Both the position numbers and the translations under genes were made by a program. This document shows, piece after piece, positions 1-64,000 of a DNA stretch of 64,000 bases. The stretch lies in assembly GCF_900177545.1 (NCBI RefSeq), contig NZ_FXBQ01000001.1, positions 1,568,122-1,632,121 of the forward strand, written 5' to 3'. Origin of the DNA: Maritimibacter sp. HL-12. GTDB taxonomy: Bacteria; Pseudomonadota; Alphaproteobacteria; Rhodobacterales; Rhodobacteraceae. Every line of letters begins with the position of its first letter. Positions within the stretch are counted from its first letter, which is position 1. Under the pieces are notes generated by a model. It was not told the origin of the DNA, made no database searches, and saw nothing but the letters and a program-made list of their open reading frames with translations.

Positions 1-48
1 GGTATCCCGTTCTTTTTCGGCAGCGCTACGCCGGAATCCGAAGCTGCG

Positions 49-1359
49 CTAGAGCATATACCGGCTGATATCGGCACTGCGCATCAATTCGCCGAGATTG
101 GCCTCCACGAAGGCTTTGTCCACCACGATTTCCTCGCCCGACCGGTCCGGCGCGGTGTAGCTCAGTTCCTCGAACACGCGCTCCATCACGGTGTAGAGCC
201 TGCGCGCCCCGATGTTCTCGACGCTCTGGTTCACTTCCGCGGCAATACCGGCGAGGGCCACGATGCCGTCGTCGGTAAATCTCACCCCCACCCCCTCGGT
301 TTCCATCAGGGCGCTGTATTGCAGCGTGAGCGCATTGTCGGTCTCGGTCAGGATGCGCACGAAGTCCTGTTCGGTCAGCGCCGAAAGCTCCACCCGGATC
401 GGCAACCGCCCCTGCAGCTCTGGCAGCAAGTCCGACGGTTTGGCGGTATGAAACGCGCCCGACGCGATGAACAGGATATGGTCGGTTTTCACCGGCCCAT
501 GCTTGGTGCTTACCGTGGTGCCTTCGATCAGCGGCAGGAGATCCCGCTGCACGCCCTCGCGACTCACATCCCCGCCCCGCGCTTCGGCCCGGGCACAAAC
601 CTTGTCGATCTCGTCAAGAAACACGATGCCGTTCTGCTCCACGGCTTCGAGCGCGGCGCGGTTGACGGTTTCGTCATCGAGGAGTTTGTCGGCCTCCTCG
701 GCAATGAGAATATCGTGGCTTTCCGCAACCGTCATCTTTCGGCGCACGGTGCGCCCGCCAAACGCCTTTCCGAAGATGTCACCGAGCGACATGACACCCA
801 TACCCATCCCGGGCTGCCCCGGGATATCGAGCATCGGCATTCCACCGCTCGAACTTTCCTGCAGATCCACCTCGATCTCGCGGTCGTCAAGATCGCCGGC
901 CAGCAGCTTCTTGCGAAACATGTCGCGGGTCTGCTCCCGGGCGTCCTTGCCTGCGATAGCCTCGATCACGCGGTCTTCGGCGTTGCGTTCGGCGGCAGCT
1001 TTCACATCTTCGCGCATCTGCGCGCGCGTCAGGATGATCGCGGTATCGACCAGATCGCGCACGATCTGTTCCACATCGCGCCCGACATAGCCAACCTCGG
1101 TAAACTTCGTAGCCTCGACCTTGATGAAGGGCGCTTTCGCCAACCGGGCGAGGCGACGGGAGATTTCGGTTTTGCCAACCCCTGTGGGCCCGATCATCAG
1201 GATGTTCTTGGGGTAGACCTCCTCGCGCAACTCGGGCCCAAGCTGCTTGCGCCGCCAACGATTGCGCAAGGCAACCGCAACAGCACGCTTGGCATCCTTT
1301 TGCCCGATGATGAAACGATCGAGCTCGGAGACGATTTCCCTCGGGGTCAGATCGGTCAT
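49..1359 (-). CDS. hslU: ATP-dependent protease ATPase subunit HslU
   Basis: HslU (ClpY) is the AAA+ unfoldase that feeds substrates into the HslV peptidase in the cytoplasm. The 436-residue product has Walker A GPTGVGKT at 57-64 and Walker B VFLDEID near 260, with the family's intermediate domain between them. It ends in DISRYML, matching the conserved C-terminal tail that inserts into HslV and activates it. The length is normal. The ATG overlaps the hslV stop by four bases (ATGA), so the two subunits are translationally coupled. The 48 bases downstream to the window edge show no recognisable gene. Confidence 0.98.
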
Positions 1360-1913
1360 TTCGAGATGGTCTCCACGGTGAGATTTCCGTTGGTATAGAC
1401 ACAGATATCGGCGGCAATACCCATGGCGATGCGGGCGATGTCCTCGGCCGTCTTGTCGCTTTCCATCAGCGCCCTTGCAGCGGCCAGCGCATAGTTTCCG
1501 CCCGATCCGATCGCGGTAACATCGTGCTCGGGTTCAAGCACGTCACCCGCCCCGGTAACGACAAAGAGGCCATCGCCATCGGTGACGATCAGCATGGCTT
1601 CAAGTTTTTGAAGATACTTGTCTGTGCGCCAGTCTTTCGCCAGCTCGACACAGGCGCGGGCGAGTTGTCCGGGCGTTGCTTCCAGCTTTGCCTCGAGGCG
1701 CTCAAGGAGCGTGAAAGCATCGGCGGTCGATCCGGCAAAGCCGGCAACGATCTCGTGCCCTCCAGGCGTCAGACGTCGAACCTTGCGGGCACTGCCCTTG
1801 ATCACGGTCTGGCCGAGGCTCACCTGCCCGTCGCCAGCGATAACCACGAGACCGCCCTTTTTAACCCCGATAATCGTGGTGCCGTGCCAGCCGGGGAAAT
1901 CCTTTTCAGCCAT
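1356..1913 (-). CDS. hslV: ATP-dependent protease peptidase subunit HslV
   Basis: HslV (ClpQ) is the proteasome-like threonine peptidase partner of HslU. The 185-residue product carries a short leader followed by HGTTI; in alphaproteobacterial HslV the peptide before the first Thr of this motif is removed, so Thr12 would be the N-terminal nucleophile. The GDGQVSLGQ block and the [11 protein letters not shown] block are typical of the family. The start is supported by GGAGGCG a few bases upstream. It is the first gene of the hslVU pair. Confidence 0.98.
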
Positions 1914-1937
1914 ATCGCCTCCTTGAATGCTCCCCGC

Positions 1938-1966
1938 TATATGGCTTGGCAGGCTAGCGGCGACAA
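1938..1966 (-). promoter_or_regulatory. candidate hslVU promoter
   Basis: Read on the minus strand there is TTGTCG at 1966-1961, a 17-base spacer, and CATATA at 1943-1938, about 25 bases before the hslV start. The hexamers fit a housekeeping promoter and also resemble heat-shock (RpoH) promoters of alphaproteobacteria, which would suit a heat-shock protease. The choice of sigma factor is inference. Confidence 0.4.
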
Positions 1967-2042
1967 CCTTGGCCGGGGGCCATTCTGGCGAAGAAAAGCC
2001 GAAACGGCCGGGATTGAACCGAAAAACAGTCTCTATTCCTCC

Positions 2043-3083
2043 CTAATCGAGCCAACCCGCGAGGTTTTCCTCCACGATCTCCGCCATCATCGAGATATGC
2101 GCCTCGTCGTCGTTGAGGCAAGGCAGATAGGTGAAGCTCTCACCGCCCGCCTCGGTGAAGCTTTCCTGAATCTCCTCGTTGATCTCTTCGAGCGTCTCGA
2201 TGCAATCAGAAGAAAACGCGGGCGCGATCACGGCAATTCGCTTCTTGCCTGCCTCGGCAAGCCGGGCCACCTCTTCGACGGTGTAGGGCTGGAGCCATTC
2301 CTCGGGCCCGAACTTCGATTGGAAGGTCGTGACAACCCTGTCCTTCGCCCAGCCGAGCCGCTCGCGAAGAAGGCGCGTCGTCTTCTGGCAATGGCAGTGA
2401 TAGGGATCGCCCTGCATCAGGTAGCGCTTGGGAACGCCGTGGTAGGAGCAGACCAGAACATCCGGTGCTTCCGCTTCGCTCGGATAAACCCGCTCCACGG
2501 ACTGGGCCAGCGCCTCGATGTAGCTTTCGCGATCGTGATAGGCCGGCACCGTCCGCGCGGCTGGCTGCCAGGTTTCTTCCATCAACACCCGAAAGAACTG
2601 GTCGTTCGCGGTGGCCGTGGTCGGCCCGGAATATTGCGGGTAGAGCGGGAAGAACAAGATCCTCGTGCACCCTGATTTGACCATTTCCGCAACTTTCGAC
2701 CTGGTCGAGGGATTGCCATAGCGCATCGCGAAATCGACCATCACCTTGTCGCCGTAGCGCTCATGGAGCGCTTCGCGCAACTTGGCGGTCTGGGCCTTGG
2801 TGATTGTCATCAGCGGGCTCTCGCCAAGCTCGTGGTTCCAGATCGACTTGTAGTTGGCCCCAGACCGGAACGGGCGGATCGACAGGATGATGCCCTGAAG
2901 GATCGGTTGCCATTTCCATTTCGGGTAGTCGATGACCCGCTGGTCCGAGAGGAATTCGCTCAGATACCTGCGCATTGACCAATAGTCGTAGTTGTCGGGC
3001 GTTCCGAGATTGGCGATAAGCACGCCGATTTTCTCCTCGGGAACCTTCGGGTGGTCGGCGGGCAAATGGGTGGTGTCGCGCAT
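2043..3083 (-). CDS. hemH: ferrochelatase
   Basis: Ferrochelatase inserts Fe(II) into protoporphyrin IX in the last step of haem synthesis. The 346-residue protein has the conserved start of the fold (LIANLGTPD near 22), the SYHGVP signature with the catalytic His near 215, and SSDCIETLEEI with the conserved Glu near 290. A cluster CHCQK follows the SYHGVP segment, as in other alphaproteobacterial forms. Length and motifs are ordinary. It follows the methyltransferase gene on the same strand after 51 bases, but no functional link is evident. Confidence 0.97.
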   Translation of the reverse strand: MRDTTHLPADHPKVPEEKIGVLIANLGTPDNYDYWSMRRYLSEFLSDQRVIDYPKWKWQPILQGIILSIRPFRSGANYKSIWNHELGESPLMTITKAQTAKLREALHERYGDKVMVDFAMRYGNPSTRSKVAEMVKSGCTRILFFPLYPQYSGPTTATANDQFFRVLMEETWQPAARTVPAYHDRESYIEALAQSVERVYPSEAEAPDVLVCSYHGVPKRYLMQGDPYHCHCQKTTRLLRERLGWAKDRVVTTFQSKFGPEEWLQPYTVEEVARLAEAGKKRIAVIAPAFSSDCIETLEEINEEIQESFTEAGGESFTYLPCLNDDEAHISMMAEIVEENLAGWLD

Positions 3084-3134
3084 GTCCTGGCTCTCCTGCT
3101 GGGTCGGGCCGTGATAACCTCCTCGCGGTTACGG

Positions 3135-3938
3135 TCAATCAGGCAAATCGGTTTCCTTGGTGCCGAGCGCATCGGCGAGCCGCGTGGTGGCGGAGCCGGG
3201 CTTGAGCGGTTTCTGCTGGCTGTCGTGGGGTGCCCAGCCGGTAAGAAAGATCATCTCGAAAGTGGCGCGCACCCGTCCGTCGTCGCCAAAGTTGGCCGCG
3301 TAGATCTCCGCTGCGCGCCGAAACAGCGCGCGAGGCGTTTTCTCCGCCCGAACCGCCAGCGCGTTGCCCTCGCCCATGGCGCGCAGATCACGCATCAGCG
3401 CCCGGGCATCAAGGTAGGAAACCACTTGCGAGAGGGTGTCGGCCACCGGCAAGGCAAGACCGGCGATCTGCAATATTTGCGCCAGGTCACGGATCTCGCC
3501 CATTGGAAGCACGCGCGGGGAAAGCCCCCCGGTGAGCCCGACCTCGGCTTCCGCCAAGGCCGTGCGAAGTTCATGGAGGGTCTGTCCGCCGAAGGTTGCC
3601 CCGATGAACAGCCCGTCAGGTTCCAAGGCCTGATGGCATTGAAAGACCTGCGTAACCGGATCATTGGACCAATGCAGGGAAAGCCCGTGGATCACCGCGT
3701 CATGTGCACCGGGTTCCAGCGCGAGCACCTCGTTATCCGGCACGATCCGCGCGTCGGGAAAGGCCGCGCGCCACGGATCCGGAAAACCGGTCACAACGGC
3801 CGGGCGCATAAACCTTCTGTTAACCAATTCAAGGCGATCCTTCACCTCGTGCGCCGCGATCTCGTGGAGAAACATGCCCTCGGGCCGCGCGCGGGCACGG
3901 ATCAGTTTCAAGCGGTCGGGGTCGACGAGTTTGGCCAT
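3135..3938 (-). CDS. SAM-dependent methyltransferase, BioC/NDUFAF5-like
   Basis: The 267-residue protein resembles class I methyltransferases of the BioC/NDUFAF5 group. It has the DAVIHGLSLHWSNDP segment that follows the SAM-binding core, and a C-terminal TGWAPHDSQQKP motif that recurs in the alphaproteobacterial members. The glycine-rich SAM loop is poorly conserved here. I chose the ATG at 3938 (MAKLVDPD) because further upstream starts would run into comF, which is read divergently 29 bases away. NDUFAF5 hydroxylates or modifies a complex I arginine in mitochondria; whether this bacterial protein does the same is not known. Confidence 0.8.
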   Translation of the reverse strand: MAKLVDPDRLKLIRARARPEGMFLHEIAAHEVKDRLELVNRRFMRPAVVTGFPDPWRAAFPDARIVPDNEVLALEPGAHDAVIHGLSLHWSNDPVTQVFQCHQALEPDGLFIGATFGGQTLHELRTALAEAEVGLTGGLSPRVLPMGEIRDLAQILQIAGLALPVADTLSQVVSYLDARALMRDLRAMGEGNALAVRAEKTPRALFRRAAEIYAANFGDDGRVRATFEMIFLTGWAPHDSQQKPLKPGSATTRLADALGTKETDLPD

Positions 3939-3967
3939 GGCGCGGACCATAGAAGGACAAGGCCGAA

Positions 3968-4684
3968 ATGCAATCGCCCCTCGCAATCCTCTACCCGCCG
4001 CAGTGTGTGAGTTGCGGCGAAACCATTGCCGACGACCACGGTTTGTGTGGAAAGTGCTGGGCTCAGACACCCTTCATAACCGGCCATATCTGCGATCGTT
4101 GCGGTGCACCCCTGCCCGGCGAGAGTGACGGCGAGTCGGATCTTTGCGACGATTGCATGAAGATTGCCCGGCCATGGTCGCGCGGGCGCGCGGCGCTGAT
4201 CTACACCGGCAATGCCAGGCGTATCGTTTTGCAGATCAAGCTGTCCGACAGGCTCGATCTCGTGCCCTCGGCGGCGTTCTGGATGGTTCGGGCAGGGCGC
4301 GAGATCCTTGCGGGCGATGCGCTGCTGGTCTCCATCCCGGCGCATTGGACGCGCGTTTTCAGCCGCCGCTACAACCAGGCGTCCGAACTGGCCCGGGCGA
4401 TTGCGCGCCAGACCGGGCTTGGGTTTGCCCCAACTGCCCTGACGCGCCCGCACCGAACCGAAAAGCAGGAAGGCAAAGGGCTGGACGGGCGCTTTGCCAA
4501 TGTGCGTGATGCCATTCGACCGCACCCGAGACGCGGGGCGATCCTGAAGGATCGGCGCGTCGTTCTGATCGACGACGTGATGACCTCGGGCGCCACGCTT
4601 GCCGCCGCCGCCGATGCCTGCCTAGCGGCCGGGGCCGAGGATGTCGCAACGCTGACACTGGCGCGCACGGTGAAGGATGCCTAG
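3968..4684 (+). CDS. comF: ComF family phosphoribosyltransferase-like protein
   Basis: The 238-residue protein has an N-terminal zinc-ribbon-like part with four CxxC pairs (CVSC, CGKC, CDRC, CDDC within residues 13-62), followed by a phosphoribosyltransferase fold with the PRPP-binding motif VVLIDDVMTSGAT near 198. ComF proteins act in DNA uptake or handling of incoming single strands; in non-competent bacteria the role is unclear. AAGGA lies 12 bases before the start. It is followed after 45 bases by grxC, an association usual in this group. Confidence 0.93.
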   Translation: MQSPLAILYPPQCVSCGETIADDHGLCGKCWAQTPFITGHICDRCGAPLPGESDGESDLCDDCMKIARPWSRGRAALIYTGNARRIVLQIKLSDRLDLVPSAAFWMVRAGREILAGDALLVSIPAHWTRVFSRRYNQASELARAIARQTGLGFAPTALTRPHRTEKQEGKGLDGRFANVRDAIRPHPRRGAILKDRRVVLIDDVMTSGATLAAAADACLAAGAEDVATLTLARTVKDA

Positions 4685-4729
4685 ATTGCTCTGCAACGGC
4701 GCGATCCTCGCGCAACCAGGGAAATCGAG

Positions 4730-4984
4730 ATGCAACCAGTTACGATCTACACCACGCCCTATTGCGGCTTTTGCATTGCCGCCAAGCGGCTTCTCAACAA
4801 GAAAGGCGTCGAATTCAATGAGATCGACGTAAGCCATCACCCCGAGCTTCGTCAGGAAATGATGCAGAAATCGGGGCGCCATACCGTCCCGCAAATCTGG
4901 ATCGGCGAGGTTCACGTTGGCGGCTTTGACGACATGCACGACCTCGACATGAGGGGCAAGCTAGATCCGCTGCTTCAGGGTTGA
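4730..4984 (+). CDS. grxC: glutaredoxin 3
   Basis: This 84-residue glutaredoxin has the redox motif CGFC at residues 12-15 in place of the more common CPYC, plus the TVPQIW and GG(F)DD segments that bind glutathione. It reduces protein disulfides and mixed disulfides with glutathione in the cytoplasm. Its stop overlaps the start of the nitrilase gene (TGATG), so the two are coupled. Confidence 0.96.
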   Translation: MQPVTIYTTPYCGFCIAAKRLLNKKGVEFNEIDVSHHPELRQEMMQKSGRHTVPQIWIGEVHVGGFDDMHDLDMRGKLDPLLQG

Positions 4985-5802
4985 TGCGCGCGGGGCTCAT
5001 TCAGCTTACCTCGAGGGCCGATCCGGCAGAAAACCTGCCGACGTCCGTATCGTTCATTCGTGAGGCCGCCGCTCGCGGGGCGGAATTCGTTCTGACCCCG
5101 GAAGTAACAAACATCGTGTCGGCAGACCGCGGGTATCAGGCAAGCGTTCTGGTGCCGGAGGAGCAGGACGGAACGCTTGCCGCGTTGCGCCATGAAGCCG
5201 GGTCTCTTGGCATCTGGCTCCTGATCGGCTCACTGGCGCTCAAGACAGATGATCACGATGGACGTTTCGCCAATCGGTCGTTCCTGATCTCGCCGACTGG
5301 CGATATCGCCGCCCGGTACGACAAGATTCACATGTTCGATGTGGAAATATCGTCGACCGAACGCTACCGCGAGAGCGCGGGCTATCGTCCCGGGGGGCGT
5401 GCTGTTGTCGCCGAAGCGCCTTTTGCCCGGATCGGCCTCACGATCTGTTACGATCTGCGCTTTCCGCATCTCTACCGCCGATTGGCGCAGGCGGGCGCAG
5501 ACATCCTCACCGTCCCGTCGGCTTTTTCGCAAGTGACCGGTGCCGCACATTGGGAAAGCCTGCTGCGCGCCCGGGCCATCGAAACGGGGTGTTTCATTCT
5601 GGCGCCGGCGCAAACCGGCAACCATGGACCCAAACGTGCAACGCACGGTCATTCGCTCGCGATCTCGCCCTGGGGCGAAGTGCTTGCCGATGGCGGAACC
5701 GAACCGGGCGTCACGCTGGTTGATTTCGATCTCTCGGACGTGGAACATGCGCGCAAACGTATCCCGTCGCTCGATCACGACCGGGAATTTGAAGGGCCCT
5801 GA
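4984..5802 (+). CDS. carbon-nitrogen hydrolase (nitrilase superfamily, Nit1/Nit2 type)
   Basis: The 272-residue protein carries the nitrilase catalytic triad: Glu40 in LTPEVTN, Lys114 in YDKIHMFD, and Cys155 in LTICYDLRFPHLYR. Members of this branch hydrolyse deaminated glutathione (Nit1) or omega-amides (Nit2); a place directly after grxC fits repair of deaminated glutathione, but that is inference. I chose the ATG overlapping the grxC stop rather than the TTG just before it. The stop is followed at once by the marR ATG. Confidence 0.93.
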   Translation: MRAGLIQLTSRADPAENLPTSVSFIREAAARGAEFVLTPEVTNIVSADRGYQASVLVPEEQDGTLAALRHEAGSLGIWLLIGSLALKTDDHDGRFANRSFLISPTGDIAARYDKIHMFDVEISSTERYRESAGYRPGGRAVVAEAPFARIGLTICYDLRFPHLYRRLAQAGADILTVPSAFSQVTGAAHWESLLRARAIETGCFILAPAQTGNHGPKRATHGHSLAISPWGEVLADGGTEPGVTLVDFDLSDVEHARKRIPSLDHDREFEGP

Positions 5803-6246
5803 ATGTCAGACCATGCCGAAAGCCTCTCGGTTGCGCTGTTCAGCGAGATGTTCATGGCCGATCAACTTGCGCGAACGGCGCTGTCAAAGGCGCTGCCAAA
5901 GGGCATGGAACTCAGCCATTTCTCGGTGCTGAACCATCTTGCCAACGTTGCCGAGCCGAAAAGCCCGGGCCAGCTTGCCCGGACGTTCCACGTGACACGC
6001 GGTGCGATGACCAACACGCTTGGCAAGCTCGAATGGGCGGGGCATGTGCATATTCACCCCGACTGGGACGATGCCCGGCGCAAGATCGTCACCATCAGCC
6101 CGGCGGGCCGAAAGGCGCGCGAGACCGCGCTTTCAGCGATCTCCCCGATCATTGCCGACGTGGTCGAGAAGATCGGCCCCGACAAGGTGCGCGCCGCACT
6201 CCCGGTGCTGAGAGAAATCCGCGCGCGTTTTGATGAGCAAGCCTGA
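5803..6246 (+). CDS. MarR family transcriptional regulator
   Basis: The 147-residue protein has the MarR winged-helix layout: a helix-turn-helix around residues 50-75 (SPGQLARTFHVTRGAMTNTLGKLEWAG) and the wing (DWDDARRKIVTISPAGRK) around 85-102, flanked by dimerisation helices. The wing keeps the DxRxK-type pattern of the family. Its ATG abuts the nitrilase stop, so it is the last gene of the grxC-nit run. The ligand and targets are unknown. Confidence 0.92.
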   Translation: MSDHAESLSVALFSEMFMADQLARTALSKALPKGMELSHFSVLNHLANVAEPKSPGQLARTFHVTRGAMTNTLGKLEWAGHVHIHPDWDDARRKIVTISPAGRKARETALSAISPIIADVVEKIGPDKVRAALPVLREIRARFDEQA

Positions 6247-6258
6247 AAGAGGCTCTAT

Positions 6259-6279
6259 TCCAGCGTGATTCACGCTGGA
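6259..6279. repeat. perfect inverted repeat between convergent marR and ubiG
   Basis: Ten-base arms (TCCAGCGTGA / TCACGCTGGA) are separated by one base, between the marR stop and the ubiG stop codon, which lies inside the right arm. There is no U-run on either strand, so this may act as a transcript-end stabiliser for both genes and not as a full intrinsic terminator. Confidence 0.6.
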
Positions 6280-7016
6280 CGGACACTGGCGGTCACATAG
6301 TTGACGCTCAGATCGCGCGATGAGATCGACCAGGTCCAGGTGATCGGGTTGAATACGAAACCCTTCTTGTCGACCGGCCTGAGCCCGGCACGGGTGATTA
6401 GCTCTTCAAGCTCGGCCGGGGTGATGAACTTGCGCCAGTCATGCGTGCCGACCGGCAGCCAGCGCATGACCCGCTCCGCTCCGACGATCGCCACCATGTA
6501 GCTCTTGGGATTGCGGTTGATCGTGGAGGCGATCATCAACCCGCCGGGCCTGAGCAGGTTGTGGCAGGCGGTGAGGTAATCGATCGGGCTTGCCACGTGC
6601 TCGACCACTTCCATGTTGAGCATGGCGTCGAATTGTTCGCCCGCCTCCGCCATCGCCTCCGCGGTTGTGTGCCGGTAGTCGATCTTGAGCCCCGATTGCT
6701 CGGCATGAACCTGCGCCACCGGAATATTGCGCTCGGCTGCATCGGCACCGACAACCTCGGCTCCGAGCCGCGCCATCGGTTCCGACAGCAGCCCGCCGCC
6801 GCAGCCGATATCGAGAATGCGCAGGCCCTTGAACGGGAGATTGTCGGTCAGGTCACGGCTGAACTCGGCGGCGATCTGGCTGGTGATGTAGTCGAGCCGG
6901 ACCGGGTTCATCATGTGAAGCGGTTTGAATTTGCCGGTCGGGTCCCACCATTCCGCTGCCATTGCCTCGAATTTGGCGACCTCGCTCGGATCGACGGTTG
7001 ATTGCGCGTCTGCCAT
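6270..7016 (-). CDS. ubiG: bifunctional ubiquinone O-methyltransferase UbiG
   Basis: UbiG performs both O-methylations in ubiquinone synthesis at the inner membrane surface. The 248-residue protein has the SAM-binding motif [13 protein letters not shown] near 70 and the following GADAAERNI acidic loop, with NMEVVEHV near 134, all characteristic of UbiG. The C-terminal part includes [14 protein letters not shown]. The start is 51 bases from the divergent peptidase gene, so the two share a short intergenic region. Confidence 0.97.
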
Positions 7017-7067
7017 GGGTTTCCCTTTCTCGTGGCGGTCGTCTCGGCCGCGTTATATAGGTTTCGC

Positions 7068-8054
7068 ATGAACATCGCCGCAGGAAAAAACACCGCAGGT
7101 GCGCTCTACCCCGGCCGGGAGCCGTTCCGCCGCCATATGCTAGAGGTCGGCGACGGGCACACGCTCTACGTCGAGGAAGTCGGTCGTCCCGATGGGATAC
7201 CCGTGGTCGTGTTTCATGGCGGTCCGGGCGGCGGATGCTCGCCCGCGATGCGCCGATTCTTCGATCCTGACAAGTTCCGCGTGATCCTGTTCGATCAACG
7301 CGGCTGCGGACGCTCGCGCCCCCATGCCTCGGTCAAGGCCAATACAACCTGGCATCTCCTGCGCGATATCGAACATATCCGCGTTACGCTCGGCATCGAT
7401 CGCTGGATCGTTTTCGGCGGAAGCTGGGGTGCCACGCTGGCGCTGGTCTACGGGCAGGCGTATCCTGCCCGTGTCGCCTGGCTGGTGCTGCGCGGGGTCT
7501 TTCTCGCCACCCGGGCAGAGCTTGACTGGTTCTACGGCGGCGGCGCGGGTCGATTCTGGCCCGACCTGTGGGAGCGTTTCATCGATCCTATCCCGCTGGA
7601 CGAACAGGACGATCTGATCGGCGCCTACAACAAGCGGCTGTTTTCGCGAGACCGCGCCGAGCAGATCACGCACGCCAAGTCATGGGCGGCATGGGAGAAC
7701 GCCCTTGCCTCGATCGACAACGACGGCGCGATCATCGACAGCCCGGCCGACTACGCGCTGGCGTTCTCGCGGATCGAGAACCACTATTTCATCAACGCGG
7801 CTTTCCTCGACGACTCCCAGCAGATCCTCCCCAACATGCCGCGGATCGCCCATATTCCCGGCACCATCGTGCAGGGTCGTCACGACATGATCTGCCCCCC
7901 CGCTTCGGCATGGGCCCTGCACAAGGCCTGGCCTTCGAGCGACCTGCGCATGATCTCCAAATCCGGCCATGCCGTGTCCGAGCCGGGGATCGCGGCGGAG
8001 CTTGTGCGCACCATGGACAAGCTGGCGCGGCAGCGGGAAACGCTGGGTGTTTAG
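7068..8054 (+). CDS. pip: prolyl iminopeptidase-like alpha/beta hydrolase
   Basis: The 328-residue protein matches the S33 prolyl aminopeptidase family, which releases N-terminal proline from peptides. It has the oxyanion segment HGGPGGG near 47, FDQRGCGRS, the nucleophile motif [10 protein letters not shown] (Ser near 115), an acid in QGRHDMICP and the catalytic His in [10 protein letters not shown] chose ATG 7068, which gives the usual length; an earlier start would overlap ubiG. A TTATATAG sequence lies 10-17 bases before this ATG, so the transcript may have a very short leader. Confidence 0.93.
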
Positions 8055-8062
8055 CATTTCCC

Positions 8063-8091
8063 TTGCAGACTCATCGCAACCACCCTATATC
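8063..8091 (+). promoter_or_regulatory. promoter of the rimP-nusA-ylxR-infB operon
   Basis: TTGCAG (8063-8068), a 17-base spacer and TATATC (8086-8091) form a near-consensus housekeeping promoter just after the peptidase stop. Transcription would begin near 8098, giving a leader of about 85 bases before rimP that contains the hairpin at 8147-8169. Confidence 0.65.
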
Positions 8092-8146
8092 CCCCTCAAC
8101 AGCGGCGCTTCGGCTTCCAAACCCGAGGCTCCACCGGGAGAAATCG

Positions 8147-8169
8147 ACGGGCCGCGCGCCCGTTTTTTT
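8147..8169 (+). terminator. intrinsic-terminator-like attenuator in the rimP leader
   Basis: A six-base GC-rich stem (ACGGGC / GCCCGT) with a five-base loop runs straight into seven T residues at 8163-8169. The rimP GTG is only 15 bases after the T-run. A terminator between a promoter and the first gene of a NusA operon suggests premature termination or autoregulation by NusA, which stimulates pausing and termination at hairpins. This role is inference. Confidence 0.7.
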
Positions 8170-8184
8170 GTGCTTGGAGACACC

Positions 8185-8766
8185 GTGACCGACCTGGTTG
8201 CCAAAACCACCATCGACCAGAGGCTGGCCGAGATCGTCCGTCCCGTCATCGAGGGGATGGGCTTCGAATTGGTGCGTCTGCGCCTGATGGGCGGCAACAC
8301 GCCGATACTGCAGATCATGGCCGAGAAGCCCGAAGGCGGCATCGAGGTCGATGATCTGGCCGAGATCACCACCGCGCTGGGTGCCGTGCTCGACGTGGAA
8401 GACCCGATCACCGACAATTACACACTCGAAGTTTCCAGCCCGGGCATTGATCGGCCGCTGACCCGGTTGAAGGACTTCGACACCTGGAACGGCTACGTTG
8501 CCCGGATCGAAACCAGCGAACTCATTGATGGGCGCAAGCGGTTCAAGGGCATCCTGGCGGGCACCGAGGGCGACGAGGTTCTGATCGAGATCGAAGAAAA
8601 CGGCGAGCCGGTCACCATCGGGCTGACCTTCGATCTTCTGGCCGAAGCCAAGCTCCTGCTCACCGATGAGCTGATCCGCGAAACCCTGCGCCAGCGCAAA
8701 CACGCGAGCGAAATCGACGAAACGCTCTATGATGAAATCCTGACCGACAGTTCTGAGGAGGACTGA
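8185..8766 (+). CDS. rimP: ribosome maturation factor RimP
   Basis: RimP assists maturation of the 30S ribosomal subunit. The 193-residue product has the N-terminal domain ([20 protein letters not shown]), the conserved [15 protein letters not shown] motif near 82, and a C-terminal Sm-like barrel. It starts with GTG at 8185, preceded by GGAGA at suitable spacing and giving the normal family length; the reading frame stays open further upstream only through the leader. It is the first gene of the operon, three bases before nusA. Confidence 0.95.
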
Positions 8767-8769
8767 CCC

Positions 8770-10389
8770 ATGGCAATCACCTCTGCCAACCAGCTTGAGC
8801 TTCTGCAAACCGCCGAAGCTGTGGCGCGCGAAAAGATGATCGAACCCGGCCTCGTGATCGAGGCGATGGAAGAGAGCCTCGCGCGGGCTGCCAAGAGCCG
8901 CTACGGCGCGGAGATGGACATTCGCGTGTCGATCGACCGCAAGACCGGCCGGGCGACCTTCACCCGGGTGCGCACCGTCGTCGCCGACGAGGATCTGGAG
9001 AACTACCAGTCCGAGCTGACCGTGGAGCAGGCCAGGCAATACCTCGACGATCCGAAGGTCGGCGACACCATCGTCGAAGAAGTGCCGCCCGTCGAGATGG
9101 GCCGGATCGCCGCCCAGAGCGCCAAGCAGGTGATCCTGCAGAAGGTGCGCGAGGCCGAGCGGGATCGGCAATACGAAGAGTTCAAGGATCGCGCCGGCAC
9201 GATCATCAACGGCGTGGTCAAGCGCGAGGAATACGGCAACATCATCGTCGATGTGGGTGCTGGGGAAGCGATCCTGCGCCGCAACGAGAAGATCGGCCGT
9301 GAGAGCTACCGCCCGAACGACCGCATCCGCTGCTTCGTCAAGGATGTGCGCCGCGAAACCCGTGGACCGCAGATCTTCCTCAGCCGCACCGCGCCCGAGT
9401 TCATGGCGGAATTGTTCAAGATGGAAGTGCCGGAAATCTACGATGGCATCATCGAGATCAAGGCCGTGGCCCGCGATCCCGGGAGCCGCGCCAAGATCGC
9501 CGTGGTAAGCTACGACAGCTCGATCGACCCTGTCGGTGCCTGCGTCGGCATGCGCGGCAGCCGGGTTCAGGCGGTGGTGAACGAGCTTCAGGGCGAGAAG
9601 ATCGACATCATCCCGTGGAACGAGGACGTCCCCACCTTCCTCGTCAACGCGCTTCAGCCTGCCGAGGTTTCCAAGGTTGTTCTCGACGAAGACGCCGGGA
9701 AGATCGAGGTGGTTGTGCCCGACGAGCAACTTTCCCTCGCGATTGGCCGGCGTGGTCAGAACGTGCGACTGGCCAGCCAGTTGACAGCGCTCGATATCGA
9801 CATACTTACCGAGGAAGAAGAAAGCGCGCGGCGTCAGGCCGAATTTGCCGAGCGCACAAAGCTGTTCATGGACACGCTGGATCTCGACGAGTTCTTCGCC
9901 CAGCTTCTCGTCTCGGAAGGCTTCACCTCACTTGAGGAAGTTGCCTATGTCGATGTTGACGAGCTTCTGGTGATCGACGGTGTCGACGAAGATACCGCCA
10001 ACGAGCTTCAGGCCCGGGCCCGCGATGTTCTGGAAGAGCAGAACCGCAAGGCGCTCGAACACGCACGCGAACTCGGCGTCGAAGATAGCCTGGTCAATTT
10101 CGAGGGCCTTACGCCCCAGATGATCGAGGCATTGGCGGAAGACGGCGTGCTCACGCTCGAAGATTTCGCAACCTGCGCCGACTGGGAGCTTGCCGGTGGC
10201 TGGACCACCGTTGACGGCGAGCGCGTCAAGGACGAAGGCCTGCTTGAAAAATTCGAGGTAAGCCTGGAAGAAGCCCAGAACTTCGTGATGACTGCCCGTG
10301 TTCTGCTTGGCTGGGTTGATCCGGCCGACCTCGTGGAAGAGGAAGAAGCGAGCGAAGAGAGCGAAACTGAAGAGGAGGCCGGAGCCTGA
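8770..10389 (+). CDS. nusA: transcription termination/antitermination factor NusA
   Basis: NusA binds RNA polymerase and RNA and controls pausing, termination and antitermination. The 539-residue protein has the N-terminal RNAP-binding domain (about 1-130), an S1 domain (about 135-200), two KH domains with GMRGSRVQ and GRRGQNVRLAS motifs (about 230-345), and two acidic helix-hairpin-helix repeats ending in a Glu-rich tail, typical of long alphaproteobacterial forms. A strong GAGGAGGAC ribosome site precedes the ATG. A long inverted repeat spans its stop codon. Confidence 0.98.
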   Translation: MAITSANQLELLQTAEAVAREKMIEPGLVIEAMEESLARAAKSRYGAEMDIRVSIDRKTGRATFTRVRTVVADEDLENYQSELTVEQARQYLDDPKVGDTIVEEVPPVEMGRIAAQSAKQVILQKVREAERDRQYEEFKDRAGTIINGVVKREEYGNIIVDVGAGEAILRRNEKIGRESYRPNDRIRCFVKDVRRETRGPQIFLSRTAPEFMAELFKMEVPEIYDGIIEIKAVARDPGSRAKIAVVSYDSSIDPVGACVGMRGSRVQAVVNELQGEKIDIIPWNEDVPTFLVNALQPAEVSKVVLDEDAGKIEVVVPDEQLSLAIGRRGQNVRLASQLTALDIDILTEEEESARRQAEFAERTKLFMDTLDLDEFFAQLLVSEGFTSLEEVAYVDVDELLVIDGVDEDTANELQARARDVLEEQNRKALEHARELGVEDSLVNFEGLTPQMIEALAEDGVLTLEDFATCADWELAGGWTTVDGERVKDEGLLEKFEVSLEEAQNFVMTARVLLGWVDPADLVEEEEASEESETEEEAGA

Positions 10390-10402
10390 TTTCAGGCTCC
10401 GG
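10379..10402 (+). repeat. 11-bp inverted repeat across the nusA stop codon
   Basis: CCGGAGCCTGA and TCAGGCTCCGG are perfect complements with a TT loop; the left arm ends exactly on the nusA TGA. No U-run follows. In RNA this could stall or process the message between nusA and ylxR, or tune expression of the downstream genes. The physical loop must be larger than two bases. Confidence 0.65.
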
Positions 10403-10412
10403 GCAAGGCCAG

Positions 10413-11048
10413 ATGACCCGAGGCGGTCGGCCGAATACGCGGGCGGAAGGCCCTGAGCGTCGTTGCATCGCGACGGGCGAGGTGCAGCCCAAACATGGGC
10501 TGATCCGCTTCGTCGTCGGTCCGGATTCCGAACTGGTGCCCGATCTGCGCGAGAAGTTGCCGGGCCGTGGAATTTGGGTCGCGGCGGATCGCGCCGCGCT
10601 GGACAAGGCGGTGGCGAAGAACCTCTTTGCCCGCGCGGCCCGCCAACCCGTCGTGGTGCCCGAAGGGCTGGCGGATCGGATCGAAGCCGCAATGGCTGGC
10701 CGCGTCGTTGAGCTGATCTCGCTCGCGCGCAAGGCGGGTGCGGCGGTGACGGGTTACGAGAAGGTCAAGGATTGGCTTGTCAAGGATCAGGCCGAAGTTC
10801 TGATCCAGGCTTCAGACGGTTCCGAACGTGGCAAGACCAAGCTGCGCCCACCCGGGAAAGATGGCCGATTCATCGGCTGCCTGACGGCCCGGGAATTGGG
10901 TTTGGCATTCGGGCGGGAAAATGTGATACATGGCGCGCTCGCGGCTGGTGGACTCACCGCCCGTGTAGTAGAGGAAGCCGCAAAGCTCTCGGGCTTGCGC
11001 AGAAACGACGGTGGGAACGCCCACCGGAAAGGTACGAAGACGACATGA
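10413..11048 (+). CDS. ylxR: YlxR (DUF448) - L7Ae fusion RNA-binding protein
   Basis: The 211-residue protein joins two RNA-binding modules. Residues about 1-80 are YlxR-like with the [10 protein letters not shown] motif after LPGRG, and residues about 95-200 resemble ribosomal L7Ae ([15 protein letters not shown], and [11 protein letters not shown]-type tail). In many bacteria these are separate genes (ylxR, ylxQ) between nusA and infB; a fused form is usual in alphaproteobacteria. Its stop overlaps the infB ATG by four bases. The exact function is not settled; YlxR homologues are linked to RNase P or transcription control. Confidence 0.9.
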
Positions 11049-13552
11049 ACGATAGCGACGGCAAAAAGCCCCTTGGACTGCGTGGTGGTGCCCGGTCGGG
11101 CCAGGTGAAGCAGAGCTTCAGCCATGGACGCACCAAGAATGTGGTGGTGGAAACGAAGCGCAAGCGCGTTGTCGTTCCCAAGCCGGGTGCGTCTTCGGGA
11201 ACTGGAGGCGGATCTGCCGGGCAGTCGTCCGGGGTTGACCCCAGCAAACGTCCCGCCGGCATTTCCGATGCCGAACTGGAGCGCCGGATGAAGGCCCTGG
11301 CAGCAGCCAGGGCGAACGAAGCCGGCGAAGCCAAGCGTCGGGAAGAAGAAGAGAAGGCGCGCGAAGAAGAACGCGAGCGCCGCCGCCGTGAAGCGGAAGA
11401 AAAAGAGCGCGAGGAGCGCGAACGCGCCGAAGCCGCGAAGCGCAAGGCCGAGGAAGAAGAGGCCAAGCGCACCGAAGCGGAAGCGGTGAAGACGGCCCCT
11501 GCCGCCGCGCCCGCCGCGGTTGCCGATCCGGCAGAAGCACAAGCTGCGGAGGCCCGCGGTGCCAAGGCACCGGGCCCGCGCAAGACGGATCGTGAGCGGG
11601 TGGCCGAGGAACGCCCGACGCGCGGCAAGGCTGCCAAGGACGACAGCAGCCGCCGCACCGGCAAACTCACGCTCAACCAGGCACTTTCCGGCGGCGAAGG
11701 CGGGCGGCAACGCTCGGTTGCCGCGATGCGCCGCAAGCAAGAACGGATGCGTCAGAAGGCCATGGGCGGTGGCGCCAGCCACGAAAAGGTTGTGCGCGAC
11801 GTTCAGGTGCCTGAGACCATCCTGGTTCAGGAGCTGGCCAACCGCATGGCCGAGCGGGTCGCCGACGTCGTCAAGGCGCTGATGAAAATGGGCATGATGG
11901 TGACCCAGAACCAGTCGATTGATGCCGACACGGCGGAAGTGATCATCGAGGAGTTTGGCCACCGGATCGTTCGCGTTTCGGACGCCGATGTCGAAGACGT
12001 CATCGACATGGTCGAAGACAAGCCCGAAGATCTCAAGCCGCGCCCGCCGGTCATCACCGTGATGGGCCACGTCGACCACGGCAAAACCTCGCTGCTCGAC
12101 GCGATCCGCCACACCAAGGTGACATCGGGCGAAGCCGGCGGCATCACCCAGCATATCGGTGCCTACCAGGTGACGACGGATGCCGGGCAGGTGCTCTCCT
12201 TCCTCGACACGCCGGGCCACGCGGCCTTCACCTCGATGCGCGCCCGCGGCGCACAGGTCACCGATATCGTGATCCTCGTGGTGGCGGCAGACGATTCCGT
12301 GATGCCGCAGACGGTCGAGGCGATCAACCATGCCAAGGCCGCCGGCGTTCCGATGATCGTGGCGATCAACAAGTGCGACAAGCACGACGCCAACCCCGAC
12401 AAGGTGCGCACCGAGCTGTTGCAATACGAAGTGATCGTCGAGGGGCTTTCGGGCGACGTCCAGGATGTCGAGGTCTCGGCCATTACCGGGCAGGGTCTGG
12501 ATACGCTGCTTGAAGCCGTCGCGCTTCAGGCCGAAATCCTCGAACTCAAGGCCAACCCCGACCGTCCGGCGCAAGGCGCGGTGATCGAGGCGCAACTCGA
12601 TATCGGGCGTGGCCCGGTTGCCACCGTGCTGGTGCAGAAAGGCACGTTGCGTCAGGGCGATATCTTCGTTGTCGGCGAGCAATGGGGCAAGGTTCGCGCG
12701 ATGGAAAATGACCGCGGCGAACGGGTCAAGGAAGCCGGTCCTTCGGTGCCTGTCGAGGTGCTCGGCCTCAACGGCACGCCGGAAGCCGGTGATGTGCTCA
12801 ACGTGGTCGAAACCGAGGCGCAGGCCCGCGAGATCGCCGAATACCGGGAGCAGGCCGCGAAAGACAAGCGCGCCGCCGCCGGTGCCGGAACCTCGCTCGA
12901 ACAGCTTCTGGCCCAGGCCAAGGCCAACGAGAACGTGAAGGAGTTGCCGATCCTCGTCAAAACCGACGTGCAGGGTTCGGCCGAGGCGATCATCCAGGCG
13001 ATGGAGAAGATCGGGAACGAAGAAGTGCGCGTGCGCGTGCTGCACTCCGGTGTCGGGGCGATCACCGAAACCGATATCGGGCTGGCGGAGGCTTCCGGTG
13101 CCCCGGTGATCGGCTTCAACGTCCGGGCCAACGCACCCGCGCGCAACAGCGCCAACCAGAAGGGTGTCGAGATCCGCTATTACAGCGTGATCTACGATCT
13201 CGTGGATGACGTGAAGAAAGCCGCGTCTGGTCTGCTCTCGGCGGAAGTGCGTGAGAACTTCATCGGCTATGCCGAGATCCGCGAGGTCTTCAAGGTTTCG
13301 GGCGTTGGCAAGGTTGCCGGCTGTCTCGTCACGGAAGGTATCGCCCGCCGGTCGGCAGGCGTGCGTTTGCTGCGCGACAACGTGGTGATCCACGAAGGCA
13401 CGCTGAAAACGCTCAAGCGCTTCAAAGACGAAGTCAAGGAAGTGCAGTCCGGCCAGGAATGCGGCATGGCCTTCGAGAACTACGATGATATCCGCACTGG
13501 CGACGTCATCGAGATTTTCGAGCGCGAGGAAATCGAGCGTTCGCTGACCTGA
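11045..13552 (+). CDS. infB: translation initiation factor IF-2
   Basis: IF-2 is the GTPase that places initiator tRNA on the ribosome. The 835-residue product has an N-terminal region with KPLGLRGG and a long Lys/Glu/Arg/Ala-rich, probably coiled or disordered stretch (about 80-230), then the G domain with GHVDHGKTS near 339, DTPGHAAF and NKCD, and C-terminal domains ending in [14 protein letters not shown] chose ATG 11045, which overlaps the ylxR stop (ATGA); the frame stays open upstream but has no typical IF-2 sequence. Confidence 0.98.
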
Positions 13553-13570
13553 TCGGAGCGAGACCTGCGA

Positions 13571-13597
13571 AAAAGGGGCACCTTCGGGTGCCCTTTT
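13571..13597 (+). terminator. intrinsic terminator of the infB operon
   Basis: GGGGCACC, a TTCG tetraloop and GGTGCCC form a strong stem 18 bases after the infB stop, extended by A-T pairs and ending in TTTTC. It also ends the small minus-strand gene side only weakly, by the AAAA arm. Confidence 0.85.
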
Positions 13598-13611
13598 CAT
13601 TTGCGATGGCG

Positions 13612-13749
13612 TCAGGCGGCGGGCACCGAAACCGGCCTGCCGGTGTATTCTTCCTTGCCGATCCGGACGACGATGCGTCCGTCGCCAAGTTTGCGCACGA
13701 AAAGGCCCTGGATCGACAGGTAATTCCCGACAGTGATTGTTCTGACCAT
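13612..13749 (-). CDS. conserved small protein of unknown function, 45 aa
   Basis: A 45-codon frame on the minus strand encodes a basic protein beginning MVRTITVGNY and containing FVRKLGDGRIVVRIG and EEYTGRPVSVPAA. GGGGGA lies eight bases before the ATG at 13749; an in-frame ATG two codons earlier sits too close to that site. The composition and codon use are like real genes of the window, and alternating hydrophobic residues suggest a small beta-rich fold. I recall similar short proteins beside infB in Rhodobacterales but cannot name a family. Confidence 0.6.
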   Translation of the reverse strand: MVRTITVGNYLSIQGLFVRKLGDGRIVVRIGKEEYTGRPVSVPAA

Positions 13750-13836
13750 GGCCATTTCCCCCGGACCTTGAGCGATAGTGCCTCAAGTGCGGGGTGGCGG
13801 TAAACAAGATCTTGATGCCGGGAACCGATGCTCCGA

Positions 13837-14235
13837 TCAGAGCCAGTCGCGAAGGATCGGGATCAGAGGTTTGTCGGCCGGCGGCATCGGGTAGCTGCGC
13901 ATGTCGTTTGGTCGCACCCAAGCCAGCTTCTGGCCTTCCTGCGGCACGACAGTGCCTTTCCAGCGCCGGCATGCGAAAAGCGGCATCAACAGGTGAAACT
14001 CCGGATAGCTGTGGCTTGCGAAGGCGAGCGGTGCAAGACAGGAGGCGCGGGTGTCGATCCCGAGTTCTTCGTGCAATTCCCGGATCAGCCCGGCTTCGGG
14101 GGTTTCGCCCTCTTCAACCTTGCCGCCGGGAAATTCCCACAGCCCGGCCATTGATTTTCCTTCCGGGCGCTGGGCGAGAAGCACCCGCCCATCGATGTCG
14201 ATCAGCGCCACCGCCGCAACAAGAACGATTTTCAC
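13837..14235 (-). CDS. mutT: MutT-type (deoxy)nucleoside triphosphate pyrophosphohydrolase
   Basis: The 132-residue Nudix protein has an intact Nudix box beginning GGKVEEGET and ending RELHEELGI at about 37-59, plus LWEFPGGK just before it. MutT hydrolyses 8-oxo-dGTP and prevents A-to-C errors. The start is a GTG overlapping the argJ stop (GTGA), so it is coupled to argJ. The short length is normal for MutT. Confidence 0.93.
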   Translation of the reverse strand: MKIVLVAAVALIDIDGRVLLAQRPEGKSMAGLWEFPGGKVEEGETPEAGLIRELHEELGIDTRASCLAPLAFASHSYPEFHLLMPLFACRRWKGTVVPQEGQKLAWVRPNDMRSYPMPPADKPLIPILRDWL

Positions 14236-15536
14236 GACCGGTAATCCGCGTTGATCTCGATGTATCCATGGGTGAGGTCACAGGTCCAGACCGTGGCCGC
14301 ACCCTTTCCGAGGCCGAGATCGACCGAGATCACCAGCTCCTGGTTCTTCATGTAGGCCGCGCCCTCGGACTCCCGATAGGCAGGCGAAACCCAGCCCTGC
14401 GAGGCGACGAGGATCTCGCCGAAGTGAATCATGAGCTTGTCGCGATCCGCCGCCGCGCCGGATTTGCCGATTGCCATGACAATCCGGCCCCAGTTCGGGT
14501 CTTCTCCGGCGATGGCGGTCTTGACCAGCGGCGAATTGGCGATAGCCATGGCATGGGTCCGCGCATCGCTGTCCGACGCCGCCCCCGTCACCCGGATCTC
14601 GATGAACTTGGTCGCGCCTTCGCCGTCGCGCACAACCTGGTGGGCGAGTTCAAGCATCACCTTCTTGAGCGCGTTGCGGAAGGCCGTGGTGTCTTCGGTC
14701 ACCTCGATGCCGGAGGCCCCGGTCGCGGCAACAAGCAGCGTGTCGGAGGTTGAGGTGTCGCTGTCGACGGTGATGTTGTTGAAGGTCTCGTCGGTCAGGC
14801 TGCCCAGCATCTTCTGCAACAGCGGTTGCTCGATCTTCGCGTCGGTGAAGATATAGACAAGCATCGTCGCCATATCGGGGGCGATCATGCCCGAACCCTT
14901 GGCGATACCTGCAATCCGCACCGTCTTGCCGCCGATCTGAACTTCTGCGCCCGCACCCTTGGCATAGGTGTCGGTGGTCATGATTGCGCGCGCGGCAAGC
15001 TCGATCGCATCGGCGGTCAGCGTGCCGTTCAGTTCCTCGATCCGTGCCGTGATCCGCTCAAACGGCAAGGGTTCGCCGATCACCCCGGTTGAGGCGGAAT
15101 AGACCCTGTTTTCCGGCACACCCGTCACCCGCGCGACCTCCTCGCAGATCGCGGCCACGGCCTTTTCGCCGCTGGCACCGGTGAAAGCGTTGGAGTTCCC
15201 GGAGTTGACGATGAACACGGCACCCCCCGAGGTATCGCTGCCAATCTTGGCCTGGCAATCGAGAACCGGCGCCGAGCGGGTGGCCGAGCGGGTGAAAACC
15301 CCGGCCACCGAGGTTCCGGGATCGAGCACGGCGAGCATCACGTCGACCCGCCCGGCATAGCGCACCCCGGCCTGCACCGCCGCAAAGCGGGCCCCGCCAA
15401 TCACCGGCAGGCGCGGAAAGGCCCCCTTCGGCGCGAGCGGGGAGACGGCATGTCTATGCGTCTTGGCCGTCTTCAAACGGCCTTTGAGGCGCGCCACTTT
15501 TTCCTTGAGCTTCAGGACCTTTGCCTTGTTTCCCAC
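14232..15536 (-). CDS. argJ: bifunctional glutamate N-acetyltransferase/amino-acid acetyltransferase ArgJ
   Basis: ArgJ transfers acetyl from N-acetylornithine to glutamate in arginine synthesis. The 434-residue precursor has the self-cleavage site in KGSGMIAPDMATMLV, where the Thr of ATM becomes the N-terminus of the beta chain, and the GGAVFIVNSGNSNAFTG segment of the alpha chain. The start is a GTG with GGAAG directly before it; it yields an unusual Lys-rich N-terminal extension of about 28 residues before the normal SPLAPKGAF start. There is no ATG close to SPLAPK. Its start is 20 bases after the parvulin stop. Confidence 0.95.
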   Translation of the reverse strand: MGNKAKVLKLKEKVARLKGRLKTAKTHRHAVSPLAPKGAFPRLPVIGGARFAAVQAGVRYAGRVDVMLAVLDPGTSVAGVFTRSATRSAPVLDCQAKIGSDTSGGAVFIVNSGNSNAFTGASGEKAVAAICEEVARVTGVPENRVYSASTGVIGEPLPFERITARIEELNGTLTADAIELAARAIMTTDTYAKGAGAEVQIGGKTVRIAGIAKGSGMIAPDMATMLVYIFTDAKIEQPLLQKMLGSLTDETFNNITVDSDTSTSDTLLVAATGASGIEVTEDTTAFRNALKKVMLELAHQVVRDGEGATKFIEIRVTGAASDSDARTHAMAIANSPLVKTAIAGEDPNWGRIVMAIGKSGAAADRDKLMIHFGEILVASQGWVSPAYRESEGAAYMKNQELVISVDLGLGKGAATVWTCDLTHGYIEINADYRS

Positions 15537-15556
15537 CTTCCGGGACTCCCTTTCAA

Positions 15557-16405
15557 TCAGTCAAGGAGCGAGACGTCGCTCAGAACGTCAGGATCAATGG
15601 CTTCAACGTCGGTCCGCTCGATCGTCGCGGCATCGAGCAATGTCGCCAGTGCCTGTTCCACGGCGTCGTTCTCAAGCTGCTCTTCGATCTCTCCGCGCAC
15701 TTCGTCCAAGGCCGGAGCGCCTTTCATGCGGGCATCATTGAGCTTGAGCACATGCCAGCCGAACTCCGTCTGCACCGGCCCGGCTACATCGCCAACATCC
15801 ATGTCGGCAACGGCAACTTCGAAGGGCTCAACCATCATGCCGGGGCCGAACCAGCCAAGCTCGCCACCAGACGGACCGGACGGCCCGGTGGAATGCTCGC
15901 GCGCCAGCACGGGAAATTCCGCGCCGCCTGCCAGTTCATCAACCAGCGCCTGCGCCTCTTCCTCGGTTTCCACAAGGATATGAGACGCATTCCATTCCTG
16001 CGTCGGTTCGGCATCGGCATAGGTTTCGTCATAGGCCGCCTGCACCTTGGCATCGTCCACCGCGCCCGAGATCACCTCGTCGAGCTTCTCCGTGGCCACG
16101 ATGGCGCGGCGCTCGTTGTCGAGCTGGATCTTCGCCCGTGCCGACATTTCCTCGATCGCCTGGCCCAGAACGGTTTGCTGGATAAGCTGTTCGATCAGGC
16201 CGGGCAGGAGCACGTCGTTGGGCAACGCCTGGTAGTCCTCGGGCAGGGCAAATCTGGCCGCGATCACATGGCCGAGCGTTATTTCATCTCCGTTGACAAC
16301 CGCCATGACCGTGTCGGCAGACTCCTCTGCCCGAAGCGGCGCGGAGGCCACGAGCATCAACGCAGCGCCGGCGAGCAGGGTGGTGGTTTTGGGCAAGATT
16401 TTCAT
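15557..16405 (-). CDS. periplasmic parvulin-type peptidyl-prolyl isomerase
   Basis: The 282-residue protein has a signal peptide (MKILPKTTTLLAGAALMLVASAPLRA), an N-terminal helical chaperone-like region and a parvulin (rotamase) domain at about 130-225 (ASHILVETEEEA, GGELGWFGPGMMVEPFE, TEFGWHVLKL). Such proteins help outer-membrane or secreted proteins fold. I chose the ATG at 16405, with AGAGGAAAA upstream and the signal peptide right after; longer frames lack a signal. It is divergent from secA and sits before argJ in one transcript. Confidence 0.93.
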   Translation of the reverse strand: MKILPKTTTLLAGAALMLVASAPLRAEESADTVMAVVNGDEITLGHVIAARFALPEDYQALPNDVLLPGLIEQLIQQTVLGQAIEEMSARAKIQLDNERRAIVATEKLDEVISGAVDDAKVQAAYDETYADAEPTQEWNASHILVETEEEAQALVDELAGGAEFPVLAREHSTGPSGPSGGELGWFGPGMMVEPFEVAVADMDVGDVAGPVQTEFGWHVLKLNDARMKGAPALDEVRGEIEEQLENDAVEQALATLLDAATIERTDVEAIDPDVLSDVSLLD

Positions 16406-16580
16406 GGGTTTTCCTCTTGTCGGACCGGTTCCCCGGTGTCGTTGACTATTCCGGCTCCGGCCCTTACATCGCAAGGGTCTCACGGGGGCGGATCTCATGC
16501 CCTTGATATGGGGCCTTGCGGGCACGGGCAAGTGCTCCCCGCGATGTCGTGAACAAGAGAGCAGATCGGGCGGAGTGAAC

Positions 16581-19292
<2,712 letters not shown>

Positions 19293-19321
19293 ACCGGGCA
19301 GTTTTTCGGGCAAGGCCGGGG

Positions 19322-19340
19322 CGATCACGTGGCGTGATCG
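19322..19340. repeat. hairpin downstream of secA
   Basis: CGATCACG and CGTGATCG are perfect eight-base arms with a TGG loop, 30 bases after the secA stop. No U-run follows. A second short palindrome, GCGCTTAGCGC, lies at 19343-19353. The remaining spacer to 19498 holds a TTGACC at 19387-19392 and the palindrome TTTTCGAAAA at 19396-19405, perhaps part of the promoter of the next gene. Confidence 0.5.
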
Positions 19341-19498
19341 TGGCGCTTAGCGCTGGAACCCGAGATAGTTGCGAAATCTCAACGACTTGACCGTGTTTTC
19401 GAAAATCGAAACAAAACCGGAAAAGGCCACCTTCTGTTCATCTATTCGGCGTATTGCTGCGGGAAACTGCACGCTGACGGAATGAATTGGAGATCGCC

Positions 19499-20728
19499 AT
19501 GTTCGCCGATCTGAAGCAAAAGGCTGCAGGAATTGACAGGAAGCGGCTCTATACCGCCGCCGCCACGATCCTGATCGCAGGGGCAGCGGGGCATTTCATG
19601 CAACGTTCAGCCCAGTCGCCGGGCGACAACCCCTCGACGATGGCAGGGGCCTTGCCGACTTCCGCGTCCGTCATGGGCCCCACGATCGCCCCTGCGCCCG
19701 ATGCTTCGGACGCTTCGCAAGCGGCGGCCACCATCGTGGAAACGCCCGTGGCACCGGACGAACTGCCCGTTCCGGCCAAAACGCCGGCAGCGCCGACGCT
19801 GGAGGAACCTGCGGTCGATCCGATGATTGCCTCGGCCGAAGCGAACGATCCTTTGGTTGAGGAAGTGACTCGCGGCAAGACCGCGATGTTTGGCTTCGAG
19901 GAAGATCCCGCGCCAGACACCACCGCGATGACCGAGCCCGCCGCGGCGCCTTCGGAACCGGAGTCGGATACCGAGGCCCTGTTTGCGGCCCTTGATAGTG
20001 CCGAGCAATCCGGCGGCGAACCCGAGATCGCACCGGCCACTTCTCCCGAAGCGAATTGCGACATCAGCTTCAAGGCCGAGCCTGCAGAGGCCGCCATGGT
20101 GACCCTGTCCTTCGAGGCACCGTGCCACTCGGGAGAGGATGTCGGGATCGACCATGGCGATCTGCGGTTCTCCGAACAGCTTGGCCCTGACGGCAGCCTG
20201 ATGATCCTCGCCCCCGTGATGTCCGCGACCGCCATTTTCACTGCCCGCCTGGGCGATGGCCAGACGGCATCGACCGAAGTGCGCGTCCCCGATTTCGCCT
20301 CCTATGAGCGGATCGCCGTGGTCTGGAAAGGGGCAACCGGGTTCCAACTGCACGCACTGGAGAACGGCGCGGTCTACGGCGAGCCGGGCCATGTCTGGGC
20401 TGAACAGCCGGGCACGGCCGAGATGGCCATCGCGGGCGCAGGCGGGTTCGTCTCGATCCTGGGAAGCAGCGCAAGTGGCTATGCTGCCGATGTCTACACC
20501 TATCCCGCGGGTCTCACGGCGGACGATCCGGGGCCGGAGATTTCGATCGAGGCACAGGTGATGGAAAACACGTGCGGCACCCAGATTGCCGGAACCATCC
20601 TGCGCAGCAATGCCATCGGAACGCCCAATGTCGACACCCTGTCGATGTCGGTGCCGGGCTGCGACGCCGTGGGCGAATATCTGGTGTTGAAAAACCTGCC
20701 CCAAGAGCTGAAACTCGCCCGCAACTGA
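19499..20728 (+). CDS. membrane-anchored periplasmic protein of unknown function
   Basis: The 409-residue protein has one N-terminal membrane segment (about 17-36, RLYTAAATILIAGAAGHFM), a long Ala/Pro/Glu-rich linker (about 40-180), and a C-terminal domain (about 185-409) with paired cysteines (CDISF, APCHSG, NTCGTQ, VPGCDA). The beta-rich C-terminal part has no family I can name; homologues are often loosely labelled translocase because they follow secA. GGAG precedes the ATG at 19499. It is followed after 19 bases by the OmpA-domain gene, so the two probably work together in the envelope. Confidence 0.7.
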   Translation: MFADLKQKAAGIDRKRLYTAAATILIAGAAGHFMQRSAQSPGDNPSTMAGALPTSASVMGPTIAPAPDASDASQAAATIVETPVAPDELPVPAKTPAAPTLEEPAVDPMIASAEANDPLVEEVTRGKTAMFGFEEDPAPDTTAMTEPAAAPSEPESDTEALFAALDSAEQSGGEPEIAPATSPEANCDISFKAEPAEAAMVTLSFEAPCHSGEDVGIDHGDLRFSEQLGPDGSLMILAPVMSATAIFTARLGDGQTASTEVRVPDFASYERIAVVWKGATGFQLHALENGAVYGEPGHVWAEQPGTAEMAIAGAGGFVSILGSSASGYAADVYTYPAGLTADDPGPEISIEAQVMENTCGTQIAGTILRSNAIGTPNVDTLSMSVPGCDAVGEYLVLKNLPQELKLARN

Positions 20729-20747
20729 AGCGGCCCGGGGGTCTTCG

Positions 20748-22307
20748 ATGACAATCTTTCGTGCGGCGGTTCTCGCCGCACTTTTCCTTTGGTCGATGCT
20801 TTCCCCGGCTGCGGCCGAAGACGTTACGCTCACCTCACGCGATGGCGCGCTGGAAATCTCCGGGACTCTGCTTGGCTTCGACGGCGAGTTCTACCGCGTC
20901 GATACCGAGTTCGGGATCCTGACTGTCGATGGCTCCGGCGTGAATTGTGATGGTCCGGGTTGCCCGATGCTGGGGGCATACAAGGCCCGTTTCACCCTTT
21001 CGGGGGCCAGTGAAATGGGCGAGGTGCTGATCCCCGCGATGATCGAAGGTTTCGCGCTCAATGGCGGTTACGCTCTGGCGCGGGAAACCCTGCCCGGAGT
21101 CGGGCTGCTCTACCGTCTGTATGAAAAGGCGGACGGTCCCGAAACAGCCGAGATCACGGTGCGCCAGACCTCCTCGGCGGAGGGCTTTGCCGATCTCGTC
21201 AGCGAACAGGCCGACATCGTGCTTTCGATGCGCGAAGTCTCCTCGCGGGAACGTGCGCTGGTTCGCGATGCCGGTCTGGGCGATCTTCGCGGGCTGCGGC
21301 AATTTCGGGTGATTGCGCGCGATGCCCTCGTGCCCATCGTTGCGCCGGGCAACCCGGTGCGCCGTCTCACGATGAACGATCTCGCCGCGGTCTACGCGGG
21401 CGAGATCACCCGTTGGTCGGACCTCGACGGTGAAGACGCACCGATCACCCTGCATCTCACCTCGCCCGACGGCGATATCGGCCAACTCTTCGAGGCGCAG
21501 GTTCTGGAGCCGCAAGGTTTGACCCTCGCATCCGATCTTCGCACCCACGCCACGGTCAGCGGGCTTGCCGCGGCGGTCGCGCAAGACCCTTTCGGAATTG
21601 GCATTTCAACCTTCGCGCAATCCCGCCTCGCGGACGTGATCACGTTGACCGGCGCTTGTTCATTCGAGGTTGCCGCAAGTGACGCCAGCATCAAGGCGGG
21701 TGACTATCCGCTCACCGCGCCGATGTATCTCTACCTTCCGGCGCGCCGCCTGCCGAAGATTGCGCGAGATTTCCTGGCATACATGCGTTCGGGGAGCGCC
21801 CAGATGGTGACCCGCCGGGTCGGGTTTGTAGACCAGTCTTTCAGCGAGGTTCCGGTTGCCGCGCAGGGCAGGCGGCTGGCCAACGCGATCCGGGCGGCGG
21901 GGCCCGAGGTGAGCCTCGAAGAGCTTCAGCGCATGATGAAGTTGTTTGACGGCAAGGCCAGGATCTCACTCACCTTTCGGTTTCAGGGTGGATCGACCGT
22001 GCTGGATACGCCGTCCCGCGCCTTTCTCGCGCTGCTCGCCGCTGCCTTGGAGGCAGGCGAATTCGAGGGCAGGCGCTTGACCTTTGTCGGCTTCAGCGAC
22101 AGTGAGGGGGAAGCAGATGCCAATCGCCGCTTGTCGCGAAGGCGAGCCGAAACACTCATGTCGGCAGTGCTCGCCGAGACGGAAGTGTTCGACCGCGCCC
22201 GCGTGTCTCTCGATACCGACGGGTTCGGAGAGGCTCTGCCGATGGCATGTGACGACACCGCATGGGGCCGCCACGTGAACCGCCGGGTGGAAATCTGGGT
22301 CGATTGA
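20748..22307 (+). CDS. periplasmic substrate-binding (PstS-like) - OmpA fusion protein
   Basis: The 519-residue protein starts with a signal peptide (cleavage near AAAED, about 25). Residues about 120-350 resemble a phosphate-binding PstS-like module (VRQTSSAEGFADLVSEQADIVLSMR, VPIVAPGNPVRRLTMNDLAAVYAGEITRW). Residues about 395-519 are an OmpA peptidoglycan-binding domain (TFVGFSDSEG, NRRLSRRRAETL, GEALPMACDDTAWGR, NRRVEIWV). It would be tethered to the cell wall and bind an anion or act structurally. It lies downstream of the anchored protein and ends 30 bases before the convergent radC. Confidence 0.85.
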   Translation: MTIFRAAVLAALFLWSMLSPAAAEDVTLTSRDGALEISGTLLGFDGEFYRVDTEFGILTVDGSGVNCDGPGCPMLGAYKARFTLSGASEMGEVLIPAMIEGFALNGGYALARETLPGVGLLYRLYEKADGPETAEITVRQTSSAEGFADLVSEQADIVLSMREVSSRERALVRDAGLGDLRGLRQFRVIARDALVPIVAPGNPVRRLTMNDLAAVYAGEITRWSDLDGEDAPITLHLTSPDGDIGQLFEAQVLEPQGLTLASDLRTHATVSGLAAAVAQDPFGIGISTFAQSRLADVITLTGACSFEVAASDASIKAGDYPLTAPMYLYLPARRLPKIARDFLAYMRSGSAQMVTRRVGFVDQSFSEVPVAAQGRRLANAIRAAGPEVSLEELQRMMKLFDGKARISLTFRFQGGSTVLDTPSRAFLALLAAALEAGEFEGRRLTFVGFSDSEGEADANRRLSRRRAETLMSAVLAETEVFDRARVSLDTDGFGEALPMACDDTAWGRHVNRRVEIWVD

Positions 22308-22336
22308 TCACCGTTTCGCGGCGGTTCGTGCCGGAG

Positions 22337-23107
22337 TCAGAGATAGCCGGCGTCGCGGAAACTCGACACCTGTGATTTTCCGATGATGAGATGGTCGTGC
22401 AAGGTAATCCCCAGAGTCTCGGTGGCGGCCTGAACCCGGGCCGTCATGTCGATATCGCCTTGTGACGGCGTGGGGTCACCCGAGGGATGGTTGTGAACAA
22501 GGATCAGCGCCGAGGCGTTCACTTCAAGCGCCCGCTTGGCAACCTCGCGCGGGTAGACCGGCACATGGTCGACCGTTCCGCGCGCCTGTTCTTCGTCGGC
22601 TATGAGGGTGTTGCGGCGGTCGAGGAACAGCACCCGGAAATGCTCGATATCACGATGCGCCATCGTCGTGCGGCAGTAATCGAGCAAGGCGTCCCAAGAG
22701 GAGATCACGTCGCGCCGGATCACCCGGGCCCGCGCCAGCCTTTGCGCCGCCGCTTCGACGATCTTGAGTTCCAACACCACGGCCTCACCCACGCCGGCAA
22801 CTTCGCGCAGCCGGTTGGGCGGGGCCGAAACAACCGCGTTGAAATCACCGAACCGGGCGAGCAGCGCGTGGGCGAGCGGCTTCACGTCCTGCCGGGGGAT
22901 CGCGCGAAACAGAACGAGTTCAAGTATCTCGTAATCCGGCAGCGCGCCCGCGCCGCCTTCCATGAAGCGCGCGCGCAGGCGTTTGCGATGATCGCCGATG
23001 TAGGATGGCACCCGTCCTTTTTGCGCGGCCACGCACGCGGCAGGTGCTTCGTCCGTCTCGAACAGAGGCAGGGGCATTTCGCCGAAATGTGATTCGATAA
23101 GCTCCAT
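22337..23107 (-). CDS. radC: RadC family JAMM-domain protein
   Basis: The 256-residue protein has the N-terminal UPF0758/HhH part ([22 protein letters not shown]) and a C-terminal JAB/MPN metalloprotease-like domain with the zinc motif [14 protein letters not shown] and the upstream acid in EVAKRALE. Despite its name, a role in DNA repair is not established, and the biochemical function is unknown. The length is somewhat longer at the N-terminus than the core family. No mobile-element genes surround it. Confidence 0.93.
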
Positions 23108-23159
23108 GGCACCAGATTGGCTGCACCGGATGAATCAAAGGTTAACGCGGGTTCACCGC

Positions 23160-24161
23160 TCAGCCGGTCAACCCGTCAACCGGCCGGATATGGCCGGTCA
23201 CCATGCCCCGCCAGTTGCGGATCGGCGCGTTGAGCACTTTGAGGGTTTCGTCGTGCGCCGGGTCGAGCACGCCAAGCCGAACCAGCAGCGCCGCGATGGT
23301 GGCTTCGGAAGCGCGCGTTGCGCCATCGGCAATCTTGAGTGCGATCCCGACACGCTTTTCCGGCACCATTGCAACGAACACTCCCTCCGCGCCGGTCTTG
23401 ATTGCCACGCGCCCCGCCATCGCGCGCATCAGCCCGGTGCAGGCCCGTCCTTCGCCCGCGACCAGCTCGGGATGTGCGGTCATCGCCTTCCGCAGTCGTG
23501 CGGCTGCGCGCGCGCGCGGACTGTCCCCGTCCTCCCGGGCCGTGGCGAAAAAGGCCATCGCTCGCCCGAGCCCGCGCAGCGATGTGGCGTAATTGGGGGC
23601 GGAGCAGCCGTCGATTGCCCAGCCATGCACTGGCTCGCCGGTCACGTCTTCCCAAGCCGCGCGCACCGCCTTCTGAACCGGGTGGTCGATCTCGAGGTAT
23701 TCCGGGCCCGCGCCAAGATGACGGGCCAGCGTGAGATAGCCTGCATGTTTGCCCGAACAATTGTTGTGCACCTGCCGTGGCTTCGCACCCGCGCAGGTGA
23801 TCTCTTTCGCCGCTTTCGGGTCTGTGGGCATATGTGCGCCGCAACGCAGATCGTCATCACCAAGTTTCCGATCGGCGAGCCACCGTGCCACCCGGTCGGT
23901 GTGAATGTGCCCGCCCATGTGCGAGGCGCAGGACAGCGCGAGGTGTTCCCTTGTCAACCCGGCCGCATCGGCGGCACCGCTTTCGACCAGCGGCAAGGCC
24001 TGAATCATCTTGGCCGACGACCGCGGGTAGATCACCGCGTCCGGATCGCCCCATGCTTCCACGATCTCACCCGCCGCCGAGCAGATCACGGCATGACCCA
24101 AATGCAGAGATTCCACCCGGTCGCCACGCCAGATTTCGGTCAGCCTCGCGGGTTCACCCAT
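23160..24161 (-). CDS. ansA: L-asparaginase II (Rhizobium AnsA/ReAV type)
   Basis: The 333-residue protein belongs to the asparaginase family of Rhizobium etli type, distinct from E. coli asparaginases. It carries the SSAKMIQALP motif (Ser and Lys near 48-51), NNCSGKHAG (Cys and Lys) and DGCSAPNY (Cys), the residues that build the active site and zinc site in the family. It hydrolyses asparagine to aspartate and ammonia. No signal peptide is seen. It is on the same strand as radC, upstream of it by 52 bases. Confidence 0.9.
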   Translation of the reverse strand: MGEPARLTEIWRGDRVESLHLGHAVICSAAGEIVEAWGDPDAVIYPRSSAKMIQALPLVESGAADAAGLTREHLALSCASHMGGHIHTDRVARWLADRKLGDDDLRCGAHMPTDPKAAKEITCAGAKPRQVHNNCSGKHAGYLTLARHLGAGPEYLEIDHPVQKAVRAAWEDVTGEPVHGWAIDGCSAPNYATSLRGLGRAMAFFATAREDGDSPRARAAARLRKAMTAHPELVAGEGRACTGLMRAMAGRVAIKTGAEGVFVAMVPEKRVGIALKIADGATRASEATIAALLVRLGVLDPAHDETLKVLNAPIRNWRGMVTGHIRPVDGLTG

Positions 24162-24338
24162 GGTTGTTCCTCCATGCCCCGGGGAACGCGCGGTTTTCCG
24201 CCAACGGGGCTTTCATGATCCGGGCATGTTGCGTTAGTGTAACCCGCAGATGGGAAACGGGTCCGCGTCTCGACAAGACCGCTTTAGGCAGGCCGACGCA
24301 AGGGCCAAGAGGCAGGAACGGCTGGAGGCTGTGAAAAG

Positions 24339-24860
24339 ATGATTTCGAATTTCGCACGGGGCCTTTGTATCGCGGCATTCTCGATTTTTGGGGGTGGAGC
24401 GGTTGCGCAGGAAAGCACCAACCGGGTTGCGGCCAACACCGATTGGAGCGTGTTCGTCGAGGAAGACCCGAAGGAATGCTGGGGCGTGTCCAAGCCCAAG
24501 GAATCGGTCAACACGCGCGACGGGCAGGTTGTTGCGGTGCGGCGGGGGGAGGTTCTTCTCTTCGTCAGCTACAGGCCGGACAACAGTGGCGCGGGCGAGG
24601 TCAGCTTCACCGGCGGCTACCCGTTCCAGGCCGATTCAACCGTGGCGTTGACGATTGGCGGCGAAACCTACCAGCTCTTCACCGATGGTGAATGGGCCTG
24701 GGCAAGCCCGGACGACGATCCGAAGATCATCGACGCGATGAAACGCGGCGCGGATGCCGTCGCCGTTGGCGTCTCCGGACGGGGCACCCGAACCGAAGAC
24801 ACCTTCTCGCTTCTCGGCTTCACCGCTGCCGTGGAAGACGCCGCCAAACGCTGCGAGTGA
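24339..24860 (+). CDS. invasion-associated locus B (IalB) family periplasmic protein
   Basis: The 173-residue protein has a signal peptide ending near GGGAVAQ and the IalB pattern: W near 35, ECWGVSKPKES, VRRGEVLLFV, EVSFTGGYPF, GETYQLFTDGEWAW, RGTRTEDTFSLLGFTAA and a final Cys. IalB proteins are periplasmic or secreted; the link to invasion is known only for Bartonella, and in free-living bacteria the function is unknown. A strong terminator follows. Confidence 0.88.
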   Translation: MISNFARGLCIAAFSIFGGGAVAQESTNRVAANTDWSVFVEEDPKECWGVSKPKESVNTRDGQVVAVRRGEVLLFVSYRPDNSGAGEVSFTGGYPFQADSTVALTIGGETYQLFTDGEWAWASPDDDPKIIDAMKRGADAVAVGVSGRGTRTEDTFSLLGFTAAVEDAAKRCE

Positions 24861-24879
24861 ATTATCCTCAATCGTGGAG

Positions 24880-24906
24880 CGCCCCGGCCCGGTGCCGGGG
24901 CGTTTT
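24880..24906 (+). terminator. intrinsic terminator after the IalB gene
   Basis: CGCCCCGGC and GCCGGGGCG form a nine-base GC stem with a five-base loop, followed by TTTTCTTTT. It starts 20 bases after the stop codon. Confidence 0.9.
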
Positions 24907-24909
24907 CTT

Positions 24910-24937
24910 TTGAAACTGCCGCGCAATGGCCTATATG
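24910..24937 (+). promoter_or_regulatory. candidate rlmN promoter
   Basis: TTGAAA (24910-24915), a 16-base spacer and TATATG (24932-24937) lie just after the upstream terminator and 25 bases before the rlmN ATG, so the leader would be short. Confidence 0.55.
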
Positions 24938-24962
24938 GGCGTGAAAGCGCAAGGATCATCCC

Positions 24963-26159
<1,197 letters not shown>

Positions 26160-26258
26160 AAAAACCCCGCCTGTTCCACAGGAATTCCCGCAATACGCTG
26201 CAATATTGCCCCAGTTTTCCTGTGATCTGTTCTCGAACGGAAACAATGGGGCATAGAC

Positions 26259-26456
26259 ATGGCTGACAACTCCGAAGTCGAAGAAATCGTCGCTTTCGTC
26301 CGGGATCAACGCGCGCGGGTACAGACCATGCGCCAATGGCGGCGGAGGCTGGCCGCCTTCGGGTTCGCGATCGACCAGACCGAAGCGGGCCTGGTGATCG
26401 CAAAACTGCCGCGCCATCGGGTCGTCTGCCCGGTTCCGCAGGAACTCATCGCCTGA
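26259..26456 (+). CDS. small basic protein of unknown function, 65 aa
   Basis: The frame encodes a charged 65-residue protein (MADNSEVEEIVAFVRDQ, then RQWRRRLAAFGFAID and a C-terminal RHRVVCPVPQELIA). It is mostly helical in appearance with one Cys. Codon use matches the neighbours. It sits 50 bases before the RHH protein gene on the same strand, so the two may be cotranscribed. The preceding 99 bases contain small palindromes (CCTGTTCCACAGG, GCAATATTGC) but no clear promoter. I do not recognise a family. Confidence 0.55.
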   Translation: MADNSEVEEIVAFVRDQRARVQTMRQWRRRLAAFGFAIDQTEAGLVIAKLPRHRVVCPVPQELIA

Positions 26457-26505
26457 AACGGCCCGATTAACCGGGCAGAAACCGGTTTTCCGCCAGACTG
26501 GCGGT

Positions 26506-26949
26506 ATGGAATCGGTGTCTTTCAAACTGCCTGCCGAGATGATCGCTCGCCTTGAGGGCCTGGCGCGGGATGATGACGTTTCCGTGGGTCAGGTCATCCG
26601 GGCGGCGGTGGATCGGGAGTTTCGCCGCCGCGATGCCCTGCGCATGCCGCCGCGCGTCTGCCAACGCCTGCTGGCGCCGGTGCGGGCACGGGTGTGCGAG
26701 GATTTTGAAGCCGCGCAGGGGTGGTCCGATCTGCGCGACCGGTTGGTTGCCAAGGGCTACACCTTGCGGGAATCCGGCGGCGGGCTGGCGTTGCACGAGG
26801 CGATTTCCGGTCGCTTCCTGTGCCGCACATCCGAAATCGGGTTTGGCTACCCGGCCTTGCTCAACCGGTTTTCCCAGCCGTTCCCGGGCCATAGCCACAC
26901 CTGGCTTCTCGATCGTATCCGCGAGGTGCCGGTTTATGTGAAATCCTGA
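26506..26949 (+). CDS. ribbon-helix-helix protein with relaxase-like C-terminal domain
   Basis: The 147-residue protein starts with a ribbon-helix-helix DNA-binding module (SFKLPAEMIARLEGLARDDDVSVGQVIRAAVDREFRRR, residues 4-42). Residues about 68-120 (DLRDRLVAKGYTLRESGGGLAL, CRTSEIGFGYPALLNRF) resemble a small domain found at the C-terminus of some MobA/relaxase proteins of alphaproteobacteria. It may bind DNA as a dimer. No conjugation genes are near, so a transfer function is doubtful; I infer only DNA binding. Confidence 0.65.
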   Translation: MESVSFKLPAEMIARLEGLARDDDVSVGQVIRAAVDREFRRRDALRMPPRVCQRLLAPVRARVCEDFEAAQGWSDLRDRLVAKGYTLRESGGGLALHEAISGRFLCRTSEIGFGYPALLNRFSQPFPGHSHTWLLDRIREVPVYVKS

Positions 26950-26959
26950 ACCCCCCGGA

Positions 26960-27808
26960 TCAGTCCTTGCCGTTGGCGGCGCTCACCTCGCATTTGCTTT
27001 CCCACGCGTCGATGATCGCAACCGCCTCTTCCGCCGTCTCGACGAACTCGAAAAGGTCGAGGTCGTCGCGGCTGATGGTTCCTGCCTCGGCCAGCGCTTC
27101 CCAGTTGATGATCTTTTGCCAGAAGTCGCGCCCGAACAGGATCACTGGCACCGCGCGCATCCGTTTTGTCTGGATCAATGTGAGGCTTTCGAACATCTCG
27201 TCGAGCGTGCCGAAACCGCCGGGAAAGCACACGATCGCCTCCGCACGCATCAGGAAATGCATCTTGCGAATGGCGAAATAGTGGAAGTTGAAGCAAAGCT
27301 CCGGTGTGACCCATTCATTCGGCGCCTGCTCATGCGGCAGAACAATATTGAGCCCGACGCATTTTGCGCCCACGTCATGCGCGCCGCGTGACGCTGCTTC
27401 CATCACCCCGGGTCCGCCGCCGGAAACGATCACCTTGCAACGATGCCCGTTGTCCCGCGACTGCGTCGAGATCAGCCGGGCGAAGCGGCGGGCCTCGTCG
27501 TAATAGTGGCTGAGATCGGCCAGCGTCTGCGTTGCCGCCGTGTCCTTGTCTTCGGGTCGGGGGATGCGCGCGCCACCGAACAACACCACGGTCGACTCGA
27601 CGCCAAGTTCCTGCATGACGAGTTCGGGCTTCAACAACTCAAGCTGAAGCCGTACCGGCCGAAGTTCGTCGCGCAGAAGGAAATCGAGATCGTCAAAAGC
27701 CAGCCGGTAGGCGGGAGAACGGGTTTGCGGCGTGTCGGGAGTCTCATGCGCTGCCTGCCTGTCCTGCCCGGAATGGCGGAACGGGTGGTTGCGGGAATTG
27801 TCGGTCAT
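26960..27808 (-). CDS. LOG family (TIGR00730) Rossmann-fold protein
   Basis: The 282-residue protein has the lysine-decarboxylase-like/LOG motif PGGFGTLDE near 214 and the nucleotide-binding [14 protein letters not shown] near 145. Such proteins hydrolyse nucleoside 5'-monophosphates (cytokinin-riboside or AMP phosphoribohydrolase). The N-terminal 60 residues before [18 protein letters not shown] are extra relative to the short forms, but common in Proteobacteria. I chose ATG 27808, with GAGGG upstream; the frame remains open far beyond into dapD antisense. It is divergent from dapD. Confidence 0.9.
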
Positions 27809-27830
27809 CTGCTTGCCCTCTCTTGCCGCA

Positions 27831-27859
27831 TTGCGCGCCGCGGTTTCAGCCCTTATAGC
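27831..27859 (+). promoter_or_regulatory. candidate dapD promoter
   Basis: TTGCGC (27831-27836) and TATAGC (27854-27859) are separated by 17 bases, 43 bases before the dapD start, within the intergenic region shared with the divergent LOG gene. Confidence 0.45.
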
Positions 27860-27901
27860 CGTGCGGACCAGAGGACTGAACCGAATTCGGGGGAAAAGCC
27901 C

Positions 27902-28729
27902 ATGTCGAACGCCCAGCTTGAAGCCGCAATCGAAGCCGCATGGGAGGCACGCGACACGATCTCGCCCGCCACCACTGGTGAGGCCCGCGAGGCCATTGAA
28001 GACACGCTGAATGCCCTCGATTCGGGCAGGCTGCGTGTCGCCGAACGGCACCCGAATGGCGAATGGCACGTCAACCAATGGGCGAAAAAGGCGGTGCTTC
28101 TGGGGTTCCGGATCAAGGACATGGAGGCCCACGGAGGCGGCCCGCAAGGCAGCGGCTGGTGGGACAAGGTCGATAGCAAGTTCAAGGGTTGGGGCGAAGA
28201 CGACTGGAAGGCCGCAGGCTTTCGTGCCGTGCCCAACTGCGTCGTGCGCAAGTCGGCCTATATCGCGCCGGGCGCGGTGCTGATGCCCTCTTTCGTCAAC
28301 CTTGGTGCCTATGTCGATGAAGGCACAATGGTCGATACCTGGGTGACGGTCGGCTCCTGCGCCCAGATCGGCAAGAACGTGCACCTTTCGGGCGGCGTCG
28401 GCATCGGCGGCGTGCTGGAGCCGATGCAGGCCGGGCCCACGATCATCGAAGACAACTGCTTCATCGGCGCGCGGTCGGAAGTGGTCGAGGGCTGCATCGT
28501 GCGCGAGGGCTCGGTGCTCGGCATGGGCGTGTTCATCGGCAAATCCACCAAGATCGTCGACCGCGAGACCGGCGAAGTGATGTATGGCGAAGTGCCGCCC
28601 TACTCGGTGGTCGTCGCCGGTTCGATGCCCTCGAAGAACAACGTGAACCTCTATTGCGCCGTGATCGTGAAGCGGGTCGATGAGCGCACCCGCTCCAAAA
28701 CGGCGATCAACGAACTTCTGCGCGACTGA
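27902..28729 (+). CDS. dapD: 2,3,4,5-tetrahydropyridine-2,6-dicarboxylate N-succinyltransferase
   Basis: DapD makes N-succinyl-2-amino-6-ketopimelate in the succinylase branch of lysine and diaminopimelate synthesis. The 275-residue protein has the left-handed beta-helix hexapeptide repeats (about 105-215), including [28 protein letters not shown] and the catalytic region [10 protein letters not shown]. dapE, the later step, is also in this window (35.4 kb). The upstream ATGs of the open frame lie outside the family's length; 27902 gives the usual start [14 protein letters not shown]. Confidence 0.97.
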
Positions 28730-28771
28730 TCCCGGATCGCCGTTTTTTGGCGCCTTGGTCCTGAAAAGTCG

Positions 28772-28799
28772 CACCGCCCCGGAGGTGTCCGGGGCGGTG
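28772..28799. terminator. bidirectional hairpin between dapD and the DUF5368-like gene
   Basis: CACCGCCCCGG and CCGGGGCGGTG form an 11-base stem with a six-base loop, between convergent genes. T-rich tracts are short on both sides (GTTTCT on plus, CTTTTC on minus), so it probably serves both. Confidence 0.75.
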
Positions 28800-28824
28800 G
28801 TTTCTCTGGATTTCCATCACTGAA

Positions 28825-29178
28825 TCAGGCGGTCTCCTTGCCGCGCAGCAGCGATTGCCCGGTATAGACCAGGATAGAAAGCCCGCCTGCGCCGAGTGCT
28901 GCGACGCCCAGCAGCACGATCAGGTCCACCGGACCGCCGATATCGCGGAACCCGGAATCGGTGATCGCCTGCACGAACAGCACCGCCGCGACGGCACCGA
29001 AGGGCATCGACAATTGTGCCCAGAGGAACTTTCGCATCGACATCGCCCGGTCACGCACCAGCACGTAGATATAAGCCACCGTGATGGCCAACGCGACGGC
29101 GACCATCACCCAGAACAGGCCCCGCCCGAACATCTCTTCGAACACGGCGATCATGGTTTCCAGTGTCAGTTCATTCAT
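28825..29178 (-). CDS. small inner-membrane protein (possibly DUF5368)
   Basis: The 117-residue protein has three hydrophobic segments (about 20-40 WVMVAVALAITVAYIYVLV, 57-72 FGAVAAVLFVQAI, 83-105 LIVLLGVAALGAGGLSILV). It follows the sulfide:quinone oxidoreductase gene after 15 bases and would be cotranscribed. I recall a small family, DUF5368, linked to such FAD proteins in Rhodobacterales, but have not verified the match. A role as a membrane partner of SQR is inference. Confidence 0.7.
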   Translation of the reverse strand: MNELTLETMIAVFEEMFGRGLFWVMVAVALAITVAYIYVLVRDRAMSMRKFLWAQLSMPFGAVAAVLFVQAITDSGFRDIGGPVDLIVLLGVAALGAGGLSILVYTGQSLLRGKETA

Positions 29179-29193
29179 CGTCCCGGTCCTTTC

Positions 29194-30522
29194 TCAGGCC
29201 TTGCCACGCAGCATGGCGTTGTAGGTGGCTTTCAGCGCGACTTCCTTCATCAACCAGCTGATCCAGAGTTCCTCCATCGGCGCGATCACGCCGGGGAAGG
29301 AGGGCACGAGGTTGTTCTTGTAGTCGAACTCGATCAGCATCGCCCGGCCGACGCGGGTGATCAGCGGGCAGGAAGTGTAGCCGTCATAGGTGGCGGTGCC
29401 TTCCTTGCCCTCGATGGCGGCGACGAGATGATCCTCGACCACCGGCACCTGGAACTTGACCGAGGCCGCCGTCTTGCCTTTCGGAACCCCGGCAACGTCG
29501 CCAAGCGCGAAGATCTCGGGATAGCGCAGGTGGCGCATTGTTTGCGGGTCGCATTCGACCCAGCCCTGATCGACCCACTTGTCGCCCCAGCTCAAGCCCG
29601 ATTCGCGGATCACGTCGGGCGCACGCTGCGGCGGAATCACGTGCAGGTAGTCGTAGGGCAGTTCGACCGTCGACACCGCATCGCCCGTCTTTTTCTCGAA
29701 GGTGGCGCGCTTCTGGCCCGGATCGACCGATTTCAGCGTGTGCTGCATGTGGGTTTCGATGCCGCGCTCTTCAAAAAGCATCCGCACCTTTTCCGCCACG
29801 ATCGGCACGCCGAACAGCGCCCCCTGCGGTGCGGCATAGTGCATTTCGTATTTGCCCGAGCCCACTCCGCGACTGGCAATATCGTCGATCAGGAAGGTGT
29901 GCTTGAGGGGCGCGCCCGCGCATTTCATCTCGGTCTCGGGCCGCATCACGAGGCCGACGCCGCCTTCCTCGGTGAATTTCTGGGCGGCTTCCCACGTCTT
30001 GGCGGCATAATCGGCCCCGGCATAGAGCGAGCCGATGCCGTTCTGCCCGACCATGTCGAGCGAGAAACCCTCGATGGCGTCATAGTCCAGCACCAGCCCC
30101 GGTGCGACGATGAGGTAGTCGTAGGCCAGCGTCTGCCCACCCTCGGTGCTCACGGTCTTGGCTTCCGGGTCAATCGCGGCGGCGCGTTCGGCCACCAGCG
30201 ACACCCCGGCAGGCAGCCAGTCGGCGGTCTGCGACGTGACGTAATCTGCGGGTTTCAACCCGGCGGCGACGAGCGAAAGGCCCGGCTGGTAGAGGTGCTG
30301 CTTGCGGCCATCGACAAGGGTGATCTCGGCCCCGTCGAGACGATCGACGAGACGGTTTGCGATTGCCGTGCCCGCCGCACCCGCGCCAATGATCACGATC
30401 CTTGCCTTGGTGGCGACCTTTGCCGCCTGGGCGGGCGATCCTGCCAGCGCTGCGGCCATGCCAGCCATGCCAAGGCCGATGAATGCACGGCGCGATGTTG
30501 CCATGTTGGTGAAATCTGACAT
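29194..30522 (-). CDS. sqr: Tat-exported sulfide:quinone oxidoreductase
   Basis: SQR oxidises sulfide to sulfane sulfur and passes electrons to quinone. The 442-residue FAD protein has GAGAAGTAIANRL (NAD/FAD-binding, near 46), two conserved redox cysteines in MKCAGAPLK and TSCPLITRVG, FALGDVAG, and C-terminal amphipathic helices (ELWISWLMKEVALKATYN) that bind the membrane. The cysteine pattern fits type II SQR or flavocytochrome c-like subunits. The N-terminus has a twin-arginine signal (SRRAFIG at 10-16, then a hydrophobic stretch and AQA), pointing to periplasmic location, whereas many SQRs lack one. The promoter carries a candidate SqrR/BigR operator. Confidence 0.88.
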   Translation of the reverse strand: MSDFTNMATSRRAFIGLGMAGMAAALAGSPAQAAKVATKARIVIIGAGAAGTAIANRLVDRLDGAEITLVDGRKQHLYQPGLSLVAAGLKPADYVTSQTADWLPAGVSLVAERAAAIDPEAKTVSTEGGQTLAYDYLIVAPGLVLDYDAIEGFSLDMVGQNGIGSLYAGADYAAKTWEAAQKFTEEGGVGLVMRPETEMKCAGAPLKHTFLIDDIASRGVGSGKYEMHYAAPQGALFGVPIVAEKVRMLFEERGIETHMQHTLKSVDPGQKRATFEKKTGDAVSTVELPYDYLHVIPPQRAPDVIRESGLSWGDKWVDQGWVECDPQTMRHLRYPEIFALGDVAGVPKGKTAASVKFQVPVVEDHLVAAIEGKEGTATYDGYTSCPLITRVGRAMLIEFDYKNNLVPSFPGVIAPMEELWISWLMKEVALKATYNAMLRGKA

Positions 30523-30576
30523 TGGGATTCTCTCCTCCGTGTTCGCGCATTCCGACCCTGACGGACGGGTTTCGAA

Positions 30577-30619
30577 ATATTCGGAAGTGCGAATATATGA
30601 TGTGGGCGACCTGTGACAA
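30577..30619 (-). promoter_or_regulatory. sqr promoter with candidate SqrR/BigR operator
   Basis: On the minus strand TTGTCA (30619-30614), a 16-base spacer and TATATT (30597-30592) form a promoter 70-97 bases before sqr. ATATTCG (30577-30583) and CGAATAT (30590-30596) are a perfect inverted repeat overlapping the -10 box. It contains ATTC-N8-GAAT, the published site of the persulfide-sensing ArsR-type repressors SqrR/BigR. Binding would block RNA polymerase until sulfide is present. Confidence 0.75.
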
Positions 30620-30725
30620 GCCCAAACCCGACTATTCCCCTATGCCTTGATGTCGCAGCCGATGGTGAATTGCGGAACGGCTCCGTTCACGTTAGATCAA
30701 CCGGGCACGAGGAAAGGCACTCACA

Positions 30726-31064
30726 TTGACCAAGAGCGCGACGACCGAAAGCCGGCAGAAGGTCTATACCCTCCTCGTCGAGGTTGGCCGCAAGTCCGGT
30801 GACGGGCTGCCAAAGGGCGCGACCGGGGCCGCGCTGATGTGCTACGCCAGCGGCGTTGACGAGGCCGAAGCCGTGCGCGAAACCGTGGCGATCCTGAAAC
30901 AAGCCGATCTCGCCCCGCTCGATGTGTCTGGCTATGGCACGCTCGACGAGCGGCTCGCGGAAGGGCATGACATTGCCGACGACGAGCGCGCGTTGATGGA
31001 CCGGGCGCTGGCGGAAAATTCCGTCATCGTCGCGCAGTTGACACCGTTCTTCGAAGACAAGTAG
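30726..31064 (+). CDS. hypothetical protein, 112 aa
   Basis: The frame encodes a soluble acidic 112-residue protein starting MTKSATTESRQKVYTLLVEVGRK, rich in Ala, Asp and Glu. The start is TTG at 30726, preceded by GAGGAAAGG at good spacing; no ATG is available upstream in frame. It lies 12 bases before the NnrU gene and is likely its cotranscribed partner. It contains one Cys and no recognisable motif. I do not know its function. Confidence 0.65.
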   Translation: MTKSATTESRQKVYTLLVEVGRKSGDGLPKGATGAALMCYASGVDEAEAVRETVAILKQADLAPLDVSGYGTLDERLAEGHDIADDERALMDRALAENSVIVAQLTPFFEDK

Positions 31065-31076
31065 CAGGGGTCGCGC

Positions 31077-31730
31077 ATGGCAGGCTGGGGCGAATACATC
31101 CTTGCTTTCGCAGTGTTCTTCATCTCGCACGGCGTCCCGGTGCGGCCCGCCGTGAAGGCCCGGCTGGTGGCAAGGCTTGGCGCGCGCGGGTTCAGCATCG
31201 CCTATTCCGCGCTTTCCATCTTTGTGCTGGCGTGGCTCATCGTGGCCGCCGGGCGCGCGCCCTACGTCGAGCTCTGGCCGCGCGCGCCCTGGCAGGCCTG
31301 GGTGCCGCTCGTGCTGATGGCGATTGCCACCGCGATTCTGGCGTTGGCGATCGCCCGTCCCAATCCGCTGTCATTTGGCGGGGCGCACAACGCCCGGTTC
31401 GACCCGGCCAATGCCGGTATCGTAGGCTGGACGCGGCATCCGCTTCTTGCCGCCATCGCGCTTTGGGCCGGCGCGCATATCGTTCCGAACGGCGACCTTG
31501 CCCACGTGCTGCTGTTCGCCGTCTTTCTCGGTTTTGCGCTTCTTGGGATGCGGTTGATCGACCGTCGGAAACGCCGCCAGTTCGGCAAGGATTGGGAACG
31601 CCTCGCCGCCACCAGCCGCCGCCTCTCGGTTACGGTTGATGGCGCGATGCGGCTTGCGCTGGGCCTTGGCGTCTACGCCTTCCTGCTCTGGCTGCACGGC
31701 CCGGTCATTGGAGTCTATCCCTGGCCGTGA
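31077..31730 (+). CDS. NnrU family inner-membrane protein
   Basis: The 217-residue protein has about six membrane segments and the NnrU pattern (FFISHGVPVRPAVKARLVARLGARGF, then YVELWPRAPWQAW, NPLSFGG, and GIVGWTRHPLLAAIALWAGAH near 120). NnrU proteins are linked to nitric-oxide and nitrite metabolism in denitrifiers; some members act as isomerases in carotenoid pathways. No nir or nor genes are in the window. The stop directly abuts that of the convergent lipoprotein gene. Confidence 0.85.
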   Translation: MAGWGEYILAFAVFFISHGVPVRPAVKARLVARLGARGFSIAYSALSIFVLAWLIVAAGRAPYVELWPRAPWQAWVPLVLMAIATAILALAIARPNPLSFGGAHNARFDPANAGIVGWTRHPLLAAIALWAGAHIVPNGDLAHVLLFAVFLGFALLGMRLIDRRKRRQFGKDWERLAATSRRLSVTVDGAMRLALGLGVYAFLLWLHGPVIGVYPWP

Positions 31731-32306
31731 TCAGCCGCCCGGGCGCACGAGTGCGTTGAAGGTCTCGGGAAGATCGCCGGCGCCGTCGAGCGCAACGGTC
31801 AGCGGAATCTCGTAGGTCGACGTGGTGCCGTCATCCGAGACCGTGCCATTGGTCTCGACAATCTCTGCGCCGGAAATGTTGAGCGTGATCGAGCGCCCCG
31901 CGAATGCCTCGCGCATCATCGCCATCATCTCGTCGGCACCTTCTTCCTCGGGCGGCGCGATATCCTCGGTGATGTCGCCGAGGTCGAACGCCACGTAGAT
32001 CAGCTCGCCGTCGCGCCGCTCGATCGTCATGCCGGAACCGATATCGGGATCGTTCATGATCTCGTCGATCGTGCCCCCCGTGGTCTCGGTGCAGACATGC
32101 TGACCGTCCTCATTCATCGATTCCTCGCCCTCGCAGAAGGCCTCGCCGCTTGAGGTTGCAAGCGCGTAGAAATCCGGGCTTGCGGTCATGACCATGGTTG
32201 CCTCGGCGCGATCCTCCCCGGGAAAATCGAGCGACATTTCGGCGTCGAAACAGGCTGCGAGCGGCAGCGCCAAGACGAGGGGAAAGAGAAAAGAAGGCTT
32301 GCGCAT
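31731..32306 (-). CDS. periplasmic lipoprotein of unknown function
   Basis: The 191-residue protein starts with a lipoprotein signal (MRKPSFLFPLVLALPLAAC; lipobox LAAC, Cys19). The mature part is acidic, with Cys pairs in EAFCEGEESM and QHVCTETT, and beta-like stretches after. I chose the ATG at 32306 because the lipobox follows at normal distance; a longer frame lacks a signal. It follows the Hint pair on the same strand after about 80 bases. It resembles no family I can name. Confidence 0.75.
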   Translation of the reverse strand: MRKPSFLFPLVLALPLAACFDAEMSLDFPGEDRAEATMVMTASPDFYALATSSGEAFCEGEESMNEDGQHVCTETTGGTIDEIMNDPDIGSGMTIERRDGELIYVAFDLGDITEDIAPPEEEGADEMMAMMREAFAGRSITLNISGAEIVETNGTVSDDGTTSTYEIPLTVALDGAGDLPETFNALVRPGG

Positions 32307-32385
32307 GATCGGCTCCGATGAAGATTTCGGTGCAAGCTTGGCATTGCGAGCCTGCCCTGTCCACCCGCGCGCTTGGGATTTGGAC

Positions 32386-33492
32386 CTAGCGCGCAACTTG
32401 CAAGGAAGCGGCGAGATTGCGCAGCTCAAGCCCTGAAAGCTCTTTTTTCTTGAAAGCGCGGTGGCCCGGGAGTGTCGAGATCGGGGCAACACCAAGCGCC
32501 GTGCTGGCCAAGATCCCGGGCTGGCGCACCATCTTTCCAAGAAACAGGCTCTCGGCCCAGAGCCCGTCATGCAAGAGGCAATCATGCACATCGAGCAGGA
32601 CCTGGTAGTACTCCACGAGACGGCGACGCGTGTCTCCCCTTGCGTGCATTCCGTTGGCAAACATGGCCGCGGGCACCAGCACCTCTTCGTCGTCGTGGGT
32701 GAACTCCGAATCGGTCCAATCGAGACGCACGCGATGGTCCGGTGCCACCACCACGTCCCGGCTCAGGCCAAGAAACGGCGCGCGCAGGCGGATCGGGCGA
32801 AAGTGTCCCAAAGCCGGGACCGTGCGTTTCACGATCCAGCGCACCGGCTGGTTTCCGGCTCCGGCAGTCACCACCTTGTCGCCCAGCCGCAGACGTTCCG
32901 CCAAAACCGGCCCCCTTGTGGTTTCAATAGGGGTATCGCCCCGGACCCCTTTGCCGAGCCCAACCGGCTCCACCTTGCTGGAGACCGCGATATAGGAAAG
33001 CGACGGGTCCAGCCGGGTGCTCCGTCCATTCCGAACCAGGGCCCTGATGTCGTGAACAGGCAAAGGCACCGGGTTTGCCGATTGGGCCTGGAAAATCCGC
33101 CCGTCATCGAGATACTCGACCGTCAGGCGCGCCAGCCGACGCGGCGCATCCCACGCGTAACTCACCCGCAAGTGGCCTTCTCGCGGTGTGGGGGGCAATG
33201 CGATCTCGGCACGCGAAAACGCAACGCCTTGCTGACAATCGATCGAAAGCCGTCCGTCCGGCGCCATTTCACCCGTGATCTTCCGGGGCCAGTCGCGATT
33301 GTTCTGGTAGTCCAGAAAGCGCCATGCGCCGCCTTGGTCCTTCTGGACGCGCAGCTCGAACATAAGGGTGCCCGTTGGCAGGATTTCATGCGCACTCGCG
33401 GGCGGCCGCACCCCTGGCCGATCCGCGGGAACGCCTATGCCACGGATATTGAACACCGGTCGGCAAAGATCGGTGAGCGCAATCCAGGTCAC
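32386..33492 (-). CDS. Hint-domain protein with degenerate active site
   Basis: The 368-residue protein has a non-Hint N-terminal half (to about 175) and a Hedgehog/intein (Hint) domain from about 183 (GVRGDTPIETTRG, LRLGDKVVTAG, APDHRVRLDW, EVLVPAAMF, EYYQVLLDVHDCLLHDGLWAES). The canonical Cys at the start of Hint domains is Gly here, so self-cleavage of the intein type is not expected. The start is GTG 33492 overlapping the stop of the upstream Hint gene (GTGA), so the two are translated as a pair. Function unknown. Confidence 0.82.
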   Translation of the reverse strand: MTWIALTDLCRPVFNIRGIGVPADRPGVRPPASAHEILPTGTLMFELRVQKDQGGAWRFLDYQNNRDWPRKITGEMAPDGRLSIDCQQGVAFSRAEIALPPTPREGHLRVSYAWDAPRRLARLTVEYLDDGRIFQAQSANPVPLPVHDIRALVRNGRSTRLDPSLSYIAVSSKVEPVGLGKGVRGDTPIETTRGPVLAERLRLGDKVVTAGAGNQPVRWIVKRTVPALGHFRPIRLRAPFLGLSRDVVVAPDHRVRLDWTDSEFTHDDEEVLVPAAMFANGMHARGDTRRRLVEYYQVLLDVHDCLLHDGLWAESLFLGKMVRQPGILASTALGVAPISTLPGHRAFKKKELSGLELRNLAASLQVAR

Positions 33493-35102
33493 GCGGCAGC
33501 CTTTGCATTGCGCCGGAACAGCAGTTGCGCCTCGAAAGTGCGCAACGTGCGCCTTGCAGCCGCCGAGTAGCCGGCCCCGGTATCAGGGTCTAATTCCGGA
33601 AAAATCGACACAATCTCTGCCAGGACTTCGCGTTCGAAAGACTGGCTGATCTGCGGCCCGGGCAGAAAACTCTCTGTCGCAAGCCCTTCGGAAAACACCA
33701 CTTCATGAGAGTCGAAAAGGATGTGAACATAGTCCACGGTGCCGCCTTCGACCGGCCGCACCGTCAGGTCGTTCACCAGATCCTTCGCCGCGACCAGAAC
33801 CTCACGCTCGCCAAACAATAGCTCCGCCAGCGCATCGCGGATCAAGACGCGATGAAGCGGCGAAACCAGCAACTCGCGATGCGTCCCGAAGGTATTGGGG
33901 GCAATCCTTATCGGCGCGTGACTTCCGGTTGCAGGCACGGCACGGCGTCCGATCCATCGCAGCGGCTGTGGTCCGTGGTCATGGGTCAGCACGAGATCGC
34001 CCGGGTTCAGGGATTCCACCGCCACTTCGCCGTGCGGTGTCGCGATAAGGGTGCCAGCCACGAAACAGGGCACCGAGTTGATCGTGACGAACGCGCTATC
34101 GGTCAAGCCTTCGCCGTTTCCTGCGCCGACCGTGTAGGAAAAGTTGACACTCTCTTCGTCGGAATCCGCGTCGACCGTGAAGGTGCCATCGGCGTTGAGG
34201 GTCACCACCTGGCCGGTGGTAAGCGTGACGCTGTCGCCGGCGTTTACCGCGATCCCGTTGATATGGGTTATGGTCAGCGTCGTGTTTCCGGGGCCCTGAT
34301 CATTGGCCAGCACGTCAACGGTCTTGCTGCCGTCCGGGGCCACGTTGACTACGTCGTCATTGGCGATCAGTGCTGTCTGCGCCGAGTCGCCGGCGATCAG
34401 CAGGGTTGAGTCATACTGCGCGTCAGATGCATCGGCGATCCCGATGCGGATCGAGTTCACCTCGCCCGGGACAACGTTCATCTTCAACGTCATGGTGACG
34501 GTGAAGCCGTCCATCTCGGTGTTGTATTGCGACTCGGTGTTGTCGACGTAGAGGTTCTCGTTGGAGGCCTGGTTGATGCTGCCCACGGCGGTTTCGCCGC
34601 TGCCAACCGAGAGTTCAACCAATTCGTCGTTCACCCAGACGCCAACGATGTCGTTGTAGATCGAACCGGAATATTCCGGATACTCGTCGGAGGAGAAAAC
34701 GAATTGGAGCGACATCACGTCGCCGGTGGGAATGAAATCCACGTCGAGAATCGAGGCGTCGTAGGTGCGGGTTCCGGCCAGATCGTTGAAATCGGCGTTG
34801 TTGTTGATGCCCGAGGTGTCGGTCGAGGTGCTGCCGCTTTGGTTGGCCTGGTTGGGGCCGCTCCACCAGTTGCCGCCCGCCGGGTTTGTGAAATCGCTCA
34901 AATGCCCGGTGGACAGCATCACGCCGGTATCTGCCGGGGTCACCCCCGGTGAAACGGCGTCGCCATTCGTGTAGATGCCGGAAGAGCGGTTGTCGCCCGA
35001 ATAGGAAGCAGAGACGACGGTCACGCCTTCGCCAAAGATCGTTTGCGCCATGTTCAGCGCACTTGCATTGGTTGTAATCGGAAGTTCCGACGCTGCAACC
35101 AT
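33489..35102 (-). CDS. choice-of-anchor L / Ig-like / Hint multidomain protein
   Basis: The 537-residue protein begins with a choice-of-anchor L domain (about 5-235; TNGDAVSPGVTPADTGVMLSTG, FVFSSDEYPEYSGSIYND, VNDELVELS), continues with a cadherin- or VCBS-like beta module (about 245-340; ANDDVVNVAPDGSKTVDVLAND), and ends in a Hint domain from about 346 (PCFVAGTLIATPHG, LNPGDLVLTHDHG, SPLHRVLIRD). The first Hint Cys is present. There is no N-terminal signal, so export would need a type I system or the surface location is uncertain. GGCAGGTGAT precedes the ATG. It is followed by a second Hint gene in GTGA overlap. Confidence 0.85.
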   Translation of the reverse strand: MVAASELPITTNASALNMAQTIFGEGVTVVSASYSGDNRSSGIYTNGDAVSPGVTPADTGVMLSTGHLSDFTNPAGGNWWSGPNQANQSGSTSTDTSGINNNADFNDLAGTRTYDASILDVDFIPTGDVMSLQFVFSSDEYPEYSGSIYNDIVGVWVNDELVELSVGSGETAVGSINQASNENLYVDNTESQYNTEMDGFTVTMTLKMNVVPGEVNSIRIGIADASDAQYDSTLLIAGDSAQTALIANDDVVNVAPDGSKTVDVLANDQGPGNTTLTITHINGIAVNAGDSVTLTTGQVVTLNADGTFTVDADSDEESVNFSYTVGAGNGEGLTDSAFVTINSVPCFVAGTLIATPHGEVAVESLNPGDLVLTHDHGPQPLRWIGRRAVPATGSHAPIRIAPNTFGTHRELLVSPLHRVLIRDALAELLFGEREVLVAAKDLVNDLTVRPVEGGTVDYVHILFDSHEVVFSEGLATESFLPGPQISQSFEREVLAEIVSIFPELDPDTGAGYSAAARRTLRTFEAQLLFRRNAKAAA

Positions 35103-35391
35103 ATCACCTGCCTCCTGTCCCTCTCAGGCAGGAGTCACGGCGCACGCGGTTTTGTAACCGCGATATATAGCCGAACTGCTCACCGAACCGCGCACATTTT
35201 GTGCTTGTCTGGTCCGAACCCCTGCCTCGGGATTATCATTTTGAGGGCACTATGCCGAACCCGAATGCGTTTGTTAAGGGTTTGTTTTTGTGCCGCAAAA
35301 ATTGTGTTCCAACCCTGTCGCCAATCCGACACGTTTGCCACCTCGGGCCGCGCGCGATATCACGGGATCGAACACGAGCGAGGAACCTGCC
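35103..35391. other. 289-base intergenic region between the Hint gene and dapE
   Basis: This divergent spacer is AT-richer than its surroundings. A perfect inverted repeat, CGCGGTT-TTGT-AACCGCG, lies at 35145-35162, and CCTGCCT and AGGCAGG form another pair around 35108-35133. No clear promoter pair was found, though both flanking genes must start here. I see no gene in it. Confidence 0.5.
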
Positions 35392-36537
35392 ATGCCCCGG
35401 ACCGATCCCGTAGACCTGACGAAACGCCTCATCCAGTGCCCTTCCGTCACGCCCGAGGAAGGCGGCGCGCTCGTCTTGCTGGAGGATCTGCTTACCGGGG
35501 CCGGTTTTGCCTGCACAAGGGTAGACCGCAACGGCGTGGCCAACCTGTTTGCCCGCTTCGGCAATCCCGGCGCACCCCGCACGCTTGGCTTCAACGGTCA
35601 TACCGATGTCGTGCCGGTGGGCAACACCGGCGACTGGACGGTGCAACCTTTCGGCGGTGAAGAGCGCGATGGTTATCTCTGGGGCCGGGGCGCGACCGAC
35701 ATGAAATCGGGCGTCGCAGCCTGGGTCGCGGCGGCGATCGACCTAGCGGGCGAGATCCCCGAGGATGGTGCTCTGATCATCACCATAACCGGCGACGAGG
35801 AAGGCGATGCAACCGACGGCACCAAGGCCCTCCTCGACTGGATGGCCGAGCACCAGGAACGGATGACCGCCTGTATCGTCGGCGAGCCGACGTCGCCAAA
35901 CCACATGGGCGAGATGATGAAGATCGGACGCCGCGGCTCGATGACGGCCTTTTTCACCGCCCGCGGCATCCAGGGCCATTCCGCCTATCCGCACCGGGCA
36001 AAAAACCCGGTGCCGGCAGTCGCCCGCCTCATGGCCCGCCTCGACAGCCACGTGCTCGACGAGGGCACCGAGCATTTCGACGCCTCGACGCTGGCGGTGA
36101 CCACGATCGACACCGGAAATCCGGCCACGAACGTGATCCCGGCCACGTGCCGGGCCACCGTCAACATCCGGTTCAACGATGCCCACAGCGGCGAGGGGCT
36201 CACCGCGTGGCTGGGCGAGGAAATGGAGCGCATCGCGGGCGAAACCGGCATCGAGATATCGATGGAGGTTAAGATCTCGGGCGAAAGCTTTCTCACGCCG
36301 CCGGGCGAGTTCTCGGCATTGGTGGCGGCAGCGGTGAAGGCTGAAACCGGGGTCATGCCGGAGATGTCCACCTCGGGCGGAACATCCGATGCGCGCTTCG
36401 TGAAAGATCATTGCCCGGTGGTTGAGTTCGGCCTCGTCGGCAAGACCATGCACCAGGTCGACGAGCGCGTGGAGATCGAGCAGATCCATCAACTCAAGCG
36501 CGTCTATGCGCGTGTGATCAGGGACTATTTCGCCTGA
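35392..36537 (+). CDS. dapE: succinyl-diaminopimelate desuccinylase
   Basis: DapE removes succinate from N-succinyl-LL-diaminopimelate in lysine and peptidoglycan precursor synthesis. The 381-residue metalloenzyme has the first metal motif GHTDVVP near 67, [11 protein letters not shown] with the bridging Asp, the catalytic Glu in TGDEEGDA, and GGTSDARF at the C-terminal metal site. ATG 35392 follows GAGGA; the longer open frame has no family sequence. dapD in the same window serves the preceding step. Confidence 0.97.
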
Positions 36538-36619
36538 AAACGGCACGAATGCCGAGGCGCGACAGATTCGGCCTGCGATTCCCGCTGACCTTTCCCGCGC
36601 GGCATGTTAGGCCGGATGC

Positions 36620-38878
36620 ATGACACGGATACCTTCAAAAGATGAGATCCTCGCCTGGATTTCCGACAATCCTGCCCTGACCTCGAAGCGCGATATCTCA
36701 CGCGCATTCGGGATCAAGGGGTCTGACCGGATCGAGTTGAAGCGCCTCCTGCGCGAGCTGGAAGACGCGGGCCATCTTGCCAAGCGCAAGAAAACCTACC
36801 GCGACCCCGAAAAGCTCCCGCCCGTCGCCGTGCTCGAAGTGTCGGAGGTCTCGCCCGATGGCGACCTCTATGCCCGGCCGCTGGAATGGCAGGGAGAAGG
36901 CGCTCCGCCCGGCGTGCTGCTGGTGACCAAGAGCTCCGATCCGGCCCTGAAGCCGGGTGATCGCATCCTGGGCCGGATGACCGAGGTAAAGGGCGAAGAC
37001 CACGCCTATGAAGGCCGGTTGATCCGCCGGATCGGACAGGCGGTGCACCGCATTCTTGGTGTCTACCGCAAGGGGGCGGAAGGCGGCCGCGTCGTGCCGA
37101 TCGACAAGGGGGCCGACAAGGAGTGGATGGTGCCCGCCGGGGCGGATGAAGGCGCAAAGGATGGCGAACTTGTCGAGGCGCAGCAAACAGGGCCGCGCGC
37201 CCGCATGGGCCTGCCGAAAGCGAAGATCGTCGCCCGTCTGGGCGACCCGAGCGCGCCGAAGGCCGTCAGCCTCATCGCCATTCACCAGCACGGTATTCCC
37301 GACGATTTCCCCGACGAGGTGATCGCCGAGGCTGACCGGCAGAAGCCCGCCGGGCTCAAAGGCCGTGAAGACCTGCGCCACCTGCCGCTCGTCACCATCG
37401 ACCCGGCCGACGCCCGTGACCATGACGATGCGGTCTGGGCCCATGCCGACGACAACGCGAAAAACCCGGGCGGCCACGTGATCTGGGTGGCGATCGCCGA
37501 TGTCGCCCATCACGTCCGCCCCGGCACCGCGCTCGACCGCGAGGCGCGCAAGCGGGGCAATTCCACTTACTTCCCCGACCGGGTCGTGCCGATGCTGCCC
37601 GACCGGCTTTCGGGCGATCTCTGCTCGCTGCACGAAGGCGTGCCGCGCGCCGTGATCGCCGCGCGCATGGTTGTCGATGCCCATGGTGAGAAACGGTCGC
37701 ACAGCTTCATTCGCGGCCTGATGAAGTCGCGCGCCTCGCTGAATTACCGCGAGGTGCAGGCGGCGCAAGACGGCGCCGCCAACGAGAAATGCGCGCCGCT
37801 GATCGACGAGGTGATCACCCCGCTGTTCGAGGCCTATGCCGCGCTCAGGCAGGCCCGCGCAAAACGCCAGCCTCTCGACCTCGACTTGCCCGAGCGAAAG
37901 ATCGTTCTGTCGGACGAGGGCAAGGTGGAAAGCGTGCGCTTTGCCGAGCGGTTCGATGCCCACAGGCTGATCGAGGAGTTCATGGTGCTTGCCAATGTCG
38001 CGGCGGCGGAGGAACTGGGCCGCCTTGGCCGCCCGCTTCTCTACCGCGTCCACGAGGAACCGAGCCCCGAAAAACTCGAGTCGCTGCGTGAAGTGGCGCA
38101 GGCCTCGGGATTCACGCTCGCCAAGGGGCAGGTGCTCCAGACCCGGCACCTCAACCAGCTTCTCGCGCAGGCCGAGGGCAGCGAGTTTGACGAGCTGATC
38201 AACATCAGCACCCTGCGGTCGATGACGCAGGCCTACTACAGCCCGAAGAACTTCGCGCATTTCGGCCTTGCCCTGAAGCATTACGCGCATTTCACCTCAC
38301 CGATCCGTCGCTACTCCGACCTGATCGTGCACCGCGCCCTGATCACCGGGCACGGCTGGGGCGATGACGGGCTCAGCCGCGACGATATCGACCAGCTCGA
38401 AGCGACCGCCGAACACATCTCCGACACCGAGCGCCGGTCGATGGTTGCCGAGCGCGACACCAATGACCGCTACCTTGCGGCCTACCTCTCCGAGCGCGTC
38501 GGCAACGAGTTCTCCGGCCGGATCTCGGGCATTCAGCGGTTCGGTGCCTTCGTCAAACTGGACGAGACCGGCGCCGATGGCCTGGTGCCGGTGTCGACCA
38601 TCGGCAACGAGTATTTTCACTACGACGGAAATGCCCAGACGCTGACCGGCGACCGCAGCAAACGGGAGCTTTCTGTCGGCCTGCCCGTGCTCGTGCGGCT
38701 TTCGGAAGCCGTGCCGGTGACGGGTGGATTGATGCTGGAACTGATCGAAGTGGACGGCGCGCCCGTATCAACCATGACGCGAGGTCGTTCCGGCAAAAAA
38801 CCGGTCTCGCGCCAAGGGTCAAAGGCGCGCTACAAGGCCGCGAAAACCGAGAAAAAGGTGCGGCACCGCCGAAAGTGA
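36620..38878 (+). CDS. rnr: ribonuclease R
   Basis: RNase R is a 3'-5' exoribonuclease that degrades structured RNA. The 752-residue protein has an N-terminal winged-helix region (SKRDISRAFGIKGSDRIELKRLL), two cold-shock-like domains, the RNB catalytic core with DPADARDHDDAVW (acidic metal-binding residues near 260), HYAHFTSPIRRYSDLIVHR near 555, and an S1 domain followed by a Lys/Arg-rich tail. The length is typical. The stop overlaps the start of the transglycosylase gene (TGATG). Confidence 0.97.
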   Translation: MTRIPSKDEILAWISDNPALTSKRDISRAFGIKGSDRIELKRLLRELEDAGHLAKRKKTYRDPEKLPPVAVLEVSEVSPDGDLYARPLEWQGEGAPPGVLLVTKSSDPALKPGDRILGRMTEVKGEDHAYEGRLIRRIGQAVHRILGVYRKGAEGGRVVPIDKGADKEWMVPAGADEGAKDGELVEAQQTGPRARMGLPKAKIVARLGDPSAPKAVSLIAIHQHGIPDDFPDEVIAEADRQKPAGLKGREDLRHLPLVTIDPADARDHDDAVWAHADDNAKNPGGHVIWVAIADVAHHVRPGTALDREARKRGNSTYFPDRVVPMLPDRLSGDLCSLHEGVPRAVIAARMVVDAHGEKRSHSFIRGLMKSRASLNYREVQAAQDGAANEKCAPLIDEVITPLFEAYAALRQARAKRQPLDLDLPERKIVLSDEGKVESVRFAERFDAHRLIEEFMVLANVAAAEELGRLGRPLLYRVHEEPSPEKLESLREVAQASGFTLAKGQVLQTRHLNQLLAQAEGSEFDELINISTLRSMTQAYYSPKNFAHFGLALKHYAHFTSPIRRYSDLIVHRALITGHGWGDDGLSRDDIDQLEATAEHISDTERRSMVAERDTNDRYLAAYLSERVGNEFSGRISGIQRFGAFVKLDETGADGLVPVSTIGNEYFHYDGNAQTLTGDRSKRELSVGLPVLVRLSEAVPVTGGLMLELIEVDGAPVSTMTRGRSGKKPVSRQGSKARYKAAKTEKKVRHRRK

Positions 38879-40092
38879 TGTTGGTTCTGCCTCGTGCGCG
38901 GGGCATCGCCGGAAGCGGAGGGATGGGGATGATGTCGTTGCCGGATGTGCTGGACCAGGAAGCGTTCCAGCAATGGGTGCACGACACTTTGCGCCCGCGT
39001 GTGCTGACGCGCAATATCCGCCCGCGCGTCTTTGCCCAGGCAATGGCGAACGCGGCGTTCCTGCCCGACATCATCGAGCGTCAGCAGAACCAGAAGGAGT
39101 TTTCCCTCCCGATCTGGGAGTATCTCGATATCGTCACCACGCAAGACCGCGTGCGCAATGGTCGGCAGCGCATGCGCCGCCATCGCGCCTTGCTCAACCG
39201 GATCGAGCAGGATTTCGGTATCGAGCCGGATATCGTTGTCGCGATCTGGGGACTTGAAACCGGCTATGGCGCGAACCGTGGCCGCGAGCCGATCATATCC
39301 GCGCTCGCCTCCCTCGCATGGCGGGGGCGGCGTGCGGCATTCTTCGAGGACGAACTGGTCGCTGCTTTGAGGCTTGTGCAAAGCCAGGGTTGTGCGCCGG
39401 CCTTGATGGTTGGTTCATGGGCCGGGGCCATGGGCCACGGCCAGTTCATGCCGTCATCGGTGCTGGATTTCGCGGTTGACTACGATTGCGATGGGATACC
39501 CGCGATTTGCCGTGACGACCCGACCGACGCGCTCGCTTCCATTGCCAACTACCTGCACAAACACGGCTGGAAGACCGGCCAGCCCTGGGGGTTTCATGTC
39601 CGGCTCCCCGAGGGTTTTGACCATGCGCTCACCGGAACGGACCAAACCCGAACCTCCTCGGACTGGGCGGGTTTGGGCCTTCTGAGCGCCGATGGCGGCC
39701 CGGTTCCCGATTATGGCCCCGGGTCAGTTCTCCTGCCCGCCGGAGCACGCGGCCCCGCCTTTCTCATCTTGCGCAACTTCCACGTCATCACCCGCTACAA
39801 CAAGTCAGAGGCCTATGCGCTCGGGATCGGCTTGTTGAGCGATCGCATAAAGGGCGGTCGACCGTTGCAAGCAGATTGGCCGACCGATGAGCGGGCGATC
39901 GGTCAGGGCGATGTGAGCGAGATCCAGTTTCTGCTGACAAGCGCCGGGTTCGATACCTTCGGCGTCGATGGCCTTGTTGGCCCCAACACAGCCCGTGCCC
40001 TGCGCGCTTTTCAGTCAAGCCAAGGTCTCGTCCCCGATGGCCACCTGAACGGGGAAATCCTCGCGCTACTGCGCAACCTCGTCCGCGAGTAA
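38878..40092 (+). CDS. lytic murein transglycosylase with peptidoglycan-binding domain
   Basis: The 404-residue protein has an MltB-like catalytic domain (about 18-310; WGLETGYGANRG with the catalytic Glu, GSWAGAMGHGQFMPSS, and DDPTDALASIANYLHKHGW) and a C-terminal PG_binding_1 domain (about 340-404, IQFLLTSAGFDTFGVDGLVGPNTARALRAFQ). These enzymes cleave peptidoglycan in the periplasm. The N-terminus has no clear signal peptide, only a short glycine-rich stretch, which is odd for a periplasmic enzyme; the start overlaps the rnr stop. Its end overlaps the convergent cbbY by 27 bases. Confidence 0.88.
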   Translation: MLVLPRARGIAGSGGMGMMSLPDVLDQEAFQQWVHDTLRPRVLTRNIRPRVFAQAMANAAFLPDIIERQQNQKEFSLPIWEYLDIVTTQDRVRNGRQRMRRHRALLNRIEQDFGIEPDIVVAIWGLETGYGANRGREPIISALASLAWRGRRAAFFEDELVAALRLVQSQGCAPALMVGSWAGAMGHGQFMPSSVLDFAVDYDCDGIPAICRDDPTDALASIANYLHKHGWKTGQPWGFHVRLPEGFDHALTGTDQTRTSSDWAGLGLLSADGGPVPDYGPGSVLLPAGARGPAFLILRNFHVITRYNKSEAYALGIGLLSDRIKGGRPLQADWPTDERAIGQGDVSEIQFLLTSAGFDTFGVDGLVGPNTARALRAFQSSQGLVPDGHLNGEILALLRNLVRE

Positions 40093-40776
40093 CGCCGCGA
40101 GATCGCCAAGGCCAAGCTGCGCGAGGTTGCCGGTGACCAGTTGCGCCTGTGAAAAGTCCTGATCGTCGGTGTAGATCGAAGGTGTCACCACCACCCTCAG
40201 CCCGGCACCCCGGGCCGAGATCAGGCCATTGAGACTGTCTTCAAACGCGATGCAGGCCCCGGGCGGTAGCCCGAGCCGTTCCAGCGCCAATTCGAACACG
40301 TCGGGTGCGGGCTTTTTCGCGTCCACCTCGTCGCCGGCCGCGATCACGTCGAACACCTCGAAAGGTGCCGCGTTCCAGCAACAGCGGGTCAGCGCCGCCA
40401 CGTTGGGCATGTTGGTTGTCGTCGCGACCGCAAGGCGCAGACCCTCGGCCCGGGCCGCTTCGATCAGCTCCGCCACCCCGGTGCGCAGTTCGAGCTCGCC
40501 GGTGGCCAATATCCCGGTATAGATCGCGGTTTTCTCGAGGTGAATCCGGGCGATATCGGCATCGCTCAGGCGCGGCGCATCGTTCGGCAACCTGTCTTGC
40601 CAGGCCCGTATGCGCTCCTTGCCGCCGGTCGTTTGCAGAAGGTCGCGATAGAGCGGCTGGCTCCAGTGCCAGTCGAGTCCCCATTCGACGAAAACCCGGT
40701 TGAAGGCCTCGCGATGGGCCTCTTCCGTCTCGGCCAGCGTGCCATCGACGTCGAAGATCAGCGCCTTCAGCGTCAC
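40066..40776 (-). CDS. cbbY: CbbY, HAD phosphatase (xylulose-1,5-bisphosphate type)
   Basis: The 236-residue HAD protein has motif I DVDGTLAETEE, motif II AVATTTN and KKPAPDVFELAL then FEDSLNGLISARGAG. CbbY hydrolyses xylulose-1,5-bisphosphate, a RuBisCO by-product that inhibits the enzyme. It is the last gene of the cbb operon. Its start is GTG at 40776, in GTGA overlap with the gph stop. Its end overlaps the transglycosylase gene read from the other strand. Confidence 0.9.
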   Translation of the reverse strand: MTLKALIFDVDGTLAETEEAHREAFNRVFVEWGLDWHWSQPLYRDLLQTTGGKERIRAWQDRLPNDAPRLSDADIARIHLEKTAIYTGILATGELELRTGVAELIEAARAEGLRLAVATTTNMPNVAALTRCCWNAAPFEVFDVIAAGDEVDAKKPAPDVFELALERLGLPPGACIAFEDSLNGLISARGAGLRVVVTPSIYTDDQDFSQAQLVTGNLAQLGLGDLAALLADEVAQ

Positions 40777-41435
40777 GCCGCGGCCGTCTCGCTGGCAATG
40801 CGGTCGATGATCGGGCCCAGTTCCTCGAACCGGTCAAAGCGAAATTCGTGCGGCAACCCTTCTACCGCCTTCTTGCGGTACCCTTGCGTGTGCAGGGCAA
40901 AGCGCACCCCGGCGGCCAACGCCACCTCGGCGTCAATCTCGCTGTCGCCGACATAGATCTTTTCGCCCTCGCCCATCCGCGCGAACGTGAGGTGTAGCGG
41001 GGCAGGGTGCGGCTTCTTCTCGGGAAGGGCATCGCCGCCGACGACAACGTCGATGTAGTTTTCGAGCCGCAGCAGGCTCAACATCAGCCGCGCCGGTTCC
41101 TCGGGCTTGTTGGTGCACACGCCGATCCTGTGGCCCTTGGCGCTCAGCTCAGCCAGAAGCTCCGGCACGCCCGGAAAGGGTCGCGATTCGTCAGCCGGGG
41201 CGGCATTGTAGAAATCGCGCACCTCGTCATAGAGCCGGGGAAACTGGCTCTGCGCGATCCCGCGCGCCCGCAACACCCGTTCGACCAGCTTGGGAAGCCC
41301 GTTGCCGATGAAGGAGGTGATGGTGGCGAGGTCAAGCGGTTCGAGCCCTTCGCCCGCCAGCATCCTGTTCGCCGCCACCATGATATCGGGGGCGCTGTCA
41401 ACGAGGGTTCCGTCGAGGTCGAAAACGATGTTCAT
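40773..41435 (-). CDS. gph: phosphoglycolate phosphatase
   Basis: The 220-residue HAD protein has motif I FDLDGTLVDSAPDI, the cap helix region GNGLPKLVERVL, VCTNKP and VGDSEIDAEVALAAG. It dephosphorylates 2-phosphoglycolate made by RuBisCO oxygenation; in autotrophs the gene is called cbbZ. ATG 41435 overlaps the stop of the thioredoxin-like gene (ATGA), and its own stop overlaps the GTG of cbbY, so these are tightly coupled. Confidence 0.94.
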   Translation of the reverse strand: MNIVFDLDGTLVDSAPDIMVAANRMLAGEGLEPLDLATITSFIGNGLPKLVERVLRARGIAQSQFPRLYDEVRDFYNAAPADESRPFPGVPELLAELSAKGHRIGVCTNKPEEPARLMLSLLRLENYIDVVVGGDALPEKKPHPAPLHLTFARMGEGEKIYVGDSEIDAEVALAAGVRFALHTQGYRKKAVEGLPHEFRFDRFEELGPIIDRIASETAAA

Positions 41436-41989
41436 GCGGCGTCCTTCCACTTGATCGAGCAGCCCATTGAGGCAACCTGCTCCGCAGGCCCCTCACCGGT
41501 TTCGGCCACCTGTTTCATTGCCTCGAAGAGGTCGCGCCGAAGGTCCGCCGGCCCCGCCTCCTTGCGGGAGGCATCGAGGCGCCCCCTGTATTGCAACTCT
41601 CCGGCGGCATTGTAGCCGAAGAAATCGGGCGTGCAGACTGCGTCATAGGCCCGCGCCACGCCTTGGCTCTCGTCGTAGAGATAGGGGAAGGTGAAGCCGT
41701 GGCCTTCGGCCAGGGTTACCATGTGTTCGGGCGCGTCCTGCGGATAGGCCGCTATGTCGTTGGCACTGATCGCCACCACGCCGATGCCAAGCCCCTGCAA
41801 TTCCTTCGCATCGCGCACGATCCGGTCGATCACCGCCAACACGTAAGGGCAGTGGTTGCAGATGAACATGACCAGCGTGCCGTTCGGGCCCTTCACGTCG
41901 TCGAGGGTCCAGACCTTGCCATCCGTGCCCGGAAGGCTGAAATCCTTGATCGACGCGCCGAAATCGCAAACCGGGGGAATGGCTGCCAT
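41432..41989 (-). CDS. thioredoxin-like (AhpC/TSA superfamily) protein
   Basis: The 185-residue protein has a thioredoxin fold with the CNHCPY motif near 44-49 in place of the usual CxxC, a DFSLPGTDGKVWTLDDVKG start, VVAISANDIAAYPQDAPE, and a C-terminal Cys in ASMGCSIKW. The family is a common uncharacterised thioredoxin/peroxiredoxin-like group (resembling bacterial proteins with a CNHCPY motif). Within the cbb operon it could reduce or protect Calvin-cycle enzymes, but that is speculation. Same operon, in ATGA overlap with gph. Confidence 0.82.
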   Translation of the reverse strand: MAAIPPVCDFGASIKDFSLPGTDGKVWTLDDVKGPNGTLVMFICNHCPYVLAVIDRIVRDAKELQGLGIGVVAISANDIAAYPQDAPEHMVTLAEGHGFTFPYLYDESQGVARAYDAVCTPDFFGYNAAGELQYRGRLDASRKEAGPADLRRDLFEAMKQVAETGEGPAEQVASMGCSIKWKDAA

Positions 41990-42025
41990 GCTGTGTCTCC
42001 TTGTGCTCGTCGATCATGCCGGGCT

Positions 42026-42946
42026 TCAGGCTGGCACGAAGACAAATCCTTCGCCCTGCCGTTCCACCCGCCCGATCCCGCCGTTGGGCAGGTGAAACCC
42101 GATCATGGTCATCTGTTCGTGCGCCAACTGGTCGAGCAGGCCGGCGCGCGACTGCGCTGCAAGCGCGCGGTCGCCGTCGGCACCGAAGTGCCAGTCTGGA
42201 TGGGCAAAGGCGACGTGATCGTTCAGGATCGCATCACCCACCACCATCACACCAGCGTTGCCCGCGCGCAGCTCGAAGCTCATGTGTCCGGGCGTGTGGC
42301 CAAAGCTCGCCCGCGCGGCGATCCCGGGCAGGATTTCTTCGCCATCTGCGAAGACCTCCATCGCGTCGCCCAGAGCGTCAAGCCTGCGAAGCGCGCCAAC
42401 CGCCATCGGCACCCGATCTTCCCCGATCGTGTCGACGGTCGCTGGATCGGCCCAGAACGCATGTTCCTCGCGGCCCATCATGTGGCGCGCATTGGCAAAC
42501 ACCAGGTCGTCGAAATCGTCGAGCACGCCCCAGAGGTGGTCGGCGTGGCCATGGGTGAAAACAACGTGGGTCACGTCTCCCGGGTCCACGCCCACCGCGG
42601 CAAGGGCGTTGGTCAGATCGCCCACGCTGTCCATGAACCCCGGCCCCGATCCGGCATCGAACAGGATCACCCGGTCTTCATGCCGCACCAGCGTGAGATT
42701 GCACTCCGGCAGAAGCGGGGCTTCACGTTCCATGCCGCGTTCCGCGAGGAAGGCGGCAAGCTCATCCTGGGGCATCGGCGCAAACATGAAATCGGCCGGT
42801 TGCGTCAGATAGCCGTCGCTCAACGTCGTGATCCGCATGTCTCCAAGCGTGATCTCGGTCGCGGCCCAGGCCATGCGGGGCGCAAGCATCGCGGACGCAA
42901 GGCCTGCCGCGGCGCTCGAAAGTATCGTGCGTCTGGTAATATTCAT
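42026..42946 (-). CDS. Tat-exported MBL-fold metallohydrolase
   Basis: The 306-residue protein begins with a twin-arginine signal (ITRRTILS, hydrophobic stretch, AWA). The metallo-beta-lactamase fold shows HGHADHLWG near 132, FGHTPGHMSF, VVGDAI and the final His in IGFHLPNG. Such periplasmic MBL proteins include lactonases and sulfur dioxygenase-like enzymes; the substrate is unknown. It lies eight bases after rpe within the cbb operon, which is unusual. Confidence 0.85.
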   Translation of the reverse strand: MNITRRTILSSAAAGLASAMLAPRMAWAATEITLGDMRITTLSDGYLTQPADFMFAPMPQDELAAFLAERGMEREAPLLPECNLTLVRHEDRVILFDAGSGPGFMDSVGDLTNALAAVGVDPGDVTHVVFTHGHADHLWGVLDDFDDLVFANARHMMGREEHAFWADPATVDTIGEDRVPMAVGALRRLDALGDAMEVFADGEEILPGIAARASFGHTPGHMSFELRAGNAGVMVVGDAILNDHVAFAHPDWHFGADGDRALAAQSRAGLLDQLAHEQMTMIGFHLPNGGIGRVERQGEGFVFVPA

Positions 42947-42954
42947 CTGGTCCC

Positions 42955-43656
42955 TCAGGCTACGTCTTTCAAAGCCCCCTGCGCCGCAGCGCGGATGGCC
43001 CGGATATTCTCGCCGTAAGGGGCCGGGTTGTCTACCGAGCCGCCCTTGAATACCGCCGATCCGGCCACGAAGCAGTCCGCCCCGGCCGCGACCAGCGGAC
43101 CAACCGTGTTGGGGTCGACCCCGCCATCAACCTGGATCATGATTTCGCGGTCGCCGATCATCTCGCGCACCTGGCGCACTTTCTCGACGCTGGTCGGAAT
43201 GAACTTCTGCCCGCCGAACCCGGGGTTCACGCTCATCACCAGCACCATGTCGACGAGGTCGAGAAGTTCGGAGATCACCGCGGCCGGGGTGCCCGGATTG
43301 AGCGAGATACCCGCCATCTTGCCGGTTGCCTTGATCGCCTGCAGCGTGCGGTGCGGGTGCGGCCCGGCCTCCCAGTGGGCGGTGATCATGTCGGCGCCCG
43401 CCTCGGCATAGGCCTCGATATAGGGGTCGACCGGCGCGATCATCAGGTGCACGTCCATGAAGGTGGTCACGTGCGGTCGGAACGCCTTCACCGCGGGCGG
43501 GCCGAAGGTGAGGTTGGGCACGAAATGCCCGTCCATCACGTCGACATGCACCCAGTCGGCGCCCTGCGCCTCGATGGCCCGGATCTCCTCTCCGAAGTTG
43601 GCAAAATCGGCGGAAAGGATCGACGGTGCGATCTTGATGGAACGGTCAAACGACAT
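42955..43656 (-). CDS. rpe: ribulose-phosphate 3-epimerase
   Basis: Rpe (CbbE) interconverts ribulose-5-phosphate and xylulose-5-phosphate in the Calvin cycle and pentose phosphate pathway. The 233-residue TIM barrel has [32 protein letters not shown] (metal-binding His and Asp) and [16 protein letters not shown] precedes the ATG. It follows cbbA after 95 bases that hold a hairpin. In R. sphaeroides form II operons a RuBisCO gene occupies a similar place after cbbA; here it is rpe. Confidence 0.97.
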
Positions 43657-43680
43657 ATCGTGTCTCCCTGTTTTTCACTG

Positions 43681-43705
43681 TCGGGCGGGAGCGTGCCCCG
43701 CCCGA
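43681..43705. repeat. hairpin between cbbA and rpe
   Basis: TCGGGCGGG and CCCGCCCGA form a nine-base GC stem with a seven-base loop. No U-run follows on the minus strand, so it is more likely a message-stabilising or processing element that raises the level of the upstream cbb part than a terminator. Confidence 0.6.
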
Positions 43706-43751
43706 TCCATCTATCATGCAGCCTCGCGCGCGGCCACTGTGCGATACGCGT

Positions 43752-44801
43752 TCAGAGCGAACCGTCGGCGTAGCGCCTGGCCATGTCGTCAAGGTCGATG
43801 GCCTTGATCTTCGAGGCATTGCCGGCGGTGCCGAAGCGCTCGAAACGGTCGATGCAGAGCTTTTTCATCTCTTCCATCGCCGGGATCATGAACTTGCGCG
43901 GGTCGAACTCGGTTTTCTTCTCCATCGCCACCTTGCGGAACTGGCCGGTGATGGCCATCCGGTTATCGGTGTCGATGTTGACCTTGCGCACACCCGACTT
44001 GATGCCGCGCTCGATCTCTTCAACCGGCACGCCGTAAGTTTGCGGCATGTCGCCGCCGAACGCGTTGATCAGGTCTTGCAGATACTGCGGCACGCTCGAC
44101 GAACCGTGCATCACGAGGTGCACATGCGGGATCTTGGCGTGGATCGCCTCGATCTGGCTGATCGCCAGCGTTTCGCCGGTGGGTTTCGAGCTGAACTTGT
44201 AGGCGCCGTGGCTAGTGCCGCAGGCAATGGCCAGCGCGTCGACCTTGGTGAGCTTGACGAAATCCGCCGCCTCGTCCGGGTCGGTGAGAAGCTGGCTGTG
44301 ATCGAGTTTGCCTTCGGCACCCGAGCCGTCTTCCTCGGCGGCCATGCCGGTTTCGAGGTTGCCGAGCACGCCCAGCTCACCCTCGACCGAGGCCCCCACC
44401 CAATGCGCCATCTCGGCCACGCGGCGGGTGATATCGACGTTGTAATCCCAGTCGGCAGGCGTTTTCATGTCGGCCTTGAGCGAGCCGTCCATCATCACGG
44501 AGGTGAAGCCGTGCTTGATCGCGGAGATGCAGGTTTGCTCGTTGTTGCCGTGGTCCTGGTGCATCACGATCGGAATGTCGGGATACATCTCGGTGAGCGC
44601 CTGGATCATGTGCTTGAGCATGATGTCGCCGGCATAGGACCGGGCACCGCGCGAGGCCTGGAGGATAACCGGGCTATCCACCTTCTTGGCCGCGTTCATG
44701 ATCGCGAGGCCCTGTTCCATGTTGTTGATGTTGAAAGCCGGCACGCCATAGGAATGTTCGGCGGCGTGATCGAGCAGTTGGCGAAGTGAGATAAGTGCCA
44801 T
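43752..44801 (-). CDS. cbbA: fructose-bisphosphate aldolase class II (Calvin cycle type)
   Basis: The 349-residue zinc aldolase has [11 protein letters not shown] with a metal His, [12 protein letters not shown] and [15 protein letters not shown] with the other metal and substrate residues, and [16 protein letters not shown] near the C-terminus. The sequence type ([27 protein letters not shown]) matches the Calvin-cycle subtype that also handles sedoheptulose bisphosphate. It follows cbbG after 12 bases. Confidence 0.97.
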
Positions 44802-44813
44802 GTGTCAGGTTCC

Positions 44814-45815
44814 TCAGATCAGCTTGCCCATGGCGACAGCGGTGTCGGCCATGCGGTTGGAGAAGCCCCATTCGTTGTCGTACCAGCTCAGGATGCGCAC
44901 GAAGTTGCCGTCCATCACCTTGGTCTGGTCCATGTGGAAGGTCGACGAATGCGGATCGTGGTTGAAGTCGATCGAAACGTTGGCCTCGTCGGTGTAGCCG
45001 AGAATGCCCTTCATCGGGCCATCGGCGGCGGCGCGGATCGCGTTGTTGATCTCTTCCACACTGGTGGCCCGACTGGCTTCGAAGGTCAGGTCGACAACCG
45101 AGACGTTCGGCGTCGGCACCCGGATCGCCACGCCGTCGAGCTTGCCGTTGAGCTCGGGAAGCACGAGGCCCACGGCCTTGGCCGCGCCGGTGCTCGTCGG
45201 GATCATGCTCATCGCCGCCGCGCGGGCGCGGTAGAGATCGGAGTGCATGGTGTCGAGCGTCGGCTGATCGCCGGTGTAGGAGTGGATCGTGGTCATGAAA
45301 CCGCGGGTAATCCCCACCGTGTCTTGCAGCACCTTGGCCACCGGCGAGAGGCAGTTGGTGGTGCAGGAGGCGTTCGACACCACCAGATCGTCGGCGGTGA
45401 GCGTATCGTGGTTCACGCCGAACACGATGGTCTTGTCGGCACCGCTTGCCGGCGCCGAGACCAGAACCCGCTTCGAGCCGTTTTCGAGGTGGAATGCGGC
45501 CTTGTCGCGCGCGGTGAAGATGCCGGTGCATTCCAGCGCGATATCGACATCGCCCCACGGCAGTTCCTTGGGGTCGCGGATCGCGGTCACCTTGATCGGG
45601 CCGCGGCCCACGTCGATGGTGTCGCCGTCCACCGTGACGGTGCCGGGAAAACGCCCGTGCACCGAGTCGTAGCGGATGAGGTGGGCGTTGGTTTCCACCG
45701 GCCCGAGATCGTTGATCGCGACCACCTCGATATCGGTGCGGCCGGATTCGACGATGGCACGCAGCACATTGCGGCCGATACGGCCGAAGCCGTTGATAGC
45801 TACCTTGACAGTCAT
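44814..45815 (-). CDS. cbbG: glyceraldehyde-3-phosphate dehydrogenase (cbbG)
   Basis: The 333-residue GAPDH has the Rossmann start [14 protein letters not shown], the catalytic Cys151 in [12 protein letters not shown], and a following STGAAKAVG phosphate-binding segment. AGGAGGTAAC precedes ATG 45815; a longer in-frame start eight codons earlier is less likely. Its place between transketolase and aldolase in a cbb operon shows it is the Calvin-cycle copy, working in the reducing direction. Confidence 0.97.
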
Positions 45816-45831
45816 GTTACCTCCTGGGACG

Positions 45832-47823
45832 TCAGACAAGTGATTTGGCGGCGGCCACGACAGCCTCTGCCGTGATGCCGAAATGTTCGTAGAGCGCCGG
45901 GGCCGGGGCGGACGCCCCGAAGCTGGTCATGCCGACAAAGGCACCGTCATTGCCGATCAGCGCATCCCATCCCTGCCGCACCGCCGCTTCCACGCCAACG
46001 CGGGGCGCGGTGCCGAGCACGGCGTCGCGGTAGGCCCGCGGTTGCTTGGCGAAGGCCTCGAAGCAGGGGGCCGAAACCACTACCGCCTTGACCCCGTCCG
46101 CCGCCAGTTTCTCGGCGGCGTTTATGGCGATCTCCACCTCCGAGCCGGTGGCGACGATGGTCACGTCGCGGGTGCCGGCCACGTCGCGGAGCACATAGGC
46201 ACCCTTGGCGGTCATGTTGGTGTCGGTATGGCTGGTGCGCACCGTGGGCAGGCCCTGGCGCGAGAGCGAAAGCACGCTGGGCGTGCCTTCCATCTCCAGC
46301 GCCGCCTGCCAGGCTTCGGCGGTTTCCACCGCGTCGGCAGGGCGGAACACCATCATGTTCGGCATCGCGCGCAGGCTGGCGAGCGTTTCCACCGGCTGGT
46401 GCGTCGGCCCGTCCTCGCCAAGCCCGATGCTGTCATGGGTCAGCACGTAGACCACCCGCAGACCCATCAGCGCCGAAAGCCGCATCGCGCCGCGCATGTA
46501 ATCGGCGAACACGAGGAAAGTGCCGCCATAGGGGATGAACCCGCCGTGCAGCGCGATCCCGTTCATGATCGCCGCCATGCCGTGCTCGCGCACGCCGTAA
46601 CGCACGTAGTTGCCGGAGTAATCACCGCGCACCACGTCTTTCATGCCCTTGGTGTAGGTCAGGTTGGAGCCGGTCAAGTCGGCCGATCCGCCCACCGTGT
46701 TGGGCAGCGTGCCGTTGACGATCTCCAGCGCCATCTCGCTGGCCTTGCGGGTGGCGACCTTGGGCGCATCCGCGCTGAGCCGGGCTTTGTAGGCATTGAA
46801 CGCGGCGTCGAGCGCGCGGGCGTCAGGATTCGCCTGCGCGGCTTCGAAGGCATCCTGCTTCGGATGCCCGCCAAGGCGCTTTTCCCACGCCAGCCGGGCC
46901 TCGCGGCCACGGGCGGCAATCGCGTGGAACGCGTCATAAACCTCGCCTGGCACCTCGAAGGGCGCATGCAACCAGCCAAGGTTCTCCCGCACGGCGGCCA
47001 CTTCGTCGGCACCCAGCGGCGCACCGTGCACGTCGTGGCTGCCCTGCTTGTTGGGTGCGCCAAAGCCGATCACGGTGCGGCAGGCGATCATCGAAGGCTT
47101 GTCGGTCACGCCACGAGCCGCTTCGATCGCGGCGGCAATCGCCTCCTTGTCGTGCCCGTCGATCGACTGCACGTGCCAGCCCGCCGCCTCGAACCGGGCC
47201 TGCTGGCTCGTCGAGGTGGAAACATCGGTCGAACCGTCGATCGTGATCTGGTTGTCGTCCCACATCAGGATGAGGCGGCCAAGCCCATGATGTCCCGCAA
47301 AATCAATGGCTTCGTGGCTGATTCCTTCCATCAGGCAGCCGTCGCCCGAGATCACGTAAGTGTAGTGATCCGCGAGGTCGTCGCCGTAGCGCGCATTTGC
47401 CATGCGTTCGGCCAGCGCCATGCCTACGGCGGTGGTGATGCCCTGTCCGAGCGGCCCGGTGGTCACCTCGATGCCCTTGGCATGGCCATATTCCGGGTGT
47501 CCGGCGGTGCGATAGCCCATCTGCCGGAAGTTGCGGATCTGCTCCATCCCCATGTCATCATAGCCGAGCAGGTGGTTGATCGCGTAGACCAGCATCGAGC
47601 CATGGCCCGCGCTCATCACGAAGCGGTCGCGATCGGCCCAGGTGTCGGCCGAGGGGTCGATCTTCATGAACCGGTTGAACAGCACCGTGGCAACATCCGC
47701 GAGGCCCATCGGCGCGCCGGGGTGGCCCGAGTTGGCGGCCTGCACCGCGTCCATCGCCAGCGCCCGGATGGCATTGGCCATCAGGTCTTCGGTCGATGTG
47801 TCGATATTCGTCTGAATGTTCAT
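45832..47823 (-). CDS. cbbT: transketolase (cbbT)
   Basis: The 663-residue thiamine-diphosphate enzyme has the TPP motif [13 protein letters not shown] (about 158), catalytic His in SGHPGAPMG and [17 protein letters not shown], and the C-terminal domain. It moves two-carbon units between sugar phosphates. It lies ten bases after the phosphoribulokinase gene. Full length and motifs are intact. Confidence 0.98.
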
Positions 47824-47833
47824 GGCACCCTCC

Positions 47834-48706
47834 TCAAGCGCGCTTCGAGACCGACACCAGCCGCTCGATCATCGGGGTGAAGATGAGCTGCATCGCGAGG
47901 TCCATCTTGCCGCCGGGAATGACGATGGAATTGGCCCGGCTCATCCAGCTGCCCTGGATCATCCGGGTGAGATAGCCAAAGTCGATTCCGCGCGGGTTCT
48001 TGAAGCGGATCACCACGAGGCTTTCGTCGGCGGTGGGAATCCAGCGGGCGATGAAGGGGTTCGACGTATCCACAATCGGAACGCGCTGGAAGTTGATGTC
48101 GGTTTCGGTGAACTGCGGCGTGATGCAGTGAACATAATCGTGCATCCGGCGCAGGATCACGTCGGTGACAGCTTCGGTCGAATAGCCGCGATGGGTCTTG
48201 TCGCGGTGGATCTTCTGGATCCATTCGAGGTTGATCACCGGTACCACACCGATCTTGAGATCGGCCAGCGCCGGGAGGTTCACTTCGTCGTTGACCACCG
48301 CACCGTGCAGCCCCTCGTAGAACAACACGTCCGAATCGTCGTCGAAGGGCGCCCAATCGGTGAAGTTGCCGGGCGCGACGCCGAATTTCTCCGCCTCGAT
48401 ATCGTCATGCACGTAGTGCCGGGTACGGCCCTTGCCGGTCTCGCCATACTCGCGAAACACCCTTTCGAGCTCGTCGAGTGCGTTGGCTTCGTAGGAGAAG
48501 TGGCTGAAGGTATGGTCACCTTCGGCAGTGCGCCGTTCCAGCTCCGCCTTCATTTCCAGGCGATTATATCTGTGAAAGGCATCGCCCTCGATCGAAACCG
48601 CCTTCACGCCCTCGCGGCGGAAGATCTGATCGAAGGTGCCTTTGACGGTTGATGTGCCGGCCCCCGAGGAGCCCGTGACCGAGATGATGGGGTGTTTTTT
48701 GCTCAT
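47834..48706 (-). CDS. cbbP: phosphoribulokinase
   Basis: PRK makes ribulose-1,5-bisphosphate, the RuBisCO substrate, and is diagnostic for the Calvin cycle. The 290-residue protein has the Walker [10 protein letters not shown] near 12-20, [21 protein letters not shown] with the catalytic acid region, and [12 protein letters not shown]. It is of the octameric bacterial type (class I). It follows cbbF after nine bases. Its presence makes the lack of a RuBisCO gene in the operon notable. Confidence 0.98.
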
Positions 48707-48715
48707 GATATGTCC

Positions 48716-49726
48716 TCAGACGCGGAACAGGCCGCGAGTTCCGAAAAGGGCGTTGACTTCATCGGTCGGCAGATCCTGGTAGGCGGCAACGCGCGCCACC
48801 TTGTCGGAACTTCCGAAGACGAAGGGCGTGCGGGCGTGCAATTCGCTCGCCTGCTGCGACATGATCCGGTCATGCCCATCGGTGGCGCGCCCGCCGGCCT
48901 GTTCGATCAGGAAGGCGATCGGGGCGCATTCATAGACCATCCGCAAACGGCCGCGTTCGTATCCTGTCCGATCATCGCCGGGATAGAGAAAGATCCCGCC
49001 ACGGCTCATGATCCGGTGCGTCTCTGCCACCAGCGAGGCCACCCAGCGCATGTTGAAGTTCTCGTCGCGCGGCCCGGTTTCACCTGCGAGCATGTCGTCG
49101 ATGTAGGCCCGGATCGCCGGGCTCCAGTGCCGGTAGTTCGAGGCGTTGATCGCAAATTCGCGGGCTTTCACCGGCACCTTGTGCTCGGTTTCGACCAGTT
49201 TCCAGATCATGCTGTCGGGGTCGAAGATATAGCTCTGAACCCCGTTTCCGAAGGTTACGACGATATAGGTCTGCGGCCCGTAGATGATGTAGCCGCCGCA
49301 AATCTGCTCGTCGGCCGGGCGCAGGAAGGTGCCGTTCGGGTCGCCGTCCTTGGCCTCGAAGATCGAGAAGATCGTGCCGATCGACACGTTCACGTCGATG
49401 TTGGAAGACCCGTCCAGCGGGTCGATGGCGAGGCCGAAGCGGCCTTCCGGATTCAACTCGACGACAAAATCCTGCTCCTCGGACGCATAGTAGCGCACCG
49501 AGGTTTTCTTCAGCTCTTCGGCGAAGGCATCGTCGGCCATCACGTCGAGAGCCTTCTGCTGGTCGCCGCCAAGGTTTTCGCCCACGCCGGCACCAAGCGA
49601 GCCACCCAGCGGCCCCCGCTTGATCGTTCGGCACAGATCGCGGCCGACAAGGCCGAGCGCCTCCATTATCGGCCGAAGGTCAGCCGGAATGTGAGACGTA
49701 TCGTCAAAGACATCCGTGGTGCTCAT
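48716..49726 (-). CDS. cbbF: fructose-1,6-bisphosphatase class I (cbbF)
   Basis: The 336-residue enzyme dephosphorylates fructose-1,6-bisphosphate (and sedoheptulose bisphosphate in autotrophs). It has the metal motif [10 protein letters not shown] at 102-111, [11 protein letters not shown] before it, and [18 protein letters not shown] near the C-terminus. GGAGGA precedes the ATG at 49726. It is the first gene of the operon, divergent from cbbR. Confidence 0.97.
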
Positions 49727-49831
49727 GATTCCTCCCAAGTCCGGCCTCCAAACCGGATTGTCCTTGTCGTGCCACGGTTGAATCGTTTACAGAATTTAAT
49801 AAGTAGAAAGTTATGAAAAGAAAAATCTAAG
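49727..49831. promoter_or_regulatory. cbbR-cbbF divergent regulatory region
   Basis: This 105-base region is AT-rich on the cbbR side. TAA-N8-TTA at 49800-49813 matches the published CbbR half-site consensus TNA-N7/8-TNA and sits in the inverted repeat ATAA-N8-TTAT (49799-49814), 18 bases before cbbR. A second inverted repeat, TCCGG-N8-CCGGA, lies at 49740-49757 close to cbbF. CbbR would bind here to activate cbbF and repress itself. Confidence 0.65.
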
Positions 49832-50755
49832 ATGCGCCGACCAGACGCCATTACTCTCAAGCAATTACGGGCACTTAGTGCAGTTGCCGCGCATGGCTCG
49901 ATCACCAAGGCGGCTGAGGCAATTCGCCTCACGCCGCCGGCTGTTCACACCCAGCTCAAACAGCTTTCCGAGAACATGCACGCCGAGATGCTGCGCCGGG
50001 GGCCATCCGCCAAGATGGAGCTGACGCCGGAAGGCGAAGTGGTGTTGCAGACGATTCGGCGTATCGAGGTCGAGCTTGATGCCTGCATGCGTTCGGTGGC
50101 CGAACTGCGCGACGGGCGCTCCGGTTTTGTTCAGCTTGGCGTGGTCTCGACGGGCAAGTATTTCGCCCCGGGTCTCGTCGCCACCCTCAAGCGCGAATTC
50201 CCTGAAATCAGGATAGACCTCGTGGTTGGCAACCGCGAGCAGACCATCGCGGCGCTCGAATCGCGGCAGATCCAGCTTGCCATCATGGGCCGTCCGCCGC
50301 GCGTTCCGGCCAACAGCTCTGTGCTGATCGGCCCGCATCCGCATGTGCTGATCGCGCCCCCCGACCACCGCCTTTCCGGAAAGGCGCGGATCGACCCGGA
50401 GGAGCTGCTGGAAGAGACCTTCATCGCCCGCGAAGAGGGCTCGGGCACGCGCATCCTGATGACCCGGTTTCTGGATCGCATCGGCGACGGGCGCACCTAC
50501 GACATGATCACGATGAGCTCCAACGAAACCATCAAGCAGGCGGTCATTGCGGGGCTTGGAGTTGCGCTGATTTCGCAGCACACGGTCGTTGAAGAGTTGC
50601 ATTCCGGCCGGATCGTGAAGCTCGATCTGCCCGGCCTGCCGATCGAGCGCGCGTGGTATCTGCTCAACCGCGAAGACACCCCGCTCACCCCCGCCGCCGA
50701 GCGGATCCGGGCGCATGTTTCGCAGATGGATGGCAGCTTCCTGCCGCAGCTTTAA
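49832..50755 (+). CDS. cbbR: LysR-type regulator CbbR
   Basis: The 307-residue LysR regulator has an N-terminal helix-turn-helix (LKQLRALSAVAAHGSITKAAEAIRLTPPAVHTQLKQL) and an effector domain with the GSGTRI segment near 204 that binds metabolites. Its position divergent from cbbF, and MSSNETIKQAVIAGLGVALIS in the effector domain, mark it as the Calvin-cycle regulator. Its stop overlaps the stop of the cytochrome gene by three bases, tail to tail. Confidence 0.95.
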   Translation: MRRPDAITLKQLRALSAVAAHGSITKAAEAIRLTPPAVHTQLKQLSENMHAEMLRRGPSAKMELTPEGEVVLQTIRRIEVELDACMRSVAELRDGRSGFVQLGVVSTGKYFAPGLVATLKREFPEIRIDLVVGNREQTIAALESRQIQLAIMGRPPRVPANSSVLIGPHPHVLIAPPDHRLSGKARIDPEELLEETFIAREEGSGTRILMTRFLDRIGDGRTYDMITMSSNETIKQAVIAGLGVALISQHTVVEELHSGRIVKLDLPGLPIERAWYLLNREDTPLTPAAERIRAHVSQMDGSFLPQL

Positions 50756-51399
50756 TCGGTGGAATAATAGCGCCAGAGCGCGAGGAATTGCGTCTCGGTC
50801 AACGGGTTTTGAAACCCGATGGTCGCGTCGCCCTTTACCCCGACATAGAGCCGGGCGGCGAAGATATCCGCCGGTTCCTCGCGCGCCATCCCGAACAGGT
50901 CGCGGATGGGAAGTTTCATGCCGGGATCGCCTTCGCCGGTATCGTCATGGCAGCCGGCGCAATAGGTCTCATGGATCGCGCGGGCGTCGAGCAACGCTTT
51001 TGCGCTGACGTCCGCCGTGCCTTGTTCGAGCAGATCGAACGGATGTCGGCCGATCAGGGAATCGAGCGCCCCGGCGAGGTCGTCGGGATCGTCCCTGCGG
51101 TCGGCCGCGAGCCGGTCGGCACCCGCCTCGTCCCCGGATTGGATCAGCAGCCACGGCACCAACCCCAGCGATCCGGTCACCCGCGCCTCCAGCCCTTCGC
51201 GATGGGCCTCGGGCAAACCGTTTTCGCGCAGCCTCGCAAGATCACCCTGCAAAACGCGCAGTTCAGCCGCCAGTGTTCGATCGGCGCGCGCCACCGGTGT
51301 TTCGGCCAGAGCCACGCCAACCGAGGCAATGCAGATGGCCGCAACGCCCATCGACGTTGCGGCCAGCCTTGTTTGCATGGTGCGGCGCAGAAGCGCCAT
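50752..51399 (-). CDS. periplasmic c-type cytochrome
   Basis: The 215-residue protein has a signal peptide (hydrophobic 14-31, cleavage near ALAET) and a single haem c site CAGCH at 147-151. A helical region (about 40-130) precedes the class I-like haem domain; candidate axial methionines follow in GMKLP or FGMAR. It is the last gene of the sulfur operon, directly after the periplasmic rhodanese. It may accept electrons from sulfane-sulfur oxidation. It shows no match to SoxX or SoxA that I can support. Confidence 0.85.
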   Translation of the reverse strand: MALLRRTMQTRLAATSMGVAAICIASVGVALAETPVARADRTLAAELRVLQGDLARLRENGLPEAHREGLEARVTGSLGLVPWLLIQSGDEAGADRLAADRRDDPDDLAGALDSLIGRHPFDLLEQGTADVSAKALLDARAIHETYCAGCHDDTGEGDPGMKLPIRDLFGMAREEPADIFAARLYVGVKGDATIGFQNPLTETQFLALWRYYSTD

Positions 51400-51417
51400 G
51401 GATCACCTCACTCGGAA

Positions 51418-52365
51418 TCAGTTGACGGAGATCCGGGATTCCATCGGCATGTTCTTGGCGGTCCAGTCCACCATCGAGCCATCATACATCACGGCCTGCT
51501 TGTTGCCGAGAAGTTCCGATGACACGAACCAGCCCACCGAGGCCCAGTGCCCGGTGTTGCAGAAGTTCACCTGGTCGCCGGACGTCGGCACACCCGCCGC
51601 GTCGTAGAGCTTGGCGAGGGTCTCGGAATCGCGGAACATGCCGCCCGCGTTGTCGGTCATCCAGGTGTTGGGCAGGTTGACCGCGCCGGGGATCGTGCCG
51701 GCCATCTTCGCCGGTCCGGCCTTGTTCACGCCAAGATACTGGTCGGCCGGGCGGTGATCGACAAGCATGCTGCCGCTGTCGCTCAGGCTCTGAACGTCAT
51801 CGGCGTCGATCAGCATGTCTTCGCGCAGGGCAACGGTGAACGACTTGGCGTCTGCCTCGACGTTGCCCTTGTCGAGCGGGTTGACCGGGTTCTTGTCGCC
51901 GTCGACCTCGGAAAGATAGGCCGCCATGCCGCCGTTCAGGATCGAGACCTCGTCATGCCCGAGCACCTTGAAGGTCCAGTACATCCGGGTTGCCGTGCCC
52001 ATGTCGGAAGAACTCGTCCCGTTGGCGACCAGCACCACGTGGGAATTGTTGTCGATTCCGAGGCTGCCGATATGTGCCGCGAGCGCGCTGGTGTCTTCCG
52101 GCAGATAGCCGGGCACCTTGTCGATCGCCACGCGCCAGCCTGACTTGCCGTAGTCGGTGTTCACCGCACCCGGAATATGCCCGCGCAGATAATCGGTCTT
52201 GCCGCGCGCATCGACAAACACCACACCTTCGTTGCCGATGTTTGCCTTGACCCAGTCGACATCGACCAACGGATCGGCCGCCAGTGCCGGCCCCGCGATA
52301 CCGGCGATCACCATGATCGCCACCGAGGCCATAACGGCCCGGATCCTGTTCACTATCGTTTTCAT
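51418..52365 (-). CDS. periplasmic two-domain rhodanese (thiosulfate sulfurtransferase type)
   Basis: The 315-residue protein has a signal peptide (ending PALAAD), an N-terminal rhodanese domain (VFVDARGKTDYLRGHIPGAVN) that is inactive, and a C-terminal domain (LVDHRPADQYLG) with the catalytic Cys269 in NFCNTGHWAS. Such enzymes move sulfane sulfur from thiosulfate or persulfides to acceptors. GGAGGA precedes ATG 52365. It lies 19 bases upstream of the cytochrome gene and after the three small DsrE-like genes. Confidence 0.9.
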   Translation of the reverse strand: MKTIVNRIRAVMASVAIMVIAGIAGPALAADPLVDVDWVKANIGNEGVVFVDARGKTDYLRGHIPGAVNTDYGKSGWRVAIDKVPGYLPEDTSALAAHIGSLGIDNNSHVVLVANGTSSSDMGTATRMYWTFKVLGHDEVSILNGGMAAYLSEVDGDKNPVNPLDKGNVEADAKSFTVALREDMLIDADDVQSLSDSGSMLVDHRPADQYLGVNKAGPAKMAGTIPGAVNLPNTWMTDNAGGMFRDSETLAKLYDAAGVPTSGDQVNFCNTGHWASVGWFVSSELLGNKQAVMYDGSMVDWTAKNMPMESRISVN

Positions 52366-52405
52366 TCTCAGTCCTCCCTTTTTTGGTCTGATTGTGCGCA
52401 TTCCG

Positions 52406-52594
52406 TCAAAGCGTCACGACCATGTCGGCCGAAAGTACCGCCTCGGCCACCTTGGCCCAGGTTTGCGCGTCGTCCGGCGCAAGGCCGGAAACATCGTGGC
52501 GCTCGATATCGTGCGCCGTCTCGTTCTGCGCGACCGCTTCGGCCACGCGCTCGGCGTCGGGAAACAACCCGGTCTTCAACTCGACGATCTTCAT
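52406..52594 (-). CDS. small DsrE-like protein (62 aa), no cysteine
   Basis: The 62-residue product starts MKIVELKTGLFPDAERVAEAV and ends LSADMVVTL. It has no Cys. The end resembles those of the two small proteins upstream (ADRVVNI and AGRVISL), so it is probably a shortened member of the same fold, perhaps a third subunit. GGGAGG lies before the ATG. The position between the 92-aa protein and the rhodanese, with short spacers, supports translation as part of the operon. Confidence 0.65.
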   Translation of the reverse strand: MKIVELKTGLFPDAERVAEAVAQNETAHDIERHDVSGLAPDDAQTWAKVAEAVLSADMVVTL

Positions 52595-52607
52595 GCCCTG
52601 GCCTCCC

Positions 52608-52886
52608 TCAGATGTTCACCACGCGGTCGGCGGCGGTCATCGCCTTCGCCAGCGCGGCGGTGTCGAGAAACGGCAGATCATCGGCCATTTCCGCAACCGT
52701 GGTTTCGGGTTCGATGTCCGACAGCTCCAGGAGTTCCGCCTGTTCGGCATTCTCCTCGGTGTCGGCCACCGGCTCGGTCATGAAAACCAGACGCACCTCA
52801 TGGCCGAAGATCGTGAGCCCCGCGGCAACGCGCATCGCTTCGGTGTGATTGCGCCGACCGAGCACGAGGATGTTTTTCGTGTCCAT
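52608..52886 (-). CDS. DsrE-like protein (92 aa), no cysteine
   Basis: The 92-residue protein has a Rossmann-like beta-alpha start (KNILVLGRRNHTEAMRVAAGLTIFGHEVRLVFMTEPV) and ends in AALAKAMTAADRVVNI, as in DsrE/TusD-type folds. It contains no Cys, so it cannot itself carry sulfur and may be a structural partner in a hetero-oligomer like DsrEFH. GAGGAGA precedes the ATG. Confidence 0.75.
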   Translation of the reverse strand: MDTKNILVLGRRNHTEAMRVAAGLTIFGHEVRLVFMTEPVADTEENAEQAELLELSDIEPETTVAEMADDLPFLDTAALAKAMTAADRVVNI

Positions 52887-52896
52887 GCCTGTCTCC

Positions 52897-53187
52897 TCAA
52901 AGCGAAATCACGCGCCCGGCCTCGGCCATGAGCGCGGAATTGACGGTCTGGCTGCCGCGTTCGACGGGGCAATCCAGCCCGGCCATGTGCAGGTCCCAGG
53001 AATGTTCGCAGACTGCAACGCGGGCGGCATTCTTGCTCGCGACGGCGAAGGCCGGATCTACCAGCGCCTTCACCCCGTCATTGGTCAGGAAGCAACCCCA
53101 GCTCGCCCCCTGCTCGGAGAGCGCGCGGCCAAGCGAAGCGCCGATCCTGGCGGCGTCGGGCGAGGTGATATGAAGAAGCACATCCAT
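52897..53187 (-). CDS. DsrE family protein (96 aa) with three cysteines
   Basis: The 96-residue protein has a DsrE-type fold start (MDVLLHITSPDAARIGASLGRAL) and a conserved-looking C-terminal end (AEAGRVISL). Cysteines are at 32 (WGCFLTND), 60 (AVCEHSWD) and 73 (LDCPVERG); Cys60 or 73 could be the sulfur-binding residue, as DsrE uses one Cys. It is the only one of the three small DsrE-like proteins with Cys. It follows the degenerate rhodanese gene on the same strand after 20 bases. Confidence 0.82.
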   Translation of the reverse strand: MDVLLHITSPDAARIGASLGRALSEQGASWGCFLTNDGVKALVDPAFAVASKNAARVAVCEHSWDLHMAGLDCPVERGSQTVNSALMAEAGRVISL

Positions 53188-53207
53188 CGGCTGTCATTTC
53201 CTTTTGG

Positions 53208-53798
53208 TCATGTGTCCGGCCCGTAGCTGACCAGTTCGGTGCGGCCCTGCGCAAACTCCGCAAGGGCACCAACCGTCGGCCCCGAACCACTTTCGTCCAA
53301 ACTCATCGCGGCCAACCGAATTGGTGCGACAAACACGTTCTCGCGGCTGAAGGCGCGGGGCCAGCCGTTGCGGCCGGTTTCGGCCGGGCCGTCGAGCACG
53401 GCCACCTCTGCCTGACCGGCAAGATGGATCAGCGCCGCCACCGCCCAGGCTTCCTGCGAAGGGCTGTCGCTCCCGTCGTAGATCACCAGGGTTTCGCGCC
53501 CGGTGAGCCCGACCGTGCCGAGAAGCCAACGCAGTGGCGAAAACCCGATCACCCGGCCGGTTCCATCATCGAGAAACCATTGGGCGGGCAGGCAGCGCGC
53601 GTCGGGCAGGGAGCCCGCGAGGCAATCGGCCTCCGCGCGGATGTCGAGCACCGCGACGGTATCGGATTGCGGCATGGTGCCGATGCGCGCGACCGGGTTG
53701 GCACCTGCCTCGCCCGGCACGCCGAGGGCCAGCGCAGCCATCACGGCAGGGCCGGCGACGCCGGTGATCCCCCCGAGAAATGGCCGCGCAGATCCCAT
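53208..53798 (-). CDS. periplasmic rhodanese-like protein, probably inactive
   Basis: The 196-residue protein has an N-terminal signal-like hydrophobic segment (GGITGVAGPAVMAALALGVPGEA) and a rhodanese-like domain (about 45-150; VAVLDIRAEADCLAGSLPDARCLP, ETLVIYDGSDSPSQEAWAVAALIHLAG, VAVLDGPAETGRNGWP). The pattern matches the non-catalytic domain of two-domain rhodaneses and there is no Cys in the active-site loop. It may be a docking partner of the active rhodanese. I chose ATG 53798, next to the stop of the Gly-Gly-Cys protein gene. Confidence 0.75.
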   Translation of the reverse strand: MGSARPFLGGITGVAGPAVMAALALGVPGEAGANPVARIGTMPQSDTVAVLDIRAEADCLAGSLPDARCLPAQWFLDDGTGRVIGFSPLRWLLGTVGLTGRETLVIYDGSDSPSQEAWAVAALIHLAGQAEVAVLDGPAETGRNGWPRAFSRENVFVAPIRLAAMSLDESGSGPTVGALAEFAQGRTELVSYGPDT

Positions 53799-53799
53799 C

Positions 53800-54072
53800 T
53801 CAGCAGCCCCCGAACTTGATTTCGGGCGCGGCCGCCGCACCGGCTTCCGGCGGCGCGGGCGGGTTCTCGATGTAGTAGTCCATCAATTCGGTCGCGGGCA
53901 ATTCGCCGAAGCCGCCGCCCACGTCGATCATCGGCATCAATTCTGCCGGTTGCGCGGTATTCGCTTGCGCGATGGTTTCCTCGTCGAGCGCGGCAAGCGG
54001 ATAGGCGATCCAGGCCAGTCCGAGGCAAACGATCACGCTTGCCGCGCAAAAGATGAAGCTGCTGCGGTCCAT
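53800..54072 (-). CDS. membrane-anchored protein ending in Gly-Gly-Cys
   Basis: The 90-residue protein has one N-terminal membrane segment (about 6-28, FIFCAASVIVCLGLAWIAYPLA), a polar periplasmic part with ELPATELMDYYIENPP, an Ala/Pro/Gly-rich linker, and a C-terminus KFGGC, where Cys90 is the last residue. SoxY carries sulfur on a Cys in a C-terminal GGCGG swinging arm, so a terminal GGC on a flexible tail is a plausible sulfur-carrying arm. No SoxY domain is present, so this is similarity of the tail only. I do not recognise a family. Confidence 0.75.
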   Translation of the reverse strand: MDRSSFIFCAASVIVCLGLAWIAYPLAALDEETIAQANTAQPAELMPMIDVGGGFGELPATELMDYYIENPPAPPEAGAAAAPEIKFGGC

Positions 54073-54083
54073 GTCGTCCCTCC

Positions 54084-54170
54084 TCAGAGCGTATCCTTGA
54101 GAAAACTCAGATACATCGCGCCAAAGGCGATCACGCCGATGATGATCTGTGCGCCGGTTTCAAAATCCAT
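54084..54170 (-). CDS. tiny membrane protein, 28 aa
   Basis: A 28-codon frame (ATG 54168-54170, stop 54084-54086) encodes a peptide beginning MDFETG with a single hydrophobic segment (about 7-24) and ending LKDTL. GGAGAC lies six bases before the ATG. It fits exactly between the 69-aa membrane protein and the Gly-Gly-Cys protein, with ten bases on each side or less, so it belongs to the operon. It may assist a membrane complex, like other very small bitopic subunits. Confidence 0.65.
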   Translation of the reverse strand: MDFETGAQIIIGVIAFGAMYLSFLKDTL

Positions 54171-54180
54171 GATCGTCTCC

Positions 54181-54390
54181 TCAATCGCCGCGATAATGGC
54201 GGATCAGTTCGTTCACGCTTACGCCCTCGCCGGTGATCGGATGCTCGACCTCGGGGGTGAAATGCGGAACCCCGTCACGGTCTGTCCGCAGGCTCTGGGG
54301 CGGGCTCACGAACGTGTAGGCAATGCCGACAACGATGATCGCGAGTCCGGTCCAGGCATAAATGTGCATCAGGATGCGGGATGCGCTCAT
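54181..54390 (-). CDS. small membrane protein, 69 aa
   Basis: The 69-residue protein has one membrane segment (about 8-28, MHIYAWTGLAIIVVGIAYTFV) and a polar tail (SPPQSLRTDRDGVPHFTPEVEH, then HYRGD). The start at 54390 follows GAAGGA; a longer frame adds only an Arg-rich stretch. It sits between the TusA-like gene and the 28-aa gene. No family is recognised; probably a bitopic subunit of the sulfur system. Confidence 0.7.
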   Translation of the reverse strand: MSASRILMHIYAWTGLAIIVVGIAYTFVSPPQSLRTDRDGVPHFTPEVEHPITGEGVSVNELIRHYRGD

Positions 54391-54394
54391 GGTT

Positions 54395-54700
54395 TCAGTC
54401 CTTCTGGATGTAGACTTTCCAGCAGCGCGGCTCCTGGATCGTCTCAAGGTGCCTTGCGCCCATCTCGTCGCAGAGCGGCGGCAGCGCCTCGACCGACGAG
54501 GGATTGTCGAGCACCACTTCCACCACGTTGCCGGACCCGACCTGCCCGACGGCCTTCTTGGTCATCAGTTGCGGCCGAGGGCAGCTGTCACCGAGGCAAT
54601 CGACGCTTTGCGCGATCGAAATCACCGTGCCGTTGCTCAGCGTGGCTTCGCCCACGGAGCCGGCGCTTGCCGCTTCCTTCTTCTTTCCGAAAAGTCCCAT
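54395..54700 (-). CDS. TusA family sulfur carrier-like protein
   Basis: The 101-residue protein has the TusA signature CLGDSCPRPQLMTKKAV (CPxP motif, Cys40 the persulfide-forming residue; a second Cys at 35) and a TusA-like fold around it. The N-terminal 30 residues (MGLFGKKKEAASAG) extend the usual length. TusA proteins carry sulfane sulfur in the cytoplasm between sulfurtransferases. Two ATGs are adjacent; I chose the second because AGGAGG is then five bases away. It is directly downstream of the YeeE/YedE halves, a frequent pairing. Confidence 0.88.
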   Translation of the reverse strand: MGLFGKKKEAASAGSVGEATLSNGTVISIAQSVDCLGDSCPRPQLMTKKAVGQVGSGNVVEVVLDNPSSVEALPPLCDEMGARHLETIQEPRCWKVYIQKD

Positions 54701-54728
54701 CATGTCCTCCTGTCGAAACGTCCGCGCG

Positions 54729-55361
54729 TCATTCGGCGGGTTGTGCTGTTGCGGATTTGGCCTGCGCCATGCGGTGGCTCTCGGCCTGGCCGGCCTCCTT
54801 GCGCAGAATGGCCTTGTAGATGAGGTAGAGCACGCCGGCCTGGATCAGCCCGAAGAAGATGGCCGGTATGCCGAACTTCTCCTGAAGCGTCGCCGCGTTG
54901 GCGTAGCCCAGTTGCAGGGCTTCGAGGTTGGGCTCGCCGGTCATCGAGGCGGGCGCGGGCGGCCAGTAGTTCGCCGACCACACCAGCGAGAACAGGAACA
55001 TGCCCACGAAGGTGAAGATCAGCGCCCAGAGCGCGCCGACGTTGCCCTCGCCGGTCTTGACCCAGGTGGAAACCGTGCAGGCACCCGCGAGCACCATGCC
55101 GACGCCGAAGATGAAGAGCCCGGCAAAGGTGTTGAGGCCAACGTCGAAATACATCGGGTTGCCCTCGCCGAAGGTGATAAACGTAGTAAATCCGATCGTC
55201 AGGATCATCATCGCGACCAGCAGCGCCTTGGTGTTGCGATAGGTTTTGAACAGCATCGCGTCACGCAGCGCGGCGGTGTTGCAGAAGCGCGAGCGCTGCA
55301 CCAGAACACCGACGACGGAGCCGAAGATAAATGCGACAAGGCAAAGTCCGATAGCGCTCAT
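54729..55361 (-). CDS. YeeE/YedE family transporter, half 2
   Basis: The 210-residue membrane protein has about five helices and the YeeE/YedE motifs SRFCNTAALRD near 24 and VLAGACTVSTW near 90. In the thiosulfate transporter TsuA, conserved Cys residues in such motifs guide thiosulfate through the membrane. The length is about half to two-thirds of full TsuA-type proteins, and the adjacent gene supplies the other half. The start MSAIGLCLVAFIFGSV is typical. Confidence 0.88.
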   Translation of the reverse strand: MSAIGLCLVAFIFGSVVGVLVQRSRFCNTAALRDAMLFKTYRNTKALLVAMMILTIGFTTFITFGEGNPMYFDVGLNTFAGLFIFGVGMVLAGACTVSTWVKTGEGNVGALWALIFTFVGMFLFSLVWSANYWPPAPASMTGEPNLEALQLGYANAATLQEKFGIPAIFFGLIQAGVLYLIYKAILRKEAGQAESHRMAQAKSATAQPAE

Positions 55362-55364
55362 GGG

Positions 55365-55862
55365 TCAGCCCTCCAGTATTTTCTTGTAGATCATCGAGCC
55401 GACCCAGGCGCCGGCGATGATGCCGCTGATCGCGAGGTAGCCGCCCATGTTCATCTCGGGGCCCATGCCGAAGAAGGTCGACACGTTGCACACGAAGGCG
55501 AGGCGGATGCCGATGCCCATCAGCAACCCGCCGATGGTGATCATCACCCATTCCGACATCCGGCGCGGGAAGCGGATGTAGAACTCCTTGGCGATCACCG
55601 CGCTCACGAAGGCGCCAAACAGCATGCCGAGGCTGATGTAGATCTTCCAGTAGGTCGGATCGGGCTCGAACACGAGGTTCCAGAACGGCAGCCGCTTGAG
55701 ATCGTCGCCCATGAAGCCCTGCGCGATCAGGCCGGTCATCATGGTTTCGCCGCCGCCGACCGTCCATGCGCCGACGATCACGAACAGAAAGATATCCATG
55801 ACCGCGATGGCCACGAGGGCGATCACCGGGTCGAGGGTTTTTTTGAAGAATTCACTGGCCAA
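55365..55862 (-). CDS. YeeE/YedE family transporter, half 1
   Basis: The 165-residue membrane protein has about four to five helices and the motif GIRLAFVCNVSTFFG near 122, with the Cys matching those in YeeE/YedE transporters. It is the first gene of the sulfur operon and lies three bases before half 2, so the two are translated together and likely form one pore. The start is TTG at 55862 with GGGAGGA five bases upstream; no ATG is in the right place. Thiosulfate or another small sulfane-sulfur compound is the likely cargo. Confidence 0.85.
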   Translation of the reverse strand: MASEFFKKTLDPVIALVAIAVMDIFLFVIVGAWTVGGGETMMTGLIAQGFMGDDLKRLPFWNLVFEPDPTYWKIYISLGMLFGAFVSAVIAKEFYIRFPRRMSEWVMITIGGLLMGIGIRLAFVCNVSTFFGMGPEMNMGGYLAISGIIAGAWVGSMIYKKILEG

Positions 55863-56043
55863 GACGTCCTCCCATCGTCGCTTGCGACATTCGTTGTATC
55901 GTTCACGAAAAGGTTAGGACCGTCTCGCCGCGGGGTGGTAGTAATATATGCAAACATTCGCGCTCGACGGGTCGATGCTGGGAGGTGGCGCGCCCAAGCT
56001 ATTGTAGAATAATAAGATTATCGTCGGTGGAGGAGGATACATC
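55863..56043. promoter_or_regulatory. divergent control region of the sulfur operon and RHH gene
   Basis: The 181-base spacer is AT-rich. TATATT on the minus strand at 55941-55946 could be the -10 of the operon. ATAAT-AAG-ATTAT at 56009-56021 is a perfect inverted repeat 23 bases before the RHH gene, a plausible operator for that protein or for a regulator of both genes. GGAGGAGG lies before the RHH start. Positions of start sites are not proven. Confidence 0.45.
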
Positions 56044-56349
56044 TTGTCGATTTATGTTGAGATAGAGCCGGAAGATTTCCTCGGTCACATGTTCAACGCC
56101 TGTTCGATCGACCAGGTGAGCGAATTTCGCCCCGAAAAGCGCGGTTTTCGCATCTATGGCCACAGCACCACGATTCGCCTCGAGCGTGTTTTCTGGACGG
56201 TGCTGGAAGACATGTCGGACCGGATGGGCGTGACCCTTCCGCAACTGATCTGCCGCATCCACGATCAATGCCTGGTGGCGAACGACAAGAACATCGCCTC
56301 CTGCCTGCGCGTCATCTGCATGAAATACATGAACATCTACGCGCTCTGA
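56044..56349 (+). CDS. ribbon-helix-helix regulator of the sulfur operon (RHH_4 type)
   Basis: The 101-residue protein has a ribbon-helix-helix of the PF13467 type (STTIRLERVFWTVLEDMSDRMGVTLPQLICRIHDQC, residues 42-77). Four Cys residues are present (20, 70, 77 and 87), so a thiol- or metal-dependent response is conceivable. The start is TTG at 56044 with GGAGGAGG seven bases upstream. It is divergent from the sulfur operon, and its end overlaps the end of dnaE2 by 13 bases. Local regulation of the sulfur operon is inference. Confidence 0.8.
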   Translation: MSIYVEIEPEDFLGHMFNACSIDQVSEFRPEKRGFRIYGHSTTIRLERVFWTVLEDMSDRMGVTLPQLICRIHDQCLVANDKNIASCLRVICMKYMNIYAL

Positions 56350-59234
56350 TCGCCGCCAAGCCCCGGTGTCAGCAGCGGGCGCAAAAGCGCGATCGGGTGC
56401 GCGCGCAGGCTCAGCCGCATCGAAACGTAATCCTCCACCACCGCCTCCCCGAGGCTCATCTCGGGCAGTGATACCGGCGGCTCGGCAATTCCTTCCCCGT
56501 CGATATCACGGGCAAACAGCGGCAGCGGTGCCGCGTCGCTGATCGCGCGGGCCTGCCAGAGCGCTTCGCGCCGGTCGAGGCCAAGTGCTGCGAAGGCGTC
56601 GGCCTCGGCCAGCCGGGCGAGCAGCCGGGGCGGTGTGCCCGCGCGGCGCCAGACATCGTCCACCGCGAGATAGCCGTTGCCGCGCGCCGCGGTGATCCAG
56701 CGCGCCTCCTCCTCCGCCATGCCGCGGATCTGGCGAAACCCGAGCCGCAGCGCGAGCCCGCCCTTGCCATCGGGTTCCATCACGTTGTCCCACCAGGAGG
56801 CGTTGACGCAGACCGGCCGCACTTCCACCCCGTGCTCGCGCGCATCGCGCACGATCTGGGCGGGGGCATAGAAGCCCATCGGCTGGCTGTTGAGCAGCGC
56901 GCAGGCATAAATCCCCGGATGCCGCCGCTTGAGCCAGGCCGAGGCATAGACCAGCAGCGCGAAGCTCGCCGCGTGGCTCTCGGGAAAGCCGTAGGAGCCG
57001 AAGCCCTCGATCTGGGAAAAACAGCGCTGGGCGAAATCCTCGTCATAGCCGTTCGCCCGCATCCCGCGCAGGAAGCGTTCGCGAAACTCGCTGACGTGAC
57101 CGAGCTTCTTGAAGGTGGCGAGTGCCCGGCGCAGCCGGTCGGCCTCGTCGGGGGAGAATCCTGCGCCGATGATGGCGATCTGCATCGCCTGTTCCTGGAA
57201 CAGCGGCACCCCCAGCGTCTTGCCCAGCACCGCGCCGAGCGCGTCGGAGGGAAAGCTCACCGCCTCCTCGCCGTTGCGCCGCCTGATGAAGGGATGAACC
57301 ATGTCGCCCTGGATCGGGCCGGGGCGGATGATCGCCACCTGGATCACCAGATCGTAGAACGAGCGTGGCTTCATCCGGGGCAGGAAGTTCATCTGGGCGC
57401 GGCTTTCCACCTGGAACACCCCCACGCTGTCGGCCCGGCAGAGCATGTCATACACCGCCGGGTCTTCCGGCGGCAGGCTCGCCAGCGTGTAATCGGTGTG
57501 ATGATGGGTCGAGATCAGGTCGAAGGCCTTGCGGATGCAGGTGAGCATGCCGAGCGCAAGCACATCCACCTTGAGGATACCGAGCGCATCGATATCGTCC
57601 TTGTCCCACGAAATCACCGTGCGGTCTTCCATCGTGGCGTTTTCCACCGGCACCAGCTCGTCGAGCCGCCCTTCGGTGATGATGAAACCGCCCACGTGCT
57701 GCGAAAGGTGGCGCGGAAAGCCCCGGATCTCGTCCACCAGGCTCATCACCAGCGCGAGCTGCGGGTCGCGCGGATCGAGCCCGATCTCGCGCAGCCGGTC
57801 GTCGCGCAACCCGCCGCCGCCCCAGCCCCAGACCTGGCTCGACATCGCCGCGATCGTGTCTTCCGAAAGCCCCATCGCGCGCCCCACCTCGCGGATTGCC
57901 CGCTTGCCGCGGTAATGGATCACCGTGGCGCAAAGCCCGGCGCGGTGGCGGCCGTATTTTTCGTAGATGTGCTGGATCACCTCCTCGCGCCGCTCGTGCT
58001 CGAAATCGACGTCGATATCCGGCGGCTCGTCGCGCGCCTCGCTCACGAAGCGCTCGAACACCATGGTGCCGATCTCGGGCGAAACGGAGGTGACCCCCAG
58101 CGCATAGCACACCACCGAGTTTGCCGCCGACCCCCGCCCCTGGCACAGGATGCCGCGCGAGCGGGCGAAGGCGACGATATCGTTCACGGTGAGGAAATAG
58201 GGCTCGTATTTAAGCTTGGCGATCAGCGCGAGTTCATGCTCCAGCATTCCCAGAACCCGCTCCGGTGCGCCGCCCGGGTAGCGCGCACGCAGCCCGGCCC
58301 GGGCCAGCCGTTCGAGCCGCGCCGCTGGCGTCTCGCCTTCCGCGATCTCCGACGGATATTCATAACGCAGTTCGTCGAGGCTGAAGGTGCAGCGCGCCGC
58401 GATCTCGCCGGCCCGGTGCACCGCTTGCTCATGGCCGCGAAACAGCCGCAGCATTTCCGCCTCCGACCGCAACCGCTTTTCGGCGTTGGGCTGGGCGAGC
58501 AGCCCGAGCGCATCGACCCGCCGCCCGGTGCGGATCGCGCTGAGCACGTCCACCAGCTTGCGGCGGCGGGCGTGGTGCATGATCGGCCCGGCGCTGGCCA
58601 CGATGGGCAGGCCAAGCGCCTTGGCCAGATCGCCCAGCCGGGCAAACCGCGCGGTGTCTTCGCCGTCGTAGCGCGGCACCATTGCCAGCGTCATCTGCCC
58701 TGCGAAGGCGCGGATCAGCCGTGCCACCTGTCCGCGCCAGCCCTCCGGCACCGGCTCGGGCACATGCAGCAGCATTTCCAGCCCCGCGCCGAACTCCAGC
58801 ACGTCGCCCACCCGGATCAGCGCTTCCCCCTTCGGCGCGCGCCTGCGCCCCAGCGTGATCAACCGGGTGAGCCGTCCCCACGCCGTCCGATCACGCGGCA
58901 GAACGGTGAGCGCCACGCCTTCTTCCGTCAGGATCCGCGCGGCCGGGATCAGCCGGGGCACGCAGTAGATATCCGCCGAGAGCGGGCGCGGGCATCCTTC
59001 CGGCGTGGGCGGCCCGATCGGCCCATTCGCCGCATCGAAGGCCTGTCGCTCGGCCACCCGTCGCCCGATCTCGCGCGCCGCCACATGCGCGCGCACGATC
59101 CCCGCCACCGAGTTTTCATCGGCGATGGCGAGCGCGGGCATCCCCATCAACCCCGCCCGCTCGACGTAGTCCTCCGGGTGCGAACCCCCGGTGAGAAACG
59201 TGAAATTCGAGGTGATCGACAGTTCGGCAAACAT
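56337..59234 (-). CDS. dnaE2: error-prone DNA polymerase DnaE2, C-terminally shortened
   Basis: The 965-residue protein has a PHP domain (FAELSITSNFTFLTGGSHPEDY), the polymerase core with catalytic acids in PDIDVDFEHERREE, and the C-terminal alpha-helical region up to SLRAHPIALLRPLL. It stops soon after (GDQSA), lacking about 100 or more residues of the usual OB-fold domain of longer DnaE2 proteins. ATG 59234 gives the usual MFAELSITSNF start. imuA and imuB, its usual partners in SOS mutagenesis, are absent next to it. Its tail overlaps the RHH gene. Confidence 0.93.
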   Translation of the reverse strand: MFAELSITSNFTFLTGGSHPEDYVERAGLMGMPALAIADENSVAGIVRAHVAAREIGRRVAERQAFDAANGPIGPPTPEGCPRPLSADIYCVPRLIPAARILTEEGVALTVLPRDRTAWGRLTRLITLGRRRAPKGEALIRVGDVLEFGAGLEMLLHVPEPVPEGWRGQVARLIRAFAGQMTLAMVPRYDGEDTARFARLGDLAKALGLPIVASAGPIMHHARRRKLVDVLSAIRTGRRVDALGLLAQPNAEKRLRSEAEMLRLFRGHEQAVHRAGEIAARCTFSLDELRYEYPSEIAEGETPAARLERLARAGLRARYPGGAPERVLGMLEHELALIAKLKYEPYFLTVNDIVAFARSRGILCQGRGSAANSVVCYALGVTSVSPEIGTMVFERFVSEARDEPPDIDVDFEHERREEVIQHIYEKYGRHRAGLCATVIHYRGKRAIREVGRAMGLSEDTIAAMSSQVWGWGGGGLRDDRLREIGLDPRDPQLALVMSLVDEIRGFPRHLSQHVGGFIITEGRLDELVPVENATMEDRTVISWDKDDIDALGILKVDVLALGMLTCIRKAFDLISTHHHTDYTLASLPPEDPAVYDMLCRADSVGVFQVESRAQMNFLPRMKPRSFYDLVIQVAIIRPGPIQGDMVHPFIRRRNGEEAVSFPSDALGAVLGKTLGVPLFQEQAMQIAIIGAGFSPDEADRLRRALATFKKLGHVSEFRERFLRGMRANGYDEDFAQRCFSQIEGFGSYGFPESHAASFALLVYASAWLKRRHPGIYACALLNSQPMGFYAPAQIVRDAREHGVEVRPVCVNASWWDNVMEPDGKGGLALRLGFRQIRGMAEEEARWITAARGNGYLAVDDVWRRAGTPPRLLARLAEADAFAALGLDRREALWQARAISDAAPLPLFARDIDGEGIAEPPVSLPEMSLGEAVVEDYVSMRLSLRAHPIALLRPLLTPGLGGDQSA

Positions 59235-59294
59235 GATGGGGGTGAGTATATTCACCTTTTGTTCTCATGTGGAGTCCCCGTCCCCGGAAGGCTG

Positions 59295-59792
59295 CTACAA
59301 CCTGTCTTCGAACTTTGCGATCACCTCGCGGTAGATGTCGCGTTTGAACGGCACGATCTTCTCGACAAGGACGCGCGGGTCCAGCCATGTCCACCGGCTG
59401 AACTCGGGATGCGCGGTCTCGATCACGATCTGGTTGTCGGCGCCATGAAAGCGCATCAGGTACCAGCGTTGCTTCTGCCCCCGAAAGCGCCCCTTCCAGA
59501 TCCGGGGCACGACCTCGGCGGGCAGATCGTAGGTCAGCCAGCCCGGATACTCCGCCTCGACGGTCACCAGGTCGCGGCCGATCCCGGTTTCCTCCTCCAG
59601 CTCGCGCAAGGCCGCTTCCAGCGGGTCTTCGCCCTCGTCGATCCCGCCCTGCGGTGCCTGCCATGCGGTTTCGCCGGTGCCCAGCTTTGCCGCGTCAAGC
59701 CGCTGGCCCGCAAAGAGCAGACCCTTCGGATTGGCCAGCATGACGCCCACGTTGGGGCGGTAGGGCAGGGTCGAAATCTCGTCAGGTGTCAT
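59295..59792 (-). CDS. rppH: RNA pyrophosphohydrolase RppH
   Basis: RppH removes pyrophosphate from the 5' end of mRNA and starts decay. The 165-residue Nudix protein has [11 protein letters not shown] near 11, the Nudix box [23 protein letters not shown] (about 49-71), [10 protein letters not shown] and [10 protein letters not shown]. The length is usual. ctpA, the gene upstream, ends with a terminator, so rppH probably has its own promoter. Confidence 0.96.
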
Positions 59793-59840
59793 CTGCGTCT
59801 CCAGTTCCGGGCCGACACTACTCCCGCCGGACAGGAAAAG

Positions 59841-59870
59841 AAAAGGCCACCCCGGAAGGGATGGCCTTTT
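59841..59870 (-). terminator. intrinsic terminator of the envC-ctpA transcript
   Basis: AAAAGGCCA and TGGCCTTTT are perfect nine-base arms, extended by CCC/GGG after one mismatch with a GGAA loop. On the minus strand the stem is followed by CTTTTCC, so it ends ctpA transcription 22 bases after its stop. Confidence 0.85.
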
Positions 59871-59892
59871 GATTGTTCAGGCAAAGCCGGTC

Positions 59893-61236
59893 TCAGCGGT
59901 TGGAATCCATCGCCACGGTGGCGAGGCCCTTGAGCAGATCGAGCGCGTAGGAAAGCTGGAAATCCTGATCACGCAGCTCGGCGGCTGCTTCCGCGGCTTC
60001 AAGCTCCTCCTCGATCAGCTTGATCTCGTCTTCGCTCAGGCTGTCGTTGTTCAACCGCCCGCGCAGATCGGCTTCCGAGCGGGAGGGCCGGTTTTCCTCT
60101 TCTTCGGCACCTTCCTCAGCCGGTGCGCGCGGCGGCTGTTGCACCACGATGTCGGGGCTGACGCCCAGCGCCTGGATCGACCGGCCCGACGGCGTGTAGT
60201 AGCGCGCGGTCGTCAGCCGCATCGCGCCGTCACCCCTGAGCGGCATGACGGTTTGCACCGAGCCCTTGCCGAAGCTCTTGGTGCCGACGATGAGCGCGCG
60301 GTGATGGTCCTGCAACGCGCCGGCGACGATCTCCGAGGCCGAGGCCGAGCCGCCGTTGATCAGAACCACCATCGGTTTGCCTTCGGTGATGTCGCCCGGT
60401 TCGGCGTTCACCCGCTCGGTATCTTCGGGGTTGCGGCCCCGGGTCGAGACGATCTCGCCGGAGTCGAGGAAGGCGTCGGAGATCGAGATCGCCTGGTTCA
60501 GCAATCCACCCGGGTTGTTGCGCAGGTCGAGAACCACACCGGCCAGTTCGTCCATCCCGCCAAGGTCCTCGATCACCGTATCGAGGCCGTCGCGCACGTT
60601 CGAATAGGACTGATCGTTGAAGGTGGTCACCCGGATCACCGCAATATCGCCTTCGGTGCGCACCGTGGCGGCGGTGAGCTTGATCGTGTCGCGGATGATC
60701 GAGACGTCGAACGGCTCTTCCACACCTTCACGCACCACGGTGATAATGATCTCCGAACCCACCGGCCCGCGCATCATGTCCACCGCTTCGTCGAGGGTCA
60801 GGCCAAGCAACGACTCGTTGTCGACATGGGTAATGAAATCGCCCGCTTCGATTCCCGCGGCATCGGCCGGGGTTCCGTCCATCGGCGAGATGACCTTCAC
60901 GAACCCCTCTTCCTGGCTGACTTCGATGCCAAGGCCGCCAAAGGAGCCCCGCGTCTGCACCTGCATGTCGGCCGCGTCATCCGGCGCGAGATAGCCCGAA
61001 TGCGGGTCGAGCGAGGTCAGCATCCCGTTGATCGCCGCCTCGATCAATTCTGACGGTTCCACGTCCTCGACGTATTGCGAGCGGATGCGTTCGAACACGT
61101 CACCGAACAGGTCGAGCTGCTGGTAGACGCTCGAGCTTCGCGCGGCCTCCTGTGCGATGATGGGGCCAGCGACCTGCGTGGTCAGAAGTGCCCCGGCGAG
61201 CGTGCCGCCCAGCGCGGCCATCAGGAATTTCTTCAT
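59893..61236 (-). CDS. ctpA: carboxyl-terminal processing protease (S41, CtpA)
   Basis: The 447-residue protein has a signal peptide (MKKFLMAALGGTLAGALLTT, cleavage near IIAQE), a PDZ domain (about 95-165; GLGIEVSQEEGFVKVISPMDGTPADAAGI) and the S41 core with the catalytic Ser in GGSASASEIVAGAL and Lys in GTKSFGKGSVQ. The C-terminal 70 residues are Glu-rich and polar. It trims cell-wall enzymes and other periplasmic proteins. It follows the EnvC-like gene after 16 bases. Confidence 0.96.
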   Translation of the reverse strand: MKKFLMAALGGTLAGALLTTQVAGPIIAQEAARSSSVYQQLDLFGDVFERIRSQYVEDVEPSELIEAAINGMLTSLDPHSGYLAPDDAADMQVQTRGSFGGLGIEVSQEEGFVKVISPMDGTPADAAGIEAGDFITHVDNESLLGLTLDEAVDMMRGPVGSEIIITVVREGVEEPFDVSIIRDTIKLTAATVRTEGDIAVIRVTTFNDQSYSNVRDGLDTVIEDLGGMDELAGVVLDLRNNPGGLLNQAISISDAFLDSGEIVSTRGRNPEDTERVNAEPGDITEGKPMVVLINGGSASASEIVAGALQDHHRALIVGTKSFGKGSVQTVMPLRGDGAMRLTTARYYTPSGRSIQALGVSPDIVVQQPPRAPAEEGAEEEENRPSRSEADLRGRLNNDSLSEDEIKLIEEELEAAEAAAELRDQDFQLSYALDLLKGLATVAMDSNR

Positions 61237-61252
61237 GTCTGCTCCGGATCTT

Positions 61253-62398
61253 TCAGTTTTCGGGGCCCGCGAACCAGGTGCCCGGGTCCTGCGGTGTTCC
61301 GTCTCTTCTTATCTCTATATAAAGCGACTCCGTCGCTTGTGCGCCACCTCCTTGCGCCGAAGTTATCAAAAAGGCTTGATCCTCATCCCTTTGAGCGCCA
61401 CCCATCAGCCCTACAGGCGCGCCTTTCGGCAAGACCTCGCCGACCGTGCCAAATAACTGGCCGAGGCCGGCAAGCACGAGGAAATAGCCCTCACCCGGTT
61501 CGAGGATCGCAACTTCGCCGTAGTCGAGCAGCGGCCCGAGATACCGAATCGTTGCGGGCCAGGGCGTGGTCACCAGCGTGAGCGGCCGGGTGGCGACCAC
61601 CCAGCCGGGGCGTTTCACGCCCGCCGCGTCGGCCTCCTCGAAGCGCCGGATCACACGACCGAGCACCGGCATGTCGAGCACACCTTGTGCTTCGGAAAAG
61701 TCCGGCTGCGCGATCGAAACGCCGGTTTCTTCCACCGTCGCGCTCATCAGCCCGCTGGCAAAACTCTCCAGCGTGTCGGCGGAGTTGATCAGGTTCTCCA
61801 TTGCCTCCTCGTCGGCGACGAGTCGACGCGGCAGATCGGTTCGATTGGCAACCGCTTTCGACAATTCGATACGCGCGGCCTGCACGCCCTGCAGTCCTTC
61901 CTCCAAGGTGCTCACCGCCGCTTCCTGAAGGGCGCGCAGCATCGCCACCTCCTGCAAGGCCTCTCGCAAGGCCATGGCCTCCCGGGAGAGGGCGGGGGTT
62001 ACGTCCGAAAGGATCATGCCCGAGCGTGCCGTGCCGAGCGGCCCGGACGGATGCAGCAGGAGGTGCGACTCCGGCGCTGCCTCGATGGATTGCAGAACCC
62101 CGAGCAACTGCGCCAGCCGTTCGCTTTCGGCCGAGAAAACTCCGTGGATCGCGCTTTCCCGCATCGTCGCCTGCCGCAGCCCCTCGCGCAGCGCGGCGAG
62201 CCCCTTTTCGTAGGCCTGAACTGTCTGGGTGAGCGCCGCCACCCGGTCTCGGGCACCGTCCGCGGCTTCGAGCGCTTCACCGGCGGCCTGCAATTCCTCC
62301 ATCGCCGCCTGTGCGCTCAGCGTCGGATCGGTCTGTGCCGCAGCCGGAAAGGGCGCAAACGCAAGCGAAAGCGCGAGGAGAAGCGCGCGGTGCCTCAC
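61253..62398 (-). CDS. EnvC-like murein hydrolase activator
   Basis: The 381-residue protein has a signal peptide (LLLALSLAFAPFPAAAQ), long coiled-coil regions (about 30-215) and a C-terminal LytM-like domain (about 250-381; PVLGRVIRRFEEADAAGVKRPGWVVATR, LGPLLDYGEVAILEPGEGYFLVLAGL). The zinc ligands of active M23 peptidases are missing, as in EnvC, which activates amidases during cell division. It overlaps gpmI by four bases and precedes ctpA, an order common in alphaproteobacteria. Confidence 0.9.
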   Translation of the reverse strand: MRHRALLLALSLAFAPFPAAAQTDPTLSAQAAMEELQAAGEALEAADGARDRVAALTQTVQAYEKGLAALREGLRQATMRESAIHGVFSAESERLAQLLGVLQSIEAAPESHLLLHPSGPLGTARSGMILSDVTPALSREAMALREALQEVAMLRALQEAAVSTLEEGLQGVQAARIELSKAVANRTDLPRRLVADEEAMENLINSADTLESFASGLMSATVEETGVSIAQPDFSEAQGVLDMPVLGRVIRRFEEADAAGVKRPGWVVATRPLTLVTTPWPATIRYLGPLLDYGEVAILEPGEGYFLVLAGLGQLFGTVGEVLPKGAPVGLMGGAQRDEDQAFLITSAQGGGAQATESLYIEIRRDGTPQDPGTWFAGPEN

Positions 62399-63918
62399 CG
62401 GACGATCAGGCTCTGGCCGGTCATTTCGCTGGGTTGTTCGAGGCCCATCAGCTCAAGCAGGGTCGGGGCAAGATCGCAAAGCTTGCCACCCTCGCGCAAC
62501 GCAATGCCCTCCGGCCCGCCCACCAGCACCACCGGCACCGGATTGGTGGTATGTGCGGTGTGCGGCCCGCCGGTTTCGGGATCGACCATGGTTTCGCAGT
62601 TGCCGTGGTCGGCGGTCACGATCATCGCGCCGCCCGCCGCCTCCAGCGCCGCCAGAACCTCGCCAAGCGCGGCATCCACGGTTTCCACCGCCTTGATCGC
62701 AGCTTGCAGATCGCCGCTGTGGCCCACCATGTCGGGGTTGGCGTAATTCGTCACGATCAGATCATAGCCCTTCCCGATCGCATCCACGAAATGCTCCGTG
62801 ACTTCGCCTGCGCTCATCTCCGGCTGGAGATCGTAGGTTGCCACCTTCGGGCTCGGTGCCATGTAGCGGTCTTCGCCTTCCTCCGGCTCTTCCTTGCCGC
62901 CGTTCAGGAAGAAGGTGACATGCGGGTATTTCTCGGTTTCCGCCAGCCGGAATTGCCGCAAGCCATGTTGGGCCACCCATGACCCGAGCGTGTTGACGAT
63001 ATCGCGCGGCGGAAAAACCGTCGTCATGTAGTCGTTGTGGCGGCTGGAATATTCCACAAGTCCGAGCCGTGCGGCCAGTTTCGGCCTTGTGCCGACGTCG
63101 AACTCGGCAAAGCCCGGCTCCCCGATCGCGCGCAGAATCTCGCGCGCCCGGTCGGCCCGGAAATTCATGCAGAACACGCCGTCACCATCCTTGATCCCGG
63201 CATGGCCCGCGATCACCGTGGGCTTGATGAATTCGTCGGTCTCGCCGCGGTCATAGGCGGCCGCGATCGCGGCGTCGGCGCTCGCCGCCACCGCGCCCAT
63301 CGCCTTCACCATTGCATCATAGGCCAGCGTTACCCGCTCCCAGCGGTTGTCACGGTCCATCGCGTAATAGCGGCCCGAAACACTCGCCACCCGGGCCCCC
63401 TCGGGCAGATCGGCCTCGAAGGCCGCCACCTGCTCACGCGCCGATTTCGGGGCCACGTCGCGGCCGTCGGTGATGACATGCAACGCTACCGGCACCCCCG
63501 CCGAAGCAATCTCCCGCGCCGCGGCAACGATATGGTCCTGGTGCGCGTGCACCCCGCCCGGACTGGTCAGGCCGAACAGATGTGCGGTGCCACCCGATGT
63601 TTTCATCGCGCGGATGAAATCCAGAAGCGCGGGCATCTTGCCGAACTCGCCGTCTTCGATTGCCAAGCCGATCATTCCGAGGTCCATCGCTACCACCCGG
63701 CCCGCGCCGATATTGGTGTGTCCGACTTCTGAATTGCCCATCTGCCCATCGGGAAGGCCCACCGCCCGGCCATCGGTTTTCAACGCGCCATGCGGGCAGG
63801 TTTGCCAGATCCGGTCGAAATTCGGTGTGCTCGCGAGTTTCACGGCATTGTTCTCGCGTTCCTCGCGCAGGCCGAAACCGTCGAGAATGCATAGAACGAC
63901 GGGCTTGGGAGTGGTCAT
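62395..63918 (-). CDS. gpmI: 2,3-bisphosphoglycerate-independent phosphoglycerate mutase
   Basis: GpmI interconverts 3- and 2-phosphoglycerate in glycolysis with two Mn ions. The 507-residue protein has CILDGFGLREE near 9, the phosphorylated Ser in GNSEVGHTNIGAG near 62, GGVHAHQDHI and TADHGNCETM near the C-terminus with metal ligands. The length is normal. It is the first gene of the gpmI-envC-ctpA run. Confidence 0.98.
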   Translation of the reverse strand: MTTPKPVVLCILDGFGLREERENNAVKLASTPNFDRIWQTCPHGALKTDGRAVGLPDGQMGNSEVGHTNIGAGRVVAMDLGMIGLAIEDGEFGKMPALLDFIRAMKTSGGTAHLFGLTSPGGVHAHQDHIVAAAREIASAGVPVALHVITDGRDVAPKSAREQVAAFEADLPEGARVASVSGRYYAMDRDNRWERVTLAYDAMVKAMGAVAASADAAIAAAYDRGETDEFIKPTVIAGHAGIKDGDGVFCMNFRADRAREILRAIGEPGFAEFDVGTRPKLAARLGLVEYSSRHNDYMTTVFPPRDIVNTLGSWVAQHGLRQFRLAETEKYPHVTFFLNGGKEEPEEGEDRYMAPSPKVATYDLQPEMSAGEVTEHFVDAIGKGYDLIVTNYANPDMVGHSGDLQAAIKAVETVDAALGEVLAALEAAGGAMIVTADHGNCETMVDPETGGPHTAHTTNPVPVVLVGGPEGIALREGGKLCDLAPTLLELMGLEQPSEMTGQSLIVR

Positions 63919-64000
63919 CTGGAGCCTCGCTTTCTGTTGCCCCCTATCTAGCCTCCGGCCCGGGTGCAGACAATGGCCTCGCCCGGCACCGCGGGAATTG
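63919..64000. other. upstream flank of gpmI
   Basis: The final 82 bases hold the gpmI ribosome-binding site side and a GC-rich stretch with no gene I can support. Confidence 0.4.

Follow-up and report, generated by a model that had tools for sequence, protein, structure and literature searches.

A membrane protein with an invariant Gly-Gly-Cys end in a sulfur-transfer operon, a candidate cysteine arm for sulfur import

The window, by which we mean the whole stretch of 64,000 nucleotides of Maritimibacter sp. HL-12 DNA that was analysed, contains a twelve-gene operon in the order yeeA, yeeB, tusA, a gene for a 69-aa protein, a gene for a 28-aa peptide, the gene for a protein that ends in Gly-Gly-Cys (the GGC protein), a pseudo-rhodanese gene, DsrE-, DsrF- and DsrH-like genes, a two-domain rhodanese gene and a cytochrome gene. 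The positions of these genes and of a divergent neighbour are given in Table 1. A cluster of Calvin-cycle genes at 42955-49738 (FBPase, phosphoribulokinase, transketolase, GAPDH, aldolase and ribulose-phosphate epimerase), accompanied by a LysR regulator at 49832-50755, directly adjoins the sulfur operon, a setting that fits a lithoautotroph.

Table 1. Genes and features of the sulfur operon, with positions in the window
Feature	Position	Strand	Support
GGC-tailed single-span membrane protein, 90 aa	53800..54072	-	20/20 homologues end GGC; one hydrophobic segment
Ala/Pro/Gly-rich linker and invariant GGC end, codons of residues 73-90	53803..53856	-	
YeeE C-terminal half (YeeA, PmpA-like), invariant Cys125 equivalent to TsuA Cys293	55365..55862	-	PF04143
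YeeE N-terminal half (YeeB, PmpB-like), invariant Cys7, Cys27 and Cys95	54729..55361	-	PF04143
TusA sulfurtransferase, invariant Cys41	54395..54703	-	PF01206, E=2.3e-17
69-aa single-span membrane protein, ends LIRHYRGD, no conserved Cys	54181..54390	-	
28-aa single-span peptide (MDFETGAQ...FLKDTL)	54084..54170	-	
Pseudo-rhodanese (rhodC), N-terminal hydrophobic stretch, without catalytic Cys, invariant Cys59 and Cys69	53208..53798	-	
DsrE-like protein, invariant Cys60 and Cys73	52897..53187	-	Gene order, size and Cys pattern; PF02635 at E=0.2 only
DsrF-like (Chp1-like) protein, no conserved Cys	52608..52886	-	Weak local match to the genome's own DsrF
DsrH-like (Chp2-like) protein, no conserved Cys	52406..52594	-	Named by order and size only
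Two-domain rhodanese, N-terminal hydrophobic stretch, CNTGHWAS loop in C-terminal domain	51418..52365	-	PF00581, E=2.6e-26
c-type cytochrome (CxxCH), N-terminal hydrophobic stretch	50752..51399	-	PF13442, E=0.014, below cut-off
Divergent ribbon-helix-helix protein, candidate regulator	56044..56349	+	PF13467, E=1.1e-20

The GGC protein is encoded by a frame of 90 codons that begins with ATG and ends AAAAPEIKFGGC; the last residues of the product are EIKFGGC. A Shine-Dalgarno-like GGAGGG is found 5 bases 5' of the ATG. The gene starts 11 bases after the end of the 28-aa gene, and its stop is separated by one base from the next gene. A single hydrophobic segment occupies residues 5-23, and the linker at residues 73-85 is rich in Ala, Pro and Gly. 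The original prediction described a membrane protein that carries a terminal Gly-Gly-Cys behind an Ala/Pro/Gly-rich linker and has no SoxY domain, and this description was borne out: the frame, the segment and the IKFGGC end were all seen, and a search of Pfam and NCBIfam (up to E=0.1), SoxY models included, returned no family match. When 9 of 20 homologues were compared with Pfam up to E=1, the sole match was a weak one to DUF6715 (E=0.47). Among PDB sequences no match was convincing, the best chain having E=0.12. An AlphaFold model built with six sequences in the alignment was weak (mean pLDDT 63, pTM 0.28); it has a helix of membrane length at residues 3-28, and pLDDT falls below 50 at residues 77-82 and 84-90. 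Cleavage by signal peptidase after A27/A28 was considered and judged, by eye, to be unlikely. The GGC and 69-aa proteins share motifs that look alike by eye only (G.GF...EL..YY and G..VSVNELI.HY), and paralogy between them was rejected: the profile score was reached by 353, 874 and 790 of 1000 column shuffles at lengths of 14, 18 and 20, respectively, and hhalign gave a probability of 0.4%.

A scan of genome contigs returned five relatives of the GGC protein, from two Marimonas, a Sinisalibacter, a Rhodobacteraceae MAG and a MAG labelled Notoacmeibacter. The protein was found in 4 of 100 related genomes (the window's own counted) and in 6 of 394 genomes of the window's family, two of these being weak matches (G256 and G050) that were dismissed as chance because yeeA was absent beyond four carriers in the 394 genomes. 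Across two draws of 394 family genomes, strong GGC matches and yeeA matches coincided in a single set of 4 genomes. The loci L010, L011, L012 and L013 belong to genomes G421, G116, G004 and G005, and each genome was counted once. Among 398 genomes of the phylum, yeeA matched in the window's own, in G923 at 77% identity (the one further close relative) and, in long frames at 26-33% identity, in six others. G923 belongs to another family and has the whole operon, including a GGC protein that is 45% identical to the window's and ends KRFGGC. The GGC protein was recovered from 7 of 81 genomes of that family, and 9 of 120 genomes of the order gave a match. Two of the nine (G923 and G1052) repeat the family search; a third, in G1132, was rejected as chance as its 6.5 kb contig end (L080) carries no further operon gene; and G1191 has a copy of the operon (L081) in which the GGC and tusA frames are apparently broken, through decay or an assembly error. 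The 69-aa protein, sought in 289 genomes of the class, was found in the window's own and, weakly, in G568 (E=0.0018, with an internal stop).

A tblastn search of plasmids with the GGC protein gave four records up to E=10, none of which spanned 80% of the query, and all were taken as chance. Two were Halomonas records (E=0.3 and 5) of DsbC-like proteins among plasmid genes without a sulfur operon, and the others came from Streptomyces and Kitasatospora (E=3 and 10). Plasmids contained no match to yeeA, two weak matches to the 69-aa protein (E=5 and 7), two distant matches to TusA, and rhodaneses in 246 records, all below 60% identity. On viral contigs neither the GGC protein nor yeeA had a relative.

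Twenty distinct intact homologues were aligned, 8 from the window's group (the window, L009-L013, L027 and L029) and 12 from a second group (L054 and L069-L079); the frame-broken copy at L081, which also ends KRFGGC, was left out. Gly-Gly-Cys is the C-terminal end of all 20. Loss of the tail in orthologues, which the original prediction had named as grounds for abandoning it, was thus seen in none of them. The columns A27, A28, G56, L63, Y66, P71, P72, G88, G89 and C90 are identical in every sequence, and pairwise identities range from 27 to 90% (median 46%). No cysteine other than Cys90 is invariant; Cys9, which lies in the membrane segment, is shared by 18 of the 20. Between P72 and the last five residues lies a linker of 12-14 residues, on average 71% Ala, Pro or Gly. 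Both tail glycines use all four synonymous codons, and the cysteine is encoded by TGC and TGT (19 of the 20 sequences, L069 being omitted), which indicates that the tail residues, not the DNA, are under conservation. The GGC tail is more than a chance ending.

The flank of the membrane segment (residues 26-44) is less positive than the N-terminal end in 20 of 20 GGC proteins, a bias that would put the C-terminus in the periplasm. When the count also takes in residue 25, an Arg or Lys in several members of the second group, the flanks of L077 and L079 become equal, not favourable. Judged from charge bias alone, the arm is likely to be periplasmic. At one and the same threshold, 17 of 19 distal rhodaneses and 16 of 18 cytochromes have a hydrophobic stretch at the N-terminus, compared with only 9 of 20 pseudo-rhodaneses, and because the rhodanese and the cytochrome begin with this export-like stretch, part of the operon acts outside the cytoplasm. 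Both observations weigh against an arm on the cytoplasmic side, where its partners would be TusA and the DsrE/F/H-like proteins and it would be nearer to the arm of DsrC than to that of SoxY. The C-terminal arm of DsrC is mobile and reactive, and the protein is soluble and cytoplasmic. Like DsrC/TusE, the GGC protein has Gly-Cys at or near the chain end, and the likeness extends to the same genome, whose DsrC ends KPTGCV; some second-group GGC proteins are, moreover, positive on both sides of the membrane segment. The GGC protein has no match to the DsrC family in Pfam or NCBIfam. On the whole we regard a cytoplasmic arm as highly improbable.

The gene order of the operon is the same in both carrier groups, the contigs of L009 and L029 stopping before the last operon genes. 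In 17 of 20 loci the ribbon-helix-helix gene lies beside the operon in divergent orientation; L077, L078 and L079 showed none. The gene for the 28-aa peptide, although far under the usual limits of annotation, has a counterpart in all 20 loci, in 18 by search and in the other two (L078 and L079) by reading. The names of the DsrE/F/H-like proteins rest mainly on order, size and cysteine pattern, with little support from sequence: compared by hhalign with the genome's own DsrEFH, the DsrF-like protein reached a probability of 35% (against DsrF) and the DsrE-like protein 4.5%, and the DsrH-like protein gave no match.

In the 20 loci the 69-aa, 28-aa and GGC proteins form a row of three small single-span proteins beside a split transporter. 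Such an arrangement could mean that all three are accessory or assembly subunits of YeeAB, the tail plugging or gating the channel and Cys90, close to the channel cysteines, acting as gate or sensor. PmpA and PmpB, described likewise as a split YeeE, are without the central helix that the full-length protein has (PMC11582611). The window's YeeB, on the other hand, already has five hydrophobic segments. Assembly alone also fails to explain the invariant terminal cysteine, because neither the 69-aa nor the 28-aa protein conserves a cysteine. We consider this role quite unlikely.

Other conserved cysteines lie along the operon. Those kept in 20 of 20 include C27 and C95 of YeeB, C125 of YeeA, C41 of TusA, and C60 and C73 of the DsrE-like protein. 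YeeB aligns with residues 6-119 of TsuA, its Cys27 and Cys95 falling on Cys22 and Cys91, and residues 68-158 of YeeA align with TsuA 236-326, with Cys125 on Cys293. The two proteins thus resemble PmpA/PmpB and TsuA/SoxT in being PF04143 halves with TsuA-equivalent cysteines (those of Cys91 and Cys293 among them). They differ from PmpA/PmpB, which are of about 130 aa, in their length (165 and 210 aa) and in the further small membrane proteins that accompany them.

The GGC gene was originally predicted to encode a carrier that has two rhodaneses as neighbours. It is indeed flanked by two rhodanese-like genes, but the nearer one lacks the catalytic cysteine, and the unit is larger, an operon of twelve genes. 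The nearer protein scores 20.5 bits against a PF00581 cut-off of 22.2 (E=6.6e-4), and its active-site loop is without cysteine in 20 of 20 aligned sequences, all of which keep Cys59 and Cys69. Seven of the 12 second-group versions run to 309-318 residues, and 6 of these 7 have a hydrophobic stretch near the C-terminus. A structure model (pLDDT 52) resembles rhodaneses such as YnjE, matches that are only suggestive because the model is of low confidence. The two-domain rhodanese keeps its C-terminal active-site cysteine, Cys269, in 19 of 19 sequences (the contig of L009 being without that gene), and its N-terminal domain has no such cysteine.

The pair of cysteines retained by the pseudo-rhodanese in the absence of an active-site cysteine would suit a redox role for Cys90. 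In that case the GGC protein would be a partner in disulfide exchange, not a carrier, and would either form a mixed disulfide with Cys59 or Cys69 or resolve disulfides or persulfides of SoxYZ, on the pattern of the DsbA-like and SoxS proteins proposed beside SoxT transporters. A proposal of this kind, with periplasmic thiol-disulfide proteins that free sulfur from SoxYZ and pass it to the transporter, is made in PMC11582611. A single invariant cysteine (Cys9, kept in 18 of 20, is within the membrane) is more to be expected of a carrier than of a disulfide reductase, however, and the thioredoxin family was not matched by the GGC protein in Pfam or NCBIfam or by 9 homologues in Pfam. We therefore judge a redox partner unlikely.

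The presence of the operon is associated with dsrA, which was found in 17 of 18 carriers compared to 19 of 79 non-carriers (Fisher p=3e-8). The association holds within the window's family (5 of 5 carriers, 6 of 30 non-carriers, p=0.0014) and within the second family (7 of 7 and 13 of 49, respectively, p=0.0003); none of these p values is corrected for relatedness. Matches to dsrA were accepted up to E=1e-40; 16 carriers were over the cut-off, and in G1034 the gene is in two pieces on two contigs. The non-carriers were picked from genomes without a GGC match (the 100 relatives and the family of G923), and G1191, a carrier, was excluded from them. G1191, with its broken frames, was the sole carrier without dsrA among the 18 tested. 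Two dsrA-positive non-carriers of the window's genus, G002 and G003, are incomplete genomes and may be missing the operon for that reason. The link to dsrA makes the Dsr pathway the likely destination of the sulfur.

The dsr cluster of the window's genome is on contig C2 (1461000-1480900, L100) and has canonical DsrE, DsrF, DsrH and DsrC in a genome of Rhodobacteraceae type. In nine consecutive ORFs, dsrA, dsrB, DsrE/TusD, DsrF/TusC, DsrH/TusB, a DsrC-family protein and DsrK exceeded their cut-offs; DsrM was a best match below cut-off, and the last ORF, a large NAD(P)-binding protein, was read as DsrL. Since canonical DsrE, DsrF and DsrH are present in the genome, the DsrE/F/H-like set of the operon may serve another route.

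The genome also has an ordinary SoxY, which ends TIGGCGG and is encoded apart from the operon in a soxXYZAB cluster (L097) where SoxX, SoxY (TIGR04488), SoxZ, SoxA and SoxB all exceeded their cut-offs; none of the ten ORFs scanned there was named SoxC or SoxD. SoxY was present in 8 of 10 tested genomes of the window's group, the two without it being G001 (83% complete, a non-carrier) and G006 (73% complete, a carrier), and in 13 of 13 second-group carriers. As 9 of 12 non-carriers of one family have SoxY too, its co-occurrence was dropped as discriminating evidence.

SoxY is an exported soluble protein. The GGC protein shares with it (PF13501, TIGR04488) a Gly-Gly-Cys at the C-terminal end and a sulfur-oxidation setting. 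SoxY frames end VKVT[IV]GGCGG in 17 of 20 loci, the other three having no match to the pattern, and the VRIGGC end of two GGC homologues from family f250 comes close to this. The differences are that the GGC protein has no SoxY domain, that its cysteine is the last residue and not inside GGCGG, that it has a membrane anchor, and that its operon is without soxZ. With no SoxY domain, no GGCGG end and no place in a sox cluster, it is not classed here as SoxY. It occurs besides true SoxY, not instead of it, and with a true SoxY in the same genome it is no stand-in for that protein. The idea of a SoxY-like arm (for the swinging arm of SoxY see PMC5336275) survives in narrower form: the invariant tail, the low pLDDT of the chain end and the sulfur-transfer operon agree with it, and working in the manner of a SoxY arm is the best reading by analogy. 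The term "convergent" is a fair guess, the lack of a domain match being no proof. Overall, the original prediction is partly supported.

Loci that combine YeeE, TusA and DsrE with two or three small conserved proteins have been described under the name YTD cluster and, in recent work, as DsrEFH type II (PMC13047784, PMC13293266, PMC12998232). The operon resembles these in uniting a YeeE-type transporter, TusA, a DsrE-like protein and two small proteins in one operon, so that yeeE/yedE, tusA, dsrE-like and small-protein genes occur together, the DsrE/F/H-like members being recognised by order, size and cysteine pattern. Within that trio the DsrE-like protein alone keeps cysteines. It differs in that the transporter is split and in the addition of the GGC protein, two small membrane proteins, the pseudo-rhodanese, an export-type rhodanese and a cytochrome. 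Published type II genomes carry reductive dsrAB in 73.9% of cases and the oxidative type in 4.7% (PMC13293266), whereas the window's genome has companions of oxidative type, soxXYZAB and a canonical DsrEFH of its own. The core of such loci in Pseudomonadota is not new, since type II subtype 1 is reported from that phylum as well (21% of the subtype; PMC13293266). By gene content the operon is related to the published YTD cluster but more elaborate. A literature search, with supplementary files and most subscription journals outside its scope, found no GGC-ended membrane protein in a YTD-type locus.

Because the tip is kept in every intact copy examined, always in the same operon and in distantly related bacteria, the GGC protein is probably a flexible arm that hands on sulfur. 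On balance we lean towards a cysteine arm, anchored in the membrane and exposed to the periplasm, that brings sulfane sulfur to the YeeAB importer, which in turn feeds TusA and Dsr. The N-terminus would span the inner membrane once. The conserved block (G56, L63, Y66, P71 and P72) would dock to a partner, which is most likely either the split YeeE channel or the adjoining pseudo-rhodanese, and the linker of 12-14 residues would bear the terminal Gly-Gly-Cys. Cys90, in the periplasm, would take up sulfane sulfur as a persulfide, from Cys269 of the rhodanese, from SoxYZ or from polysulfide, and would offer it at the opening of YeeAB, whose cysteines correspond to the three in TsuA, a thiosulfate channel. 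Within the cell, Cys41 of TusA would accept the sulfur, and the DsrE/F/H-like proteins would pass it to DsrC and DsrAB. We infer the periplasmic side, the docking, the partners, the sulfur loading of Cys90 and the direction of flow; as a terminal cysteine, Cys90 might just as well act in redox chemistry or serve the structure.

The Discussion of PMC11582611 leaves open the route by which sulfur reaches the transporter. The operon is a candidate for this poorly understood import step in bacteria that have Sox plus Dsr, and if the membrane-tethered carrier is real it would join the short list of protein arms that carry sulfur. A wider proposal, to which we give slightly less than an even chance, is that the GGC protein, tethered to the membrane beside the split YeeE channel and without relation to SoxY, represents a second class of periplasmic arm for carrying sulfur. 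It would belong to a continuous cysteine relay that takes sulfane sulfur out of the periplasm, through the cysteines of the channel, TusA and then the DsrE/F/H-like proteins, to oxidative Dsr. Such a relay would constitute an importer module for bacteria that pair Sox with Dsr.

Two other SoxY-related observations were made in the course of this work. About 15 kb from the operon of Marimonas arenosa there is a second SoxY match (L098), near what appear by eye to be genes for hydrogenase subunits; the pattern search recorded no GGC-ended frame there (L039). In connection with the protein encoded at 8825-9247 of L097, NCBIfam includes models related to SoxY whose arm motifs differ, namely an "AACIE arm protein" and a quinoprotein-dehydrogenase-associated SoxYZ-like carrier, which shows again that the tips of carrier arms vary.
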